NCBI GenBank assembly: GCA_023853785.1
Contig: JAJIRX010000598.1
Span: forward strand, 62,001 to 126,000
Origin: Psilocybe azurescens
Taxonomy: Eukaryota; Basidiomycota; Agaricomycetes; Agaricales; Agrocybaceae
Length of the DNA stretch: 64,000 nucleotides
Reading direction: 5' to 3'
Shown: one piece after another, positions 1 to 64,000 of the stretch
Numbering within the stretch: the first letter of the stretch is position 1
Layout of the letters: each line of letters starts with the position of its first letter
Notes under the pieces: model-generated
Database searches by the model: none
What the model was told of the DNA's origin: nothing
What the model saw: only the letters and a program-made list of their open reading frames with translations
Position numbers and translations under genes: made by a program

Positions 1-565
1 GCTCCGTTCGGTAAGGTATCCGTTCAACAGGGGTGTTGGCGTGGTCATAGTACAGGGGAGGAGGGGGTCCAGCTGGAACGTTGCTCCAGTCATACAGATA
101 GCTAAGATCGCGCAGTTCATGTTTCTTAGCGGTAGCAGCGGTGGTATGACGCGCTGTCTTCTTCTTGGACGATTTCTTGGACGACGACGACTTGCCTGTA
201 ACAGACTTTTCCTCCTTCAATTTCGACTTTGACTTTGACTTTGACTGCGACTCGGCAGAAGAAGAATGCGAGTAGTGCGTAGGATTCGGACGGTGCCCCA
301 GCGCATACAAATCAGGCTCGGTCCGACCAGTCATAACCGAAGGAGGCATAAGAAAGTCAGGGTTCATGGCCCGTCCAGCGCGTCGTCTGGGTAGGGTGTC
401 ATATCGTCCCTCTGAGTTGGGTGGCATCGGTACAGTAGGATCGGTATCAGGCCGAGGCTGGGACTGCCTGTAGGAATGCGAGAATCTGTTCGAGGCCGGC
501 TCGGAGCGATAGGGTATAAGTGGGAGATGCGCCAAGTCATGTTGGGGTGAAGGTGAAGGTGTCAT
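1..565 (-). CDS. Hypothetical Ser/Lys-rich protein, N-terminal part
   Basis: An open frame runs from an ATG at 565 to the left window edge with no stop, giving 188 codons of an unfinished protein. The N-terminal third is rich in Pro, Ser and Arg. A low-complexity basic block follows, with alternating Ser-Lys pairs and then runs of Ser and Lys (about residues 105-140). After it comes a more ordered stretch with the motif LRDLSYLYDWSNVPAGPPP. I recognise no family. The Ser-Lys block could be a nuclear localisation or nucleic-acid-binding tail, which is inference only. The region upstream (about 1080-1480, read on the minus strand) is pyrimidine-rich, as expected for a fungal promoter or leader. 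Codon use and absence of stops support coding; the end of the gene lies outside the window. Confidence 0.55.
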   Translation of the reverse strand, partial: MTPSPSPQHDLAHLPLIPYRSEPASNRFSHSYRQSQPRPDTDPTVPMPPNSEGRYDTLPRRRAGRAMNPDFLMPPSVMTGRTEPDLYALGHRPNPTHYSHSSSAESQSKSKSKSKLKEEKSVTGKSSSSKKSSKKKTARHTTAATAKKHELRDLSYLYDWSNVPAGPPPPLYYDHANTPVERIPYRTE

Positions 566-2184
566 CTCGATGCTGGGGTTTAGAACAAGAAATTAGGAGT
601 TCTGCGGTTAGTCGGTGATGTGTGGCAATCCCCCACGCGTAAAACACGTCGGCATTGTATACATGTTTATTAGGGCCACTGTTCAGCACAATCAATGGCG
701 AGACGATGGGCCATCAGACCTGAATAGGACCAAAATTCATGCAAAATCGACTCTACGCACATTGAGCATTGATTTGGGGCGGTGGCACGACTTCAAGGGT
801 CATGGATATGTCATGTGGTGTGGCCCAGATCCAGTGAATACCGATGCCTCCGCCAAAATTTGCGAAACGAGGCACTGATAACTATAAACCAAAACAAGTG
901 TACTTGCGTCGTTGTCGAGCGCTCAAACGGCGGATTCAAGTCAAGTGGGACCAATCCAATCCGCATGTCATGGGAGAGGAGTCCGGCACAGATCGGGTCC
1001 ACTTTCCTTATAATAATATTTATCCCATACTTACATCATTATGTGCTCAATTTGTACGAAAGTTGGGCCTAAATTATCAATAAGCTATTGGCCGATCGAA
1101 AAGATTCCTTCGGGAAAGGATGACCGAAGGGAAATGAGAGAAGAGCAAAATATCCGTGAGACACGAATCTTTTGTGGGTGCGGAGGGCTTTGGCGGCAGG
1201 GAGGAGATGACCCAGAAATTCAGGTCACGTGGTCTCCGAGGAGTGAAGCCAACGACGCGAATGCGATGCGAGACGCGACGTGGAAGGAAAGCGGGCCGCC
1301 AAAGGCCTGAGCGCTTGGGAAAGCAAAGAGGAAATCCGAAACGGAGTCCAAGTGGCTGTACCAAACACTGAAAAAAAGGGAAGAGGTGGGAGGGAACAAA
1401 AAATGAGAGAGATTTGGGAAAGAGCTCAGAAAAGCGAAATCTCAATTTCTCTATGAACGTCAAAGAGGCCGAGAGTAGGGAAAAACTCGAGGCCTGCAGT
1501 TTAAGTATTATGAATATAATATTGAGTGATTCTAAAGAAGCTCTGTTGACAGTCTACTTGACAAGGCAGATCATTAAACTGTCCTTAGACAGATGAGGAA
1601 GATCAGGGATGATCGATGATCCCGAAACGGAATCCACATTTCTCACTGATATCTTATCCGTAGATGAGTTGGCTACGCCCTCATCGTGGAATCCCGCGCT
1701 CGATATGGTATCGGGTCGATAAACGAGTCAAAACAATTTATTCAAATGTTAGCCTTTTTTTGACAAAAACATCCATAACTCAGCTCTGGCTCTGTCGAAA
1801 GCTCAGTTTGAATTATCCTCAGGGACGAATGCGATCGAGAGGTACCAAGCCGTTGGATTCCCTTGAAATGGCCTTGTGGAAGCTGGAACAGAGAAGTTTG
1901 AGAGAAGTGAACCATTTCCCCTTCCTTTGCTTGTCCTTCCCCGACGTTTCCAAGTCCTCCGAGGTTCACACTTGCTGTAGCATTGGCAAATGGTACTCAT
2001 CACCACCAACCCACTACCTAAATCTTAAAGCGTGTAATACGCGTCACCAAGGGTAGTATGCGGTAACACGGACTGCTCACGCTGAGTGTTTCACGCAGTC
2101 TTCGTCGTAGACGAGTTCCAGATCATGATACCCAGTAAACTTCGGCTTTTTATGTGATATAAGAGATTAATACCCTGCTAGGGG
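566..2184. other. Intergenic region
   Basis: No gene is supported here. It should hold the promoter of the minus-strand gene ending at 565 and the 3' flank of the copper ATPase. Short open frames on both strands have no recognisable motif. Confidence 0.5.
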
Positions 2185-5100
2185 TCATACAGACTCTTTC
2201 TTCAGTCTCTCGAAATCCGGATCATCGGCCTTACCAAACTTTGGCTTTTTGTACAACCTCAACAATAGGGAACTACACACAACCGATGTCGACCTACCAG
2301 TAGAATAGATATCGCGTGAGTACTTCTTAATAGACACGGTGCAGTTAAAAACTAACGATAATGCCATAGCTAGAGATGACCAGACAGGACTGAGCCTCGC
2401 ATGGCCTGCGGGATAGATTGCTCCAGCTGCAACTGGAAGTGCAATCATGTTGTACACGGTTGCCCATGCCTGACATTAATCAATTATTGTCTGGGCTAAA
2501 TGGTGGCATCTTTGGTAATCAAACTCACGAAATTAAACTTGATCCTTCTGAATATCTTCCTTGACAAATCTGTGAGGATCAGCAAAGTTCGAAGATCCGA
2601 TGAGAGCAGGACGAATTTAGCACTGGAAAGAGCAACGTCGCTGCCGGAGCCCATGGCAATACCGACATCAGCCGCTGTAAGAGCCTGCATTTAACCCATA
2701 ATCAGTCTTTGGTACTCTGTCTTCGAGGTTTGAAAATGATCAAGTCGTACCGGTGCGTCATTGATACCATCTCCAACCATAGCCACAATTTGCCTGTCTA
2801 CGTTGGTCGAGCGGTTCCTCCTGCCTCTTCGCGTAGCATTTGCACGAGGTAGAGTCTGGAGCCACCGTATCTTATCTGCCTAAGAGATGTCGATTGGTAT
2901 TAGTACCTCATTCAATAACGAAACGGTACCTTCTCCTGGGGCAACACTCCTGCGATAACATTCTCCGACGGAATACCTACTGTTCTGGCCACAGATCTCG
3001 CAGTCACCTCATTGTCACCAGAAATCATCCAAGTTTCGATGCCTTGAGAGTGCAGCTGCGAGATAACGGAAGGAACTTCGGCTCTGATCGGGTCGGCAAT
3101 AGCGAAAATCGCCGCAATACCCAGACTCCCACTTCCCTCGTCTCCAGTATGAGTGGCTGGTGATGGCGAGGAGAGACATAGAACAATAACACTCTTGCCT
3201 TCCGACTTTACTCGGTGTAGGAATTGCGATTCTTCTGGACTTGGAACTATGCCATGGCCCCGCAGCCAGGCCTCGTTGCCCATCAAAGTGTCGATATCTG
3301 CCGTAATGGAATGTGAAGTTTGTATCGAGAACCGACCCTTCATACCACACCCTGGCAATTCCTCGATGTCGTTCCCGCTTATTAAACCAGAACCTTCATC
3401 CCGGTAATGTCGTCGCAAAGAAACACATAGAGGATGTGAACTCGCAGAGGCCAAACGAGTGACGATTCCGGATATCAAGGGATCCCATGTTGAACCCCCT
3501 TCGTCGTCATCATGTTGAATTTGGTGTTTGGGCGAGCAGACAGTTACATCGGTGACCCTGGGCTCATTTCCCTCAGTCAAAGTTCCCGTTTTGTCGAAAA
3601 CCACGACGTCGATCTGTGAAGCCTCCTGGAAAGCCTCCCCGCCTCCTCGTGCCAGAATTCCATTTTTAGCTGCTAGTCCGGAGCCCACTAAGAGTGCAGT
3701 CGGTGCAGCCAGACCAATTCCGCACGGACAGGCAATTACAAACACGGAAATTGCAAATTCAAGGGACCAAAACGCTATGCCAGAAGCATTAGCGTTCACG
3801 ATCGCAATCATAGTAATAAAGGTTTCTTACGCCATCCTCCGGCACTGTTGGACACTGTATCGGCTTCCAGAATGCCTCCTAGGCCCAGGCATAACCAGAT
3901 AACCCAGGTGATTATGGCAAGCGCAGTCACGACCGGGACAAAATAGGATGTTACGATGTCGACAACCCTCTCCACAGGCGCTCGTTTGGTCTGTCCCTGG
4001 CGCACAGCCTCAATAACTTGCTCTAACCTGCAAATCCGAAAATCAGGAACAGAAATTCAACACACGCTGTGTATATACTCACATCGTACCACCATCCAGG
4101 GCCTCAACACACATATCCACTGCACGCAGCCTATTAATGGTCCCCACAAATATCTGATCGCCCTTCGTCTTCACAACATCCCTACTCTCCCCGTGAGCGA
4201 ACTCTCATCGAAGAAAGTCGACTCTGAGGACACAATAACGCCATCTGCTGGTGGAGTCGCTCCGGGCGGCACGCGCACGATATCCGCCACCTCCAGAAGA
4301 TCTGCCGATATTTTCTCGACACTTTGGTATGCAAAGTCAGAAGGTTCACCCGAAGTGCCGTCAGTTTCCTCCGAGTCCGATTTAAGTCCATCTTGTATGA
4401 ACGAGGACGTAGGCGATGACTTATTCTCATGATTGGTGCGTGTTACGAGGAGAGCGTCTGAGCCTCTCAATCCGCCTAACAGAGTGATTGCATTGGCTGC
4501 TTGATGCTTGCTGAAGGCCTCGATGTATTTGCCTAGTCAATTAAGCGCTCAGGTCTAAAAATGTTAACTAAAAGGAGATAGACATACCGATGAGGAGAAA
4601 CATCGCCAAGAAAGAGACGGAATCAAAGTAGGTAGTCGATCCAGCTGACGCAAGTTTACCGTCGACGTCTCTCGCAGATATTGCAAGCTCCGCTACTGAA
4701 GAGAAGTAAGCCACCGACACTCCGAGGGAGATCTTGAAGGTATGTTAGCTTTCACGCTCTTGGCGATTGGGAGAAAGTAAAAAGTATTGAGAAATGCGTA
4801 CTGACCAAAAGATTCATGCTTCCAAAGCGAAGAAAGCGCGTCGTCCACGAAGCTCGGCTTCCTGGTCTCCACATAAACCATAGCTCCTGCAAAGACCGAC
4901 GATGAAAGTCCTATGCCATGCAAAAGCATTAACAAGTCACTTTGTAAGCACCTTCTTACATTGACATTGCAGACTTACCATTGCAGAATAAAACATAACC
5001 GGAGTAGCGAGGATAAAGAGCGCCCAGTCTCCTCTCATAACCTGTCCCGACCAAATCTTTTCCTCGAAGTAAACACGCCCTGGATTATCTTCCTTGACCA

Positions 5101-5853
5101 ACGACATATACACGATCCCAATTATAAATATAGGGATCGACGCAAGGATGGCAACCACAAGATGTCGTAGCAACCCTTTCTGCTCTTTTCGATACATCGT
5201 ACGAGCTATATCATCAGTAGATGGAGGATGCCATATTGAAACAACGGTAGCAGGTCCCGACGACACGGAAGCTGTAAGGGAAGCCACGATATTGCGGATA
5301 GTGAACGTTGGTGCGGAGGGAGTATACGAGATTCGAATGACATTGGAAGGATCCCTTTCATAAGGGGATACTATAGTCAAGCTCAATTTTTGGAGGACAT
5401 CCACAGCGCTTGTGAGCCTGTTTTCATAGCCATAATCAGCAACGTCCTACAAACCCATGCAGCCAAAACTTACACAGACTCAGAACCCTGAAATTCCAAG
5501 GCAACACTCCTCGTCCCTCCCTGCTCTCCCCTATCATTCGCCACTACATATATCGGCACGGCAGAAACAATTGTACACTCATACCCAATATCCTCAATCC
5601 TCTCCCTCACCTCCTCCGCAAGCTCCTTACCCGAAATCACCGCCGAGGCGCTCTTCCCCACCTGATTCACTACTATATCGGAGACTCCTGCGATTTCCGA
5701 GACGGCGTCGATTATAGCGCGAGAACATGCTATGCAGGTCATGCCGCCCACGGCCAGCTGGAGGGCATAGGTTTGCTTTTGCTGAGAAATGTCGGTCGCT
5801 GAGGTGTTTGTCGGTGAGCTAGGCTCGGGTGTCTTAGTAAACTGATTTTTCAT
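2185..5853 (-). CDS. P1B-type copper-transporting ATPase
   Basis: Heavy-metal P-type ATPase that would move Cu(I) across a Golgi or plasma membrane using ATP. From the N terminus: a heavy-metal-associated domain with GGMTCIACS (CxxC at 5722-5742), a second, degenerate metal domain lacking CxxC, the fungal signature VSIWHPPSTDDIARTM, membrane helices, an actuator loop, the CPC metal site (3722-3730), the DKTGT phosphorylation motif (3581-3595), an SHPLC motif and GDGINDAP (2757-2774). At least eight short introns fit, including one splitting GGW from PFWSLEFA. The stop is at 2185. In the actuator loop the frame shifts within a four-base C run at 4189-4192 (plus strand): upstream reads DESSLTG, and the conserved continuation ESRDVVKTKGD is in another frame. 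One added base would fuse them into the invariant TGES. This may be a sequencing error or a real null allele. Related to yeast Ccc2 and fungal Crp-type pumps; which one cannot be settled here. Confidence 0.9.
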
Positions 5854-7649
5854 GCTGGATAGTAGTAGTATAGACAGCCGGCACCAGAAAGATATGAGGA
5901 TAGGATAGGACAGTAGAATCTACCCCAGAAATCCGTCCAGATATATGCAACAAACGCAATACAATCAGTATTACACATCCTATACACGACTTATAACTAT
6001 TTATATACTTATACTCTAATCCCCGAGTCGCGTTTCAGTCGGTGCGAAGTTTTGGAGCAAATTTGCCTCACTTGCCAATGCCAGTGTCTCGGGACAGAGA
6101 GTGGAGCTCCAAAGCTTCTTTGGATTCAACAGTAGTTTACAGACCCCTCGAAGGCTTTTTTTCACTGGCAGCTGAGGCATTTTTATGACACCGGCCCACG
6201 TACCACTGTCAGCGTATGTGACGTGGAAGCCATATCGAGGACGACAGTTATATTTGGATGCCTACAGACCCGGAATAAATGAGTAATTCAGTACGTGGGT
6301 GTGGGAGGGTTTGGATGGGGGTGACCTATCTCAGACTGTATTTCCGGCGGTAAATTGGATGAGTAACTATCTTGTAAGCGTACATAACATCCATTGTAAT
6401 ACCATGGTTCTCAATTCAAAGCCTACTGTCTCAGCATCTAAAACTTGTTATCTAAAAACGTAAACCTTACGCCCTCAACGGACACGATGACCAACTTACC
6501 TGGCTTTTACGCTATGATGGGGAATTCACATTCCACAGTCGCCTGCCTAAATTACCTCAAAATTCCCACTCGAGGGCTCAGTGTATAAATAGCACTCGCA
6601 CGTCGGTAAGACTCCGGGTAGTGGAATTTTGATGGAATTCTACTGCGTGGTATTATACGCTACTAGTGAGAGAAGCTTTGGCTTTACAGAAAGCTTGAAG
6701 CTTGAACCTGAGCTGAGTATTGGACCGGTATTTGGTTGCTGAACCTCGAGCTTCAAGAATGGATGTTAGTGATCTTCAAGGGCTGGTGTCATGATCAATG
6801 TCATTATGCACGGCGGGACCGGAGCAAATATGCCTCACGTACGTCAGCGATCAGGTCCTTGGAAGGGCTTATGGGCCTTGTTAACCCCTGTATGGACATT
6901 CCCTCTTCAGGGGTTCGGTGCTATAGGAATGCTTATCCGTCCCCGATAAGATCCCTGTATCTGCTCGTAAATGCTGACTACGAAGATGAACGAAGGCGCA
7001 ATATTTTCTCGTCATTTTCTCAATAGATCACTGAGCGAAATCTAGAAAACAAGCCAGTAATCCGTAAACTTGGACCCCTATTTCTGGGTGTCGATTTACA
7101 ATCAGGGACTCTAGCTCCCAGCTGAGCTCCACCGGCGGAAACAACGGTTATTCATACGCGTTTGGTGGGATTGTGACCTGTCTGACTCCTTTCACGACCA
7201 TCATCAGTCTATCTATATCTGCCTCCGAGTGTCAAGTAGATCTTTGTCCTTGTTCATCGTAGCTGTGATGCATTTGTCATGAGTAACCAGGTCTGAGGCT
7301 AAGCCGCTGTCGAGATCAGGCGGGATGGTAGCCTCAGAGCCTGAGGTAGTAAGTAGATGCATGCAGTAATATGGTTGGGAACAACTATACTGAAGCCATC
7401 CAATCCGTGTCTGCCAGTTGTATCGTGGTCTCTATGTAGTACATTATCTTTCCGAAAACGCCGATGAGTCACTGTCCGAACTTAGAGCTGCTCTTGGAGA
7501 TGGAAGGGGTAGTAGGCGGCTTTAGCGTGCGATTTAGTCAGTGCTCAGTAAGGAGGGAGTAGAAGCAAATCACCATTGTAGTTTGCGCGGCGAAATGGAC
7601 CGGGATACATATTGCCATCTTATCTTAAATATTACGGACGCGATATTCT
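5854..7649. other. Intergenic region
   Basis: This stretch holds the presumed promoter of the copper ATPase. I see no convincing gene, RNA or transposon in it. Confidence 0.5.
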
Positions 7650-9735
7650 CATGCTGCTTGCTTTCCCGTAGCATGTAAGTATGTGATGTAGAAGTGACAT
7701 TGACATCTGACAGAGCATTCCGACCAACCGTTTCCACGACTCGAAAAGCATTCAACAAGCTAATCAGCGCATCCAAATATCCAAGCATGGATTTCAGACC
7801 CCAAAATCTAAAAATAAACAGCTACTGGACTCGGCGAATATGAGTACCAAACCTAAGAAAGCCGACCGCATTGGAGAGCGGAGCCTCGAGGTCAGAGCGC
7901 CTGATCCCGTGCAAGTTGAAGCTTCCATATCAAAAATGCTGAACTGGATGCTGATTAACCGATGTACTTTTGAGACGAAGTTGGAGTCGTTCGACATGAC
8001 GTCTCTCACGTTCCTTATCAACATCTGGAAAGTGAACGATGCATTTTGTGGTTGAAGCCTCGAACACTACATTCACACCACTGATCAACCTGCCGCCGCC
8101 AAGAATCCCACAGATCTTCGTCGCTGTCCAAAAAATGGTATGTAAAGGTGTCCTATCCGACTCATACCCGACATGCCAGAAGAATCTGAGGACAGTTGGA
8201 TTCGTAATCAGAGTCTCGTGGAGGTAGTAACTGGAGAGAAGCCTGCTTATTGATTTTCTATAGTAAGTATATGTACAAGTGACCTTGACATCTGACAGAG
8301 CATTTTGACCGGGGATTTTCACAACTCGGAAAGGACTCACTAGACTCCTCGGCGCATCCGCATATATAATTCGCAAGCCTCAACATTTTAAAAAAACAGC
8401 CACTGGCCATGGATATTATCCAAGAGAGCCGACCGCCTAGGAGAACGGAGCAAACCGAGGCCAGAACGCTGATCAATCCAGTGTAGAATAGGTGATATGA
8501 AATGCAAATGAAATAACTATAGAAAGGAATGTAAGTATACTAGACTATGGTAGGTATCTAAATACCTGTAGAAAGGAATGTACTAAACATATATAATAAG
8601 TAACTGTCTACGGGCAATTACAGAGAGTATTCATAACTCAGTCAAGTATATTAGACAGAGTTATATCGACTTCGAAATTGTGTCTACGGTTATGTAACGA
8701 GTGATTAGTAGAGCGCGCGTTCGAGCGCGATAAGATAAATGTCCAACATCCAGTGCAGTTTGAACTTTCCATATCAAAACAGCTGAATCGGATATTGGTT
8801 AATCAATTAGCTCCCCTAATGCCGTTTTGAGTCGAAGCTAGAGTCGGCCAACATGACGTCCCCCTTATAGGCATTTGAGAAGCGAACATAGAACAGATGC
8901 AAGAAGGAACAAATACATGCCTCTCACAGGTCGAAAGGACCTTGAATATGCTCTTTTCTGGTGCTGAGAGAAGGAAAATGATACCCTAGCCTCCACCCGC
9001 ACCCTCCAAATATCCATAAAAGTCCAAATCGTAATCACATCCGAACCCGTTCTTCTTGACATCAGAAGAGAGCACTCAAATTTCAGTGCTAGTGCTACCG
9101 GAAAGTATAACGGATTCGAGATGACCCATGCGCTGCTCCCCTGCTTTCCCATCTATAGCATCTATGTATTAGTGACCTTGACATCTGACAGAGCATTTTG
9201 ACCAGGAATTTCCACGACTCGGAATGCACGCGACACACTCCTCGGCGCATCCGCATCTATAATTTGCAGACTCCAAGGATAAACAGCCTATGAACATCAA
9301 AGCTATAGATACCCAAGAGAGAGCCGACTACATTGGAGAACGGAGCCCACCCGAGGTCTGAGCGCTTGATCCTGTGCTTAGATATCAAAACAACGTTGAT
9401 TAATCAATGTCGTTTCATGAGTCGAAATCGGAGTCGGTCGACATGACGTCCCCCACGTCCCTTGTCGACATTTGAAAAGTGAAAGAGGCACCAGTATGAG
9501 AAAAACAAATGTACACCTCTCCCTGTCGAAAGGACCTTGAATGTGCTCCTTTTGGTGGAATCGTCGTCGAGTTGAACGCCGTCATCCCTCACCATTGACA
9601 CCCCAGCCGCCGCCCGCACCCCTCCACATAGCCGTCACAGTCCATACTGAAATCACATCTGAACCTGTCTTACCAGACATCCTAGAAGAGTCGGAAGAGC
9701 CTGAGTCGTCGGATTCGCATCGAGAGGTGGAAGTG
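7650..9735. repeat. Three decayed tandem repeat units
   Basis: Three contiguous diverged copies: about 7650-8229, 8230-9127 and 9128-9735. Each has the same landmarks in the same order: TGACATCTGACAGAGCATT (7701, 8286 and 9179), GCGCATCC, AGCCGAC followed by GGAGAACGGAGC-like sequence, CATATCAAAA, a CATGACGTC box, then a GAAGAATCTGAGG-like end. The middle copy is longer because of about 250 unrelated bases near 8490-8740. The third copy runs into the 5' flank of VPS68. On the minus strand a peptide like VDKERERRHVERL also recurs (VDKGRGGRHVDRL in the last copy), so the ancestral unit may have been transcribed from either strand. Confidence 0.75.
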
Positions 9736-9903
9736 GAGGTGGCAGTAACCGTTACCGGCTCCTCGCCTCAGGCTGCCGACGCAGCCGCAGCTTCAGATTC
9801 AGATTCCCACGGTTCACTGACGCCTCCGCGCCGCCGCCGTCACTCTTACCCTGCCTCATCACCACCACCACCACCTTTCACGACCTCCTCCCGTTTCTCG
9901 CTA

Positions 9904-10624
9904 ATGTCCCTTCCTCGAGGCAACTACGACCCCAGACGGGTATGTCTCAACCCATTCCCTGAATTCACCCTTGGAAAACACCGTCGCACAGTCGGCGTGT
10001 ATCTCGCAGGAGCCCTGGTGCGTCGTCAGTCCCATTCGTATACTATGACTTAAAAGCTGAACGAATGACCAATTTCTCCCTCATTTTCTCTTAAATTACG
10101 ACAATCACAGTTTGCTCTAGCGAATTGGACGTTCCTAGACGCAGCAATCCTCTCCGCACATGCGAAAGCGCCATTCGGCGCCCCGCCCGACGCAGATGCG
10201 CCCGTGCACATCTCATTCGTGGACTGGATCCCGGGGTTCTGCTCTCTGCTCGGCTACTTCGTCATCAATCTCATCGACAAAGACCGGATCCGGGGCGATG
10301 AGGGGTTCGGCGACTCGCGCGCCGTGTGGCGGGCACGCCTGTTTTTGTTCATCGGGTTCGCGCTGATGGCTGGGGGCTTGCTGGCAGTGTGGTATGTCTG
10401 TTTGATCACTTTCCACTGTTTCCGACTTGTGTTGAACATTTGTTGTGTTGAATTTCATAAAGACCGTCCTAGTGTTGAAATATGTCCTGAAAGGATACCC
10501 TGAACAATTCACATATTACGGATATGCAAATGTGTCGCAGAGCGTCGCCCTCATGCTCTCCGCTATTGTGCTCTGGATCGCCCAGAACACAAGCAGCGAA
10601 TACGAATACAACCTCACCCTCTAG
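9904..10624 (+). CDS. VPS68: Vps68/TMEM50 (UPF0220) family membrane protein
   Basis: Small four-helix membrane protein of the TMEM50/Vps68 family, which in yeast works with Vps55 at late endosomes in sorting to the vacuole. Three exons (9904-10017, 10111 to about 10390, 10463-10624) give about 183 residues, matching yeast Vps68. Family landmarks: GVYLAGALFALANWTFLDAA, HISFVDWIPGFCSLLGY, ARLFLFIGFALMAGG, and the C-terminal LWIAQNTSSEYEYNLTL. The frame stays open upstream to 9541, adding a Pro/Ser/acidic stretch of 121 residues; I chose the ATG at 9904 because the length then fits and the extension overlaps the decayed repeat. At the end of exon 2 the strong donor GTATGT is out of frame. One extra G in the five-G run at 10372-10376 gives the family motif AGGLAGSV and lets GTATGT be used. 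Otherwise a poor donor, GTGTGG at 10387, must be assumed. Confidence 0.9.
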
Positions 10625-11903
10625 CCCATTCGTTCCGACAACCAACTCTTTAGCCGTTCCTACTTTCTACGTAGTCATTCCAACCCTTCAGCTCTTCCGA
10701 CCCACCCTTTCACGACGGACCAACTCTCCCAACTCTCCTCCGTCAAATTTATACATAACTCTTCTTTCTTTCTTTCCTTTTCTTTACAGATGTTATTGTT
10801 TTGTGTTGTTGTATTAACGGATCTCGATTTCAATACCAATTCCAATTTCACTCAAACTTATCTGTCCTTACCCTGCATCATGGCCTGAATGCGTTCACAC
10901 CTGGACGACATCCAATTCAATCCACTCTTCGAACTACCGACTCTCTCGCAGACAAATTACAGGCATACTGGAATGACCAATATCATATATGGTCCAGCAG
11001 CCAGTAAGCTTGACATCATGCCCACAGAGCAGAGGGGACCTTGTTTCAACCATTTACGCATTGTCTTTGTCAAGTCAAGTTCCAATCAGCACTGCAGACC
11101 ACTCCGGCCCTTCTCTTCTCTCTCGCAGAAGTGCTCATCATAGCCCAACTGGCATGTCTCGAACACTTGAACATTCGTAATTTCAACTTGCCTGATAGCA
11201 GAGTCCATTTGATGCGTTATGCAAAGAATTTAATTATTTGAAAATTGCAGCAGACTGTATGTAGACAATTATTAAGTCTTTAAAGACAAAAAGCGAGAGT
11301 GAGGACGAGATGAGGATATCTGGAGCGAGCCGCGGAATGACGATGACGATGAAGCAGGATGCAAAGCAAAGCAAAGCAAGAGAAACTCAAAATACCGAAA
11401 AGGTAACAGCAGAAGAGCAAGAAAAAAAGTACGCAAAGGGAATATTTGACATGGAAAGTAGATGTGAAAGGAGAAGAAAAGAGGACGAGAAAGGAAATTG
11501 GGCAAGAGAAGAAACTTGGAGAAAAATAAGATAACGAGACAGCCACGCGTTATGTCCTATTTTAGTACTTCTATCAAGAACTAAAAATAAAACGTTTAAT
11601 GCAAGAAGGGCTGGGTATACAATTTTACAAATTGGATGGATGGATTCTGAATGGATGGATGGATGGATGATGTTGTAATATGTAATACTTATGCAAAAAC
11701 CGTACGTATATGCATGACCACGAAGGCCAGCGGACTAATCCTGTTGATGAGCCCGCAGCGCAGAGTGAATACATGCGGTACGGCATAAAAAAAATAAGAA
11801 AGGAAAAAGAAAGAGATAAAAGAGTTTTCTGCAAGCCTCGGCCTCAAGCTTCGAGCTCTTCATCGACATCCCATCCATCATGGCACGCGTCGTCAGTCCA
11901 TCG
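10625..11903. other. Intergenic region between convergent genes
   Basis: 3' flanks of VPS68 and the polo kinase. The plus strand is purine-rich at about 11280-11540. No gene is supported. Confidence 0.5.
11633..11672. repeat. (GGAT)n microsatellite
   Basis: Short tandem GGAT repeats, interrupted once, in the 3' flank of the polo kinase. Confidence 0.8.
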
Positions 11904-14900
11904 TTACAGAAGCGTGGCAAAGAGGATCGACCTGACGTCTACAATCCTCATCCACCCCCACCTCATTCCTATCGCAACGACATCTTCGACGCCCGACTCG
12001 CCAACCCACCCGCCCTCTCCCGCTCCCGCTCCTTCTCGCGCTCCGCAGCAGCAGCAGCATTCACACCCGCCAACGCCGCCGCCACCCCCTCTCATCCCCC
12101 TCATCCGCACCCCCGCAGCAGCATTCGCAAGGGCATTCGCATTCGCGTTCTTAATGCTTACCAGCACGTCCCTGCAGTACTTCAGCTTGTCCACCAGGCG
12201 CTGGTTGAACTTCGCCGCGTCCTGCTCCTGCTGCGAGGCCGAAGAGGCGGGGGAGGGGAGAGGGACGCGGCCATGATGTCGCGCAGGGGGTGGCGCGTCA
12301 TTTTGTAGTGCTTGTCGATGTGCGTGACGAGCAGGCCGTTGGATGAGAGTATGAGTTTAGAGTGGTCGTAAAAGTTGAACTACATAGCAAATTCAGAAAT
12401 TTAGAACCATAAAAACAAAGAAAACGAGAAAAGAAAAGTACCTGTAAAACATCGTGGCTCAACTTGAACACAATCACATGCTTCATCCGCAAATACTTCT
12501 GCACCCACTCCATGCCCCTTTCGCGCCCGACATCCTCGTACGTGTACTCGTACTCCCCGTACAGGCGGTCCATGATGTACCGCTCAAAGTGCTTGAGGAG
12601 GTACACTTTTGACTTGAGCTCGTCCGGGTATACGTCAACCGTGTAGGATTTGCGCACGTACACGGCGCCGGAGCGGCGGGATGTGATGTAGTCAAAGTGT
12701 CTGTTGAGCAAATGCCAGCATTAGTAAAGAAAGAAAAAGAACAAAGAAAAAAAAAGCAACGTACACTTTATCAGCACTCAACACCAACGTCGTGCTATCG
12801 TTAAAATGTACACCGACGCTCCCGTCCGTGAGCGCGTAGCCCATGCCGTACTTATTACAGTAATCCACCCAGCTCACGATGAACACCTTCTCGTCCGGCA
12901 GCGGGAGCGGCAGGCCGTTGCTGGAGTAGGGGTCGCGGAAGACGCGTCCGGTGGCTCTGGCGTCGAATGCGAGCGTGAGGGTGTGTGCGGCGGAGTCAAA
13001 GCCGTTGGGTTTGGCCGCTGGCGCGGTGGGCGCGGGTTCAGTGGGTTTGAGAGGCAGGGGTTTGAGAGAGGAGGATTTGGACGAGGGTACTGTAGAAGGA
13101 AGAAAGGAAACTGTCAATAAATGGAATATAATAAAGATAAAAACAAAGCAAGCATAACCCACCTGCGGCGGCGTTCACATTCACATTCTCCTTATCCCCA
13201 GACGCAACGCGGTCTCTCGACGATCGCGCAGGGTACCTCTGCGCGGGTGCAGCAGCTGGGCCGGGGGCCGCATTCTCCCTCTCCCCATACCGCTCTCTCA
13301 CTCTCTCCCTGGGAAGAACCTTCCTCCTTTCCTCTTCTTCATGTTCCTCCTCGTGGTCCTCTTCCTCCTCACGTACATCATCCCCATCTCCCTCCTCCCT
13401 TACAGGCGCCATCTGCGCGACAATCCGCGCTTTCTGAGCCTCGAGTTCCTTCTTCCGCATCCGCATCTCCTCTGCCTCCTCCTGGTCCCCATCTACGTCC
13501 ATCATATTTCTCCTCAGCGACCTGGCTCCACCAGCCCTCCCAGCAGCACCAGCGCCGCCATGATCATTCTCCTCAACAATCCCGTCCAAGCCCCTCGTCA
13601 CATTCCGCCTGCCGAGCGGGCTCTCCTTCACCGCCTGCAGCTTCCTCAGCAGCGGGTTCTCCCTCTGTCCAGCACCACCGGCACCGGCACCAGCAGGCGA
13701 GTTTCCGGCAACCGCGTTGCCCATGAGAAGCGGCTGCCTCGCGGAGCTGAGCAGCGCCGAGATCGGCGAGCCAGGCTGCACGGCCTTCTGGAACTCTTTC
13801 TCCTGCTGCGCGATGCTCGACGTGATGCTCTTGCTGGCCGCCAGCCCGCTCGCGTTCCCAGCGCTCCCAGACGCCGGCAGCGCAGACGCCGAGGAGGACG
13901 AGGACGAGGCAGGCATGCCCGCCGCCGAATAATCGACATCGAGCAGCGAGTACTTCCTCAGCCGCTTGAGATTGGTGTCCGACGCAGGTTTGGTGATGTG
14001 TTTGAAGTCGGGCGGCGCGTCGTGTGCGGATGTCGGGATGTACGAAGGCATGGGTCCCTGCGTGAAGAACGCGTGGTCGACGATCTCGTGCAGCGTTGGC
14101 CGCTCTGAGGGGTTCGGCGTGAGGATCTGCTGGATGAGGTGTTGTGCAGCCGAGGAGATAACGCGCTCCGTGGGGAACTCGTATTCGTTATCCCTGATAC
14201 GTCTGAAAACAGCAATTCAGTTTCCCTTTCCGATTTATGATAATAAATAATAAAATAACGTACTTGTATATCGCTTTGACGTCCTTGGTCTGGAACGGCG
14301 GGCGGCCCACAACAAGCGTATAGAGGATAACCCCTACCGACCACGTGTCCACCTCGAAGCTATGTCCGTTCGCAGTGTCGAACAGCACTTCCGGCGCGAT
14401 GTAATTCGGCGTCCCACAAATCGTCTTCTTCCGCTCGCCAGGGTTCTCGATCAGCGCAGCGAGCCCAAAGTCCCCGACCTTCACGTTCATGTTTGCGTCG
14501 AGGAACAGGTTTCCGAGTTTCAGGTCGCGGTGGATGACCTGGTGCGTGTGCATGTAGTGGCACGCCCCGATAAGCTGGACCATGAAAACCGGGCTTCTGG
14601 CTCAGTGAAGCGCCGACGGCGGCGCAGCATGTCCATAAGCGACCCGGAGGGACAGAGCTCGAGCGTCATGTAGACGTTCTCGTTGTCCTCGAAACATTCT
14701 TGGAAGTTCACGATGTTCGGGTGTTCGAGCGAGCGGTGGATCTTGATTTCTGCGTAGAGCTGCAGTTTACATTCATGTTAGCTCGGTGTAGCGACGTGGG
14801 GGATGACGAATGGGACTTGCTTTTGTTTTAGCCTTTTCGTTTTGAGAGATGCTTTCGTAACGACCTTACACGCTAAGCGAGCTCCTCGCTGATCTTTCAC

Positions 14901-15338
14901 CTCGTACACCCTCGCAAACCCGCCCTGCAGAAAATGAAAACGATCAGCCACCAACATTCAACATTCAACCAAACCACGAAAGAGCAAGAGAGAGAGAGAG
15001 AGAGAAAGAAGGAAACCCACCTCCCCAAGAAACCCAACCCTATCGAAATGCATCCTCCCCGTCTTATCACTGATCACCTTCGGCGGGGAGGGCGGTGTCG
15101 TCTTGCTGTTCTGCCTGGGCAGCGGTGGCGAGCCGGGTGCCTTGGGCGGTGGCTTTGGTGCTCCATTTGCGTTCGCATCTTGCTGGTGCTGGTGCTGATG
15201 TTGGAGAGGCTGCGCCTGTGCCTGCGGCTGGTAATTGACGTTGACGTTGTTCGTCAGCGGGTGACGGCGCTGGATCGTAGCGGCTGTGGGCTGCTGGGGT
15301 GGCGGCATCATTCTGTAGTTGTTCGGTGCTTGATACAT
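11904..15338 (-). CDS. PLO1: Polo-like serine/threonine kinase (Cdc5/Plo1 type)
   Basis: Polo kinase controlling mitotic entry, spindle poles, anaphase and cytokinesis. The start at 15338 opens a Gln/Pro-rich tail. The kinase domain follows: [14 protein letters not shown] split by the first intron, [19 protein letters not shown], the catalytic HRDLKLGN, the DFGLAA magnesium loop, and the T-loop [15 protein letters not shown] Ser/Glu-rich linker leads to polo box 1 ([20 protein letters not shown]) and polo box 2 ([20 protein letters not shown], joined across an intron), which bind phosphopeptides. The frame breaks within an A4 run at 14585-14588 (plus strand): the upstream frame gives FTEPEARF and the continuation [12 protein letters not shown] lies in another frame. 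One added base joins them as in all polo kinases. Polo kinase is normally essential, so a sequence error is the likelier explanation. The residues after DVLVSIKNA are Gly/Cys low-complexity and may not be the true C terminus. Confidence 0.92.
14986..15005. repeat. (AG)n microsatellite in first intron of the polo kinase
   Basis: A run of AG dinucleotides; on the transcribed strand it is a CT tract inside the intron between the N-terminal tail and the kinase glycine loop. Confidence 0.8.
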
Positions 15339-16659
15339 AGTTTTTGTTGTTATTCTTGTTGTTATTCTGTCTTATGCCTGTGCGTATTCTGATTCTTCTG
15401 TGTCTTGCGTTGTGTGTCTTGAGTGTGTCTTGGCTACGTCGATGTTCGATGTGTGGCGAGAGAAGAGGAGGTAAAAACAAGGCCTAACGCCTTTAGTGTC
15501 TAGCTAGCTCTAAATCTCGCGGTGAGAATGTGCCCACAGCAATCGCCGCAGGAAAGCTGGGGGTAGCAGGAGTAAATAGAGAGAAAGAGGAAAGCTGGAC
15601 TGAAACCAAAAGTTGAACACGGTGACCAATCGAATTCCAACCAACCACCTCCCCACGAGGTAAACGCGTTTTGGTGATTTGTCACGTGATGGTTCTCTTC
15701 TCACGACAACAAACGGGCCACTGACTGGTCACTGATGGCAACGCCTTTGTTCACGTTTATCTCCACTTGCAGTGTTCTTTGTACGCGCTCTTTGTGATGT
15801 TAAGGGTCTGGCCCGAGCCCGAGCGGCGAGCGCACTGTGGGTAGTGGGCAGTAGGCTTGTGCGTATATTATGCCGAAAACCTTTTTGCGTTGACCATTGA
15901 CGCTGACTCGGACAGTCCTATTACGCTGCAGTCATTCAGCTTCCAGGTCCCCTTCAAGATACATATATACCGCGCCCTTCTATACAGCACAAATTGGAAT
16001 GACGGAGTTCTGCTTGTTAGCTTAATATCTGTGCTGCAGTATCCGAATTGTCAGCCATCGCCTGAATCGAATGTTGCCCACAGGTGAATTGTAACGATTG
16101 GCTGACACAGTGGCTGAGTAAGCGGCTAGTGTGGCGAATCGGCACACAGAGGAACTCGAAAGACGGGTTTAACGTTTAAGAATTCACTGGGGGCTCGTAC
16201 AAGTAGAGCTAGGGTTTATATAGATACTCGAAGAGTCCTAATAGAAATAAAGGGTGAAGTAAAGGATTGTGGAAAATGAATGAAACAGTTTAAGTAATAA
16301 ATAATCGCAGGGGAACGAATGTACCCAGTGAGTTGAAGGAGCGAATGTTAGGCACAAGAAATAAGGAATTCGGAGGCATCGGACAACATATAGAAAACGG
16401 CATATGGAATGATGACCGATCCGTTACATGAATCTTGAATAACATCTGTTATGCGCTCTATGTACATATGTACCCGCGAAATCGCCATTATCATCACATC
16501 AATTCAAGTCACTTGACAGTGTTTCCCGTCAGAAGAGGTTCATGAGGTATCCTTGAGGAGCCGCCTGCCGACTCTTCCACTGCCCCTTGCAAATAGGTAT
16601 ATAACATCAAAACTGGAGGGACATTGAGGCGATGTTGATTATTGTAAATTCAAGTGGTA
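15339..16659. other. Intergenic region, polo kinase promoter side
   Basis: Upstream region of the polo kinase, including a CACGTG box near 15683. No gene is supported. Confidence 0.45.
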
Positions 16660-17180
16660 CTACCCCTTTCCAGGAGTTTGATCATTTTTCGAGTATGTGG
16701 CGTATTACCTCACAACTACTCACCCTCTTGTCCTCAAACTTCACCAAAAGATACGGAGTTTCGCCCTATACTTGAATATTAATAGCGCACCATTCAGTGT
16801 TCTTGGTCATTTGGGCGGCGCTTTAAAACCATCATGTCGGTCACTCTTCATGGACACAGGAATATTTTTCCAAGTCCAGAATTTTGTATCGTAAATATCC
16901 TGCTATATATGAATGCTTCTCCCAATTTTGGGGACAAAAGGATGGTCCAATCTGGCCCAATCTGGGAAACTATCTTGTTACTTTGGGCAATTTACCGTAA
17001 TGAAAATCACCATTTCTCACTTTTACCACATGACGGTTTTAATGAGCCATTTTTTAATATCTTTAATTGAACAACCCATTTTTATACATGTGCAAATTTC
17101 CGTGAGTGTGGAGTAAGAAATAAAGGAGTAAATCAAGGTGTTCAAACTCCTGGAATGATCAAACTCCTGAAAAGGGATAG
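16660..17180. mobile_element. MITE-like element with 27-bp inverted ends and TA flanks
   Basis: The left end reads CTACCCCTTTCCAGGAGTTT (continuing GATCATT). The reverse complement of the right end matches over about 27 bases with two mismatches. TA dinucleotides flank both ends (16658-16659 and 17181-17182), as expected for Tc1/mariner-type target duplication. The 521-bp element has no transposase frame, so it would be non-autonomous. Class assignment rests on ends and flanks only. Confidence 0.65.
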
Positions 17181-17182
17181 TA

Positions 17183-18212
17183 AGGGCGTGGCATCGTGGC
17201 TTTGCTGTTCTAAAAATAGATTGACCCCGGACGGAGTGCGAGACGGCGCTTGTTCGATCACGTATGCGAACGGACACAGGTTCTGACTGCGGAGCCGGAA
17301 TGAGGGAATTTCGTACCTACGTAATCGTTGCAGTGGATTAGATTCTCAAGTGTGTATAGCGGTCTAGGGATTGGTGATAACACGTGTGTTTGTTCAAACA
17401 CTGGCAAGAGAAAGCAATCTAGGATTCTAAGCTACTGAGCATGCATATTGGCAAGTCAGATTCATACTTAGTACAAAGAAACCAGAATGACATGACATGA
17501 CATCATATCATAAAGACAGCTGGGTCATTAAGGCTATGTCGCGATATATGCGCGTCTTCTATGCAGGAAATTCCTTTAACTGCGGCTCACTGTAATCATA
17601 AGATTGTAATCTCAAGCGCAGCGTAGCTATCGTCAAATTTTAATGAGCATCGGAAGGCCTCACACGAACAGATATGACACACTATCGGAGCCGATGGACA
17701 CATAGCTACCTTCTTACATCACGCATCAGCTATCAGTACCGTTCGTCTCCTACGTTCTAATGAGAAGGCGATCATCGGATTGATCAAAGACCTTGAAAAG
17801 CGATCTTTCAGAATAGCTGGACTGCGGAATAGATGATAGTGGTCTAGTGGTTACCAACAACCTATAACTGAGTCCCCGAACGATATTTTTTTTTGGAATG
17901 TTATTGATGTGTTTAAGGGCTATACGCCCGCTGATCGCAGAGTAGTCGAGGGTGGAAATGCCCGTGCCTTTCACGCGACTCTCGCATGGAATGGAATCAA
18001 TCCGAATCAGAGCCAGATATGACAGATTATGAAGTCTTCATGCCTAAATGATTATGCGTGTAGGCTAAGGCAGCGGTGTTCGGGTCCCTTCAGTCTTCAC
18101 CTCTGCGTATTACTGATTCCAGCTCCAAAGAACGCGGACATCGTTCCGCGATAAATCAGAGAAACGACTGTCTTCAACCAATATCATCGGCCAACCACAA
18201 CTCAGTCATGAG
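17183..18212. other. Intergenic region
   Basis: AT-rich sequence with no supported gene. A tRNA-like D-arm at about 17840 lacks a matching T-arm. Confidence 0.4.
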
Positions 18213-18214
18213 TA

Positions 18215-18799
18215 CAGTCGAACCCTCATAACCCATACCCCTCGGTGGACAGCCCAGACTATGGGTTATGAGGGGTTATGGGTTTCGAGAGGTGTACTAA
18301 AAATAGACTCGATATTTTGAGAAAAAATTGTCAAAAATTTTCAGGGCTACAAAGCAAACACTACTCATATTTAGTTAGGGACCGTTCGGCTAGCAATGCT
18401 CCAGCAAGTATATCTGCCAAAATTGGGACCTAAGCCAGGATAATGCATTTTCGGGCATGTCGGCAATCATCGGAGCCTGAATGTACATTTTTCGGCCATG
18501 TCACCTCAGAGTTCTTTGAAGCTTGCTAGCCGAACGGGCCCTAAAAGAGGCTTCAGCGGCACATCACTCAAATGAGCCGTCAGTGAACTAAATATTTTAC
18601 TACTAAATTAAGGTCCAGGCCAACCTATAGTAGGCAAAACCTATGGGTTTTTCCGGCTGAGGGGTATGGGGTATGGGTTATTGCGGACCTATGGGTTATG
18701 GTATGCAATTCCCTGCGAACCAAGTCGGTGGACGGCTGAGGCTATGGGTTATAAGGGGTTATGGGTTTTGAGAGGTATGGGTTAGGAGGGGTCCGACTG
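18215..18799. mobile_element. Tc1/mariner-pogo-like MITE
   Basis: A 585-bp element with inverted ends of about 30 bases: left CAGTCGAACCCTCATAACCC and right, reverse-complemented, CAGTCGGACCCCTCCTAACC, with few mismatches and one gap. It is flanked by TA on both sides (18213-18214, 18800-18801). Sub-terminal blocks repeat TATGGGTTAT-type motifs and a TCGGTGGAC box in direct orientation near both ends. It contains no transposase. CAGT ends plus a TA target fit the pogo/Fot branch, which is inference from ends. Confidence 0.75.
18378..18541. mobile_element. Small nested inverted-repeat element
   Basis: Ends GGGACCGTTCGGCTAGCAA and, reverse-complemented from the right, GGGCCCGTTCGGCTAGCAA match at 18 of 19 positions across a 164-bp unit inside the larger MITE. 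It is bordered by TTA on the left and TAA on the right, so a clean target duplication is not shown. End sequence resembles PIF/Harbinger MITEs. Confidence 0.6.
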
Positions 18800-19216
18800 T
18801 ACTTGTATTGTATACGACAGTTAGTCACCGCCGTTACCAGAAGGGAACTTTGTCTTTCCATAAACTCAAGCTAGAGTGTTCCCTGAGTAGATACTGGGGG
18901 ATGAAAACTGTTTCCTGAGTCAATAAGAATTATTTCGTGTATACAATGGACTTCCAAACGCCGATAAATGTGGGTATGACAATGCTCTGAGTTCGACCGT
19001 TTCAAGTACACATCTGACACGTACAACGAGCAACTGACTTTCACTAGAGGGATTTACAGTTGTATACAAAAGGTTTAAAAACGAATTCATTCAATATATT
19101 CAAGCATAATTGTCTGTAATGATGGAGGATCTAGTACCAACTACATGCTCCAGTGTGAGGTAGAGGCCGAGAGGCGGATCTTCTAGTCATAAACCACCCA
19201 TCTGTGAGTTGTATAA

Positions 19217-19556
19217 CTAAGAAGATGAAGTGGCCGTAGCCGTAGCAGCTGCTGTGCTGGGAGCTAGCCTGTTGCCCAAGTCAATAAATGCTTTGGCTAT
19301 TCAAGAGTTCTATTCCTTACGTCCAGGTTACTGTAGACGTCCTTTCGACGATGAAAGGTGATTCCTTGATTACTGAGTGAAAGATTCGCTCCGCGGTCAG
19401 GACTGTCGGCGCGTCCCTGAGCCATAACTAGAGAATGTAGAGCCATTTCTTAGCATTAATCGAGACGAGTAATTGTAATGTGTAATATACTGACCGCGGA
19501 GACACCCATGCAAGTGGCATGAGCGAAGATAGTGAAAATGATAGGAAAGAGCGCAT
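19217..19556 (-). CDS. Small secreted protein of about 73 residues
   Basis: Three exons fit (19495-19556, 19321-19427, 19217-19268) with introns of 67 and 52 bases and good GT-AG borders. The spliced product would have a hydrophobic signal peptide (FPIIFTIFAHATCMGVSA), a short mature region (LWLRDAPTVLTAERIFHSVI, later TSTVTWT) and an Ala/Thr/Ser tail (APSTAAATATATSSS). A TATATAAG box lies about 40 bases upstream of the ATG. The ATG frame and the signal-peptide frame differ by one base at the TTT run just after the start (plus strand AAA at 19546-19548), like the one-base breaks elsewhere in the window. I recognise no family. The last two exons join in frame with a proper stop; the start is the weak point. 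Confidence 0.5.
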
Positions 19557-19593
19557 ATTGGTGATGATAAGTTCGTCACCCAGAACTGGGGAA

Positions 19594-19601
19594 CTTATAT
19601 A
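19594..19601 (-). promoter_or_regulatory. TATA box of the small secreted protein gene
   Basis: TATATAAG on the minus strand, 38-45 bases upstream of the presumed ATG at 19556. Confidence 0.5.
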
Positions 19602-20035
19602 GTATATTAATTTCCAGGTGTAATGAGCTTTGCACTCATGGTTTCTACATTCTGACAAGAGCCCAAATTTGAAACGCTAGTACGGGCCGCGACATCGGGG
19701 AAATTTCACTGAGAAGAAACCCAGTTGGCATATTGGGTATTACCTGGACAGCCCGTTGGTTACGCCACTCTTACTGCATATGATGTCGATTCGATCTTAT
19801 TGAGCCTCAGCGGACTGCCCACTTTCTGCGACCAATCCATTAACGGCATGCGCTGCGCAATTTGGAGATCCTAATTACGGTATAGATCGGCCGCCGGTTT
19901 CACGGCCAGTTTATCTGTTTGGACATTCCTACCAGGACTTGGTACGTACACTTCAAGAATTACGAAGAAAATGCTATCCCATGTCCGAAAGGGACCTCAT
20001 GTAATTTTGCAGAGATCTCACAGCAAATGAAATCG

Positions 20036-20043
20036 TATAAAAG
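20036..20043 (+). promoter_or_regulatory. TATA box of the laccase gene
   Basis: TATAAAAG located about 80 bases before the laccase ATG, a normal distance for an inducible fungal gene. Confidence 0.65.
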
Positions 20044-20121
20044 ACTTAACAGCCTCGCCAGATAGAACAACAAACCCGAAGCTAATTCCCTAGTCTTTTC
20101 TTTCATTCAATTCGTAAAGCC

Positions 20122-22455
20122 ATGCGCTTAATATCACTCGCATTCATTGCTGGGCTATCGTATGCTACAGGTGGCTACGCAGCTATAGGTCCTACGGCAA
20201 GTTTATTTATTGTGAACGACGATATCTCTCCCGATGGCTTCAGCCGCTCGTGAGTCGAGATATGTTTTGCCGCCCTCCATGTTCTCTACTGACATCCGAA
20301 TTTTCTTTAGCGCCGTCTTGGCTGGAGCCGACGCTGCATCAGCCTCGTTTCCTGGACCGCTCGTTACTGGTAACAAGGTATATAGGCTGCTTGATGATGG
20401 CTATTAGGACGAACACAAAATTCTTAAAATTCTCTTCCACAAGGGAGACAACTTCGCATTAACTGTGGTAGATCAGCTCACTGACACCACCATGTTAGTG
20501 AGCACCAGCATCGTAAGGACATCCCAACTCTATAGTGGATTACCGCTCACCTCATCGTCGCCTGTAGCACTGGCACGGAGTGTTCCAAGAGGGAAGCAGC
20601 TGGGCAGATGGCGTGGTCGGTGTAACGCAGTGTCCTATCGCTCCCGGGAACTCGTTCACATACCAGTTTGCTATTCCTGATCAGGCGGGGACATTTTGGT
20701 ACCATTCGCACTACTGTAAGGATTTTTTCGATTATTGACCGTTATTGTTACTGATAGATTGACATGATTTTAGCCACACAGTACTGCGACGGACTCAGAG
20801 GAGCACTCGTCGTGTACGATCCTGCCGATCCCTACTTATCCAGGTGGGTCCTATCCTTCTTCGTACCTGTTCTATCACACGTCTTGTGTCCTAATCATAT
20901 CTCCTTAGCTATGATGTCGACGATGGTGGGTAGCCCATTAATTCATACTTCCTACAAGTATACTCGAAGCTAAACCTCATTACCAGAGTCCACTATTATT
21001 ACACTTGCAGACTGGTGAGTCTCTCGACATTGCTTGAATCACTTGACTCGCGATGTTAATAATTCAAACAGGTATCACACTGTTGCACCAGCCGAAGGCC
21101 TTGTACCTACTGCAGACTCAACTCTCATCAATGGACTTGGCCGCTTTGCAGGGGGCAACACAACCTCCGATCTTGCGGTCATTCAGGTCGAGGCTAACAA
21201 GCGTTATCGCTTCCGTCTGGTCTCCCTATCATGCGACCCTAACTTCACGTTCTCTATAGACCAACATCAAATGGTATTACTCAATATATTGTCGTCTAGC
21301 AGATCTGTTCTGATTTATCTATAGACTATAATCGAAGCCGATTCGGTCGCCACTGAGCAACTTGTCGTTGATTCCATCCAGATTTTTGCTGGCCAGCGCT
21401 ATTCATTCATTCTGAATACTACTGAAGCTGTTTCAAACTACTGGATCCGTGCTTTACCAAACGTAGGCACCCAAGGCTTTGACGGAGGAATCAACTCAGC
21501 CATCCTTCGATACGTCGGGGCAGATATCGAGGAGCCGACAACGACCAGTACAACCAGTAATCCTATGGCAGAGACAGACCTACATCCTCTCGATGGCGCG
21601 GCTGCACCGGGAGTAGCGACCCTTGGGGCAGCAGATGTCAACCTCAATTTGGATATTGCATTCACAGGCACCGGATTTACCGTCAACGATGCAACATTTA
21701 CACCGCCTTCGGTCCCAGTGCTGCTTCAGATTTTGAGTGGCGCCCAAACTGCCCAGGATTTGCTTCCTTCTGGATCCGTCTATGTCTTGCCTACGAATAG
21801 TGTCATCGAGATTTCCATGCCTGGCGGCTCAGCTGGAAGTCCGGTACGTACCGTTTTGTTGGCAAGATAATACGAACTGAGTGATATTTGATAGCACCCT
21901 ATACATCTTCATGGGGTATGTCTGCCATATCCATTCAAATCAATTCGCAACCTGACAAATTTAGCACAACTTCGCGGTTGTCCGAAGCGCCGGGAGTTCC
22001 GTTTATAACTACGTCAACCCTGTCAGACGCGATGTTGTCAGCATAGGGCAGTCCGGAGACAATGTGACGATTCGATTCCAAACGGACAACTCTGGCCCAT
22101 GGATCATGCACTGGTGAGTGGCATGACCGTGGACAATTGCTTACCATTTTAATTCATGAAATTTCGTATCATCCGAACTCGCTAACGGTAGCCACATCGA
22201 CTGGCACTTGGAGCTGTAAGCCAGTCCCGGTTATTGGTGAAGACAGAATCTCATTTTTCTAAACTTGATCATGCAGTGGTCTGGCGGTTGTAATGGCCGA
22301 GGATGTAGCCACAGTTGCGACCACCAGCGTCACCTGTAAGTACACTTGTAAACATCCTTCAGACCTCAACTGACCGTATAACCTCGCTACTTGTAGCCGA
22401 GTGGGAGCAACTGTGCCCGACTTTCGACGCTTTGGATCCTCAGGTCTTTACTTAA
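20122..22455 (+). CDS. lcc: Laccase (secreted multicopper oxidase)
   Basis: Secreted phenol oxidase coupling one-electron substrate oxidation to reduction of O2 to water, used in lignin or pigment chemistry. Starts [20 protein letters not shown], a signal peptide, then [20 protein letters not shown], the usual laccase N terminus. All four copper regions are present after splicing about ten short introns: [30 protein letters not shown] and [16 protein letters not shown]. The residue ten after the T1 cysteine is Leu. Exon 2 carries a short insertion (GADAASA) before [11 protein letters not shown] that I do not expect in typical laccases. The stop at 22453-22455 follows [18 protein letters not shown]. 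No frame break was found. A TATA box lies upstream. Confidence 0.95.
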
Positions 22456-23881
22456 TGTGTTTGCAATTTCCAGAAGGATGATCGTATTTTGACTCTACAC
22501 TGCTTTGAAACGGCTCTCTTTTTCGGTTTGAACATTAGTACTTAAGCACTTTCTAGTTGTATTTATGCCGAGAATACCCTCCTTCATTCTCATGGATTAT
22601 TTATAGCGCTCTCTGGGATTTGTTAAGTGAGAAAGACGCGTTATAATCGACACGGTCTAAGGTTCGACCACGTCTAAAATTAGATCGCGAATATCATCAT
22701 CAGCTGTCTCTGCATGAGTTGAATGATATGACAAGAACGGTATCACGAAGCACCCCAGAAGTATAGTTCGCGCGTGTAGTATGTACGTCTTCTCCACATA
22801 TAGAGAGGTCTCCGCTACTTGAAAACGTAGTTGAGTTTGAAAGACCGGAAATGGCCTTTTTGGATCAAGACAACAACGATATTGGCACCACGGGCCGTGC
22901 CAAGGTGACCCCCAAATGTTTTAAGTACACAGTCAACGCGTTAGTATTATTCTTATCACCTGACCGTTACCTACAGAATACGCTAGCCTACCATGGCCAC
23001 AGGCTAGCGGAGGTGCCAATGCGGATACGCAGGATATCCGATACATACTCCTCCTCAACTGCAGAAGAAATCTGAATTCATCTCACCGAGGCATTTGGTA
23101 TGAAGCCTGCAATGCTCCACCTGAACAGTCCCATTTTCATCGAGGGCAAACGGACATGCCCGTCATTGAATATTCGATCGACCGCGAGGACACCACGGAA
23201 TTTTCTCCTCCATCATTTATAAAGGAATTGCTCGAGAAGCCTCTAACACCTCTGAGGGTTGGATCACTGCCTTCCCCTGAAGAGGCCACTTCATCATATT
23301 CGAGAGCCGCCATACGCACTATCCCTGCCCAAATGCGTTGCTTTCAACATACAACTTCACGAATTCAACTATGTTTGACTGCAAGAAAGGGACCACAGGG
23401 TAGCTCTCAATGATTGCTGGGGACGTCATGCGGTGTTTGGTTGAGAAAATCCTCCAGCAACGTAGAGTACAGTGAGGTATCCCGGTGCAAGACCGACTCG
23501 GAGAGAAATTATATTCAAAATCAGAACCATAGTTGGTTAAATGTTATATATCCCAGTTTTTTTTGTTGAAGTTGAATTGGGGTAGATCGTGAGAATAATT
23601 ACGTCATGTCCGTGATTGTAGTTACCGCCCCTATTTTTCGCCAACGAAGTTCCGCCCGACAGTGACCACATGCACGATGAGTATCTTATCACTCTACCAC
23701 CCTGGACGACGACGAGCTCGAACTGCTATCTTTCGATAGGCGACACTCGAGCCAACAATTCGACTTTATCGCCATCAAAGGTGCCCCGGGGCTACTATCT
23801 CATCTTCTGCTCATTGTCTTCTCGGGGTACCGAAGGACCTTCAGAGAGCATCAGAGTCGCGGGTACTAGCGAGGTTTAAAC
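22456..23881. other. Intergenic region with unassigned open frames
   Basis: Between laccase and DHTKD1. Two plus-strand open frames (22851-23075 and 23156-23413) look partly protein-like, for example PPSFIKELLEKPLTPLRVGS, but no start, splice chain or family could be fixed. They may be a gene fragment. Confidence 0.35.
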
Positions 23882-26800
23882 ATGAAGAGTGGACTTAAGC
23901 TATTAGTGCGGCCTGCGTACTACAGACCGTCGCCTTCGGCGCGTCGTGGTTATCATGACGAATCATTCGGATTTCGCAAACCTCGCGAATATGATTTTCC
24001 TGACTGTAAGTGACAAGAGTAGCATCATCTTACAGTACACTCATACAAACACCAAGACACCGACGTACAGCTCGCAAATCGTGCTAGAAATTCCCACCTT
24101 CTTCGTTATGTCGACTCAATGCGTACCCATGGTCATCGCGCGGCCCACATAGATCCACTGGATCTTATTCATCGGGAAGAGGTCGCTGCTCTATTTCCTG
24201 AGAGGTATGGTTTGAATGATGACGATAAGGTATACGACGTGAATGGCATTCTTTGGACAAAACGTGTCGGGGAAGCAGGCGAGGGCGAGGAACTGTGGAG
24301 TTTCAGGCAGATCAGGAAGCATTTGAGGAAGGTTTATGTGGGAAACATTGCATACGAGGTGCTTCAAGTGTGCTTACTCTCTCCCCATGTTAGCTGATCC
24401 TCGTTTCAAGTACATGCATTCGCCCTCGAAAACTGAGCGATTATGGTTTTCTCACCTTCTGGAATCCCAGTCTTTGCCATCTCCAGAGGATACACCCTTG
24501 GTTCAAATGGACGCTAACAAGAAGAAGCGCATACATGAGCTGTTAGCAAGAAGTGAAGTCTTCGACCACTTTCTGCAACTTAAATTCCCCAATTTGAAAC
24601 GCGTATGTCCATTTTTGGGCGCATATATTCAACTCAATTTAACTCTTCTGTCTCCAGTATGGATTAGAAGGAGGCGAATCCATGCTTCCAGCACTGGATT
24701 CGTTATTTTCGGCAGCTTCTTTAGGTAAGGCATTCTTGGATATCCAGGTACCGCGCTGACGCAGTAGTGTTCATGCAGCCGGTGTCCATCACGTCATTCT
24801 CGGTTCGTCTGAATGTCCTAACTTTCTGTGCATCTATTCAACGACGCTTCAGCTATGCCGCACCGAGGCAGACTTAACCTTCTTACTGACATTCTCCAAT
24901 ATTCTCCCGCTGCCTTATTTCACAAAATAAAAGGCGGGTTTGAGATCCGGAAGATCTGGGCGCAGAGGGAGATGTATTGAGTCACTTAGGTATGCTCAGA
25001 CTCAGTGATCTGCCTGGAGCTCTAATTTGACCTAATTGTACGCATGTAGTTGCTTCACCTTCTCTATCTTATCCTGGTGCCTCTGACCCTATAAAAGTAT
25101 CTCTTCTGCCTAACCCCTCGCACCTCGGTATGTGTGGCTTCATATATACGTTTGGGCTAAGCAATCTGACCTTGAGACGACGCAGAGGCTGTCAATTCCG
25201 TTGCGATGGGTAAAACGCGTGCTAAGCAATTCTCCTTGTTGAAGACCTCACCGGATGACTGCAAACTGGGTGATAGAGTGATGTGCGTTCAGCTTCATGG
25301 AGATGCTAGCTTTACTGGTCAGGGTGTGGTCATGGAAAGTTTGGGTCTTAGTGAGTGACCTTCAATAAAATTACTTCTCAGAAAAGGTGGCTGACGAGAG
25401 GTAGGCAACTTGCCTCATTTCACAAGTGGGGAAGTGTTCATTTGGTGGTCGAGTACGTTTATGTTTCGTTATATACTCGTGATAATCTGTATGACTGATC
25501 CCCGTGACCTAATCTGCAGCAACAAGTGAGGGTGCCTCTGCCTTTGAACATCTCAGAAGAGTATGCCAACTCAGATTACTTGTCTAGTATCGGATATACT
25601 ACCCCGGCTTCTAACGCTCGATCGTCTTTATACTGCTCAGATGTTGGCAAGATGATCAACGCTCCTGTCCTGCATGTCAATGGTGATCATCCTGAAGGTA
25701 GAAACTCCTGGCGTCTCTTTCACTCGAAGAAGCGGTTTCTAATGTCTTCTCTATAGACGTGGCGAAGGCTATGGATATTGCGTTTAGGTATAGGAATTAC
25801 TTCAGGAAAGACATTATAGTCGATTTGCTCGTGTACAGGCGATGGTAGGTCTTTTTATCTGGTCATTGTTTCTCCTTCTGATGAAATACTTGTTCTTTTA
25901 GGGGTGAGCTTCTCGTTTCCTGATTGCTTGCTTCGACTGAGCAAACCTACTTTTGCAGGCACAACGAGTTGGACCTACCCAGTATTACGAGTCCACTTAT
26001 GTATGAAAAGATTGCTGCGAGGAAATCGGTGCCTCAGCTTTATGAACAGAAACTCGTTGTAAGTCACTGTGTTCTTTACATTATCTTTTGACCTCCCTTA
26101 AATGAATGATCTGCAGACGGAAGAAGTCTTGACTCTGGAAGACATCAATACAGTTCGAACCTCCTATAAATCTAAGCTAGAAGCAGAGTTGGCGAGAATG
26201 GCTTCGTATGTTCCATCTGCGTCGATGCTTGAGAAACAATGGGCAGGTATCGTCTGGCCTGCGAGTGCGGAAGCACAGCATGATCCCTCCACCGGCGTTG
26301 AGAAAGAAAAGTTAGAGAAAATTGGCAAGGCTAGTGTCGCTGTTCCTGAAGGATTCGTACGTTTTCTTTCTCGGTAGCTGGCCAACGCGATGGCACTGAA
26401 TATTTTACAGCAAATTCATCCTAAATTACATCGCCATGTCAAGAATCGCCTACAAAGTGTCACTATTGGGAAAGGTATTGATTTTGCCACCGCGGAGGTA
26501 CGTTTTCTTCAATGTGGGCACGGCTTCGGACTGACCGATTGGGATATCTACAAGGCACTTGCTTTTGGTTCTCTACTGCTTGAAGGCACGGATGTACGAA
26601 TCTCGGGCCAGGATGTAGGCAGAGGGACGTTCAGCCACCGACATGCCATGCTGGTCAATCAACAAACAGAGGGCGTCATCGTTCCGCTCAATGATGAATT
26701 GAAAGCGGATGGGAAGTTGGAGCTTGCGAACAGTCAGTCACCCTTATTTCTTTCAGTATAATGGCTTTATTGACCAAACGCAGGTTCGCTAAGTGAGATG

Positions 26801-27942
26801 GCAGTCCTTGGTGTAAGTTATTATCCCTTAAATGTGTCGGGAGATGTTCCTGTACTTATCCTCTTCAGTTCGAATATGGCGCTAGCTGGGAAAGACCCAA
26901 TCTCCTGCCAATATGGGAAGCTCAGGTATGTTATTCAGGCTTTGATGTCCACTAATTCCGCGTTGAACACTTAACGCTCTAGTTTGGAGATTTCTTCAAT
27001 GGAGCACAAATCGTCATTGATACATTCGTCTCTTCGTCTGAAAGTTTGTCACCTTCTGTTTCTACTGTTCGAATATACTGTTTATCGGCTCTTTTAGCGA
27101 AATGGTTGAAACAAAGTGCCATGGTTTTAATGCTCCCTCATGGTCTCGACGGTGCCGGGCCCGAGCATTCTTCCTCGAGATTAGAAAGGATGCTTCAGGT
27201 GCGTCCAGTCACACTATAATCCAACTACGCTCAGCTAAACTTCTATGCCCCTCTCAGTTAACAAATGATCGCTACGATGCCAACTCGGAGCCCAACAACA
27301 TCAATATGCATGTTGCTTTCCCGACAACACCTGCTCAGTATTTTCATTTGCTCAGGAGGCAGATCTGTCGAAACTACAGGAAACCTCTCATAATTGCCGG
27401 GCCTAAAGGTCTTCTACGGCTTTCGGTAAGTCGTATCGAATGTGCACAACGTACTGTGGCTATATTTTTTTATCTTTTAGGCTGCCTCCTCCGCGATTGA
27501 GGATATTGAAGCCGGGACGCACTTTAAGCCTGTCATCGCTGATCCCTTAACTGATAAAACGAAAACGAAGAAGATCGTGATGCTATCTGGGAAGGTCTAC
27601 TACGATTTGATTAAAGAGCGCCAAGCACGTGAACTTGAGGACAGCGTCGCATTCATTCGCATTGAGGAACTGGCCCCATTCCCATTCCAACAGGTGGAGG
27701 ACACCTTACAACAATACCCTAATGTCGAGTCGTATAGCTGGCTCCAGGAAGAGCCAAGAAATCAGGGGGCATTCTCTCATGTTAGCGGGAGGATTGCGTC
27801 GGTACTCAGGAGGATGGGTAAAGGGAATGAAGAGCTGACGTACCTCGGACGCAAGGAGAGTGCGTTGCCTGCTCCTGGAGTGGGCAAGCTGTATCAGGTA
27901 CAGCAACGCCAGGTGTTAGAGGCACCGTTTTGGGGCCTGTGA
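23882..27942 (+). CDS. DHTKD1: Mitochondrial 2-oxoadipate/2-oxoglutarate dehydrogenase E1-like protein
   Basis: Thiamine-diphosphate E1 dehydrogenase of the DHTKD1 type, expected in mitochondria in 2-oxoadipate (lysine/tryptophan breakdown) or related oxidation. The N terminus [20 protein letters not shown] is Arg/Lys-rich like a targeting peptide. Family motifs in order: [160 protein letters not shown] and the C-terminal [12 protein letters not shown]. Intron 1 (24006-24056) ends at CAAG. Two micro-exons are needed: 6 nt (25520-25525) and 2 nt (25902-25903). The frame breaks at CCGG 24948-24951, where one extra base would join GGFEI to [13 protein letters not shown]. The stop is at 27940-27942. 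Confidence 0.93.
25520..25525 (+). other. 6-nt micro-exon of DHTKD1
   Basis: CAACAA between a 67-nt intron (25453-25519, GTACG...CTGCAG) and a 62-nt intron (25526-25587, GTGAGG...GTCTAG). It supplies the Asn residues of the conserved VNNxIGYTTP segment. Confidence 0.75.
25902..25903 (+). other. 2-nt micro-exon of DHTKD1
   Basis: GG between a 57-nt intron (25845-25901, GTAGGT...CTTTTAG) and a 55-nt intron (25904-25958, GTGAGC...TTGCAG). It completes Trp and starts Gly of the conserved RRWGHNELD. A single fused intron would be twice the usual length and out of frame. Confidence 0.65.
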
Positions 27943-28877
27943 TATGTGAGGGAGGGATAATTTTTATGGATTTTGAACTTATTTTCGAGATGATGATCTT
28001 CGCAGTCGCAGTAGTTATCGTATACGACAGGAGGCTTGAAACGCTCGTCAGCACTGAATTGTTTGGATTTCTTTCGTAGATTCTTGTGTCGAGATTTGGA
28101 CTTTAATTTGCTACTTCGATTGGTTTTCAAAGTCTAACGGACTCGGCTCTCGTTAATCATTGTCCTAAAACTATATATGTGCAGAGACATCGCTTAGACA
28201 TCGTGGGAATTTAATTTAGCCGAGCTCGGCACAACTGTCACCAAGCGCCCATTCACTGGGACTGTCCATTTCCGGAGATCTCTGGCCATGATTGGGCCGT
28301 GGCTTGACCATCCCGATGTCCCAATTGTTCCACACATCTATGGCTAACTATGGAACTGGTTCAGGACTCGAGAGGCGATGACTCCATGACGAATTGCATA
28401 GCTACGGCTGTGAGAAAATTTGAATCTCCTGTTATTTGTTGGTGTAAGGTCTGTAGTATTCTCCCACTTTGATTCAATGGCCCGCTGTGCATCGCACTGT
28501 ATTTGGATGGTCCAGCTTTTATATTATTCTATGAACTTAAAAGATTCACACAGCCTCATTTTCGCAGTGGCTTTCGATTTTGACTTAAAAGCACGGCCAT
28601 CTTCAAGATGTTTGCTCGAAGAACACGTTAGATTCTTCCACCACACTAGATGCATCTTCCACTACTCCACAATTTTCAACGTCGCGCCGTAAATAATAGA
28701 AACAAAAAGAAGAAACAGTACGGTGATCGTTCACAGATATTTGGAACAAGGTATGTAACCACCTTCTTAAGCTTACTGAATTGCATAAAAGATTATCGTA
28801 TTGATATTTCATCCGTTATAGAAGGTTTGATAGCGGATACGATGCGGATCGGAAGCCAGGAACCTCTGAGCACCCAT
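27943..28877. other. Intergenic region and unresolved 5' end of next gene
   Basis: 3' flank of DHTKD1, then the likely promoter and first exon(s) of the membrane-protein gene, which I could not place. Confidence 0.4.
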
Positions 28878-29589
28878 TCATTTTTGGCCAATCTCCTGGC
28901 CAGGCACTGTTGGCGGAGGCTCGGCGAACGCTGCATACTTAAATGTCGAGGACAAAGTAAGAATGCAGAGCGCCGATACCTGTCAGAGATTGAGCTAACT
29001 ATTAGTATTAGTATGGGAATGCGACCAACCCAGACCGTGTGGGAGGGCCTATAATGATTTCAACCTTCTCTTCTGGCTCCACGAACTTCACCATCGTCTC
29101 AGATGATTTCACAGTCAGGCGTCTGGCCGAGGCTATCGCTTCCAGCTGCACGTTCTTCCTTTCGGAACCGTTTATTTCTAACTCGACGGCGAATATAGAG
29201 ACATACAGCGGCAGTCCTCTTCCCGAAAGCGTCGTGCAGTACTATCGATCAAGTAGTATTGCTCTTACATCGGATGGGTACATCAACAACGCGACATACA
29301 GTGCACCGGGAGCGCCCGAGACCGATTTGCCTGATTTTCCGGGTCTTCAATGTTTCAATCAGACCATCGGCAGTAAAGCGCCTCTATTTGTTGAATTTCC
29401 TCCCGGACGATATGGACAGCTAATACAGTGACTGGTTTAGTCGTTGGCGTCTTTTTCTCTACAGCTTTGATTTGTTTTGCACTTTATCGTTGTTGCAGGA
29501 GGAAGAAAGATTCCATTACGGGCGCTGAAGCTTCCTTGTTCGGTAAATATCTCTGATTTGTATGCTCTGTGTTTTTGCTAGAGAAATAG
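28878..29589 (+). CDS. Single-pass membrane protein, C-terminal part
   Basis: Exons 28878-28957, 29011 to about 29540 and 29582-29589 splice into an extracellular domain with several N-glycosylation sites (NAT, NFT, NST, NQT), for example YGNATNPDRVGGPIMISTFS, then one membrane helix (TVTGLVVGVFFSTALICFAL) and a short basic tail (YRCCRRKKDS) ending at TAG 29587-29589. The exon starting at 28878 has an acceptor (CTCTGAG) and reads HPIHFWPISWPGTVGGGSAN; earlier exons are unresolved. The ectodomain frame (ending PPGRYGQL) and the helix frame (SRTIWTANTVTG) differ by one base near the CCC run at 29402-29404, with no GT between them for an intron. I know no function; it resembles fungal glycoproteins of unknown role. 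Confidence 0.5.
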
Positions 29590-31861
29590 GTCAAATTGTT
29601 ACATTTTCGCGACTCAGCGCCAGCAGTGAGAGAAGGGCGCTCGGGTGTTTGATTCAAGAGCCTCTAAGAATTTCTCGTTGCCAATGGACAATTTAAACAA
29701 TTATAAACTATAGAATTTGATACAGTACTACAACAATGTCGCTCTTATTTTCCACGTTTCTCAAATCATCTCGGTCGCAATCCCGAGTAGATTAACGACT
29801 TTTCTCAGTCGCAATGTAATTAAGGTTTTAACTAAATGTTAGCGTGAGCTCAGTGATGACGCAACAGAACCAGCTAGACCACCTAAAACTAGAAATGTAA
29901 AACGCTGGCAACCCAAGATACAGCGAAGCCCCCAAGCTGTCAAGATTGTGGATAATAGACAAGGTTAGAATTACCCACCACGCCCACCCTCATTAGGCGC
30001 CTGATGCTGTCAAAAGTTTGAGCATGTCGAATCGGTTCAGATCAGCTCATCGTTCTGGAGGTCGGACCGACGGGCAAGGTATCACGTTTGTTGGTTAACG
30101 ACGCACGATCGGAAACTAAACGCGAGTAGGCGATGACTCTTAATCAATCTCAGATCTATGCGCCTAAATATTCTACGCGGAGGTGTAGCAGTAATCTGAT
30201 CGGGCGACCTTACGACCACTGAAGGAGACTAAGGCGCGGACATCACTCGGGCCGACTTTTGGTATCCGCGATTATGCAATCACAATTTCTGGTAGTGGTC
30301 GAGCGTAAACAACTTCTTTCTCAAGAACTAAGACGTCCAAAGACACCTGAGTTTTTTAATTTTTAATTCGGTGTTTCCAATTAATACATTTCTGAATTTT
30401 GGAAGAGATTTATTCCATAGAAACTCTGCAAGATGCTTAGTTCTGATTGTCTAAATTCAATTCAAATTGGTGATCAAATCTGTATCGCAATACTCATGCT
30501 CAGAAGTGTTTCTGCTGCCTAAAAATGAGTGAATGTACTTTTCATAGTCTCAGACATATTATTCATGAGTTACCTGGATTAAATACAACAATGGAAATGT
30601 TCTATTCTTCTAAGCTTAGCACTAAAAAGTGTGCAAGTTGACTGATTTGTGTACCACCAATAATGGATGCCTTTATACATAAATCTGAAGTTGTAATCTA
30701 TAGAAGCACAGAATCCTCTCTTTTGATTTCAGAGATTTATTCTATCTGTTGAGAACAAGGCCATGTAATGTTGACTGACTGGCAGGGAAAGGCCATCAAA
30801 TTACATAACCACGGATACTAAAAGTGGGCACAAGACATTGTTCACTCTGATATACTTGGAAAGCTGTTATGTACGGATCTCACCGACCTTCACGCATGGA
30901 TATACGTTATCTGATATAGAGTGCTTCGTTTGATGTACCAGCTGTCGTACAATGGCCTGCTTTCTCTTTCTACTCCCCATTTGCTATAACAAAGCTAAAA
31001 GCTGACTCGTATCGCTCATCACTTTTAATTATTTCGTAGTGATCCAGGGTATTTACATAATTCAAAGAAGACTCAGTAGATCCCCACGCGTGCCTCGAGG
31101 ACCTAAAAGCCACTGATGAGGGATACGCGCCCCGCATTAGGATGACGGTGACAAAGGAGCAACAGTCATGCAGACTTCGCACAGCCTCCACGAGAGCGTG
31201 AACACAAAAAAAAAAGTTTCAAAGATGAACCAGTTCGTCGGATTTTGCTTGATTTTTTCAACTGGACAAAAATACACGGGATCATCGGTGGTCTCCCCAC
31301 TGCCGAGCAAGCGAACTGCATATGGGACCCCTGTAAAGTGTCTAATATTGAGCTAGTTTGCACACCGCATCGAAGATTTAGAGCGTGAACACAGGAACCA
31401 AAGTAGATGAACCAGCTCTTCAGACTGCACCTGATATGTTTCTTACCTGCAACAAAGTACAAAGGACTGTCAGCAACGTCCGCCACTTACAAACGAACCA
31501 GCAAGCAAGCTCTGTAAAGGACCCTGCAATGTATGATATTGAGCTAGGCTTGCAAGCGGCTCGCCCTCTAGAAACACTACTGGAACATGATCTCAATCCG
31601 TGGAAGTGCCCGAGTGAGCACAAATAGACTTGCTCAACAAAACACAACTTCATTCCGCCTCCCCTTCCTAGTCGCAGTTACTTGCACCCACCCAACATCC
31701 CAATATCTTGAACTGGAGCATCCTAGTCACCCCACGGCAGTACAAGCCATCGACACCAGCAAGTAAAAGGTGAGAACCTCACGTCCGACAATGCTAAGAC
31801 GCGACTTACCTGGTTGTGGCCATCCTGCTCATCGCCATAGCTTCTACATACCAAAGCCAAG
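29590..31861. other. Intergenic region
   Basis: Mostly AT-rich sequence without a supported gene, including a decayed direct duplication at 31190-31562. Confidence 0.45.
31190..31562. repeat. Decayed direct duplication, two copies of about 180 bp
   Basis: Copies at about 31190-31372 and 31380-31562 share ordered blocks: GAGCGTGAACACA, GATGAACCAG, CAAGCGAACT/CAAGCAAGCT-like sequence, CTGTAAAG, and AATATTGAGCTAG/GATATTGAGCTAG. They are diverged and show no coding potential. Confidence 0.6.
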
Positions 31862-32605
31862 ATGCCAGCCCAGAATGCCTCATACTCCAGCCAGGGTCAT
31901 AGAATTGACTCGACACACCCTCAGGCAGCAGTTGGCACTCACCATCAAAGCATTCCGTTAGACATGCTTGGACAAGACTCTGTCGTGCTGCCTCTCGTCG
32001 ACCGCCCGCCTCCCCTCATTCTCAATAGAACGATCCCCCTCCCAGAATTAACGCAGATTTCCTTTTCAATAAATAAGATCCTTGCCTCCAACTGGGAACA
32101 TCCGGAAATTGACTGGGATCTCTCGTGTCGACCCAGCGGAGCTCGGGCCCGTGCAGCCATCCCGTCGAACGTACACAATGCTTTTGAAAACATTTTCGAC
32201 GTACCAGCATCGGCGCCTGCAGTAGTAGGACCTATAAACATTCGGGTACAGGTCGCAGCCTTGCCTTGCGGTGCAATCTCCGTCATGAGTGGTAGAGAGA
32301 CGAACAGTACGGTGGTCACAGTCAGAGACGTGTTGCTGGCCGTGTACGGCGCCGTGCGATCGGTAGCTCTTCGGAGTAGGGGTCTAACACACCTACAGAG
32401 CTACACCCGCTTCTACAACTCGACACCCTCCACCTCTGCGTGGTGGGACGGAAGTCGGCAACGACAGGTAGAACTGAAAGAAGAGCAAGTCGTCAGCATC
32501 ATCAGGGACCATATGAAAGGAATGACTCGATGGACTGGGCTGTACCAGAGTGCCAACGAAGATAATGTATGGATCCTGAAGACAGGCCGCGGGAGCTATT
32601 GGTAA
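31862..32605 (+). CDS. DUF6699 family protein
   Basis: Single-exon frame of 247 residues. The middle and C-terminal parts have the pattern of DUF6699, common in mushroom genomes and of unknown function: an early IDWDLSCRPS block, NAFENIFDVPASAPAVVGPI, VTVRDVLLAVYGAVRSVA, and a late GMTRWTGLYQSANEDNVWIL. The first 50 residues are low-complexity. The start at 31862 is the first ATG in frame; an intron upstream is possible. No frame break was seen. The next gene is on the same strand but functionally unrelated. Confidence 0.7.
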   Translation: MPAQNASYSSQGHRIDSTHPQAAVGTHHQSIPLDMLGQDSVVLPLVDRPPPLILNRTIPLPELTQISFSINKILASNWEHPEIDWDLSCRPSGARARAAIPSNVHNAFENIFDVPASAPAVVGPINIRVQVAALPCGAISVMSGRETNSTVVTVRDVLLAVYGAVRSVALRSRGLTHLQSYTRFYNSTPSTSAWWDGSRQRQVELKEEQVVSIIRDHMKGMTRWTGLYQSANEDNVWILKTGRGSYW

Positions 32606-33053
32606 TTACAAACGTCAAGCCCAAGATTCCAACGTCCACAAAGACAGACCAGGAGAGTATAATGCCAAAAAGTTAACGAATCCATAGCACATAGTCGACA
32701 CGCACATCATTTGTACCATAGACAGTTTCAATAGTTCAGATATCCACAATTCAAGCACAATGGTACTTCACCAGGGTAAAGCCTTGAAAGCGTCGCTCAC
32801 TGAACAGGTGGCAGATGGGTAGACACTGAGTCTCTGGATACGATTCAAAATTTGTCGCCAGATTTTGAGAGACTTTGGAGGAATTTTGGAGCAGACCGCT
32901 AAGAGGGATGTGCCACCACAGGCTCATGGACGTTAAAGGGAAGGAACGGAACTAAAATTTCTCACGAGAGCCTATTCAATTTTGCAATTTCCCACAACCG
33001 TCTCGATTTTTATCCTTCTACCGTCGACTGTTACACAATTCAATCCCTCTACA
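32606..33053. other. Intergenic region
   Basis: Short spacer holding the promoter of the HNH gene. Nothing else is seen. Confidence 0.45.
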
Positions 33054-34307
33054 ATGCCGCGTAGCCCACCTCAGCCTCTTCCACGTCCCAATCCATACCA
33101 TCCAGATACTCAGTCCATTACACACTCTGCGTACACGAAATGTCTTGATCTCGAGACGCGCCACAACCAAGTTGCCAAGTCAGCCGATGTCCGACTTGAG
33201 GTCTTGATCTGCGCGCGATTTCTGGGGTATATGTTACTTGAGGCACCGACAGATAATGGCCGCGAGGATTTCGCTTGGGAGGTTTTTCGGTGCACGACCG
33301 ATATCGAACTTCAACAACTTGCGCAAATTTACAACGATCATCTACTGCGCATTTGTAAGTCAAATTTATCTGAGCCTTACAAGCTCTGCTAACAATACAA
33401 TTCCTAAATCCTAGTTCGCAGAAACAAGGGCTGTACTCCAACCCCTCGTAGCCATCCTTCTGTGCCGTCGTTTGACCTACAGAAAGACGAATTGAAACAT
33501 TCGTTGGTTGACACACCCAACAGCCACATGGAGGCCAAGACGAAAGTGCGTCGACATATAACGCTTCTTACTTTATTCATGGCTCAGTTTTTCCCAGGCC
33601 CTGCAACGTGATGGTTATCGCTGCGTCGTTTCCAAAAGAATCGACTATGGTGCCTTTATGGACGATCTGATTCAGGCAAAAGAGGGCGATATGGGGACAG
33701 CAACCCACCTGGCACACATTTTCGACCGTTCGACCAATGAAAATCTCGGCGATTCGGACACGGTATTCACTTATCCCAATGGCTGACGTATCTGATGTTC
33801 GTTTGTATATAGAGCTCTTATGCCGCATCTGCGCATGCAGTATTACTTCGATATGGTCAACTTCGGGCTATCGAAGAACTGAATGGACCAGGCCTGCATC
33901 GACTTGAAAATGTGATGACTATGGATGCCTCAGTCCATCTGCTTTTCGACAACTTAGAAATTTGGTTTGAACGAAATGAAAACGTGAGCGATGAATCATT
34001 AATAACTTGCAACAATTCAATATCCTTGAGATTTGCTAGGACCCCATCCACCACTATAGACTGGAAACTGTTGAACCTTTTTAATTGCCGGTCTGCCACG
34101 TCAAATTGAATTTACGACTCCCGACCCAGACCAACTGCCACTTCCTGACCCGCGCTATCTGGCCCTTCACGCTGCATGCGCACGAGTCGCGCACCTGTCA
34201 GGTGCAGGTGAGTATATCGCCAAGATTCTCCGTGATCTTCCAGCCGTCGGAGTCTTAGCGGAGGACGGGGTTCGGATGTGTTATATCATGCACTTGTGCG
34301 CTGTTAA
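33054..34307 (+). CDS. HNH nuclease-domain protein, mushroom type
   Basis: Member of a large agaricomycete family with an HNH domain; biological role unknown. Start MPRSPPQPLPRPNPYHPD, then a helical region (VLICARFLGYMLLEAP). The HNH region follows: ALQRDGYRCVVSKRIDY, THLAHIFDRSTNENLGDSD, LHRLENVMTMDASVHLLFDN and LEIWFERNEN. Four short introns fit, for example ending TCCTAG before FRRNKGCTP. Two one-base breaks occur. In the T5 run at 34078-34082, HYRLETVEPF continues in another frame as LIAGLPRQIEFTTPDPDQLP. In the G4 run at 34267-34270, LAEDG continues as GSDVLYHALVRC and stops at 34305-34307. Either both are sequence errors or the gene is dead; this family often contains pseudogenes. A start at 32982 is possible but gives an unneeded extension. 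Confidence 0.75.
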
Positions 34308-34748
34308 GATGTCCAAGCTTACTGACCTAAAAACACGGTTGTTTTCATGTCGTGTAATGTCTTAGTTCACCTCGAGGGCCTGATTCGCTCTTCGAGGCAT
34401 TTGTTGGCCGTCCGGTGTTTAATTTACATACTGCCTCATTTGGTAGAATTTTACGGTCACCGAACGACCGACAATGATAGCCGAGTAAAACCACCGTAAG
34501 GTGCGAGCAAAGTATTCGCAAAGAATTCTAACAAAGAATATATAGGGCACGGCAGTTCGATAAAATCTGCAATGGACTTGAACAACTGATTTTTTCTAAT
34601 TATTTAATTTGATACACCATGTTTAAGGCACACATCTTTGAGAACGACGCCTTTATCGTTCGACGGCTAGACGCTCAGGAATGCTGAACTCTACAGAGGC
34701 GCATCATTTATCAATAAAAATAAACTATCCGTCTAGAGTGGAATAAAC
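34308..34748. other. Intergenic region between convergent genes
   Basis: AT-rich 3' flanks only. Confidence 0.45.
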
Positions 34749-35620
34749 TTACTGCACGAACCACCGTCCATCATTAGCAACACACAATCCGCCGTGCGCA
34801 TTCTGGGTAGCCTGGCAATTTGGAGCAAGGAAATCGATGAGGCTGGCCTGTTCCATCAAAATGCAATTTCAGTCAATTTGCCATACGAATCAGAAGTTGG
34901 TTCCGTACAAAATCGGTGCGGCAATAGTTCAATGCCGTAGTTGCTTGATTCAAGAAGAAAGATGTACAGCTGGAGAACGTCAAAGAGACGACGTTGTTGG
35001 ACTTTCAATAGTAGTCAGTTTCATTGTGACATCGGCATATGAAAGTGCATAAGAATAACGATAACGCACTCCAGTGTCGATCTCAAAGACAGGTGCTATA
35101 AAGAGCATTCACGATTAGATTTATTCTTTATCAAATAAGATTGAACGACCACATACCTATACTCTGACTTTCGAACCGCAGTGCATCTGCGATGACATGG
35201 CATTCATTCGGGTCGGGGCCTCCACCAGCTGGGGTGTGGCAGAACGTAGTGCCTGGACAGATTCACCACGAGTCAACCACCGATTTACCCATGAAATATG
35301 TACAAGGAATACGAAGAATACTCACAGGGTGCTCCGCATACACTCACAGCTTGACGAGGTTGCAATAACGCGCCGTTCTCAACTGTTTCAGAGTCGGCTA
35401 TGCCTTCACAAGTGATGATATCGAGCTTGACGTTCTTGTCTGCACCAATATACTGGGTAGACGTAATGACCTGATTTCCTTTACAGATCCTCTCTGGAAT
35501 GAACGGGTGAGTCAAACGACCATTAAGAAGCTAGGCTTCCGCTCGAACCTGGTACCAGAGGAGTAGCTGCAACAAAGCCAGAGATCGACAGTGCGGTTAA
35601 GAGAAAAGCAGAGAAGTACA
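34749..35620 (-). CDS. Cys-containing small secreted protein
   Basis: Six exons splice into about 175 residues. The start at 35620 gives a signal peptide (MYFSAFLLTALSISGFVAA). The mature part includes ERICKGNQVITSTQYIGADK, LDIITCEGIADSETVENGAL, SVCGAPCTTFCHTPAGGGPD, ECHVIADALRF, SNNVVSLTFSSCTSFFLNQA, ALNYCRTDFASLIDFLAPNC and, at the end, NAHGGLCVANDGRWFVQ before TAA at 34749-34751. About ten cysteines suggest disulfides in the extracellular space. Introns are 50-75 bases; the first donor is GTTCGA after CCAG. It resembles agaricomycete secreted proteins ending in a GGLCVA-like motif; no function is known. The frame is intact. Confidence 0.75.
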
Positions 35621-38030
35621 TGACTGTGCTGAGGTTTTGCGTAGCAGATATCTCAACTTTTATAGTGTTAAAGTCTCTTTATTCTAATTTTGGTTCGCTG
35701 TGATACGTATCTCCAGGAGAATAAACGCCTTCGGCATTGAGCCGTCGGCGCTTCAATTTGATGATTCTTGACAGAGAAAGAGAAAAAGTTTTTGGAAGAA
35801 TATTACTTCCATAACAGAAGCCAGACAATAAATAGAATACAAAACGCATGCTGTATATAAAGTGTTGGGACACAATAGGCAATGGACCAGCTGGCGGGAT
35901 GTAAGACGGCGCTAATAATAAAATTGAATCCTTTCTTGGACAGGAACTGACACCTCTGTGCGAGACGATGATACTCTGATTAGAACACCCATGTCATGAG
36001 GTCATTGCTTCAAAGGGAGTCTTTATTTTGGATTCAGATTGATCTCCGAATGTCCGATTCACTCTTGCGGAGTGGGGTTCTCGAGTGTTCGCGGTGTGGT
36101 GTCAGGTCAAAACTGGAAAAGGGTATGATAGCTATCAGAAAGTAGAACTCTAGAGCACGGTCATCAATGCCATAGTTGAGAACATGACAATTATAGAGGC
36201 AATAAGTATCACCCTAAAGCTCTCTCCTTCCTCCTCGCATAAACATGATCCGACGACGAACCATTGTAAAAATGCGCTGTCTTCCGTGGATGTATCTGTA
36301 CTCTATAACATTAACTAAGTTGCGGAGCTAGAGACTATCGGCTGATTGTGGTGTAGAACTTCCGTTCTGTCTCAGCACAGATCATGGCAAGCAACGGCAT
36401 CGACGCAGAAGGCTTTAGGCGTCGAAACCGACATACCAAGACAGAAATCAAGACAAATGCGATCACGATCTGGCATTTCCGCGCCACTTCCAGATAAATA
36501 TAAATTTATAGCCGCCCAACCACATGTCTTTCAGCACCCCAAGACCACAAAAGGAACACAGCGCGCCGTTCTTCAAAGCTAATGTATTTACCGAGCAGTG
36601 GGACATTCCCCACCCAATCATCTCTAAAGCTTGGATATATTCCAAGTGTATAAAATTTAGTATAGGAAAACATATTTAAAGTAGGGACTTTCATTGCTTT
36701 CTAGGTCGTATTTTAGACCTACAATTCACACCCATAAATTCTTGCTATACACCCTTTTACCTGAGCAAAATCTTTTAGCTATCTAATCCAGTCTCTCGCC
36801 TATCTGCTTAAACTCAAAAACACAGCTCGCCCGCTGGTCATCTTTCGTCGTTCGCTCTCTCGCAACCCTTGTACGTCGTCACATCGTCACAAAGCCTATA
36901 TTCGTCCCAGTTCGCTTACGCTCTCGTCGTGCCTTGCCGATCCGCCTCTTCGCTCCTTCGCTCGCAAACAATCATTGTCTTCGTCTACCCCGAAATCCTT
37001 CCTCACACGGGATCTTTAAACGCATCGACACTACATAGGACCCCCCTTTTGCTGAAACACGCATTCAGCAAGACGAACTTTGACTGCATCTAATGGTTGA
37101 CATTAAAAGAGGTGAACACGTTCCTACCCGGGACTATTTATCTCACTTTCAGTGGAACATATATTGTGCAAGAAATGATTTTCACATGTTAATCCGCTTT
37201 TAGCCCATTTTCTGTATGTTAATATATCGTGAGCCGTAGGGTACATCACATATATATCGAGGTCTGTCTAGGAGAGACTACTTTGAAAGTCCACAGCTGT
37301 AACTTGTGAGAAAACCTGGAGAAAACTGCAAGGAAACAGACCCGCAACTTACATAGATCAACCAGCACCTTACACCTGCCACTTACATAGAACAACCTGA
37401 AACCTACACAAGAATATCTACATGTGTAAAGAGTGAGGCAACATGTGTGGACATCATCAGAACTTGCACTAATTATTGCAAAACTTGGTTAAGCCAAAGG
37501 CTTACTTGTGTGTTGAATACAGTACATGCAAAGTAGCATTCTACTTGTGCTAACAAAGCTAACCTTTTTGCACAATATATGTGCTATAGCTGATACATCA
37601 TCCGATGCAGTAAGATTTTAACCTTTTTATTGCTAATCGTACTCTAAGGAATGCCCAAGGGAAATGTATCGGGAGTCCGTCCTAAGCTCGGCTTGCACCA
37701 TGCAGACTGTTCCAGTTCCTCGATGGCCTGAATCTTTCCAAAACCGCTGAATCACGAGGTAGGTAAAGTTAAACTGACAGGTTTTAGAGGGTTCTTTTTC
37801 CCTACACGATAAAAGATGCACTGCACGTTGTTGCCTATTTTGAGTTTCCTTATCGACCACCATCTACCTCCGGCGCTAATCGCACCATTCCACTCCGCTC
37901 TATTTTGTCATGTCATTTGAGTACCCCACCCAAATTGCAGCGAGGGCAGAATCTCCACAGATGGTGAATAGGACTAATACATTGTTGTAACATTTGGGAA
38001 CTAATGGAAAGGTTTATCTAATAGGAATCT
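35621..38030. other. Intergenic region
   Basis: No gene is supported. A pair of inverted ACATATATTGTGCAA blocks sits at 37149-37163 and about 37571-37585 around about 440 bp with repeated CTTACATAGA motifs. Confidence 0.4.
37149..37585. repeat. Possible inverted-repeat element
   Basis: ACATATATTGTGCAA near the left end and its reverse complement near the right end. No convincing target-site duplication was found, so a transposon origin is unproven. Confidence 0.3.
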
Positions 38031-38539
38031 ATGGTACAAGCAGTATACGCAGATGGTCTTGCCTCACCTATCGCCGCCAGCGACTCATCGGTAGTTTCTG
38101 AGCTTGGAGCTCACATCGAGCTCTCTACTGCGGATCTGGCGCTTAAAAACCACATGGGAAAATATCCAGCGTACTTCGACTCTAGCATCGCAGAACACGA
38201 AAGGGTGCCATGGGCGAGAAGCAATCTCCGCAAGAGCTCGCAGACTGTGACGCTAAAAGACGGCAGTTCGAACAAGATCGGAGCGAATGGGAAGCGGAAA
38301 TGGATGAACTACGCGCGAAGAAGCTTTTCGAGCTACGTAAAGAAGTTGTACGACTTTGGATCCGGAGGGAAGAAGAGAGCTGGGCCATTAGTAGAAAGAA
38401 ATGGAAGGAAGATAAATCAGCGCTGGAGGAGAGCTTGCGCATCGAGTTACAACAGCTTCGACAATCAATCGTCAGTCCCCACGCCAATCGTTTTCGACTC
38501 CGCAGTTTGGGGGCTACAACAGGTGGCAGTGATTATTAA
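38031..38539 (+). CDS. Hypothetical coiled-coil protein
   Basis: About 170 residues. An N-terminal region (MVQAVYADGLASPIAASDSS, then ELGAHIELSTADLALKNHMG) leads into a highly charged helical region: ELADCDAKRRQFEQDRSEWE, AEMDELRAKKLFELRKEVVR, SRKKWKEDKSALEESLRIEL and QQLRQS, typical of a coiled coil. The two parts are in frames one base apart, meeting at the GGG run 38203-38205. One extra base makes a continuous frame ending at TAA 38537-38539. No family is recognised. The first part alone also stays open to 38582 but reads as non-protein-like sequence. Confidence 0.5.
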
Positions 38540-39461
38540 AGGAGAGGTGACGCATTGCGTTGAAATAAACGGCGACCAATGACTACGAAACAGATACGAT
38601 CGAAAGGAATTTCTGCCAGCATCATACAAAAATATATCAATAGCTTGTAGGATAGGCCCAGTCTCAATCTCAATCCTCCAGAAATAAAAAATATTCTCCA
38701 GGTTAAAAATAATAATTCTTCTTCGTGACCAGATGTCAACTTTACTCGCCTATCTACCTCTAAGCACTTGTGTGCCAGTATTTATCCTTGCCTTATTCTT
38801 ATAAGTTATGACCTTCTTACGGCATTATTGACAAGTTGAAGCACTATTGACGACGAGCCAGGGCATTTGATATTATTTCATGTAATAAAATATCCTGAGT
38901 CATTGTACTCGTTATATTACTTGGAAGAAAAAGGTGAAGCTATAAAATTACGCGAGGTTACTTCGCATTCAAAAGAGACGATTCATTTGGACTACATATT
39001 CAGTACATCAGTGTCCTCAACTTGAAGGTCTGATTTAGAGGGATTCAACAAGCACTTTGGGTCCATCCTGAAGCTCAGGAGCGGAACTGAAACCAGTATA
39101 AGAACTAAGGGATGTGGAACGCAATGGAATCTGGAAGGCGCAGAAATTGGCCAAAAGGCTCGACAATGGCACCCGCCAAGCCAGGTATGATCCATACGGT
39201 CCTGCACGTGAGGTGTGTATATACAACGGACGCCCCCTTTTCTCGAAAGCCATCCACCTTTCTCTTTCCCTCTCCCATCATATCCTCCACTACAACGTTT
39301 AAAACTTCCGTCTTTCTTCTCTCTGTTTCCCGTACTGTTTCTCCCCGACAGTGGCATTTGATTGGATGTGTCGCAACTTGAGTGGGTGATTGCTATATTG
39401 CACTGCCGCACGGCGCTAAGTCGTCGCTCTCTTTTTGCTACGTTTTCTTGGTGTTCACGAT
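38540..39461. other. Intergenic region
   Basis: AT-rich sequence followed by a pyrimidine-rich stretch upstream of the next candidate gene. No gene is supported. Confidence 0.4.
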
Positions 39462-41468
39462 ATGGCTGATACTGGTTTTAATTCCATTATCTCTCTATGT
39501 TACTGGTAAGTAATCTTCACCAGTGTGTCGATTCGATATGTCAACTGAGAGGTCATCGATTGATGTCACGTGCCGGTTTATCACTATTCTGAGTTCATCG
39601 TGTTTTGATGTGTTGTTGCCTGTTGTCTCATTCGGTATATATTTCATGTGGCGTCATCGCGCTCCATATTCGCGCCGTTTTCCAATTTCATTTCTCGTTC
39701 TCACTTGAAAGTTAAGCATATAGACCTTTCGCTGTTGTTGGATTTACGGCCAGGTTTGACACTGCATCTTTACAAGTTCCCTAGCTGGGATGGGGGCCCC
39801 GGTGAGTACATTTCCCCCTGGTTATCACTCACGCATCTTGATTCCCTTATACTCCTACCAGGAGCTTCGTGACTGAATATATGCGCTTTCCTGCATGCGC
39901 GCTGCCGAATATATGGCCCCGAACCCTCTGTTTCTCGTTCGGTGTACCTGCCATGTAATATTTCCCCGAGTGTTGGCGGTGTATTGTGCGTTCTGTCTTC
40001 GCGTCGTTGTCGTATCATGTCCGTCTCATCCTCTGCCCGTTTTTACGATGATGCTGCCAGTTATGTGTCCCCGAACAGTTTGTTTCTCTTTTGGCGTATC
40101 TCCCATATCCCTATATTTCATTTCCCCTGTCCTCAAGCATGTACTCGCCCTCGACCTTGCTGATTCCATGGTATCATTTATTCCCATTTCCATCGACTAT
40201 ACTTCACTTGCGTGCAAGCCAAGAATCCACATTGTGATCTTCTCGTCGTGTCTACATACACAGAATCTTCCAGGGGTAATGATCCTTCTCCCATTCACTC
40301 TGTCACCTCAGTTGCCACATCCTCGACAGCTGTGGTGATTTTATCTTGCCGGATCTCTGTAGTTAAATTTTCATTTCTATTTCCATTGGCTACCTGCGAT
40401 CTCGACACTCTGCATATATATCTCGTGTGCATTTGTCTTTTCAAGCTGGGTCTTTATAGCTCATTTGTTTGTTCCCCAGTCCGTGTTTCTTTTCGAGAAG
40501 GGTGTGAAGTTTTGATTATATACGCTCGTTGTTTCATAGCGTTGCCAGTCTAGTGGCCCCGAACCCTTTGTTTCTCGTTCGACGTATGTCGTCCATGTCA
40601 CAACCTCCGGAATGTAATCGGTGTATTGCGTGTTCCCTGCCTTCGCGTTGTTATACTTTCATTTTACATCTCTTTCTCCTGCCTGTTGTTGTCACGGTAC
40701 TGCCACTCATGCGGCCCCGAACCCTTTATTTCTCGTTCGGCGTAATTCATATGTTTAATTTGCCCGAATGTTGTCGGTATATAGCGCGTTTTTTCTTCTG
40801 CGCATTGTTTTCATGTTATTCCGATCTTGTTGCTTGCCCAAACCCAATGTTTCTCGTTCGGTGTGTATAGCATGTCCTAGCCTCCCGAATCTTGTTTGTG
40901 TGCTATATTTGTTTGTCTCGTTTCCCCATTCCATTGATGATGATTTTCCTATACTTGTGTGCAAGCCAAGAATCCACATTGTAGTCTTCACCTTGTAGCC
41001 TACTATGGATCCAGTTCCTGTTGGTTTTGCATTGCGTACGTCCCGCTCTCCTCTAAGGATCTATTGACTGACGGGTGATTACCACCAGAATCTCTCTACC
41101 CCATAATTTGGTGATCACCATAAATCATAGCCCATCATCGCTGATCTTCTCGTTTTGGAGTATAACTCGACTCGGTGGTGAACTTCGGGGGACTGGTCGG
41201 GGTCGAAGCCCCTGTGTGTTAATCGTGTTTGTTCCCCGCCTTACTGGCTTTATTTATACTCTTTTCTCAGCAGGTCCTGCACCTTCCTTACCCTGACGGC
41301 GAAATTGCGGTGGTTATACGAGAGTCTGAGAGCATGTTTGTTGGGGGGCGGATGGTCCCGGTGAGTAAAATCCACCTATTTCCTGCTCCACCATATTGAC
41401 TTCTCTAGACGGATTTCAATCCTTCCAATGACAGGTCATCGTTGCGGTTATGGACGTCGACATTATAA
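39462..41468 (+). CDS. Uncertain hypothetical gene with long repeat-bearing intron
   Basis: Several exon-like blocks with good splice borders lie in order: ATG at 39462 (MADTGFNSIISLCY, donor GTAAGT), a block near 39713-39801 (HIDLSLLLDLRPGLTLHLYK, FPSWDGGP, donor GTGAGT), ATG-containing sequence near 41007 (MDPVPVGFAL, donor GTACGT), a block starting near 41271 after CTCAG (VLHLPYPDGEIAVVIRESES, MFVGGRMVP, donor GTGAGT) and a last exon after CTCTAG (TDFNPSNDRSSLRLWTSTL, stop 41466-41468). The phases do not all agree, so a base may be missing or there may be two small genes. No family is recognised. The 155-bp repeat array lies between the second and third blocks. Confidence 0.35.
39915..40950 (+). 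repeat. Decayed tandem repeat, unit about 155 bp
   Basis: The phrase CCCCGAACCCTTTGTTTCTC followed by GTTCGGCGTA or close variants occurs at about 39915, 40069, 40555, 40713 and 40836. Spacings of 154 and 158 define the unit; the 486 gap is about three units. A second shared phrase, CCCGAATGTTGTCGGTGTAT, follows in several copies. A separate pair, GTGCAAGCCAAGAATCCACA, occurs near 40215 and 40961. The array is pyrimidine-rich. Confidence 0.65.
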
Positions 41469-42999
41469 GCAGTCGGGCTTTGGAGTCAAGCGAACCATGG
41501 AATCGTTTACATGGTTTCGAATTTGTGTAATCCCTTGACTCATCAATACAGCTTTTGATTTTGTTTGAATGGAATAGATTACGCGAAGCATAATATTCGT
41601 TTCTCCTAAGGTATGAACATTGCGCGAACACGTCCTGAAGTTCTTCAAAGAAAGTTCATTTGATACATACGAGCGCTTACATTGACCCAGCCATTAGGAG
41701 ACCCCAGTAGTTCTCAATTCTTCTTAGTTGGTTTGATAGATCTTTGATACGCTTACGTTCATTTACATGAGTCAGTGGCTTAAGCTGACCGGATGTTTGC
41801 ACGACGGAAAACCATCCATATAGTTATGACACTTTCTACAAGATCTGCATGAGCAACACGGCGTTTTCAGAGATAATCGATGAATAATCACTTAATTAAT
41901 ACAGAAATACCTTGGCGTCAACATACACTACAAGTACTTAAGGGTTTCAATGATTTCTGACCTTGAACAAGGCGAGTTCAAGTTCAGCAAGAAAAGAAAT
42001 AGGGAGAATCTTGGTCTCGCTTCGGGCAGTCGTGCCAACGCGAGACCGAAAATTTTATTGATTTTATGGAACAAATCACATATCGAGATAGCTTAGCTAC
42101 CTTAATGATCGACTCGCAGTATGACCCCAGGGCATTCTCAATTTCAGTAATAAAACACTTTCTCGACTTTTTTGTTCACGTAGTCCTTCTTTTCGATAGA
42201 CTATGCGATATCATCTCTCAACATCATCTCTCGAATTTTTTCCAGATAGCACTTCAGCCAGCGGGCTAGTAGTTTATGGTAATAAACTGACTAGCTAACC
42301 TCTAAAACGACTGAACCATGAGGGACGAAAGGGTCGCGCCCTTCACCAGTGGGTGAATGTGGACTGAGCACTTTGTTTGCCAGTGATGCCGGGCTTTCGA
42401 AATACATTGCACTTGCGTAGTCGGTATTAAACTCGATAAATTATATGATGGTTAGGTGATTTAAAACTGAAGGAACTAACATATCAGGTCAAAGACACTC
42501 TTATCTAGCTCCCGAGAGCTTATGCTGGGAAGAAAACGGTCTTACGGGGACATTACTATATATCTCTAGAAACAAATACTGTGGTGGCCATTTTATACGT
42601 TTATAGCCTAATATAGCTCATATTTCGTGATTGTATAACAATTATTTAGGGACCCCTTTATGCAAAACGCAAGCAATTGCTTCCAATACCGCAACCAGGA
42701 CTTTGTCGTTCTATTTTTAGAACAGATATTAAAACGCCAGTACAAGAGATTTGATACATTCCATGAGAACAAGAAGTATCGATTCCCGGTATTGTCCTGG
42801 CTCAGTGAATCTAACAGCAATATCCGAAGGAGATTGGGAGGCGAACAAATATTTTAGAATGTCTCCAATCTGGATCATCATCTGAACCGTCAGAATCGAA
42901 ATCGACTAGAAAAGGATTATCTAAAACATTTGGTTAGCCTCCCTTTCTACCTGTCCTATTCCGTAACATTCAAGCTTTATATCCTTACTTCGACGACAC
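41469..42999. other. Intergenic region, PMA1 promoter side
   Basis: Long AT-rich upstream region of the H+-ATPase. A short hairpin (GGTCTCGC ... GCGAGACC, about 42013-42047) is visible. No gene is supported. Confidence 0.45.
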
Positions 43000-45900
43000 A
43001 TGAGTACGGATATCGATACAGGAGAAAAGCAAGACATGCCTGGTTCGAGTGATGTCCCGCAGGCTTCGGGCACTACGAACCCCTCTTCAGGACTTCCTGC
43101 CACTGAGGCGGAAGAAGAGAAGAAGAAGCACAACTATGAACCTGTAAAGGAACAGGAAGTACCGATGCGTAAGTGACTTATACATCGTAAAATCCTTTGC
43201 TGAGCCCTATTCATTAGACGCCAACGTCGACATGTCACAGGTGAGCAGCTAGGTGGTGATTGTCGTCGTGGATAACTGAGATCATGGTTCTGTAGATCCA
43301 ACTGAAAGCAGAGGACCTGTACGACAAAGACAAAGTCGATCTCGAGACGATAGTGATCGACGATGTCTTCCAATTGCTTCAGTGTGATGAGAACGGACTA
43401 TCCACCGAAGAGGCCGAACGACGCTTGGAGATTTTTGGGCCAAACAAACTAGAGGATAGGCAGCAGAATCCGTTTTTGCAAGTGAGCTCAGGCCCTTTGG
43501 AATCGCAAAATGGCACTGATTTCCCCAGTTTCTGAGTTTTATGTGGAATCCGCTGTCGTGGGTCATGGAAGCAGCCGCTCTTGTCGCCATTATTCTCTCC
43601 AATGGATAAGGTTCGCCTCCCGATTGGGAGGATTTCTGCGGTATCATCTTTCTCCTATTTGTCAACTCGTCCATTGGATTCTATGAAGAAAGGAATGCTG
43701 GAAATGCTGTAAAGGCACTTATGGACGCCCTTGCCCCCAAAGCAAAAGTCAAACGAAATGGCGCCTGGGGAGAAATCGAATCCGCAATCCTGGTTCCCGG
43801 AGACGTTGTCTCCTTCAAGATTGGCGACATCGTTCCCGCAGACTGTCGACTGATAGAGGCAGTCAACGTATCCATCGACCAGGCTGCCCTTACGGGAGAG
43901 TCTCTTCCGCAGAGTAAGAGAGCTGGAGATCAATGTTTCTCGTGAGTCTTAAAATGAATTTCAAATCGAAATTTTTGTTTTCTGACACAACCACGTGACT
44001 GTCAATGATAGGGGATCGACGTGTAAGCAGGGTGAAGCTGAGGCCGTGGTCATTTCGACTGGACCCAACACTTTCTTCGGACGTGCAGCATCTCTTGTAG
44101 GGCAGGACGATGATACCACCGGTCATTTACAGAAAATTCTGGCGCAAATTGGCTCTTTCTGCCTTGTTACCATCGGCATATTCGTTCTGGCCGAAATCTT
44201 CGTTCTTTATGCTGGTTTTAGATTCAGATATCGTCGCGGATTGAATAACATCCTTGTCCTTTTGATTGGTGGTATTCCCATTGCTATGCCCACTGTTCTG
44301 TCGGTCACTCTTGCTGTTGGTGCTACCCAGTTGGCGAAATACAAGGCTATCGTCACACGTATCACTGCAATTGAAGAATTGGCCGGGGTCACGATTCTCT
44401 GTTCCGATAAAACAGGCACCCTTACCACAAATAAACTCACTATCGATCGCAATACCATTAAAACGTACGGTCCCTTCAGTGCTGAGGAAGTCATTCTCCT
44501 CGCTGCATATGCCTCTCGCGTCGAGAATCAAGATGCCATTGATATGTCCGTCGTTCAAGCCCTTGGGGATTCTGCTCGCGCTCGGGCAGGCATTAAGCTA
44601 CTCGACTTCAAACCGTTCAATCCCGTCGATAAGCGCACGGAGATCACCTACCGCGAAGAATCCACGGGAAAACTCAAGCGCGTCACCAAAGGTATGACGG
44701 GTATCATCATCGAACTCTGCACGCGGAACAAGACTGAAGAGCAGGAAAGCCGACTCGAACACGACGTCGAAGAATATGCTACGCGTGGTCTTCGTGCGCT
44801 AGCTGTGGCATACGAAGAGCTCTCCGGTGACGACCATACTGCCGAAGGCAACGGTTTTGAGCTCATTGGACTATTGGCTATTTTCGATCCCCCTCGCGCA
44901 GACACTAAACAAACCATCGATGACGCACTCTCCCTTGGTGTGAAGGTGAAAATGGTAACTGGTGATCAGCTGGCAATTGCAAAGGAGACTGGTCGTCGTC
45001 TTGGACTAGGTGACCATATGTATCCTGCTAAAGTTTTGAAGGAAGGTCCTGCTCCTGGATCGAAGCATGCCACCCTCGACGAGATGATCATGGATGCGGA
45101 TGGCTTCGCCGGAGTGTTTCCAGAGCACAAATACGAAATCGTCAAGCGTTTGCAGGCATTAGGACATCTTGTTGCGATGACAGGAGACGGAGCTAACGAC
45201 GCCCCGGCCCTTTCCCGTGCCAATGTAGGAATTGCAGTCGAGGGAGCCACTGATGCTGCTCGTGGAGCAGCAGATATCGTCTTGACTGAGCCGGGGCTTT
45301 CCACGATAGTTCACGCCATTCGTCAATCGCGTATTATCTTCCAGCGCATGCGCAATTATGCCATCTACGCATGTGCGGTCACTATACGTATCGTGGTTGC
45401 TTTCGCTGTCCTGGCGTTCACCTACAAGTTCGATTTCCCGCCATTCATGGTCCTAATTATCGCCCTTCTTAATGATGGTACCATCATGACTCTATCTCTT
45501 GATCGTGTTCTTCCATCAACCGAACCGGATGCTTGGGATCTCACGGAAATTTTCTCGTATGCGATTGCTTATGGACTATATTTGACAGCGTCAACGTGAG
45601 TTTCTCTCGATATGAATTCAACTTGTACTGATTGTTTTTAACGCGTGATTCACTAGTGTTGCATTGATTGTAATTATTGTAGAGACTACGTTCTTCCAAC
45701 GTAAATTTGGCGTCGAGCTCAACCGAGCTGGACCCGTCGACAAAAACGATCCCCAGCTTCATATGATTGCCTATCTCCAAGTCGCCATCATCTCGCAGGC
45801 ATTGATTTTCGTCACTCGATCGCATGGTTTCTTCTTCATGGAACGTCCCTCAGTTGCATTAATGCTTGCGTTCTGCGTTGCTCAGCTCGTTTCTTCGATT

Positions 45901-46397
45901 ATTGCTGCTTATGGTGACTGGGGTTTCACTTCCATTCATTCAATATCCGGTGGTTGGATTGGCATTGTCTGGGTTTGGGTGAGAACATCAGCATTCGAGA
46001 CTCTTAATTTGACTAATTTCCCATGTTCCTTTCCTTACAATAGAATCTTATATGGTTTATACCTCTAGATTGGGTGAAATTTGCCATGAAAGCCACCATT
46101 ATCCGTCACATTCGCAACAAGCGACTCGGCAACTACGCAGAGAGCGGCCCACCTCTTGAACGCGCATCGTCCCGTGTGGCCTCGATCCATGAATCACTCT
46201 ACTCCAATCGTACGACATTTCTCCAACGAACGATGGGTAAGGTTGGCTTTGGTGGTAAGGTGTCGATGAAGCCCGACGAGCTTCAACGTTTCAGCAGCAT
46301 CCAGGCCCAAAGGACAGGTCAGACCTTGGCGAGGCATCCCAGCCGGACGGCTGCGGCAGCGGGACCTGCGCGCGTCCCAGCCCCATCGGCTGCGTGA
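43000..46397 (+). CDS. PMA1: Plasma-membrane H+-ATPase (P3A type)
   Basis: Proton pump that energises the fungal plasma membrane. The start at 43000 opens a Ser/Pro/Glu-rich tail ([20 protein letters not shown]). Exons joined by short introns then give [40 protein letters not shown], the actuator LTGESLP (about 43889-43909), [20 protein letters not shown], the phosphorylation site [11 protein letters not shown] (44400-44432), [17 protein letters not shown] and [20 protein letters not shown], then [20 protein letters not shown] and [20 protein letters not shown]. The basic C-terminal tail is longer than in yeast. An in-frame TAA stands at 43607-43609, where the family has Gln in SNGQGxPPDWEDF. 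It is a substitution-type change, not an indel, and no intron can remove it. The rest of the frame is intact to TGA 46395-46397. Confidence 0.95.
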
Positions 46398-46757
46398 TCG
46401 TTCCCTCACTGACTGGGCTCTGTTTTGATATTACCCGTTCGAAGGATTATAATATACATTCTTCCATCTCTGCACCACTCTCAGATACGGGTAGATAAAC
46501 CCGTACTGATAATATACACCATATACGATGTTTCAGTTTAATGATTATTGCACGATGATCTGTTTCGACATTTGATTCTTCTCGTTTGACTTGGGTTACT
46601 CTTCGAAGACGAGAAGGACTGGCGGAATGTTCAGGATATGGATTAATTCCCCGCAATGCATGTTGGCCTATAAGACGAGCATCACAATAGACAATGCGCA
46701 AGAGAATGCATGGCGAGACGGACTGCTTTACAGTCTGGTGGACAACGCAGTCGGAAT
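46398..46757. other. 3' flank of PMA1
   Basis: Presumed 3' untranslated region and spacer; nothing else is seen. Confidence 0.45.
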
Positions 46758-46765
46758 CCTTTCAC

Positions 46766-47310
46766 TAGTGATGTGTTTGCCCAGCTTGGCCTGGAAGCCA
46801 TGGCTTTGGAAACACAGGCCAGAGCCAGAGCCGTCCCAAGCCATAAGCCATGGCTTGGCTCTGGCCTGAGCCGTGGCTTTACAGGGTGTTGGGACAGGTG
46901 AATACAACTGTAAAAATAATCATAAAAAAATTATACAACCATGGTGTGTCATGTACTGATTTTCAATTTCATGCTATTGCATCCATAACTGCACCGACTT
47001 ACCAACAATATATGAAGTAACAGGATAAATGTGGCTGAAATTGGTGCTCCTGCTTATTTTTAAGTAAATGAGGTTCTAACTACATGGAATAAATGCAGAA
47101 CTGGAGAATTTTTGAACTACTAGTATGGACTGCAGAATCTTCGTTTTTTAAAAATTAAATGGGACAACCAAGCCATGGCTCAAGCCACGGCTCACGGCTT
47201 TCAAAAATCGAAGCCAGAGTCATGGGCTTTGGAAAGCCATCAAAAAGCCTGGCTTGGCTTGGCTTTTGGCGGCTGGCTCTGGCCTGTGGGCCAGAGCCAG
47301 CACATCACTA
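46766..47310. mobile_element. hAT-type MITE with 8-bp target-site duplication
   Basis: A 545-bp element with inverted ends TAGTGATGTG, flanked by perfect 8-bp direct repeats CCTTTCAC at 46758-46765 and 47311-47318. Sub-terminal regions carry many CCAGAGCC/GGCTCTGG motifs in both orientations, as in hAT elements where transposase binds. The middle is AT-rich with no transposase. The intact duplication suggests a fairly recent insertion just downstream of PMA1. Confidence 0.85.
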
Positions 47311-47656
47311 CCTTTCACGTCTGAAATCAAATTCAAAGCTGTGTAATTTGATTTAAGGACTTATTCTTGACGTAATCTGTTGGCGATATCGGCGAGGGGT
47401 AAGATGGGGCAAGTAATTGACATTACATCTGCTGAGAATTCGGGATGAAGCGCAGATTTCCCCATTCCGGTCGTATAGACCGACATATGCACGGATGTTC
47501 ATTGGCGAATAATGTCACAACAGTTTTATTTGCATTCTTTACTAACGAACGATACTGGTACTTGGAATTCTGTACAAGATAATTTAGACCCTGATTCCAC
47601 AGTCTGATAGGAATAAAAGCACTTATACAGCATCCTTTGGAAAGCAATTATGCAAT

Positions 47657-48094
47657 TTAGCAAGCAGTGCCAGGTGGAAGACTAATGCATCTAACGAGGC
47701 CAACAAAGATTCAGCATAGTCTGTGTATGACCCAATGAGACATACTAGCACTCACTTGAAGAAGGGAACAGCGCGACAGCAACTGAGACCCTGGTTACCT
47801 GTCGAACACACAGTGTAAGAAAAGAAGCGCCCGTTCAATCGATCAAGGAGGTAATTAGTTACAATCCTGTTGAAAATACACGTTAGGCGAATTCTTTATT
47901 TAATATTCAAAGTTTCAGCTTACAGCATCACTGGAACCTGCAGAGAGAAAAAATAGAGAAACGTCAGGCCTCGTACAGACGATTGAGAACTATGCGAACA
48001 TACATTGGGCACCGGGGCCACCTCCTGGAACAGCCATCACGGCCGAGCTGGAAACGAGCATAACGAGAGCAGCGAAGCTGAGCAATTTAAACAT
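47657..48094 (-). CDS. Secreted six-cysteine knottin-like peptide, copy 1
   Basis: Five exons (48004-48094, 47924-47937, 47863-47866, 47756-47798, 47657-47690; 91, 14, 4, 43 and 34 nt) splice to 61 residues. A signal peptide (MFKLLSFAALVMLVSSSAVMA) is followed by VPGGGPGAQ and a core with six cysteines spaced C-x5-C-x5-C-C-x7-C-x8-C, the Cys being the C-terminal residue. This C-C-CC-C-C order is that of inhibitor-cystine-knot peptides; the fold and role are inference. Two cysteine codons are split by introns as T|GT. The 4-nt exon is GATT. All introns have GT-AG ends and are about 52-66 bases. The same structure recurs in the neighbouring copy with different but synonymous bases at the junctions, which supports the model. 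No function is known; candidates include effector, antimicrobial or developmental signal. Confidence 0.8.
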
Positions 48095-48162
48095 CACAGA
48101 AAAGATTGTACGAGGGACTTTTCACAAGTGTGAATGTTATAAAATAAAGCATTAGAACCAGC

Positions 48163-48170
48163 CCTTTATA
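48163..48170 (-). promoter_or_regulatory. TATA box of peptide copy 1
   Basis: TATAAAGG on the minus strand, about 70 bases upstream of the ATG at 48094; the equivalent position in copy 2 has CATAAAAGG. Confidence 0.55.
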
Positions 48171-49285
48171 CGCGTTTGTGGAGGCTTGGCACTTCCCGTC
48201 TAGAGAGCCAAGCCCTTTTGGTTCTGCTCCATCGCCAATTACCAGCTCCCGGCGATTACAATTAGACACCTGGACACCAGTATTATGTACATGCATCGCG
48301 AAACTTTATGTTCTTTCTCACTGCATCTCCGAGTGCAGATTTGGCAAGGGCGTAACATGGAAATTGGCATGCACATGAAAAGCACAAGCGAACTAAAAAT
48401 AGCTTGCCAAGGATCCTCTAAATGAAGTTATAAACATTGGAAGCAATATGGACGCAAAATGGACACGCTTCACAGTCTGGTCCTCGCTTGCGGTTATATT
48501 CGTACCGTTTTGTAGTACACCCTTGGATTAAGATGCGTACCAGGGAATTCTAGTCATTGGTCGAAGAACGGGGATGTGTCTTGACATAGACGGTTACAGA
48601 GCTTCCTCTGCGTACACGTTAACTAGGTTAGTTAATGAGAGACCGCGTACACATGTTCCGAAGGTGTGTAAGATGCGGGAGTCACTAACGTTCAAAGTAC
48701 AGTCATAGTATTAGTTCATGCATATGTATAACTTACACCCCGTCCATCGGGTGCTGACATCAGAGGCTCGGTGATCGGTCCACTCCAGCCAAGATATACA
48801 TCTCTAGTAAATTTAGTCTTCTTCATCCAGGCCACGCACACTCCATGCCACTTGAATCAGAAAGTGGTTCTGTTACCTTTCTCATCCTCAGCGAAGCACT
48901 CAGTTAGATAGCCACATGATATTCGACGTTCAAACTATCAAAGTTCAGTATATATGTAGTTTGGGATCACTGGTTACCCAAGTGGCTATGTTTGTGAATA
49001 CCAGACGCAGTTTTTATATATAAGTATTTTAAATTGTCTCCAATCCAATTTTATTATTTGTAAAGTTTATTTTCAACGTATGATTATGAGCCTCAGCATT
49101 CAAACCTACATATATACCCCCGGTATTCATTTCGCTATCATTAACAACCTCAATTGTATTCTTTACTAACAAGCTATACCGGTATTGAATTCCTACAGAA
49201 AAAGGAGATCTGTAGGCTTATTCCAGCAGTTTCATTATCTATAGAGATCACTTACACAGTACCCTTCCGATAGCAATTACGCAGT
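48171..49285. other. Spacer between the duplicated peptide genes
   Basis: Upstream region of copy 1 and 3' flank of copy 2, largely part of the duplicated units. The stretch near 48700-49080 is unique and AT-rich, with no supported gene. Confidence 0.5.
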
Positions 49286-49714
49286 TCAGCAAACAGCACC
49301 GGGAGGAAGGCGAACACATCTAAAAGATCAATACAGTATTAGCTAAACTGGTGTAAAATATTGTACGATGGACTAGTTCTTACTTTGGAAACGGGATCGC
49401 TCGACAGCATTGGAGACCATAGTTGCCTGACAAGCACAGAATGTCAGAAAAGAAGCGCTCGGCCGGAGGGACTATTTGGTACAATCCTGTGGAAAAAATC
49501 AAATTAAAAGTTAATTTTGTATAATGTCTATAGCCTGTACTTACAGAATTACTAGCGCCTGAAGAGAAGGGTAGTGAGAAACATGAGGACTCGCAATGAT
49601 ATTGGAGAACTATGGGAACATACACTGAGCTCCGGGGCCGCCTCCTGGAATAGCTATCACAGCCGAGCCGGAAACCAGCATAACGAGCACGGAAAGGCTG
49701 AACAATTTAAACAT
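49286..49714 (-). CDS. Secreted six-cysteine knottin-like peptide, copy 2
   Basis: Paralogue of the gene at 47657-48094 with identical exon sizes (49624-49714, 49545-49558, 49483-49486, 49384-49426, 49286-49319). It encodes 61 residues: a signal peptide (MFKLFSLSVLVMLVSGSAVIA), IPGGGPGAQ, then the same C-x5-C-x5-C-C-x7-C-x8-C core. About two-thirds of core residues between cysteines differ or are conservatively changed in the first loop, while RA(V/I)PF and LPPG are kept. The micro-exon is again GATT, and the split Cys codons read T|GC here against T|GT in copy 1, so the reading is kept though the bases differ. This indicates selection on the protein. Function is unknown. Confidence 0.8.
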
Positions 49715-49778
49715 AACAGAGTAAGTGTGTGAGGGGTTTTATGCAATTAAGATTGTCCAAAGGAAAGCTTGAGACCAG

Positions 49779-49787
49779 CCTTTTATG
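49779..49787 (-). promoter_or_regulatory. TATA-like box of peptide copy 2
   Basis: CATAAAAGG on the minus strand, about 65 bases upstream of the ATG at 49714, at the position matching the TATA box of copy 1. Confidence 0.5.
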
Positions 49788-50751
49788 CAAGATTGTGAAG
49801 CGTCGGCACTTTCCGTCTGAAAAGTCAGGTCCTTTTAGACATTGCTCCGTAGCAAAATAAGTACCCCCGTCCATTGCAACAAGACGTAGGACAGCTGTAC
49901 ATCAGAATTACATACAAACTTAACGACATTATCTGCACATCCCACTGCATCTCCGGGTGCCAGCTTGACGAGGACCTGTCTTGGAAGGTGGCATGAGTTT
50001 GAAGAATGCAGGTACGAAAATCAAAATAGCTTGCCAAGAACTTTTTAAATGAACATGTGGACGCACAGAGGATACGTATCACTATTTCCATCGCCGTTGA
50101 GACGGAGCGAGCGGGGCCCAAGCCTCATTTGTGGTCATGTTCATTTTGTTCTGTAGTGCATCCCTGGATGAAGAATATCCATTCTCCGAGCACGGGAATG
50201 TGTGCAGCCATAGATGCTCTTCCGCTTCGGACATGTTGACTAGATTGGTCACTTGCACAATACACAACAGCCCCTCTGAAAGGAAATTTTAATGACGTTG
50301 AAGACCTCCAAGTACTATACTATGTAGGAAGTTCGAATAACATTGAAATGCACATTGTACTAGTAAGCTCTGGCCCACCTGGGCCGAGCTGTCCGAGCAT
50401 GGATTAGATTAGATACTTCTTATCAGCGGCTGTCCACGGTTTATGTACCAGTGGGCTTTCGTAGTTCAGAATAACAACGCACCTTGCCCGCAATGCTATA
50501 CTGCGTGGCTGCTCGACGAACATTCCGCGATTTTCTAGACACGAGCTTCTGGGGTAGGCTAGATAGGCCTACTCCAACGTGATCATAATCCATTCAAGAG
50601 TTCAACGCTTAAGGTCGGAATAGGCATAATTAAATGCGTAAGACATAAATTGAATATCAGGAGCACTCCAAAGCAGCTCGACTAAGTGTTAACATTACGT
50701 GTCCAGTGGAATTATCGAAAACAATGCTCTTGTTCGGACTACATGACATCT
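49788..50751. other. Intergenic region
   Basis: Promoter side of peptide copy 2 (duplicated to about 50250), then unique spacer to the P450 stop. Confidence 0.45.
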
Positions 50752-52692
50752 TCACTCAGTGACCTTTCTGAATTTCATGAAGCAGGGCTCTCCCAAAGGA
50801 CGTGCCTGTATCACAGAAAGTTTAGGTCATTACTCTTCTCATTGATTGGTAGAAAGACACCGACCTGTTGGATATCATTTCTGTTGGGAGTTGGAAGTGC
50901 CTTCGGGTACCTTCCAGAGCTGTCAACTAGATCATACTCGTATCCAACGAGTATCAGTGCTAAGATAAGCTTGATTTCCAGCTTCGCCACCTTCATCCCG
51001 GCGCAAGGATGGCGACCTGAGAGAGTTCGAGGAAATAGAAGTCAATAAGTTGAATATGGGAAGATATTATAGATACTTACCAACGCCCCATCCTATGTAG
51101 GCAAATGTTTCCTTGCGATCTTCTTCTCTGCCTTCGAGGAATCTAGATGGATCGAATTCCAAAGGGTTTTTGTAAATTTCTGGGTTCAAATGAGCATCAC
51201 CAAGTTGATAGGTCATGAATTCTCCCCGTTTGACGGTAACTCCCTCAACAGTCAAGTCTTTGTGCATATTTCTCCTGAGAGCGGAACCGGTCGTGGTGAT
51301 TCTAAGCGTTTCGCGAACAACAAGATCCAAAGTAGGAAGCTCATCTTCCCATGCACTTAGGGGGATAGTTGCCAGGCGCTTATGAAGGGGCTCGGACGAG
51401 ACCGTGTTTGTATGGTTTGCAACCAAAGACTTCAGTTCATCGACTACTTTCTTCTTCCACATTGGACTCGAGCCCAAGAAGAGTAGGGTCCAGCAAGCTT
51501 TACGCGTCAAGAACCATCAGAAAAGACTGTATACAACGAACAGAGTCACCCACAGTTAACCCCAGTGTTAATTACACCTGCGAAGATAATTCCCATCATA
51601 GTCTATCATAGTAAGGATGAGAAACTCAAGCAGATCTGTGATTTGAATACATTTTTACCCCAATGATAGTCTCGTTAGAGTCTCCTTGGGCGACCAATAG
51701 ATCAATTGGGTCGGTGGAAGGGACGGTGGCATTGCGACGAAGCTCTACAAAAGAGTTGAACAGATTATAAAGGGCGACTGTTGACCTTTCCTTGGCTCGC
51801 TTGGAGGGACCTGGGAACCAGGGAAGGAGGAGCGATACGGGTGTTGCACTTTTCTCGAGGGCCCAGTAATGCTTCGCCAGATCGTCCATTGCCTTCCTAT
51901 CCTCAGCTAGTTCCCTACAGCTTGCCATTCTGATGGTCATTTGAAAGACAAGCTAATATCCGGCGTAGAGGGGAACTCAGCAATATACCCGAATCATGCA
52001 CCCCGAGATGAACCTGCTTACATCGTAAACTTCCTTGAACGGGTTTATTTTTCCTTCAGCTCCCCATTCCGTCATTCGAAGATGCATGTCATCAAGAAGG
52101 ATAGGCAATGCTAATATTTTAGTGTTTGATTAGTAGATGCACAGTGGAGAGGAGGTAAGCTCACTGTCGGTAATTCTGTCTTTCCTGATCAACGATAGGA
52201 GTCGCTTTATAAAGCCCTCGTCAACATCTTCAGCAGTAACATTCGCGTCTTTGATATCAGGAGCACCGCCCATGAGGATTTTGTAGCCTTCATTCATGTT
52301 GAGACCCGGTTCGTTGAAAAAACTTTGCGAGATTGTTCTCCCGCGACAGAGATGACTCGATGCTGATGCAAAGATATTGTGAACGGAAGTCACAGAAATA
52401 GAACGCTAGACGCACCTGGAGTACCCTGAAACGGAACGTCTTCCCACTACTGTTCTTGAATTGCTCCCTGATAAAATCGTAACGTCTGGTAAAAAATGCC
52501 CACACGGAAAGAATTGGTATTCCTCCCAGATCATACACCTTTCCATCGTAGCTAGGGCGTAATAACAATACAGAGAAGAGAACGATAGAGAGGGCAGCTA
52601 TGGAAGCGGAGACTCGCACATCACTAGACCACGCAGACGGTTTAATCAGAAACTGAGCGAGGGGGACTGAAGCTGGCTGAAGCTGCAGCCAT
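50752..52692 (-). CDS. Cytochrome P450 monooxygenase
   Basis: ER-anchored haem monooxygenase. An N-terminal helix (SIAALSIVLFSVLLL) is followed by DLGGIPILSVWAFFTRRYDF, FNEPGLNMNEGYKILMG, an I-helix with FAGVINTG, the K-helix E-x-x-R in VVRETLRI, and the haem loop FAYIGWGVGRHPCAG with its cysteine, split by an intron. After the last intron the protein ends ARPLGEPCFMKFRKVTE, stop at 50752. The frame breaks in an A6 run at 52317-52322 (plus strand), where one more base would link RKVF to FNEPGLN. At the 5' end the ATG at 52692 (MAAASASFSP) and the downstream frame (LAQFLIKPSAWSSDVRVSAS) disagree by one base at the five-G run 52661-52665, here as if a base were extra. A basidiomycete secondary-metabolism or detoxification P450 is likely; the CYP family is not assigned. 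Confidence 0.88.
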
Positions 52693-55600
52693 GGAGGGTC
52701 GATGGGAAACAGATAACGCTCTACAAGTTCCCATACTTATAGGGACGAGCGCATCGTATGATCTCATGATATTTCCGGAACTTTGTGCCTCGGTCAACTT
52801 TGTCATTTACAACTACCAAGACAGTGCCGTGAGCATAGGTTGTATGCTGACCTGGTGCAGCATCCATTCTCATGAGAAGACATCTTCAATGAGACCACAA
52901 GTGAGCACGGGAACGAGGAATGTCAGGATATCCCGGCGCAGTTGCCCGAGAATCCAGTGTATGTAATACCACAGTGTCATCGGCTTTGGATGTTAGATGT
53001 AATTATAGCGCAAACCTTTTGCGACTAGTAGTCGATCTCTCATTCTTGTTCCGGGTGAGTATTCCAAAACCTTCCCGGACATTTGCGTACCGTTCTCATG
53101 AGGACCTCGAGCCCTCCGCGAAGATTCTGGGCGTAGGTGTTAGCGTATTGCTGCAGCTTGGTATCTGTCCAGATCTTCTTAGCGTGATTCACAATTTCCT
53201 ATATGCGTGAGCTGTTCGCAGCGGATCTTTGAAGGAAGATATGCGGCTGAGAGAGACTCGGAGCTAGGAAATATACGAGCCAGGAGACTGCTCGATGTGA
53301 TGCTATTGTTGTATTTTCAAGTTGCTGGACCGGCAATCACTATCACCTCATGGTATAATTAAAGCGGGATAAAGAATTGATTGAGTCGATTTACAACTCA
53401 TCGTAGACAGCAAATAGGCTGTTATTCGTGAACCAAATGCTTGTACTGCATGTAGCAGGGTTCTCTGAGAGGTTGTACCTAGCATTAGCTGTAAGACGCT
53501 GATGAAGAAACGACAGAATAGCAGAACTTCTAACCAGCTGTGGAACACTCTTACCACGTTCAGAATACGAGCGCGTATAAGCCCAAAAAGACCATCGTGA
53601 GCAAGAATTTAATCACTAGTTTCGCATTTCTTATCCTACCGCAGAAGTGGCTGCCCGACGTATTAGGAATTGCTCGGGAGAGATTATAACAAGCTTTTGG
53701 CTAATAATCGTAAGCGTCAAGAGGACGAGGACGATGTGTCATGACATACATCGTTAACTTCCGTGTAAAGACTGATCGTTCCCTCACTTCACGAATCAAG
53801 CAAGCATAGGCGTGCATCACGCAGCAGAGCAGAAATTACTGGGAAGTAATCAACAGAGAACATGGCATCCGGATAATTGACTGTTAAGTGACTCACATTC
53901 ACTTATTCCATCCTGTCGGACCAGAGATTAGAAATGGTGCTTCCACGAAAGAATGAGATTCTTGGACTTTATCGATGAACTCAGATCGGATCTCTAAGCT
54001 CTGATGAGCTTCCAATGAGGATTCATATCTCCTTGCGTGATTGGTCTCCCCTTGAAGCAAGTCCTCATTCCGTTGTCGCTTTTCATGACACTGAATTATG
54101 ACATTCGTGGACCGTTCTGTGGCCTGTTATCACATGAGAAGTAGGTGTGTCGTAATTCGAAAGCTGTCAGTGTTTAAGGAATTCCGAAATCGGAGGTTGA
54201 AAGTTTGGTACGCGAGCATATTGAACGAGCGTCGAGTCCGTGCAAAGGTACAAAGCACAAAAGAAAGTTTGCTCGAAACACTGAATGACGGCGATAGAAA
54301 TTTTGGATGTCCGACATTCGCCAAAGCCACGTCCACCGGAAAACCAACCTTCGTTGTAACCGACTTGAACTTGAATTGAACGTTGGGTTTGGACGCTGAA
54401 CGTTGAACGTTGAACGCTCAACGTTTGAACTCTTTGCTCGTTCGACTGTATTTCTCGGATCATTTTCTCTCGTCGCTGTTCTCGCCATTGTTCTTAACGA
54501 ATCAAAGCTCAAATTCAAAGCTTGTGCTTTGTAATGAAGGTGTGTATCGGGTCCAACACTTCAACTTGACACCACGCGTCTCTACTTGATAGTTCTCTCC
54601 TTAGGCATCTGCTGGAAGTTGCATCCGACGACCTAATATATAGACAGGGGCTACTGCCTTCTTCAACAACATCTTGCGCAGAGTTTTCTTTCTAGGTCCC
54701 AGTCTCCTATGCGTATGTGAAGTCGTCCCACTGAAAGGAGACAATAGCTTGGAGCGTAATCTTGCTAGCCGATTCTGCGTGAAAGTTGACTCTCTGCGAC
54801 TATCTGTTATGCATACGATGGACCAGTGAATTGGCACATCTTACGCTGCGACATTCAGCAGATCACCTGTCGCCTACCCCAGGTTCTCAGCTATATTCGT
54901 GCACCCCAGACCAATCCCATATAAGATGACCGGTTTCGAGCCGTAGGAGCGTGTAGCGCTCATCTCGACGGCTTTGATGTCATGTCGATATCTGTAGAAG
55001 CATTTATAGATAAAAGGCCAGGTCCTTTCGATTGCAAAGTTAAGGACTTTTGAATTTCTCGGGAACTTTTGGCTTTACTTATCTATAGCCAACAAACAAC
55101 TGCATCATTTGATGGTGATGGGTTCAAGTCTATGGTTAAGGCTTGCTCCAAGTATGTAATCTTGTTCTAGAAAAAGAACACGACGGTTGATCTTCGGGTG
55201 CTAGCTACTACATATGGAAAGCTAAAAGGGAAATGGCGGCCTTCGACAGTCCATCAGCGCAAATGTCCTTTTCCATGTTACTTTACTGACGGCGACGTAT
55301 AAATTCTTGCACAACTTGATGATCTTATTACGCCTGTCTTTCCAATATCTTCAATGAATGGTTCTCTCCCCGCTGTGCGCAATGTGCATGAGAACGACTG
55401 CCATTGCGCCATAGTTCACCCAATTAAATGATTCAGGTCGCTGCCGATCTGTCGAGCTGCCTTGATGGTCCATGAGTAGCAGTCATCCCTTGCATACCCA
55501 AGATGAGCATTGATATGCCAGGCAACTGTCTAGGTTTATTGAACGCACTCCGGCACTTATGTCAACAATTTGGCCAAGTGAGGCGTTGGCAACATATGAA

Positions 55601-56625
55601 TACAATATAAAACATCTCCTTGGTCTGATGCGTTTTCAGTGGCGATTAACTAACAAAAATAGAATACCTCATATGCCTTGATTCCCCAAACCGATCCCTT
55701 GTTTACTCCTCGCTCTTTAAAACTTTCCGACGTTCAATACAGCGTCATGTGGGGTGACATTTTCTGTACATGTGCCGGGATTTTCTCTGGGCGGGAACAT
55801 TGCTGACCAAAGGACCTATTTGTGCTATACTTGTCGGAGGGTGTTCTATTGATAGGTGCACCAGACCCACGCTGCGCTATCAGCTATGAAATCTGCTCAC
55901 ATAAGGAAACACCGCTTACTCCTACGCTGTCATCGTTCCACATCTTGAAAGGGTGATAATCAAAATCTACGGAAGGTTAAAGCCCCTTTGAACTCAGATG
56001 GCGAAGAGGCGGTGCACAGCAATTTTAGCGAAGTCCTGAATATACACTGTAGTGAAAACCCAAAAAAACTAGAAAAAATGACAAGAAAATCTTGTTATCC
56101 GTGATCTCGCGTCATGATCCAAAACAAGACTAGAAGGCTTCTCAAGAACTTCCAATTCACTTTTTGTGGTGTGAGCCTCGTTCCAGGCCTCGTGGTATCT
56201 CATTGCACGTGGCATATGTAATTCGGAACTGGGGCGATCTCAAAAGACAGGGCTACGTGAGAATTTGTACGAGTGCCTTGATGATGTTCTGTCAATCAAG
56301 TAGTATGTATGTAAGATCCATTTCCTCTTCCTTTCTGTCATCAGTGTACTCAAGACCAAGGGCCGTGAAAAGCCTCTTAATCTTTTGTAGCGCTTAGAGA
56401 CGTAAAGAGAGGCTTTAAGGTGAGCAAACAATCAAAATATATCTCATAACAACAATACTAATCAAATGACGGATAACCCGCTTTTTTTTTCTGAAACAGT
56501 TCCTATTTTCTAGAGCCCACCTTGATACCCCTTTTCTCCCTATTTTTTTTTATTTACCATTCTGTTGCTTCCTCGAGACTATCTGGAAGGAGTGATTTTT
56601 CCTCCTCGAGAACCCCTTTTCCTTC
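52693..56625. other. Long intergenic region
   Basis: About 3.9 kb without a supported gene. It includes the P450 promoter (a CCTATAAGTA box near 52735 on the minus strand), a short GAACGTT/GAACGCT repeat at about 54385-54425, and scattered short frames without motifs. Confidence 0.45.
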
Positions 56626-59600
56626 ATGTCTGCCCAGACGGCTTCAAGTCAACCGTTCGCCATGTTCACCCGTGGCCTATCATCACGCAGTCGTGATAAG
56701 AAAGCGACAAGTAATGACGAAGACTGGTACATCCCCTACAATGGTCCATACGAAGCCCCTAAGGAGCAGCCAAGGAGACAGAGGGCCACAGATAGCTGGG
56801 GGTTTCCGCTGGATGATTACGAAGAGGATGACAGCATGTTGGCCGATAGAGAGCTCCACCTGCGGTATGGCGGGCATAATGACTTCAACGCTCGCAGCAG
56901 CAGCGACCGGCCTGCGGAGGAGGAACGCAAAGGGCGGAGCAGGGATCGCACGTTCTCTCTCATCTCAGGGCGCACCACCTCATCTGGCGCAATGGACCCC
57001 AACCGCGCGAGTCTTACCATGAACCGACGGTCGACGGTATCAGGGAATCCGCCTCCCGTGCCATCCTATATTAATCTTGATGCTGGTATGGGCGGTGTTG
57101 GTGAATCTCCCGTACCCCACGTCCGCCAGGCAAAGGACACGAACCGGATCAGCCTCGCGAGTATTTTCAGCTTCGGTGCCTCCGGTCGCAAAGCAGCGCC
57201 GTCTCCCAATCTTTCCGCCGTTGGCCGTAAGTCTTCGACACGGTTGCTGAAACTGATGCCAGAAGGACCCTATGGCAGAATAGAATCCCCACCCCCAGTG
57301 CGGCGCGACAGCTCCTCGTCGCATTCTCGACGACCATCTGATGCCACCACCTCAACTACGGGGAGGCCCAGACGTCATCAGGCTGACCAAACGAGTTTGA
57401 TAGTGACAGATGAAGAGGATTATTATAATTCGTACTACGAGACGCTCTTAAGGCCAAGCGACGTTAATCTAAGCCACCCATACCAATCACGGTCGCCGAG
57501 CTCTTCAGGGGCCTCACACAGCTCTCCCGGTTCACAACAGAGAGAAACCGATACCCCATCACAGCAACATTCAACCTCGACCACCTCTGCGCACCCTTAT
57601 GCTTACGCTTTCCCTCGAACCGAGATAACTGAGCCCCACACGGCGCCACCCACACCCGCCCCACGCCTAATGCCTGCTCAAAGTTTAGCCAACCCGCCGC
57701 GGTTGACGTTTACGACGCCTCAACCCCGCGCCGGTCCAAGCAACTCTAACGGCGTTTACACCACTCTCTCCCCGCGGGCTGCTGCTGCAACCAAATCTCT
57801 GAAAAACTCCACTTCAACACCCGATTTCCGCACGCAGACGTTAGTGTTCGGCAAGACGACGACTATACCCAATAACGACTCGCCGACGTTCCAGTTCCGG
57901 CGAGGTATGGATCGGTGGCTGTCTGCAGAGACGTGGTGTGATGCGCTGCTGTTTCCCCGACCCAGGCTGAGAATCAAGCAGGAGCCGGTGGAGGGGCCTA
58001 TCAAAGTCAAAGAAAGCAGGGGGAGGATCGTGAGCCCCCGTTAACACCGACCGGCGAGGACGACTTGGAATCGCAGCAGCAGCAGCAGCAGCAGACGAAG
58101 CGAGAGCCTGGGATAGCATCTCGTGTGCTTGCCCATTCACGTTCGATGGTGGATCTGCACAAGGGGCACAGGAAGCCGGAGGACATTCAGCATGCGTATC
58201 CATCTAAATTGCAGCGGGATCCGCAGAGCTCGCGCACTGGAGCGCAGTCTTCACGGCCTCCCAGGCCAAAGAGTTTTGCCCAGGACGATCTGGCGTTGTT
58301 ACCCGTTCCATCATTGGCGCAGTACGTCTATTACTTTGAACTTTCCTTTTTTGGTATTTTTTCTCATCTTAACTTTGTTTGTTTTTAGCGTTCTACGTGA
58401 AGGCGAGCTGCTGGAGAGTCAAAGGCGCGAATGGCAACGTCAAGCTACGCATTCGTTTGGCAACAAACGTGCGCGAAGCATGTCGCGGTCTAGAGCAAAG
58501 TCGTTGACGCAGAAAGGCCGGCAAGGGAAGCACGCGCATCAATCCAGTATGGAGTATATTGCAGCTCGGGCGTGCTTGGGCACTCAAGATCTTACGCCAA
58601 TCATCACGCCGGCTGGGTTCATTACGAGCTTCAGTGAAAGTAATGCTACGACCACATTGTCAGGAAAATCATATTCCCATACCAACTCATTAGTCAAGAC
58701 GCTCACTAAATCATCGAAGGCCCATTCGCGAAGCCACTCTCGCAATGATTCCTGGGGCAAATCTGCGATGAAAATGGCCAAGTCGACCGTTATCTGCGGA
58801 TTCGATAACGCCTCATCTCTCAACGTTCCTAATGACAACAACAAAGGATCGGATCTGGAAGGGGCGTTAACGAGGAACGAGACGAAAGTGATCCGGCTTG
58901 CAGACCCTGCTCTATTGCCTATAGATCGCGGTCAGCCCACGCAACCTTATCAAAACCTAGCGCTGCGCAACACACCATCGCCCGCTTATTCTGGCATTTC
59001 TGATTCGAAAGTGGGGATCGCTCTCGGTACACCTCCTGAAGAAGAGTCCGAATATATGCCAAGCCACCCATACGCTCAAGGTGGCTTGTCCTTCAGTCAT
59101 GCTGCTAGTGCCGGCAGTTCGTCTGCGGACCATCCTCCTCGACATACTGACTTCGCTGGGCCGCATCCGTCCATCAACATGGGAGTCAAGGTTCCTCCCA
59201 TCTCGGAGATCATCGCGAGGCACAAGCTGCCGCCACACATGGTTCTCCACCCATACGCTCAGAGGGACAGCTATCTCGATGCCAGTGGGCTTGTTGGGCA
59301 GTTCCGATCAGAGGACAATACTCCTCATGGATCGAAGATGTGGGCGCAGCTGTCTCCTGGCGTCGTTCGGGAGATTCTTCCCCGCGATCTACAATACTCG
59401 CCGTTTTCTCCAGACCATGGCAGTCGCTTACCTCACACTCCCGATCGTCAGACAATCAACATCAACGATACTATTGGAGTGGGAGAGACACTGGTGAATG
59501 CTGCTCGCTTCCGTGCAAGCGATGTTAAAGGAATATTTGCAAGCGTAGGCGATGATAAAGGAACACTTGCTAGCGGTAAGAGTCGTGACCTCTCGCCGAA

Positions 59601-60829
59601 GCAACAGCACCAGCAGCCGCCACATATGCAGATATCGCAACCCACCTGGGCCAAGGAGGAGGAAGACGATCATTTGGCAGAACTCAACACCATCAGTCGT
59701 CGAAACGGCATCCAATTTGAAATGTCGCAAACCGGAGAAGAGGGAGATATGCAGATCCTCCGCATCCCCTCGTTCGATCGCACGCAATCGGCTTCCTCTG
59801 GCAACACGTCGGCAACATCTTCGCCACGTACTTTACCTCAGCCCCTAGGCAGCCCTAACGATCTTGAGAACTTCCAGGACCTCTTCTACAGGCCGTCTGG
59901 TCCCGGTGTGGGCCGAACTCCTAACGAGGCGGCGTTACCAGAAACACCCTCTCCACCTAATCGTGGATCAATGCCCTGGGATATGAACATGCCCAACCGT
60001 CGTACCGGCAGCAGCTTGACCAGCCTAGCTCGCAAACTGAGTGAAGAGTTCGAGATGCTATCTCATGAAAGAGAACGATCTAACAGTCAATACTCTCAAT
60101 CACCGCCATCCTCGCAGAGACCGAGCAGGATGGCCAGACAACCGACTGATGGAAGTCTGCAATTTGTGTTTGAAGAGCTGGGTGTCTCGGGATCGCCGCC
60201 CAATGAGAGTAATGATCCTATCCACGCCTTTCGCGCATCGGGGGCTCTTCCAGAAGATGTTCAGTCTGATTCACGAGCTTCGTCGTTCATCGAGAACACC
60301 GAGGATGACGACGATCCGACTGGTAAGGATGAAGTTTTTGTTTGCCTGTCACAACTGATTCTCTTTTTCTCCCGATCATTTAGCAAGATTTCGTATGGGC
60401 GTGGTGGAATCGGTCGCAACGCCCCCTGCTGTCTCAAACCATCATATTTCTTTCGATGGCCAGATGGCATTTGTGCATGACGATGAAGTGCAGCGACAAG
60501 AAATTGACACAGCAGGCTCTTCTGGACGTATACTCTCCTCTCTTATGCCCCCAACGGAAGCTACTCGCAGCAGCTACATGACCGCATCGACCATCTCGAG
60601 GATGTCGGGCCTATCAGATTTCCCTACCCCGCCCAAGGACGAATACGTTACCCCCAAACACATGTCTATTCTCAGTTCTTACTTTGACGAGGCTTTGACG
60701 CAGAGCGAGTCTCGCTCGGAGCCTCTGCCCACTCTGCCAATGTTCCTCCAGGAAGATCGCGTGACATTTGGCGGCAACCAGGATGCCAAAGATGTCGCTC
60801 AAACACTTTCATCCAATCTCTCTTCCTAA
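56626..60829 (+). CDS. Large Ser/Pro-rich, probably disordered protein
   Basis: About 1,300 residues in three exons (introns about 58322-58388 and 60325-60383). It starts MSAQTASSQPFAMFTRGLSS, with an acidic/aromatic block (DEDWYIPYNGPYEAP, WGFPLDDYEEDD), then long Ser/Pro/Arg-rich sequence, a Q7 tract from CAG repeats, and a more ordered middle (VPPISEIIARHKLPPHMVLH, WAQLSPGVVREILPRDLQYS). The motif HPYA or HPYQ recurs four times. The C terminus reads MSILSSYFDEAL and ends at 60827-60829. The frame shifts in the G5 run at 58019-58023: the first part ends ESRGR and the next begins EDREPPLTPTGEDDLESQ; one extra G joins them. Many RRxS-like sites suggest phospho-regulation, which is inference. 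I recognise no family and no catalytic domain. Conserved in basidiomycetes or not cannot be told here. Confidence 0.8.
58074..58094 (+). repeat. (CAG)7 coding microsatellite
   Basis: Seven perfect CAG codons encode Gln7 within the Ser/Pro-rich protein; likely length-polymorphic. Confidence 0.9.
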
Positions 60830-61109
60830 ATCCCATCTATTACTTTATTTTATTCTGCCTTTCAACTTTTTTTACGCATTTAGATCCTTCAGGCTCTGTT
60901 GTAAATATGTATCTTTTTTATTTCTATTTTGCTAACTCCCATCTGTATTGTCCTTTCTTCAAAATTTCAGTGAATAGTATTACAATCTATGAAAATGACA
61001 ATAACAAAATAATATGGTATAACCTTTATGCTCATACAATGTACATACAACATCAAGATTCAGCAGACAAAAGCAAATAAAATAGAAACAAATTGTAATG
61101 AAATCTTGT
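60830..61109. other. Spacer between convergent genes
   Basis: AT-rich 3' flanks of the Ser/Pro-rich gene and SMC1; no gene. Confidence 0.6.
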
Positions 61110-64000
61110 TCATAATTCGCCGTATTTGGTTAACTACGACGATATGACGGATCAGTGAAAGGTGACCCAGGAGATATATGAAAAACTTACATCGAGAGTT
61201 AATGTTCGTGAGCTATTAACATCTTGATCGCGGTATATACCGACCAAGGACTGACCGCGTTCGTACAGCGAATTTTTCAAACTGATAACGACGAACTGGA
61301 AAGTATCTGAGGCATGGGCACGAATGTAATTTGCCACTTTGGCAACATTAGTATTATCCAATGCCGCGTCCACTTCGTCAAGAACGAAGAACGGAGCGGG
61401 TTGGTAGCTGGGAGAGAATATACGATAAGCCTCGGTGCAGTTATAGAATGTATGCACTAACCTATGGATTGCAAACAACAGAGCCAAAGCTGCGACCGTC
61501 TTTTCTCCACCTGACAGTTGCTCCATATCACGGAACCGTTTCATTGGAGGCATAGCATGATACTTGATACCGCCATTATATGGTTCCTATATCGAAATTG
61601 GATTAACATACGTCCTGGACTCCTTATGATACGAAGTAGACATACTTCGCTGTCTTCAAGACTGAGATATGCAACACCCCCATGGGAGATGCTTTACCCT
61701 TTGTCAGCTCTTTGTAAACCTCATCGATACGATCGGAGATGTGGTTGTAAGCTTTGTTGAAAAGGTCACATCTGTCTCTGAAGTCAGAACTCTGTTTTCT
61801 TCAAAATGTAAAACAGACAAACCGTCGCTTCTTCACGTCATTGAAATGGTCACGTGCCGTTTTAGAATCCTTCCTGGCTTTCTCGGCCTCTTTCTCTGTA
61901 TCTGCCAGTTTGTTCTCCACATCGTCAAGACTGGATCAAGAGTTGTGTTAGTTAAGTATATAAGGGCAACCATAGAAATTGTACCAACCGCTCCATTGCT
62001 TTCATATTCGGGGCCATGCGCTCAATTTCGGCTATCTTGTCTGTAATTTCTTTATCGAGTTTTGCAAGAAGCTGAGCTGGATCTTCGCCACCATCTTGGT
62101 CAATAGAATCGAAATCGACCTGAATACCGTAATCGGCGACGACTTTGGGTCTCTGTGTCCCGTTTTCATCCTCGTCGACGTCCATTGCCATCTCCTCCCG
62201 AAGGTTCTGCCATTTGGTAAGAAACAAGGTCGAAGAAGGAAGGTCTGCAATTTACCTCTTCCATAGGAACGCGCTTCAGGTCGCCTTCAAGCAACGGCAA
62301 TTTGATCTCTTCAAGTCGGCATTTACGATATATAGCTGATCGCTCCAGAGCGAGTTTCTCAATCTCATCGTTCTATAGATGTAGTCTGTAAGAATGTTGA
62401 ACAAAAGAACAATCTGCATTCTACGCACACAAAGGGCGATCTCTTTCAAAGCCTGATCGAGGACCTTGGACGATTTCAGCGCCGTCTTTTTGACCTGATC
62501 GACGACTTTAGACTTCTCATCCAGGATTTCTTGCACCGATCCCAGTTCTTCCTTCAACTTTGCCACCACCGTCTCTGAGGCTTCGATGTCTTTCTCTGCA
62601 GCAATTTTCTGTTCTTCCAAATTAGCCAGATTGACACGTTCAACCTCAATCAGGCTATCCAGACGCGACAAACGGTCATGGACGGTTGTAAGGCCTTCGT
62701 TTTCAAATGCGGCTCTAACATCATTCATAATGAAAAAGATCACAAAAGAAAACTTAAGAGGCCAAAAGAGCTTACTGATTACTGAGTCGAGCAATCTGGG
62801 TGTCAAATCGCAGACGAGCCTGACTTTCCTCTTGGGCGACTTTGAGTTGTCGCTCTTCATATTCTCGGATATTGGAAACGCGAATTTTACGGCAAAAAGC
62901 AGCAAAAACGCTGTCTTCAGCAGCGTTTACGGCGACTGAAAGTTGTTCAATTCTTTGCTGCAGAGCCTTGTGCGAGTTTTTCGCCTAAACGTAAAAAGTG
63001 AGAGGTGTTCCGGGAAAGGAGAACTTGGCCGAGTATACCTTTTTCAGTTCCGGGGATATGGACTTCAATTCACGATCGATGTGCTTGAGCTCGTCTTTGA
63101 GACCCGTAATACGCAATTTACAAGCTCTCTATATCATAATTTTAGCAAGTTAATTGTGGTGGACGATTTGAACCTACAAGATCATCTCTGGCAACGGTGA
63201 TATTGGCCTCCAGTCCCGAGATATCAGCGATGAGTGACTCGTCCGTCTTGCCGCGGGGTTTTTGCTTGCTAAGTTCACGTTGTTCCGCCAACAGAGTATC
63301 TCGAGCGCGAATCCAGCCTGAATGCGCCTCGTTAATGGTTGTATGCGACAGTATTGGAACAAATTGTTTACCCTGGACTTCTTTCTCGTCCCACTTCTTG
63401 CTATTGTCACGGGTACTCTTACCACCTGTAATGAGACCGCTCTTATGGATTACAGTGCCTTCCAAAGTCACAGCTGCAAACAAAGTTCAATGCCCATCGT
63501 CGTCAGAGTCCAAAGACAAGCATTACCTTTGATTTCTTGGCCCTTCTCATAACACACAAATCTCGCGATCGCCATGGTATCGCACACCAGCGCATTCCCA
63601 CAGGCATGATGAATAGCTCTCTCGATGGCAGGCTCATACTGCACCAAATCGACGGCCATACGCGCACCCTTGGCGAAAGACCGGAACTTGTCGTTGATGG
63701 GCTTGACCTGAATGGTATCGAGCGGAATGAAAGTGGCCTGTCCAGCACGTTGGTTACGCATGTACTCGATGCAGTCGATGGCCGTTTTCTCTTCGTCCAC
63801 TACGATAGCATCGATGTTGCGTCCGAGAATGACCGATATAGCAGTCTCGAATTTGCGCGCACTGGGCTTACATAGGTCAACGACACGCCCACGCACGCCT
63901 GAAGTCAAAAAGAATTAGAGTTGTATGGGACTGATAAGAAAAAGTAGGGAGACTGACCAGGGAATAGGCGTTGCAGGTTGGCCAGTGTTTCTTTTAGCCT
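61110..64000 (-). CDS. SMC1: Cohesin subunit SMC1, C-terminal part
   Basis: Core ATPase of cohesin, holding sister chromatids together. The window holds the protein from just before the hinge to the stop; the N-terminal head lies beyond 64000. In order: [40 protein letters not shown], the hinge ([40 protein letters not shown]), the SMC1-typical [19 protein letters not shown], a long coiled coil ([39 protein letters not shown]), then the C-terminal head: [20 protein letters not shown] (ABC signature), [15 protein letters not shown] (Walker B and D-loop), [20 protein letters not shown], and the last exon giving LTKYGEL before TGA at 61110-61112. [10 protein letters not shown] and the GLITGG motif favour SMC1 over SMC2, 3 or 4. 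Every exon junction checked is in frame; no breaks were found. Confidence 0.95.

Follow-up and report, generated by a model that had tools for sequence, protein, structure and literature searches.

A tandem pair of genes for probably secreted, knottin-like peptides with a predicted 4-nt exon in Psilocybe azurescens

Inhibitor cystine knot (ICK) peptides follow the consensus CX3-7CX3-8CX0-7CX1-4CX4-13C, in which the C4-C5 loop generally has no more than 6 residues (excerpt of PMC4942781). For fungi, excerpts of two papers describe the Fungi1 knottins, namely Avr9 of C. fulvum, AvrP4 and MLP124266 of Melampsora, and proteins of Histoplasma and other ascomycetes, with the spacing C-x4-C-x5-C-x4-C-x2-C-x5-C given for MLP124266 from its NMR disulfides (PMC4503680, PMC6889267); further fungal knottin-like proteins are described in Emergomyces (excerpt of PMC12705615). 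Very short fungal exons are on record as well, excerpts of the respective papers reporting a 1-nt exon with read support in Fusarium CYP621A (PMC12940212), a shortest exon of 6 bp among Phanerochaete P450 genes (PMC1184071) and a regulatory micro-exon in Trichoderma Xlr2 (PMC11121469). Here, we describe two neighboring genes, A and B, for small cysteine-rich peptides of Psilocybe azurescens, together with their copies elsewhere in the same genome. The host is one of the psilocybin mushrooms, a group of interest for its chemical ecology. The window, by which we mean the whole stretch of 64,000 nt that was analyzed, is part of contig JAJIRX010000598.1 in an assembly of 70.4 Mb and 937 contigs. 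The genes are ordinary in kind, being of the small, probably secreted cysteine-rich protein type, and unusual in structure.

Gene structure and copies

Genes A (48094-47657) and B (49714-49286) lie head-to-tail on the minus strand with 1620 nt between their starts, inside a tandem duplication in which the flanks on both gene sides are duplicated too (features in Table 1). When spliced by sequence, each gene consists of five exons of 91, 14, 4, 43 and 34 nt, separated by introns of 57-66 nt in A and 56-65 nt in B that are GT-AG throughout, and both spliced frames are open and encode 61 amino acids. The two proteins are identical at 43 of 61 positions (44 of 62 with the stop counted), and both place their cysteines at residues 31, 37, 43, 44, 52 and 61, giving the exact spacing C-x5-C-x5-CC-x7-C-x8-C with the last cysteine as the final residue. 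A sequence-only reading of this DNA had proposed a tandem gene pair of five exons each, with 61-residue products and identical cysteine spacing; exon placement and open frames bear this out, so that at the level of sequence the gene pair, its exon structure and its spacing are confirmed as first noted. An exact TATAAA, present upstream of gene A, is absent from the 150 nt upstream of gene B.

Table 1. Positions of gene features and of a nearby insertion in the window
Feature	Position	Strand	Remarks
Gene A exon 1, 91 nt: signal-like N-terminus and short Pro/Gly linker, to first base of Cys31	48094-48004	-	GT-AG splicing; within tandem repeat
Gene A exon 2, 14 nt	47937-47924	-	GT-AG flanks; length identical in B, A', B' and gene C
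Gene A exon 3, 4-nt micro-exon GATT: Asp36 and first base of Cys37	47866-47863	-	4 nt in all five copies
Gene A exon 4, 43 nt: remainder of Cys37, CC pair, PF-K loop	47798-47756	-	
Gene A exon 5, 34 nt: Cys52, LPPG, terminal Cys61, stop	47690-47657	-	
TATAAA, 76 nt upstream of gene A start codon	48165-48170	-	shared with A' (-76) and gene C (-49)
Gene B exon 1, 91 nt	49714-49624	-	
Gene B exon 2, 14 nt	49558-49545	-	
Gene B exon 3, 4-nt micro-exon GATT	49486-49483	-	P. cyanescens model CVT25_001992 reads through the equivalent place, then stops
Gene B exon 4, 43 nt	49426-49384	-	
Gene B exon 5, 34 nt	49319-49286	-	
Haplotype-specific 545-bp insertion downstream of gene A, outside the gene; inverted ends TAGTGATGTG, 8-bp target duplication CCTTTCAC	46766-47310	.	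absent from allelic C35

The length of exon 3 is 1 modulo 3, and joining exon 2 directly to exon 4 shifts the frame. Inspection by eye finds that, given the exon 3 acceptor, the sole donor in A and B that keeps the frame before a stop lies 4 nt in; gene C would also allow a longer in-frame exon 3 of 22 nt, the 4-nt form being common to all copies. In gene C the micro-exon reads GACT instead of GATT, a synonymous change. Since the introns on either side are only ~60 nt long, sequential removal of two short introns would be a natural mechanism for including this exon. An exon of 4 nt in a fungus is unusual yet has precedent, and one that is kept with a synonymous change between diverged paralogs offers a clean test case for ultra-short exon splicing in fungi.

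The assembly was searched exon by exon with peptides A, B and C at E up to 10, which yields counts that are lower bounds. At least five copies were found (A, B, A', B' and C), all of them with A and B as queries; query C retrieved A, B, A' and C but not B', and added a weak match on contig C477 (E 0.03) that was rejected, since the local reading frames resemble those of some other, unrelated gene. The window has its allelic haplotig in contig C35, and the 20 kb that were compared fall into colinear blocks of 92-99% identity. On C35, A' is intact and differs from A by one amino acid. Exons 2-5 of B' (at 22.9 kb) are intact as well, with a single residue of the cysteine domain changed relative to B; exon 1 of B' shows a +2-nt difference by which the signal peptide loses its frame, owing to either a broken allele or an assembly error. 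Gene C (contig C668, 13170-11897, minus strand) is a paralog that has diverged from A to 51% identity and keeps the five exon lengths and the cysteine spacing of A and B. All five exon lengths are thus shared by A, A', B and C, and those of exons 2-5 also by B'; 26 of 61 columns are invariant among A, B and C, including all six cysteines. A second haplotype copy of gene C was not seen, 1.2 kb of its 5' flank having no match elsewhere in the assembly. The last intron of gene C, intron 4 (C668:12833-11931), is 903 nt long and contains an 846-bp foldback, palindromic at 410 of 423 half-positions, whose ends begin CACTG and which has TCA at both flanks. Given the frame fault of B' and this foldback, not every copy of the family need be active.

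The haplotypes also differ in length outside the genes. The 545-bp insertion downstream of gene A (Table 1) is presumably a hAT-type MITE-like element, and ~1.04 kb of the other haplotype (C35:15295-16336) is unmatched in the window.

Separately, a WAP search of the genome picked up a second secreted cysteine-rich family at four loci (C40:67672, C40:50555, C289:27016 and C693:6373), with a signal-like start and C-x5-C-x5-CC followed by four further cysteines. The WAP match exceeds the cut-off at all four loci and covers profile positions 15-34 or 15-33 only. Three exons were placed at C693:6373; the third exon at C40:67672, as delimited, is 2 modulo 3 in length, and the exon pattern search gave two exons at C40:50555 and none at C289:27016.

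Constraint and selection

Splice forms were enumerated over the first 470 nt of each gene (GT-AG introns of 40-130 nt, no more than 4 per form; products of at least 45 amino acids). The exact cysteine pattern occurred in 7 of 4974 distinct proteins from gene A and in 1 of 42173 from gene B. Six of the seven pattern-bearing forms of A were inspected; exons 4 and 5 are common to those six, and one of them has the architecture of B. When 45 random substitutions, equal to the A-B distance, were placed in the A coding sequence, the open reading frame and all six cysteines survived in 206 of 200000 trials, and keeping the 16 splice-site bases multiplies this by a further factor of ~0.012. At the A-C distance they survived in none of 100000 trials.

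Differences between copies are biased toward synonymous changes. Nonsynonymous substitutions number 1 of 8 between A and A' (6.1 expected, p 0.00025; the other 7 are synonymous), 22 of 45 between A and B (34.1 expected, p 8e-5), 40 of 74 between B and C (55.6 expected, p 7e-5) and 1 of 4 in exons 2-5 of B and B' (p 0.04). The corresponding dN/dS ratios are 0.04 (A/A'), 0.20 (A/B), 0.12 (B/C) and 0.09 (B/B', exons 2-5), with 0.135 (A/B) and 0.16 (B/C) for the cysteine domain by itself; ratios are omitted for A/C and A'/C, where synonymous sites of the full coding sequence are saturated. Judged from these substitutions, selection on the family is purifying, not diversifying, and positive selection is rejected with dN/dS well below 1. 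The comparison of dN/dS between copies had been suggested by the sequence-only reading, and the A/B ratio lends no support to diversifying evolution. That reading had also stressed that residues between the cysteines changed and the cysteines did not. The cysteines and their spacing are indeed kept, but 14 of 25 non-cysteine residues in the A/B cysteine domain are identical as well and the selection is purifying.

One comparison weighs on the other side: when exons 2, 4 and 5 are pooled, A and B are identical at 61 of 91 nucleotides (67%), barely more than in the introns (155 of 242, 64%). The clear contrasts in the A/B alignment are the identity of exon 1 (75 of 91, well apart from the introns), the gap columns (0 in exons vs 11 in introns) and the synonymous bias. 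The frame fault in exon 1 of B' and the foldback insertion in gene C intron 4 are what might be expected of pseudogenes in decay, with frames that have stayed open by chance, but the frames and splice sites of A, A', B and C are intact, and both the synonymous bias and the random-substitution control make such decay highly improbable.

Fold class and possible function

By eye, the translations of A and B begin with K3 and a hydrophobic stretch that ends in an A-x-A-like motif near residue 21, so both peptides are probably secreted. The earlier description of them was right on mushroom origin, and the secretion that it proposed is likely. The six cysteines are invariant in A, B and C and sufficient for three disulfides. 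With loops of 5, 5, 0, 7 and 8 residues, A and B fit the ICK consensus in four loops and depart from it in the C4-C5 loop (7 vs 1-4), and none of the 4 Pfam families matched by A, B and C at E up to 10 is a knottin or toxin model. The knottin assignment made at first sight is therefore retained for the C-C-CC-C-C order, which fits, and is not sustained for the C4-C5 loop or by any Pfam knottin match. That these peptides work like knottins is plausible from their cysteine framework; that they are knottins is a claim weakened by the loop that fails.

Searches of the PDB gave mixed and insignificant matches, which were rejected as an identity. The profile of A, B and C matched 13 entries, among them Mu-theraphotoxin-Cg1a (E 0.17-0.33), DKK2 (0.22), DKK4 (0.86) and DKK1 (4.1) and no fungal knottin. 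The gene A core matched Mu-theraphotoxin-Cg1a (E 0.51), the mature part of B gave seven matches from E 0.7, and the gene C core matched an eggshell-membrane protein (E 0.0066) of which no single stretch passes. Two bacterial NCBIfam families were at chance level and were likewise rejected.

A longer C4-C5 loop is normal in the first subdomain of the colipase/Dickkopf C-terminal domain, and the peptides could be a single unit of this non-ICK type, an alternative that we hold to be unlikely while giving it some weight. In its favor, the A/B loop of 7 residues goes beyond what the ICK consensus allows, three Dickkopf proteins appear among the PDB profile matches, and gene B scores 13.5 bits against Dickkopf PF21481 (E 0.08). 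DKK2, with C-x5-C-x4-CC-x8-C, spans the same length as C1-C5 of A and B and aligns free of gaps from before C1 to C5 with its CC pair one residue earlier (E 1.2 for the whole sequence, 28 for the stretch alone). Yet every one of these matches is insignificant, and a spike glycoprotein, an unrelated protein, scores alike with gene B (E 0.098). The Dickkopf C-terminal domain is an animal domain of two subdomains with more cysteines, as against the six of A and B. Searching the genome itself with PF21481 gave no match over the cut-off, a weak test because the exons are split. Membership in PF21481 is rejected, the score being below the cut-off of 27 and the match limited to one of three family members. 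Since C1-C4 and C2-C5 pairing would be common to ICK and colipase/Dickkopf folds, the two readings may merge.

Taking these results together, the family probably consists of small, conserved, undescribed, secreted three-disulfide peptides of knottin-like type. We consider it fairly probable that A, B and C are a small family of intact, five-exon, spliced genes for such peptides, with defence as their likeliest job. On this preferred reading, A and B would be a head-to-tail duplicated intact pair and C a diverged member on another contig. Splicing of the five exons, including the third of 4 nt, from each pre-mRNA would yield a 61-residue precursor; removal of a signal peptide of ~21 residues would leave a Gly/Pro-rich lead and a 31-residue core; and the six cysteines would form three disulfides, most likely C1-C4, C2-C5 and C3-C6, in a compact knottin-like secreted peptide. 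By analogy, this product would most likely act outside the cell to protect mycelium or fruit body from fungivores or competitors, through binding to a membrane protein or an enzyme.

The residues D36, N38, G40, L41, P48, F49, K51 and L55-P56-P57-G58 are invariant, which suggests a kept surface made up of the loops that follow the CC pair. Net charge of the mature peptides, estimated by eye, is near zero in A and C and about +2 in B; the near-zero values argue against a simple cationic pore-former, and together with the conserved PF-K-C and LPPG they suggest peptides that bind a specific partner, not ones that lyse membranes. As to function, the leading guess, drawn from analogy and held tentatively, is defence against fungivores or competitors. 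Close behind it, and itself somewhat doubtful, is a role in the fruit body as secreted proteins of development or of the wall surface. A small copy number (the tandem pair and one paralog), low net charge and purifying selection would suit such a role and are unlike fast-evolving arms-race toxins; against this, defence peptides too can stay conserved over such divergence.

Public relatives and comparison with known families

With gene A alone as query, no match was found in a database of ~5.8 billion proteins. A three-sequence profile of A, B and C drew 9 candidates, of which 2 proteins matched at E up to 10; both are annotated as hypothetical proteins of Psilocybe cyanescens. CVT25_001992 is identical to gene B at 29 of 36 positions from early exon 1 through exon 2, with its own start differing from exon 1; its letters fit the first two junctions of A and B, beyond which it continues across the 4-nt exon into the following intron and ends with DCTK. 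CVT25_003288 matches exon 1 of gene C at 29 of 34 positions and then, in another frame, the end of gene C intron 4 and exon 5 at 19 of 25, from which we infer that its gene has a short intron 4 that lacks the foldback. The sequence-only reading expected gene finders to go wrong on these genes, and both database relatives are indeed models that depart from the structure proposed here. A gene in five pieces with a 4-nt exon may be the reason why public annotation garbles its relatives.

The annotated end of CVT25_001992 at DCTK is also what would be seen if the real product were a short form that retains intron 3 and stops soon after the 4-nt exon, leaving exons 4 and 5 noncoding. By eye, an in-frame stop does follow soon after exon 3 in A and B, and later in C. 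Such a short form is very unlikely, given that exons 4 and 5 are open with their cysteines kept in three diverged paralogs, that dN/dS in the cysteine domain is low, and that the read-through tails of A, B and C are unlike in length and sequence.

The plasma-membrane ATPase next to the genes in the window is 100% identical (99% covered) to P. cyanescens CVT25_001990, followed by Psilocybe cubensis at 97%, with Agrocybe, Gymnopilus, Galerina and Hypholoma also present (best 120 of 7998 scored); these matches place the window in P. cyanescens or a close ally. The contig given for CVT25_001990 has the same length, 20,296 bases, as that of CVT25_001992. In these related mushrooms present in the protein database, an annotated relative of the peptides was not found by a search that needs shared 5-residue words; annotation failure may equally hide relatives there, and absence is not implied. 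Pattern scans matched 45 stretches in viral contigs and 217 in bacterial and archaeal genomes, with 0 confirmed in either set. A report of Psilocybe cystine knots was not found in the open-licence literature. Histoplasma cystine-knot proteins are reportedly the subject of a 2025 Cell Reports paper cited in PMC12788632, and the 'mycelial knotting' of PMC9958986 is unrelated to knottins. Within the literature and protein database searched, the family appears to be undescribed.

Because the public P. cyanescens annotation departs from the proposed gene at its tiny exons, secretome surveys would miss such peptides. Should the knotted fold be true, it would add a knottin-like family with the animal-type CC framework in a mushroom lineage, one that is not represented among the fungal knottins named in the literature excerpts. 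A bolder proposal, to which we give a low probability, is that this undescribed family is a minimal six-cysteine fold between ICK and the first colipase/Dickkopf subdomain, that the conserved 4-nt exon amid its cysteine core conceals it in public genomes, and that genes of this kind could be a blind spot for many more mushroom peptides.

Among known families, the WAP domain shares the C-x5-C-x5-CC segment with A and B, and the match of gene A to WAP PF00095 (23.6 bits, cut-off 20.8) is the sole Pfam match above a curated cut-off. WAP is an eight-cysteine, four-disulfide domain, whereas the peptides have six cysteines and the match covers profile positions 15-39 of 41 (25 residues) in gene A, one of three family members; as a partial match in one of three paralogs, WAP membership was rejected. 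Late nodulin/NCR PF07127 matches two of the three family members at E up to 10 (best E 0.0051) and was rejected at 17.6 bits for gene A vs a cut-off of 30.4.

Like known fungal micro-exons, the predicted exon 3 is ultra-short, would be required for the correct product and is readily missed by automatic annotation; unlike them, it is 4 nt long and lies within the cysteine core of a probably secreted peptide. Like the Fungi1 knottins, A and B are small, probably secreted fungal six-cysteine peptides with a C-terminal cysteine domain (excerpts of PMC4503680 and PMC6889267). MLP124266, on which the contrast with Fungi1 rests in those excerpts, is without a CC pair and has a spacing unlike that of A and B. 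The peptides resemble the ICK venom peptides of spiders and cone snails in their C-C-CC-C-C order, adjacent third and fourth cysteines, core of ~31 residues and likely secretion, and differ from them in a C4-C5 loop of 7 vs 1-4 residues, the lack of a significant sequence match, their fungal origin and a gene with a 4-nt exon.
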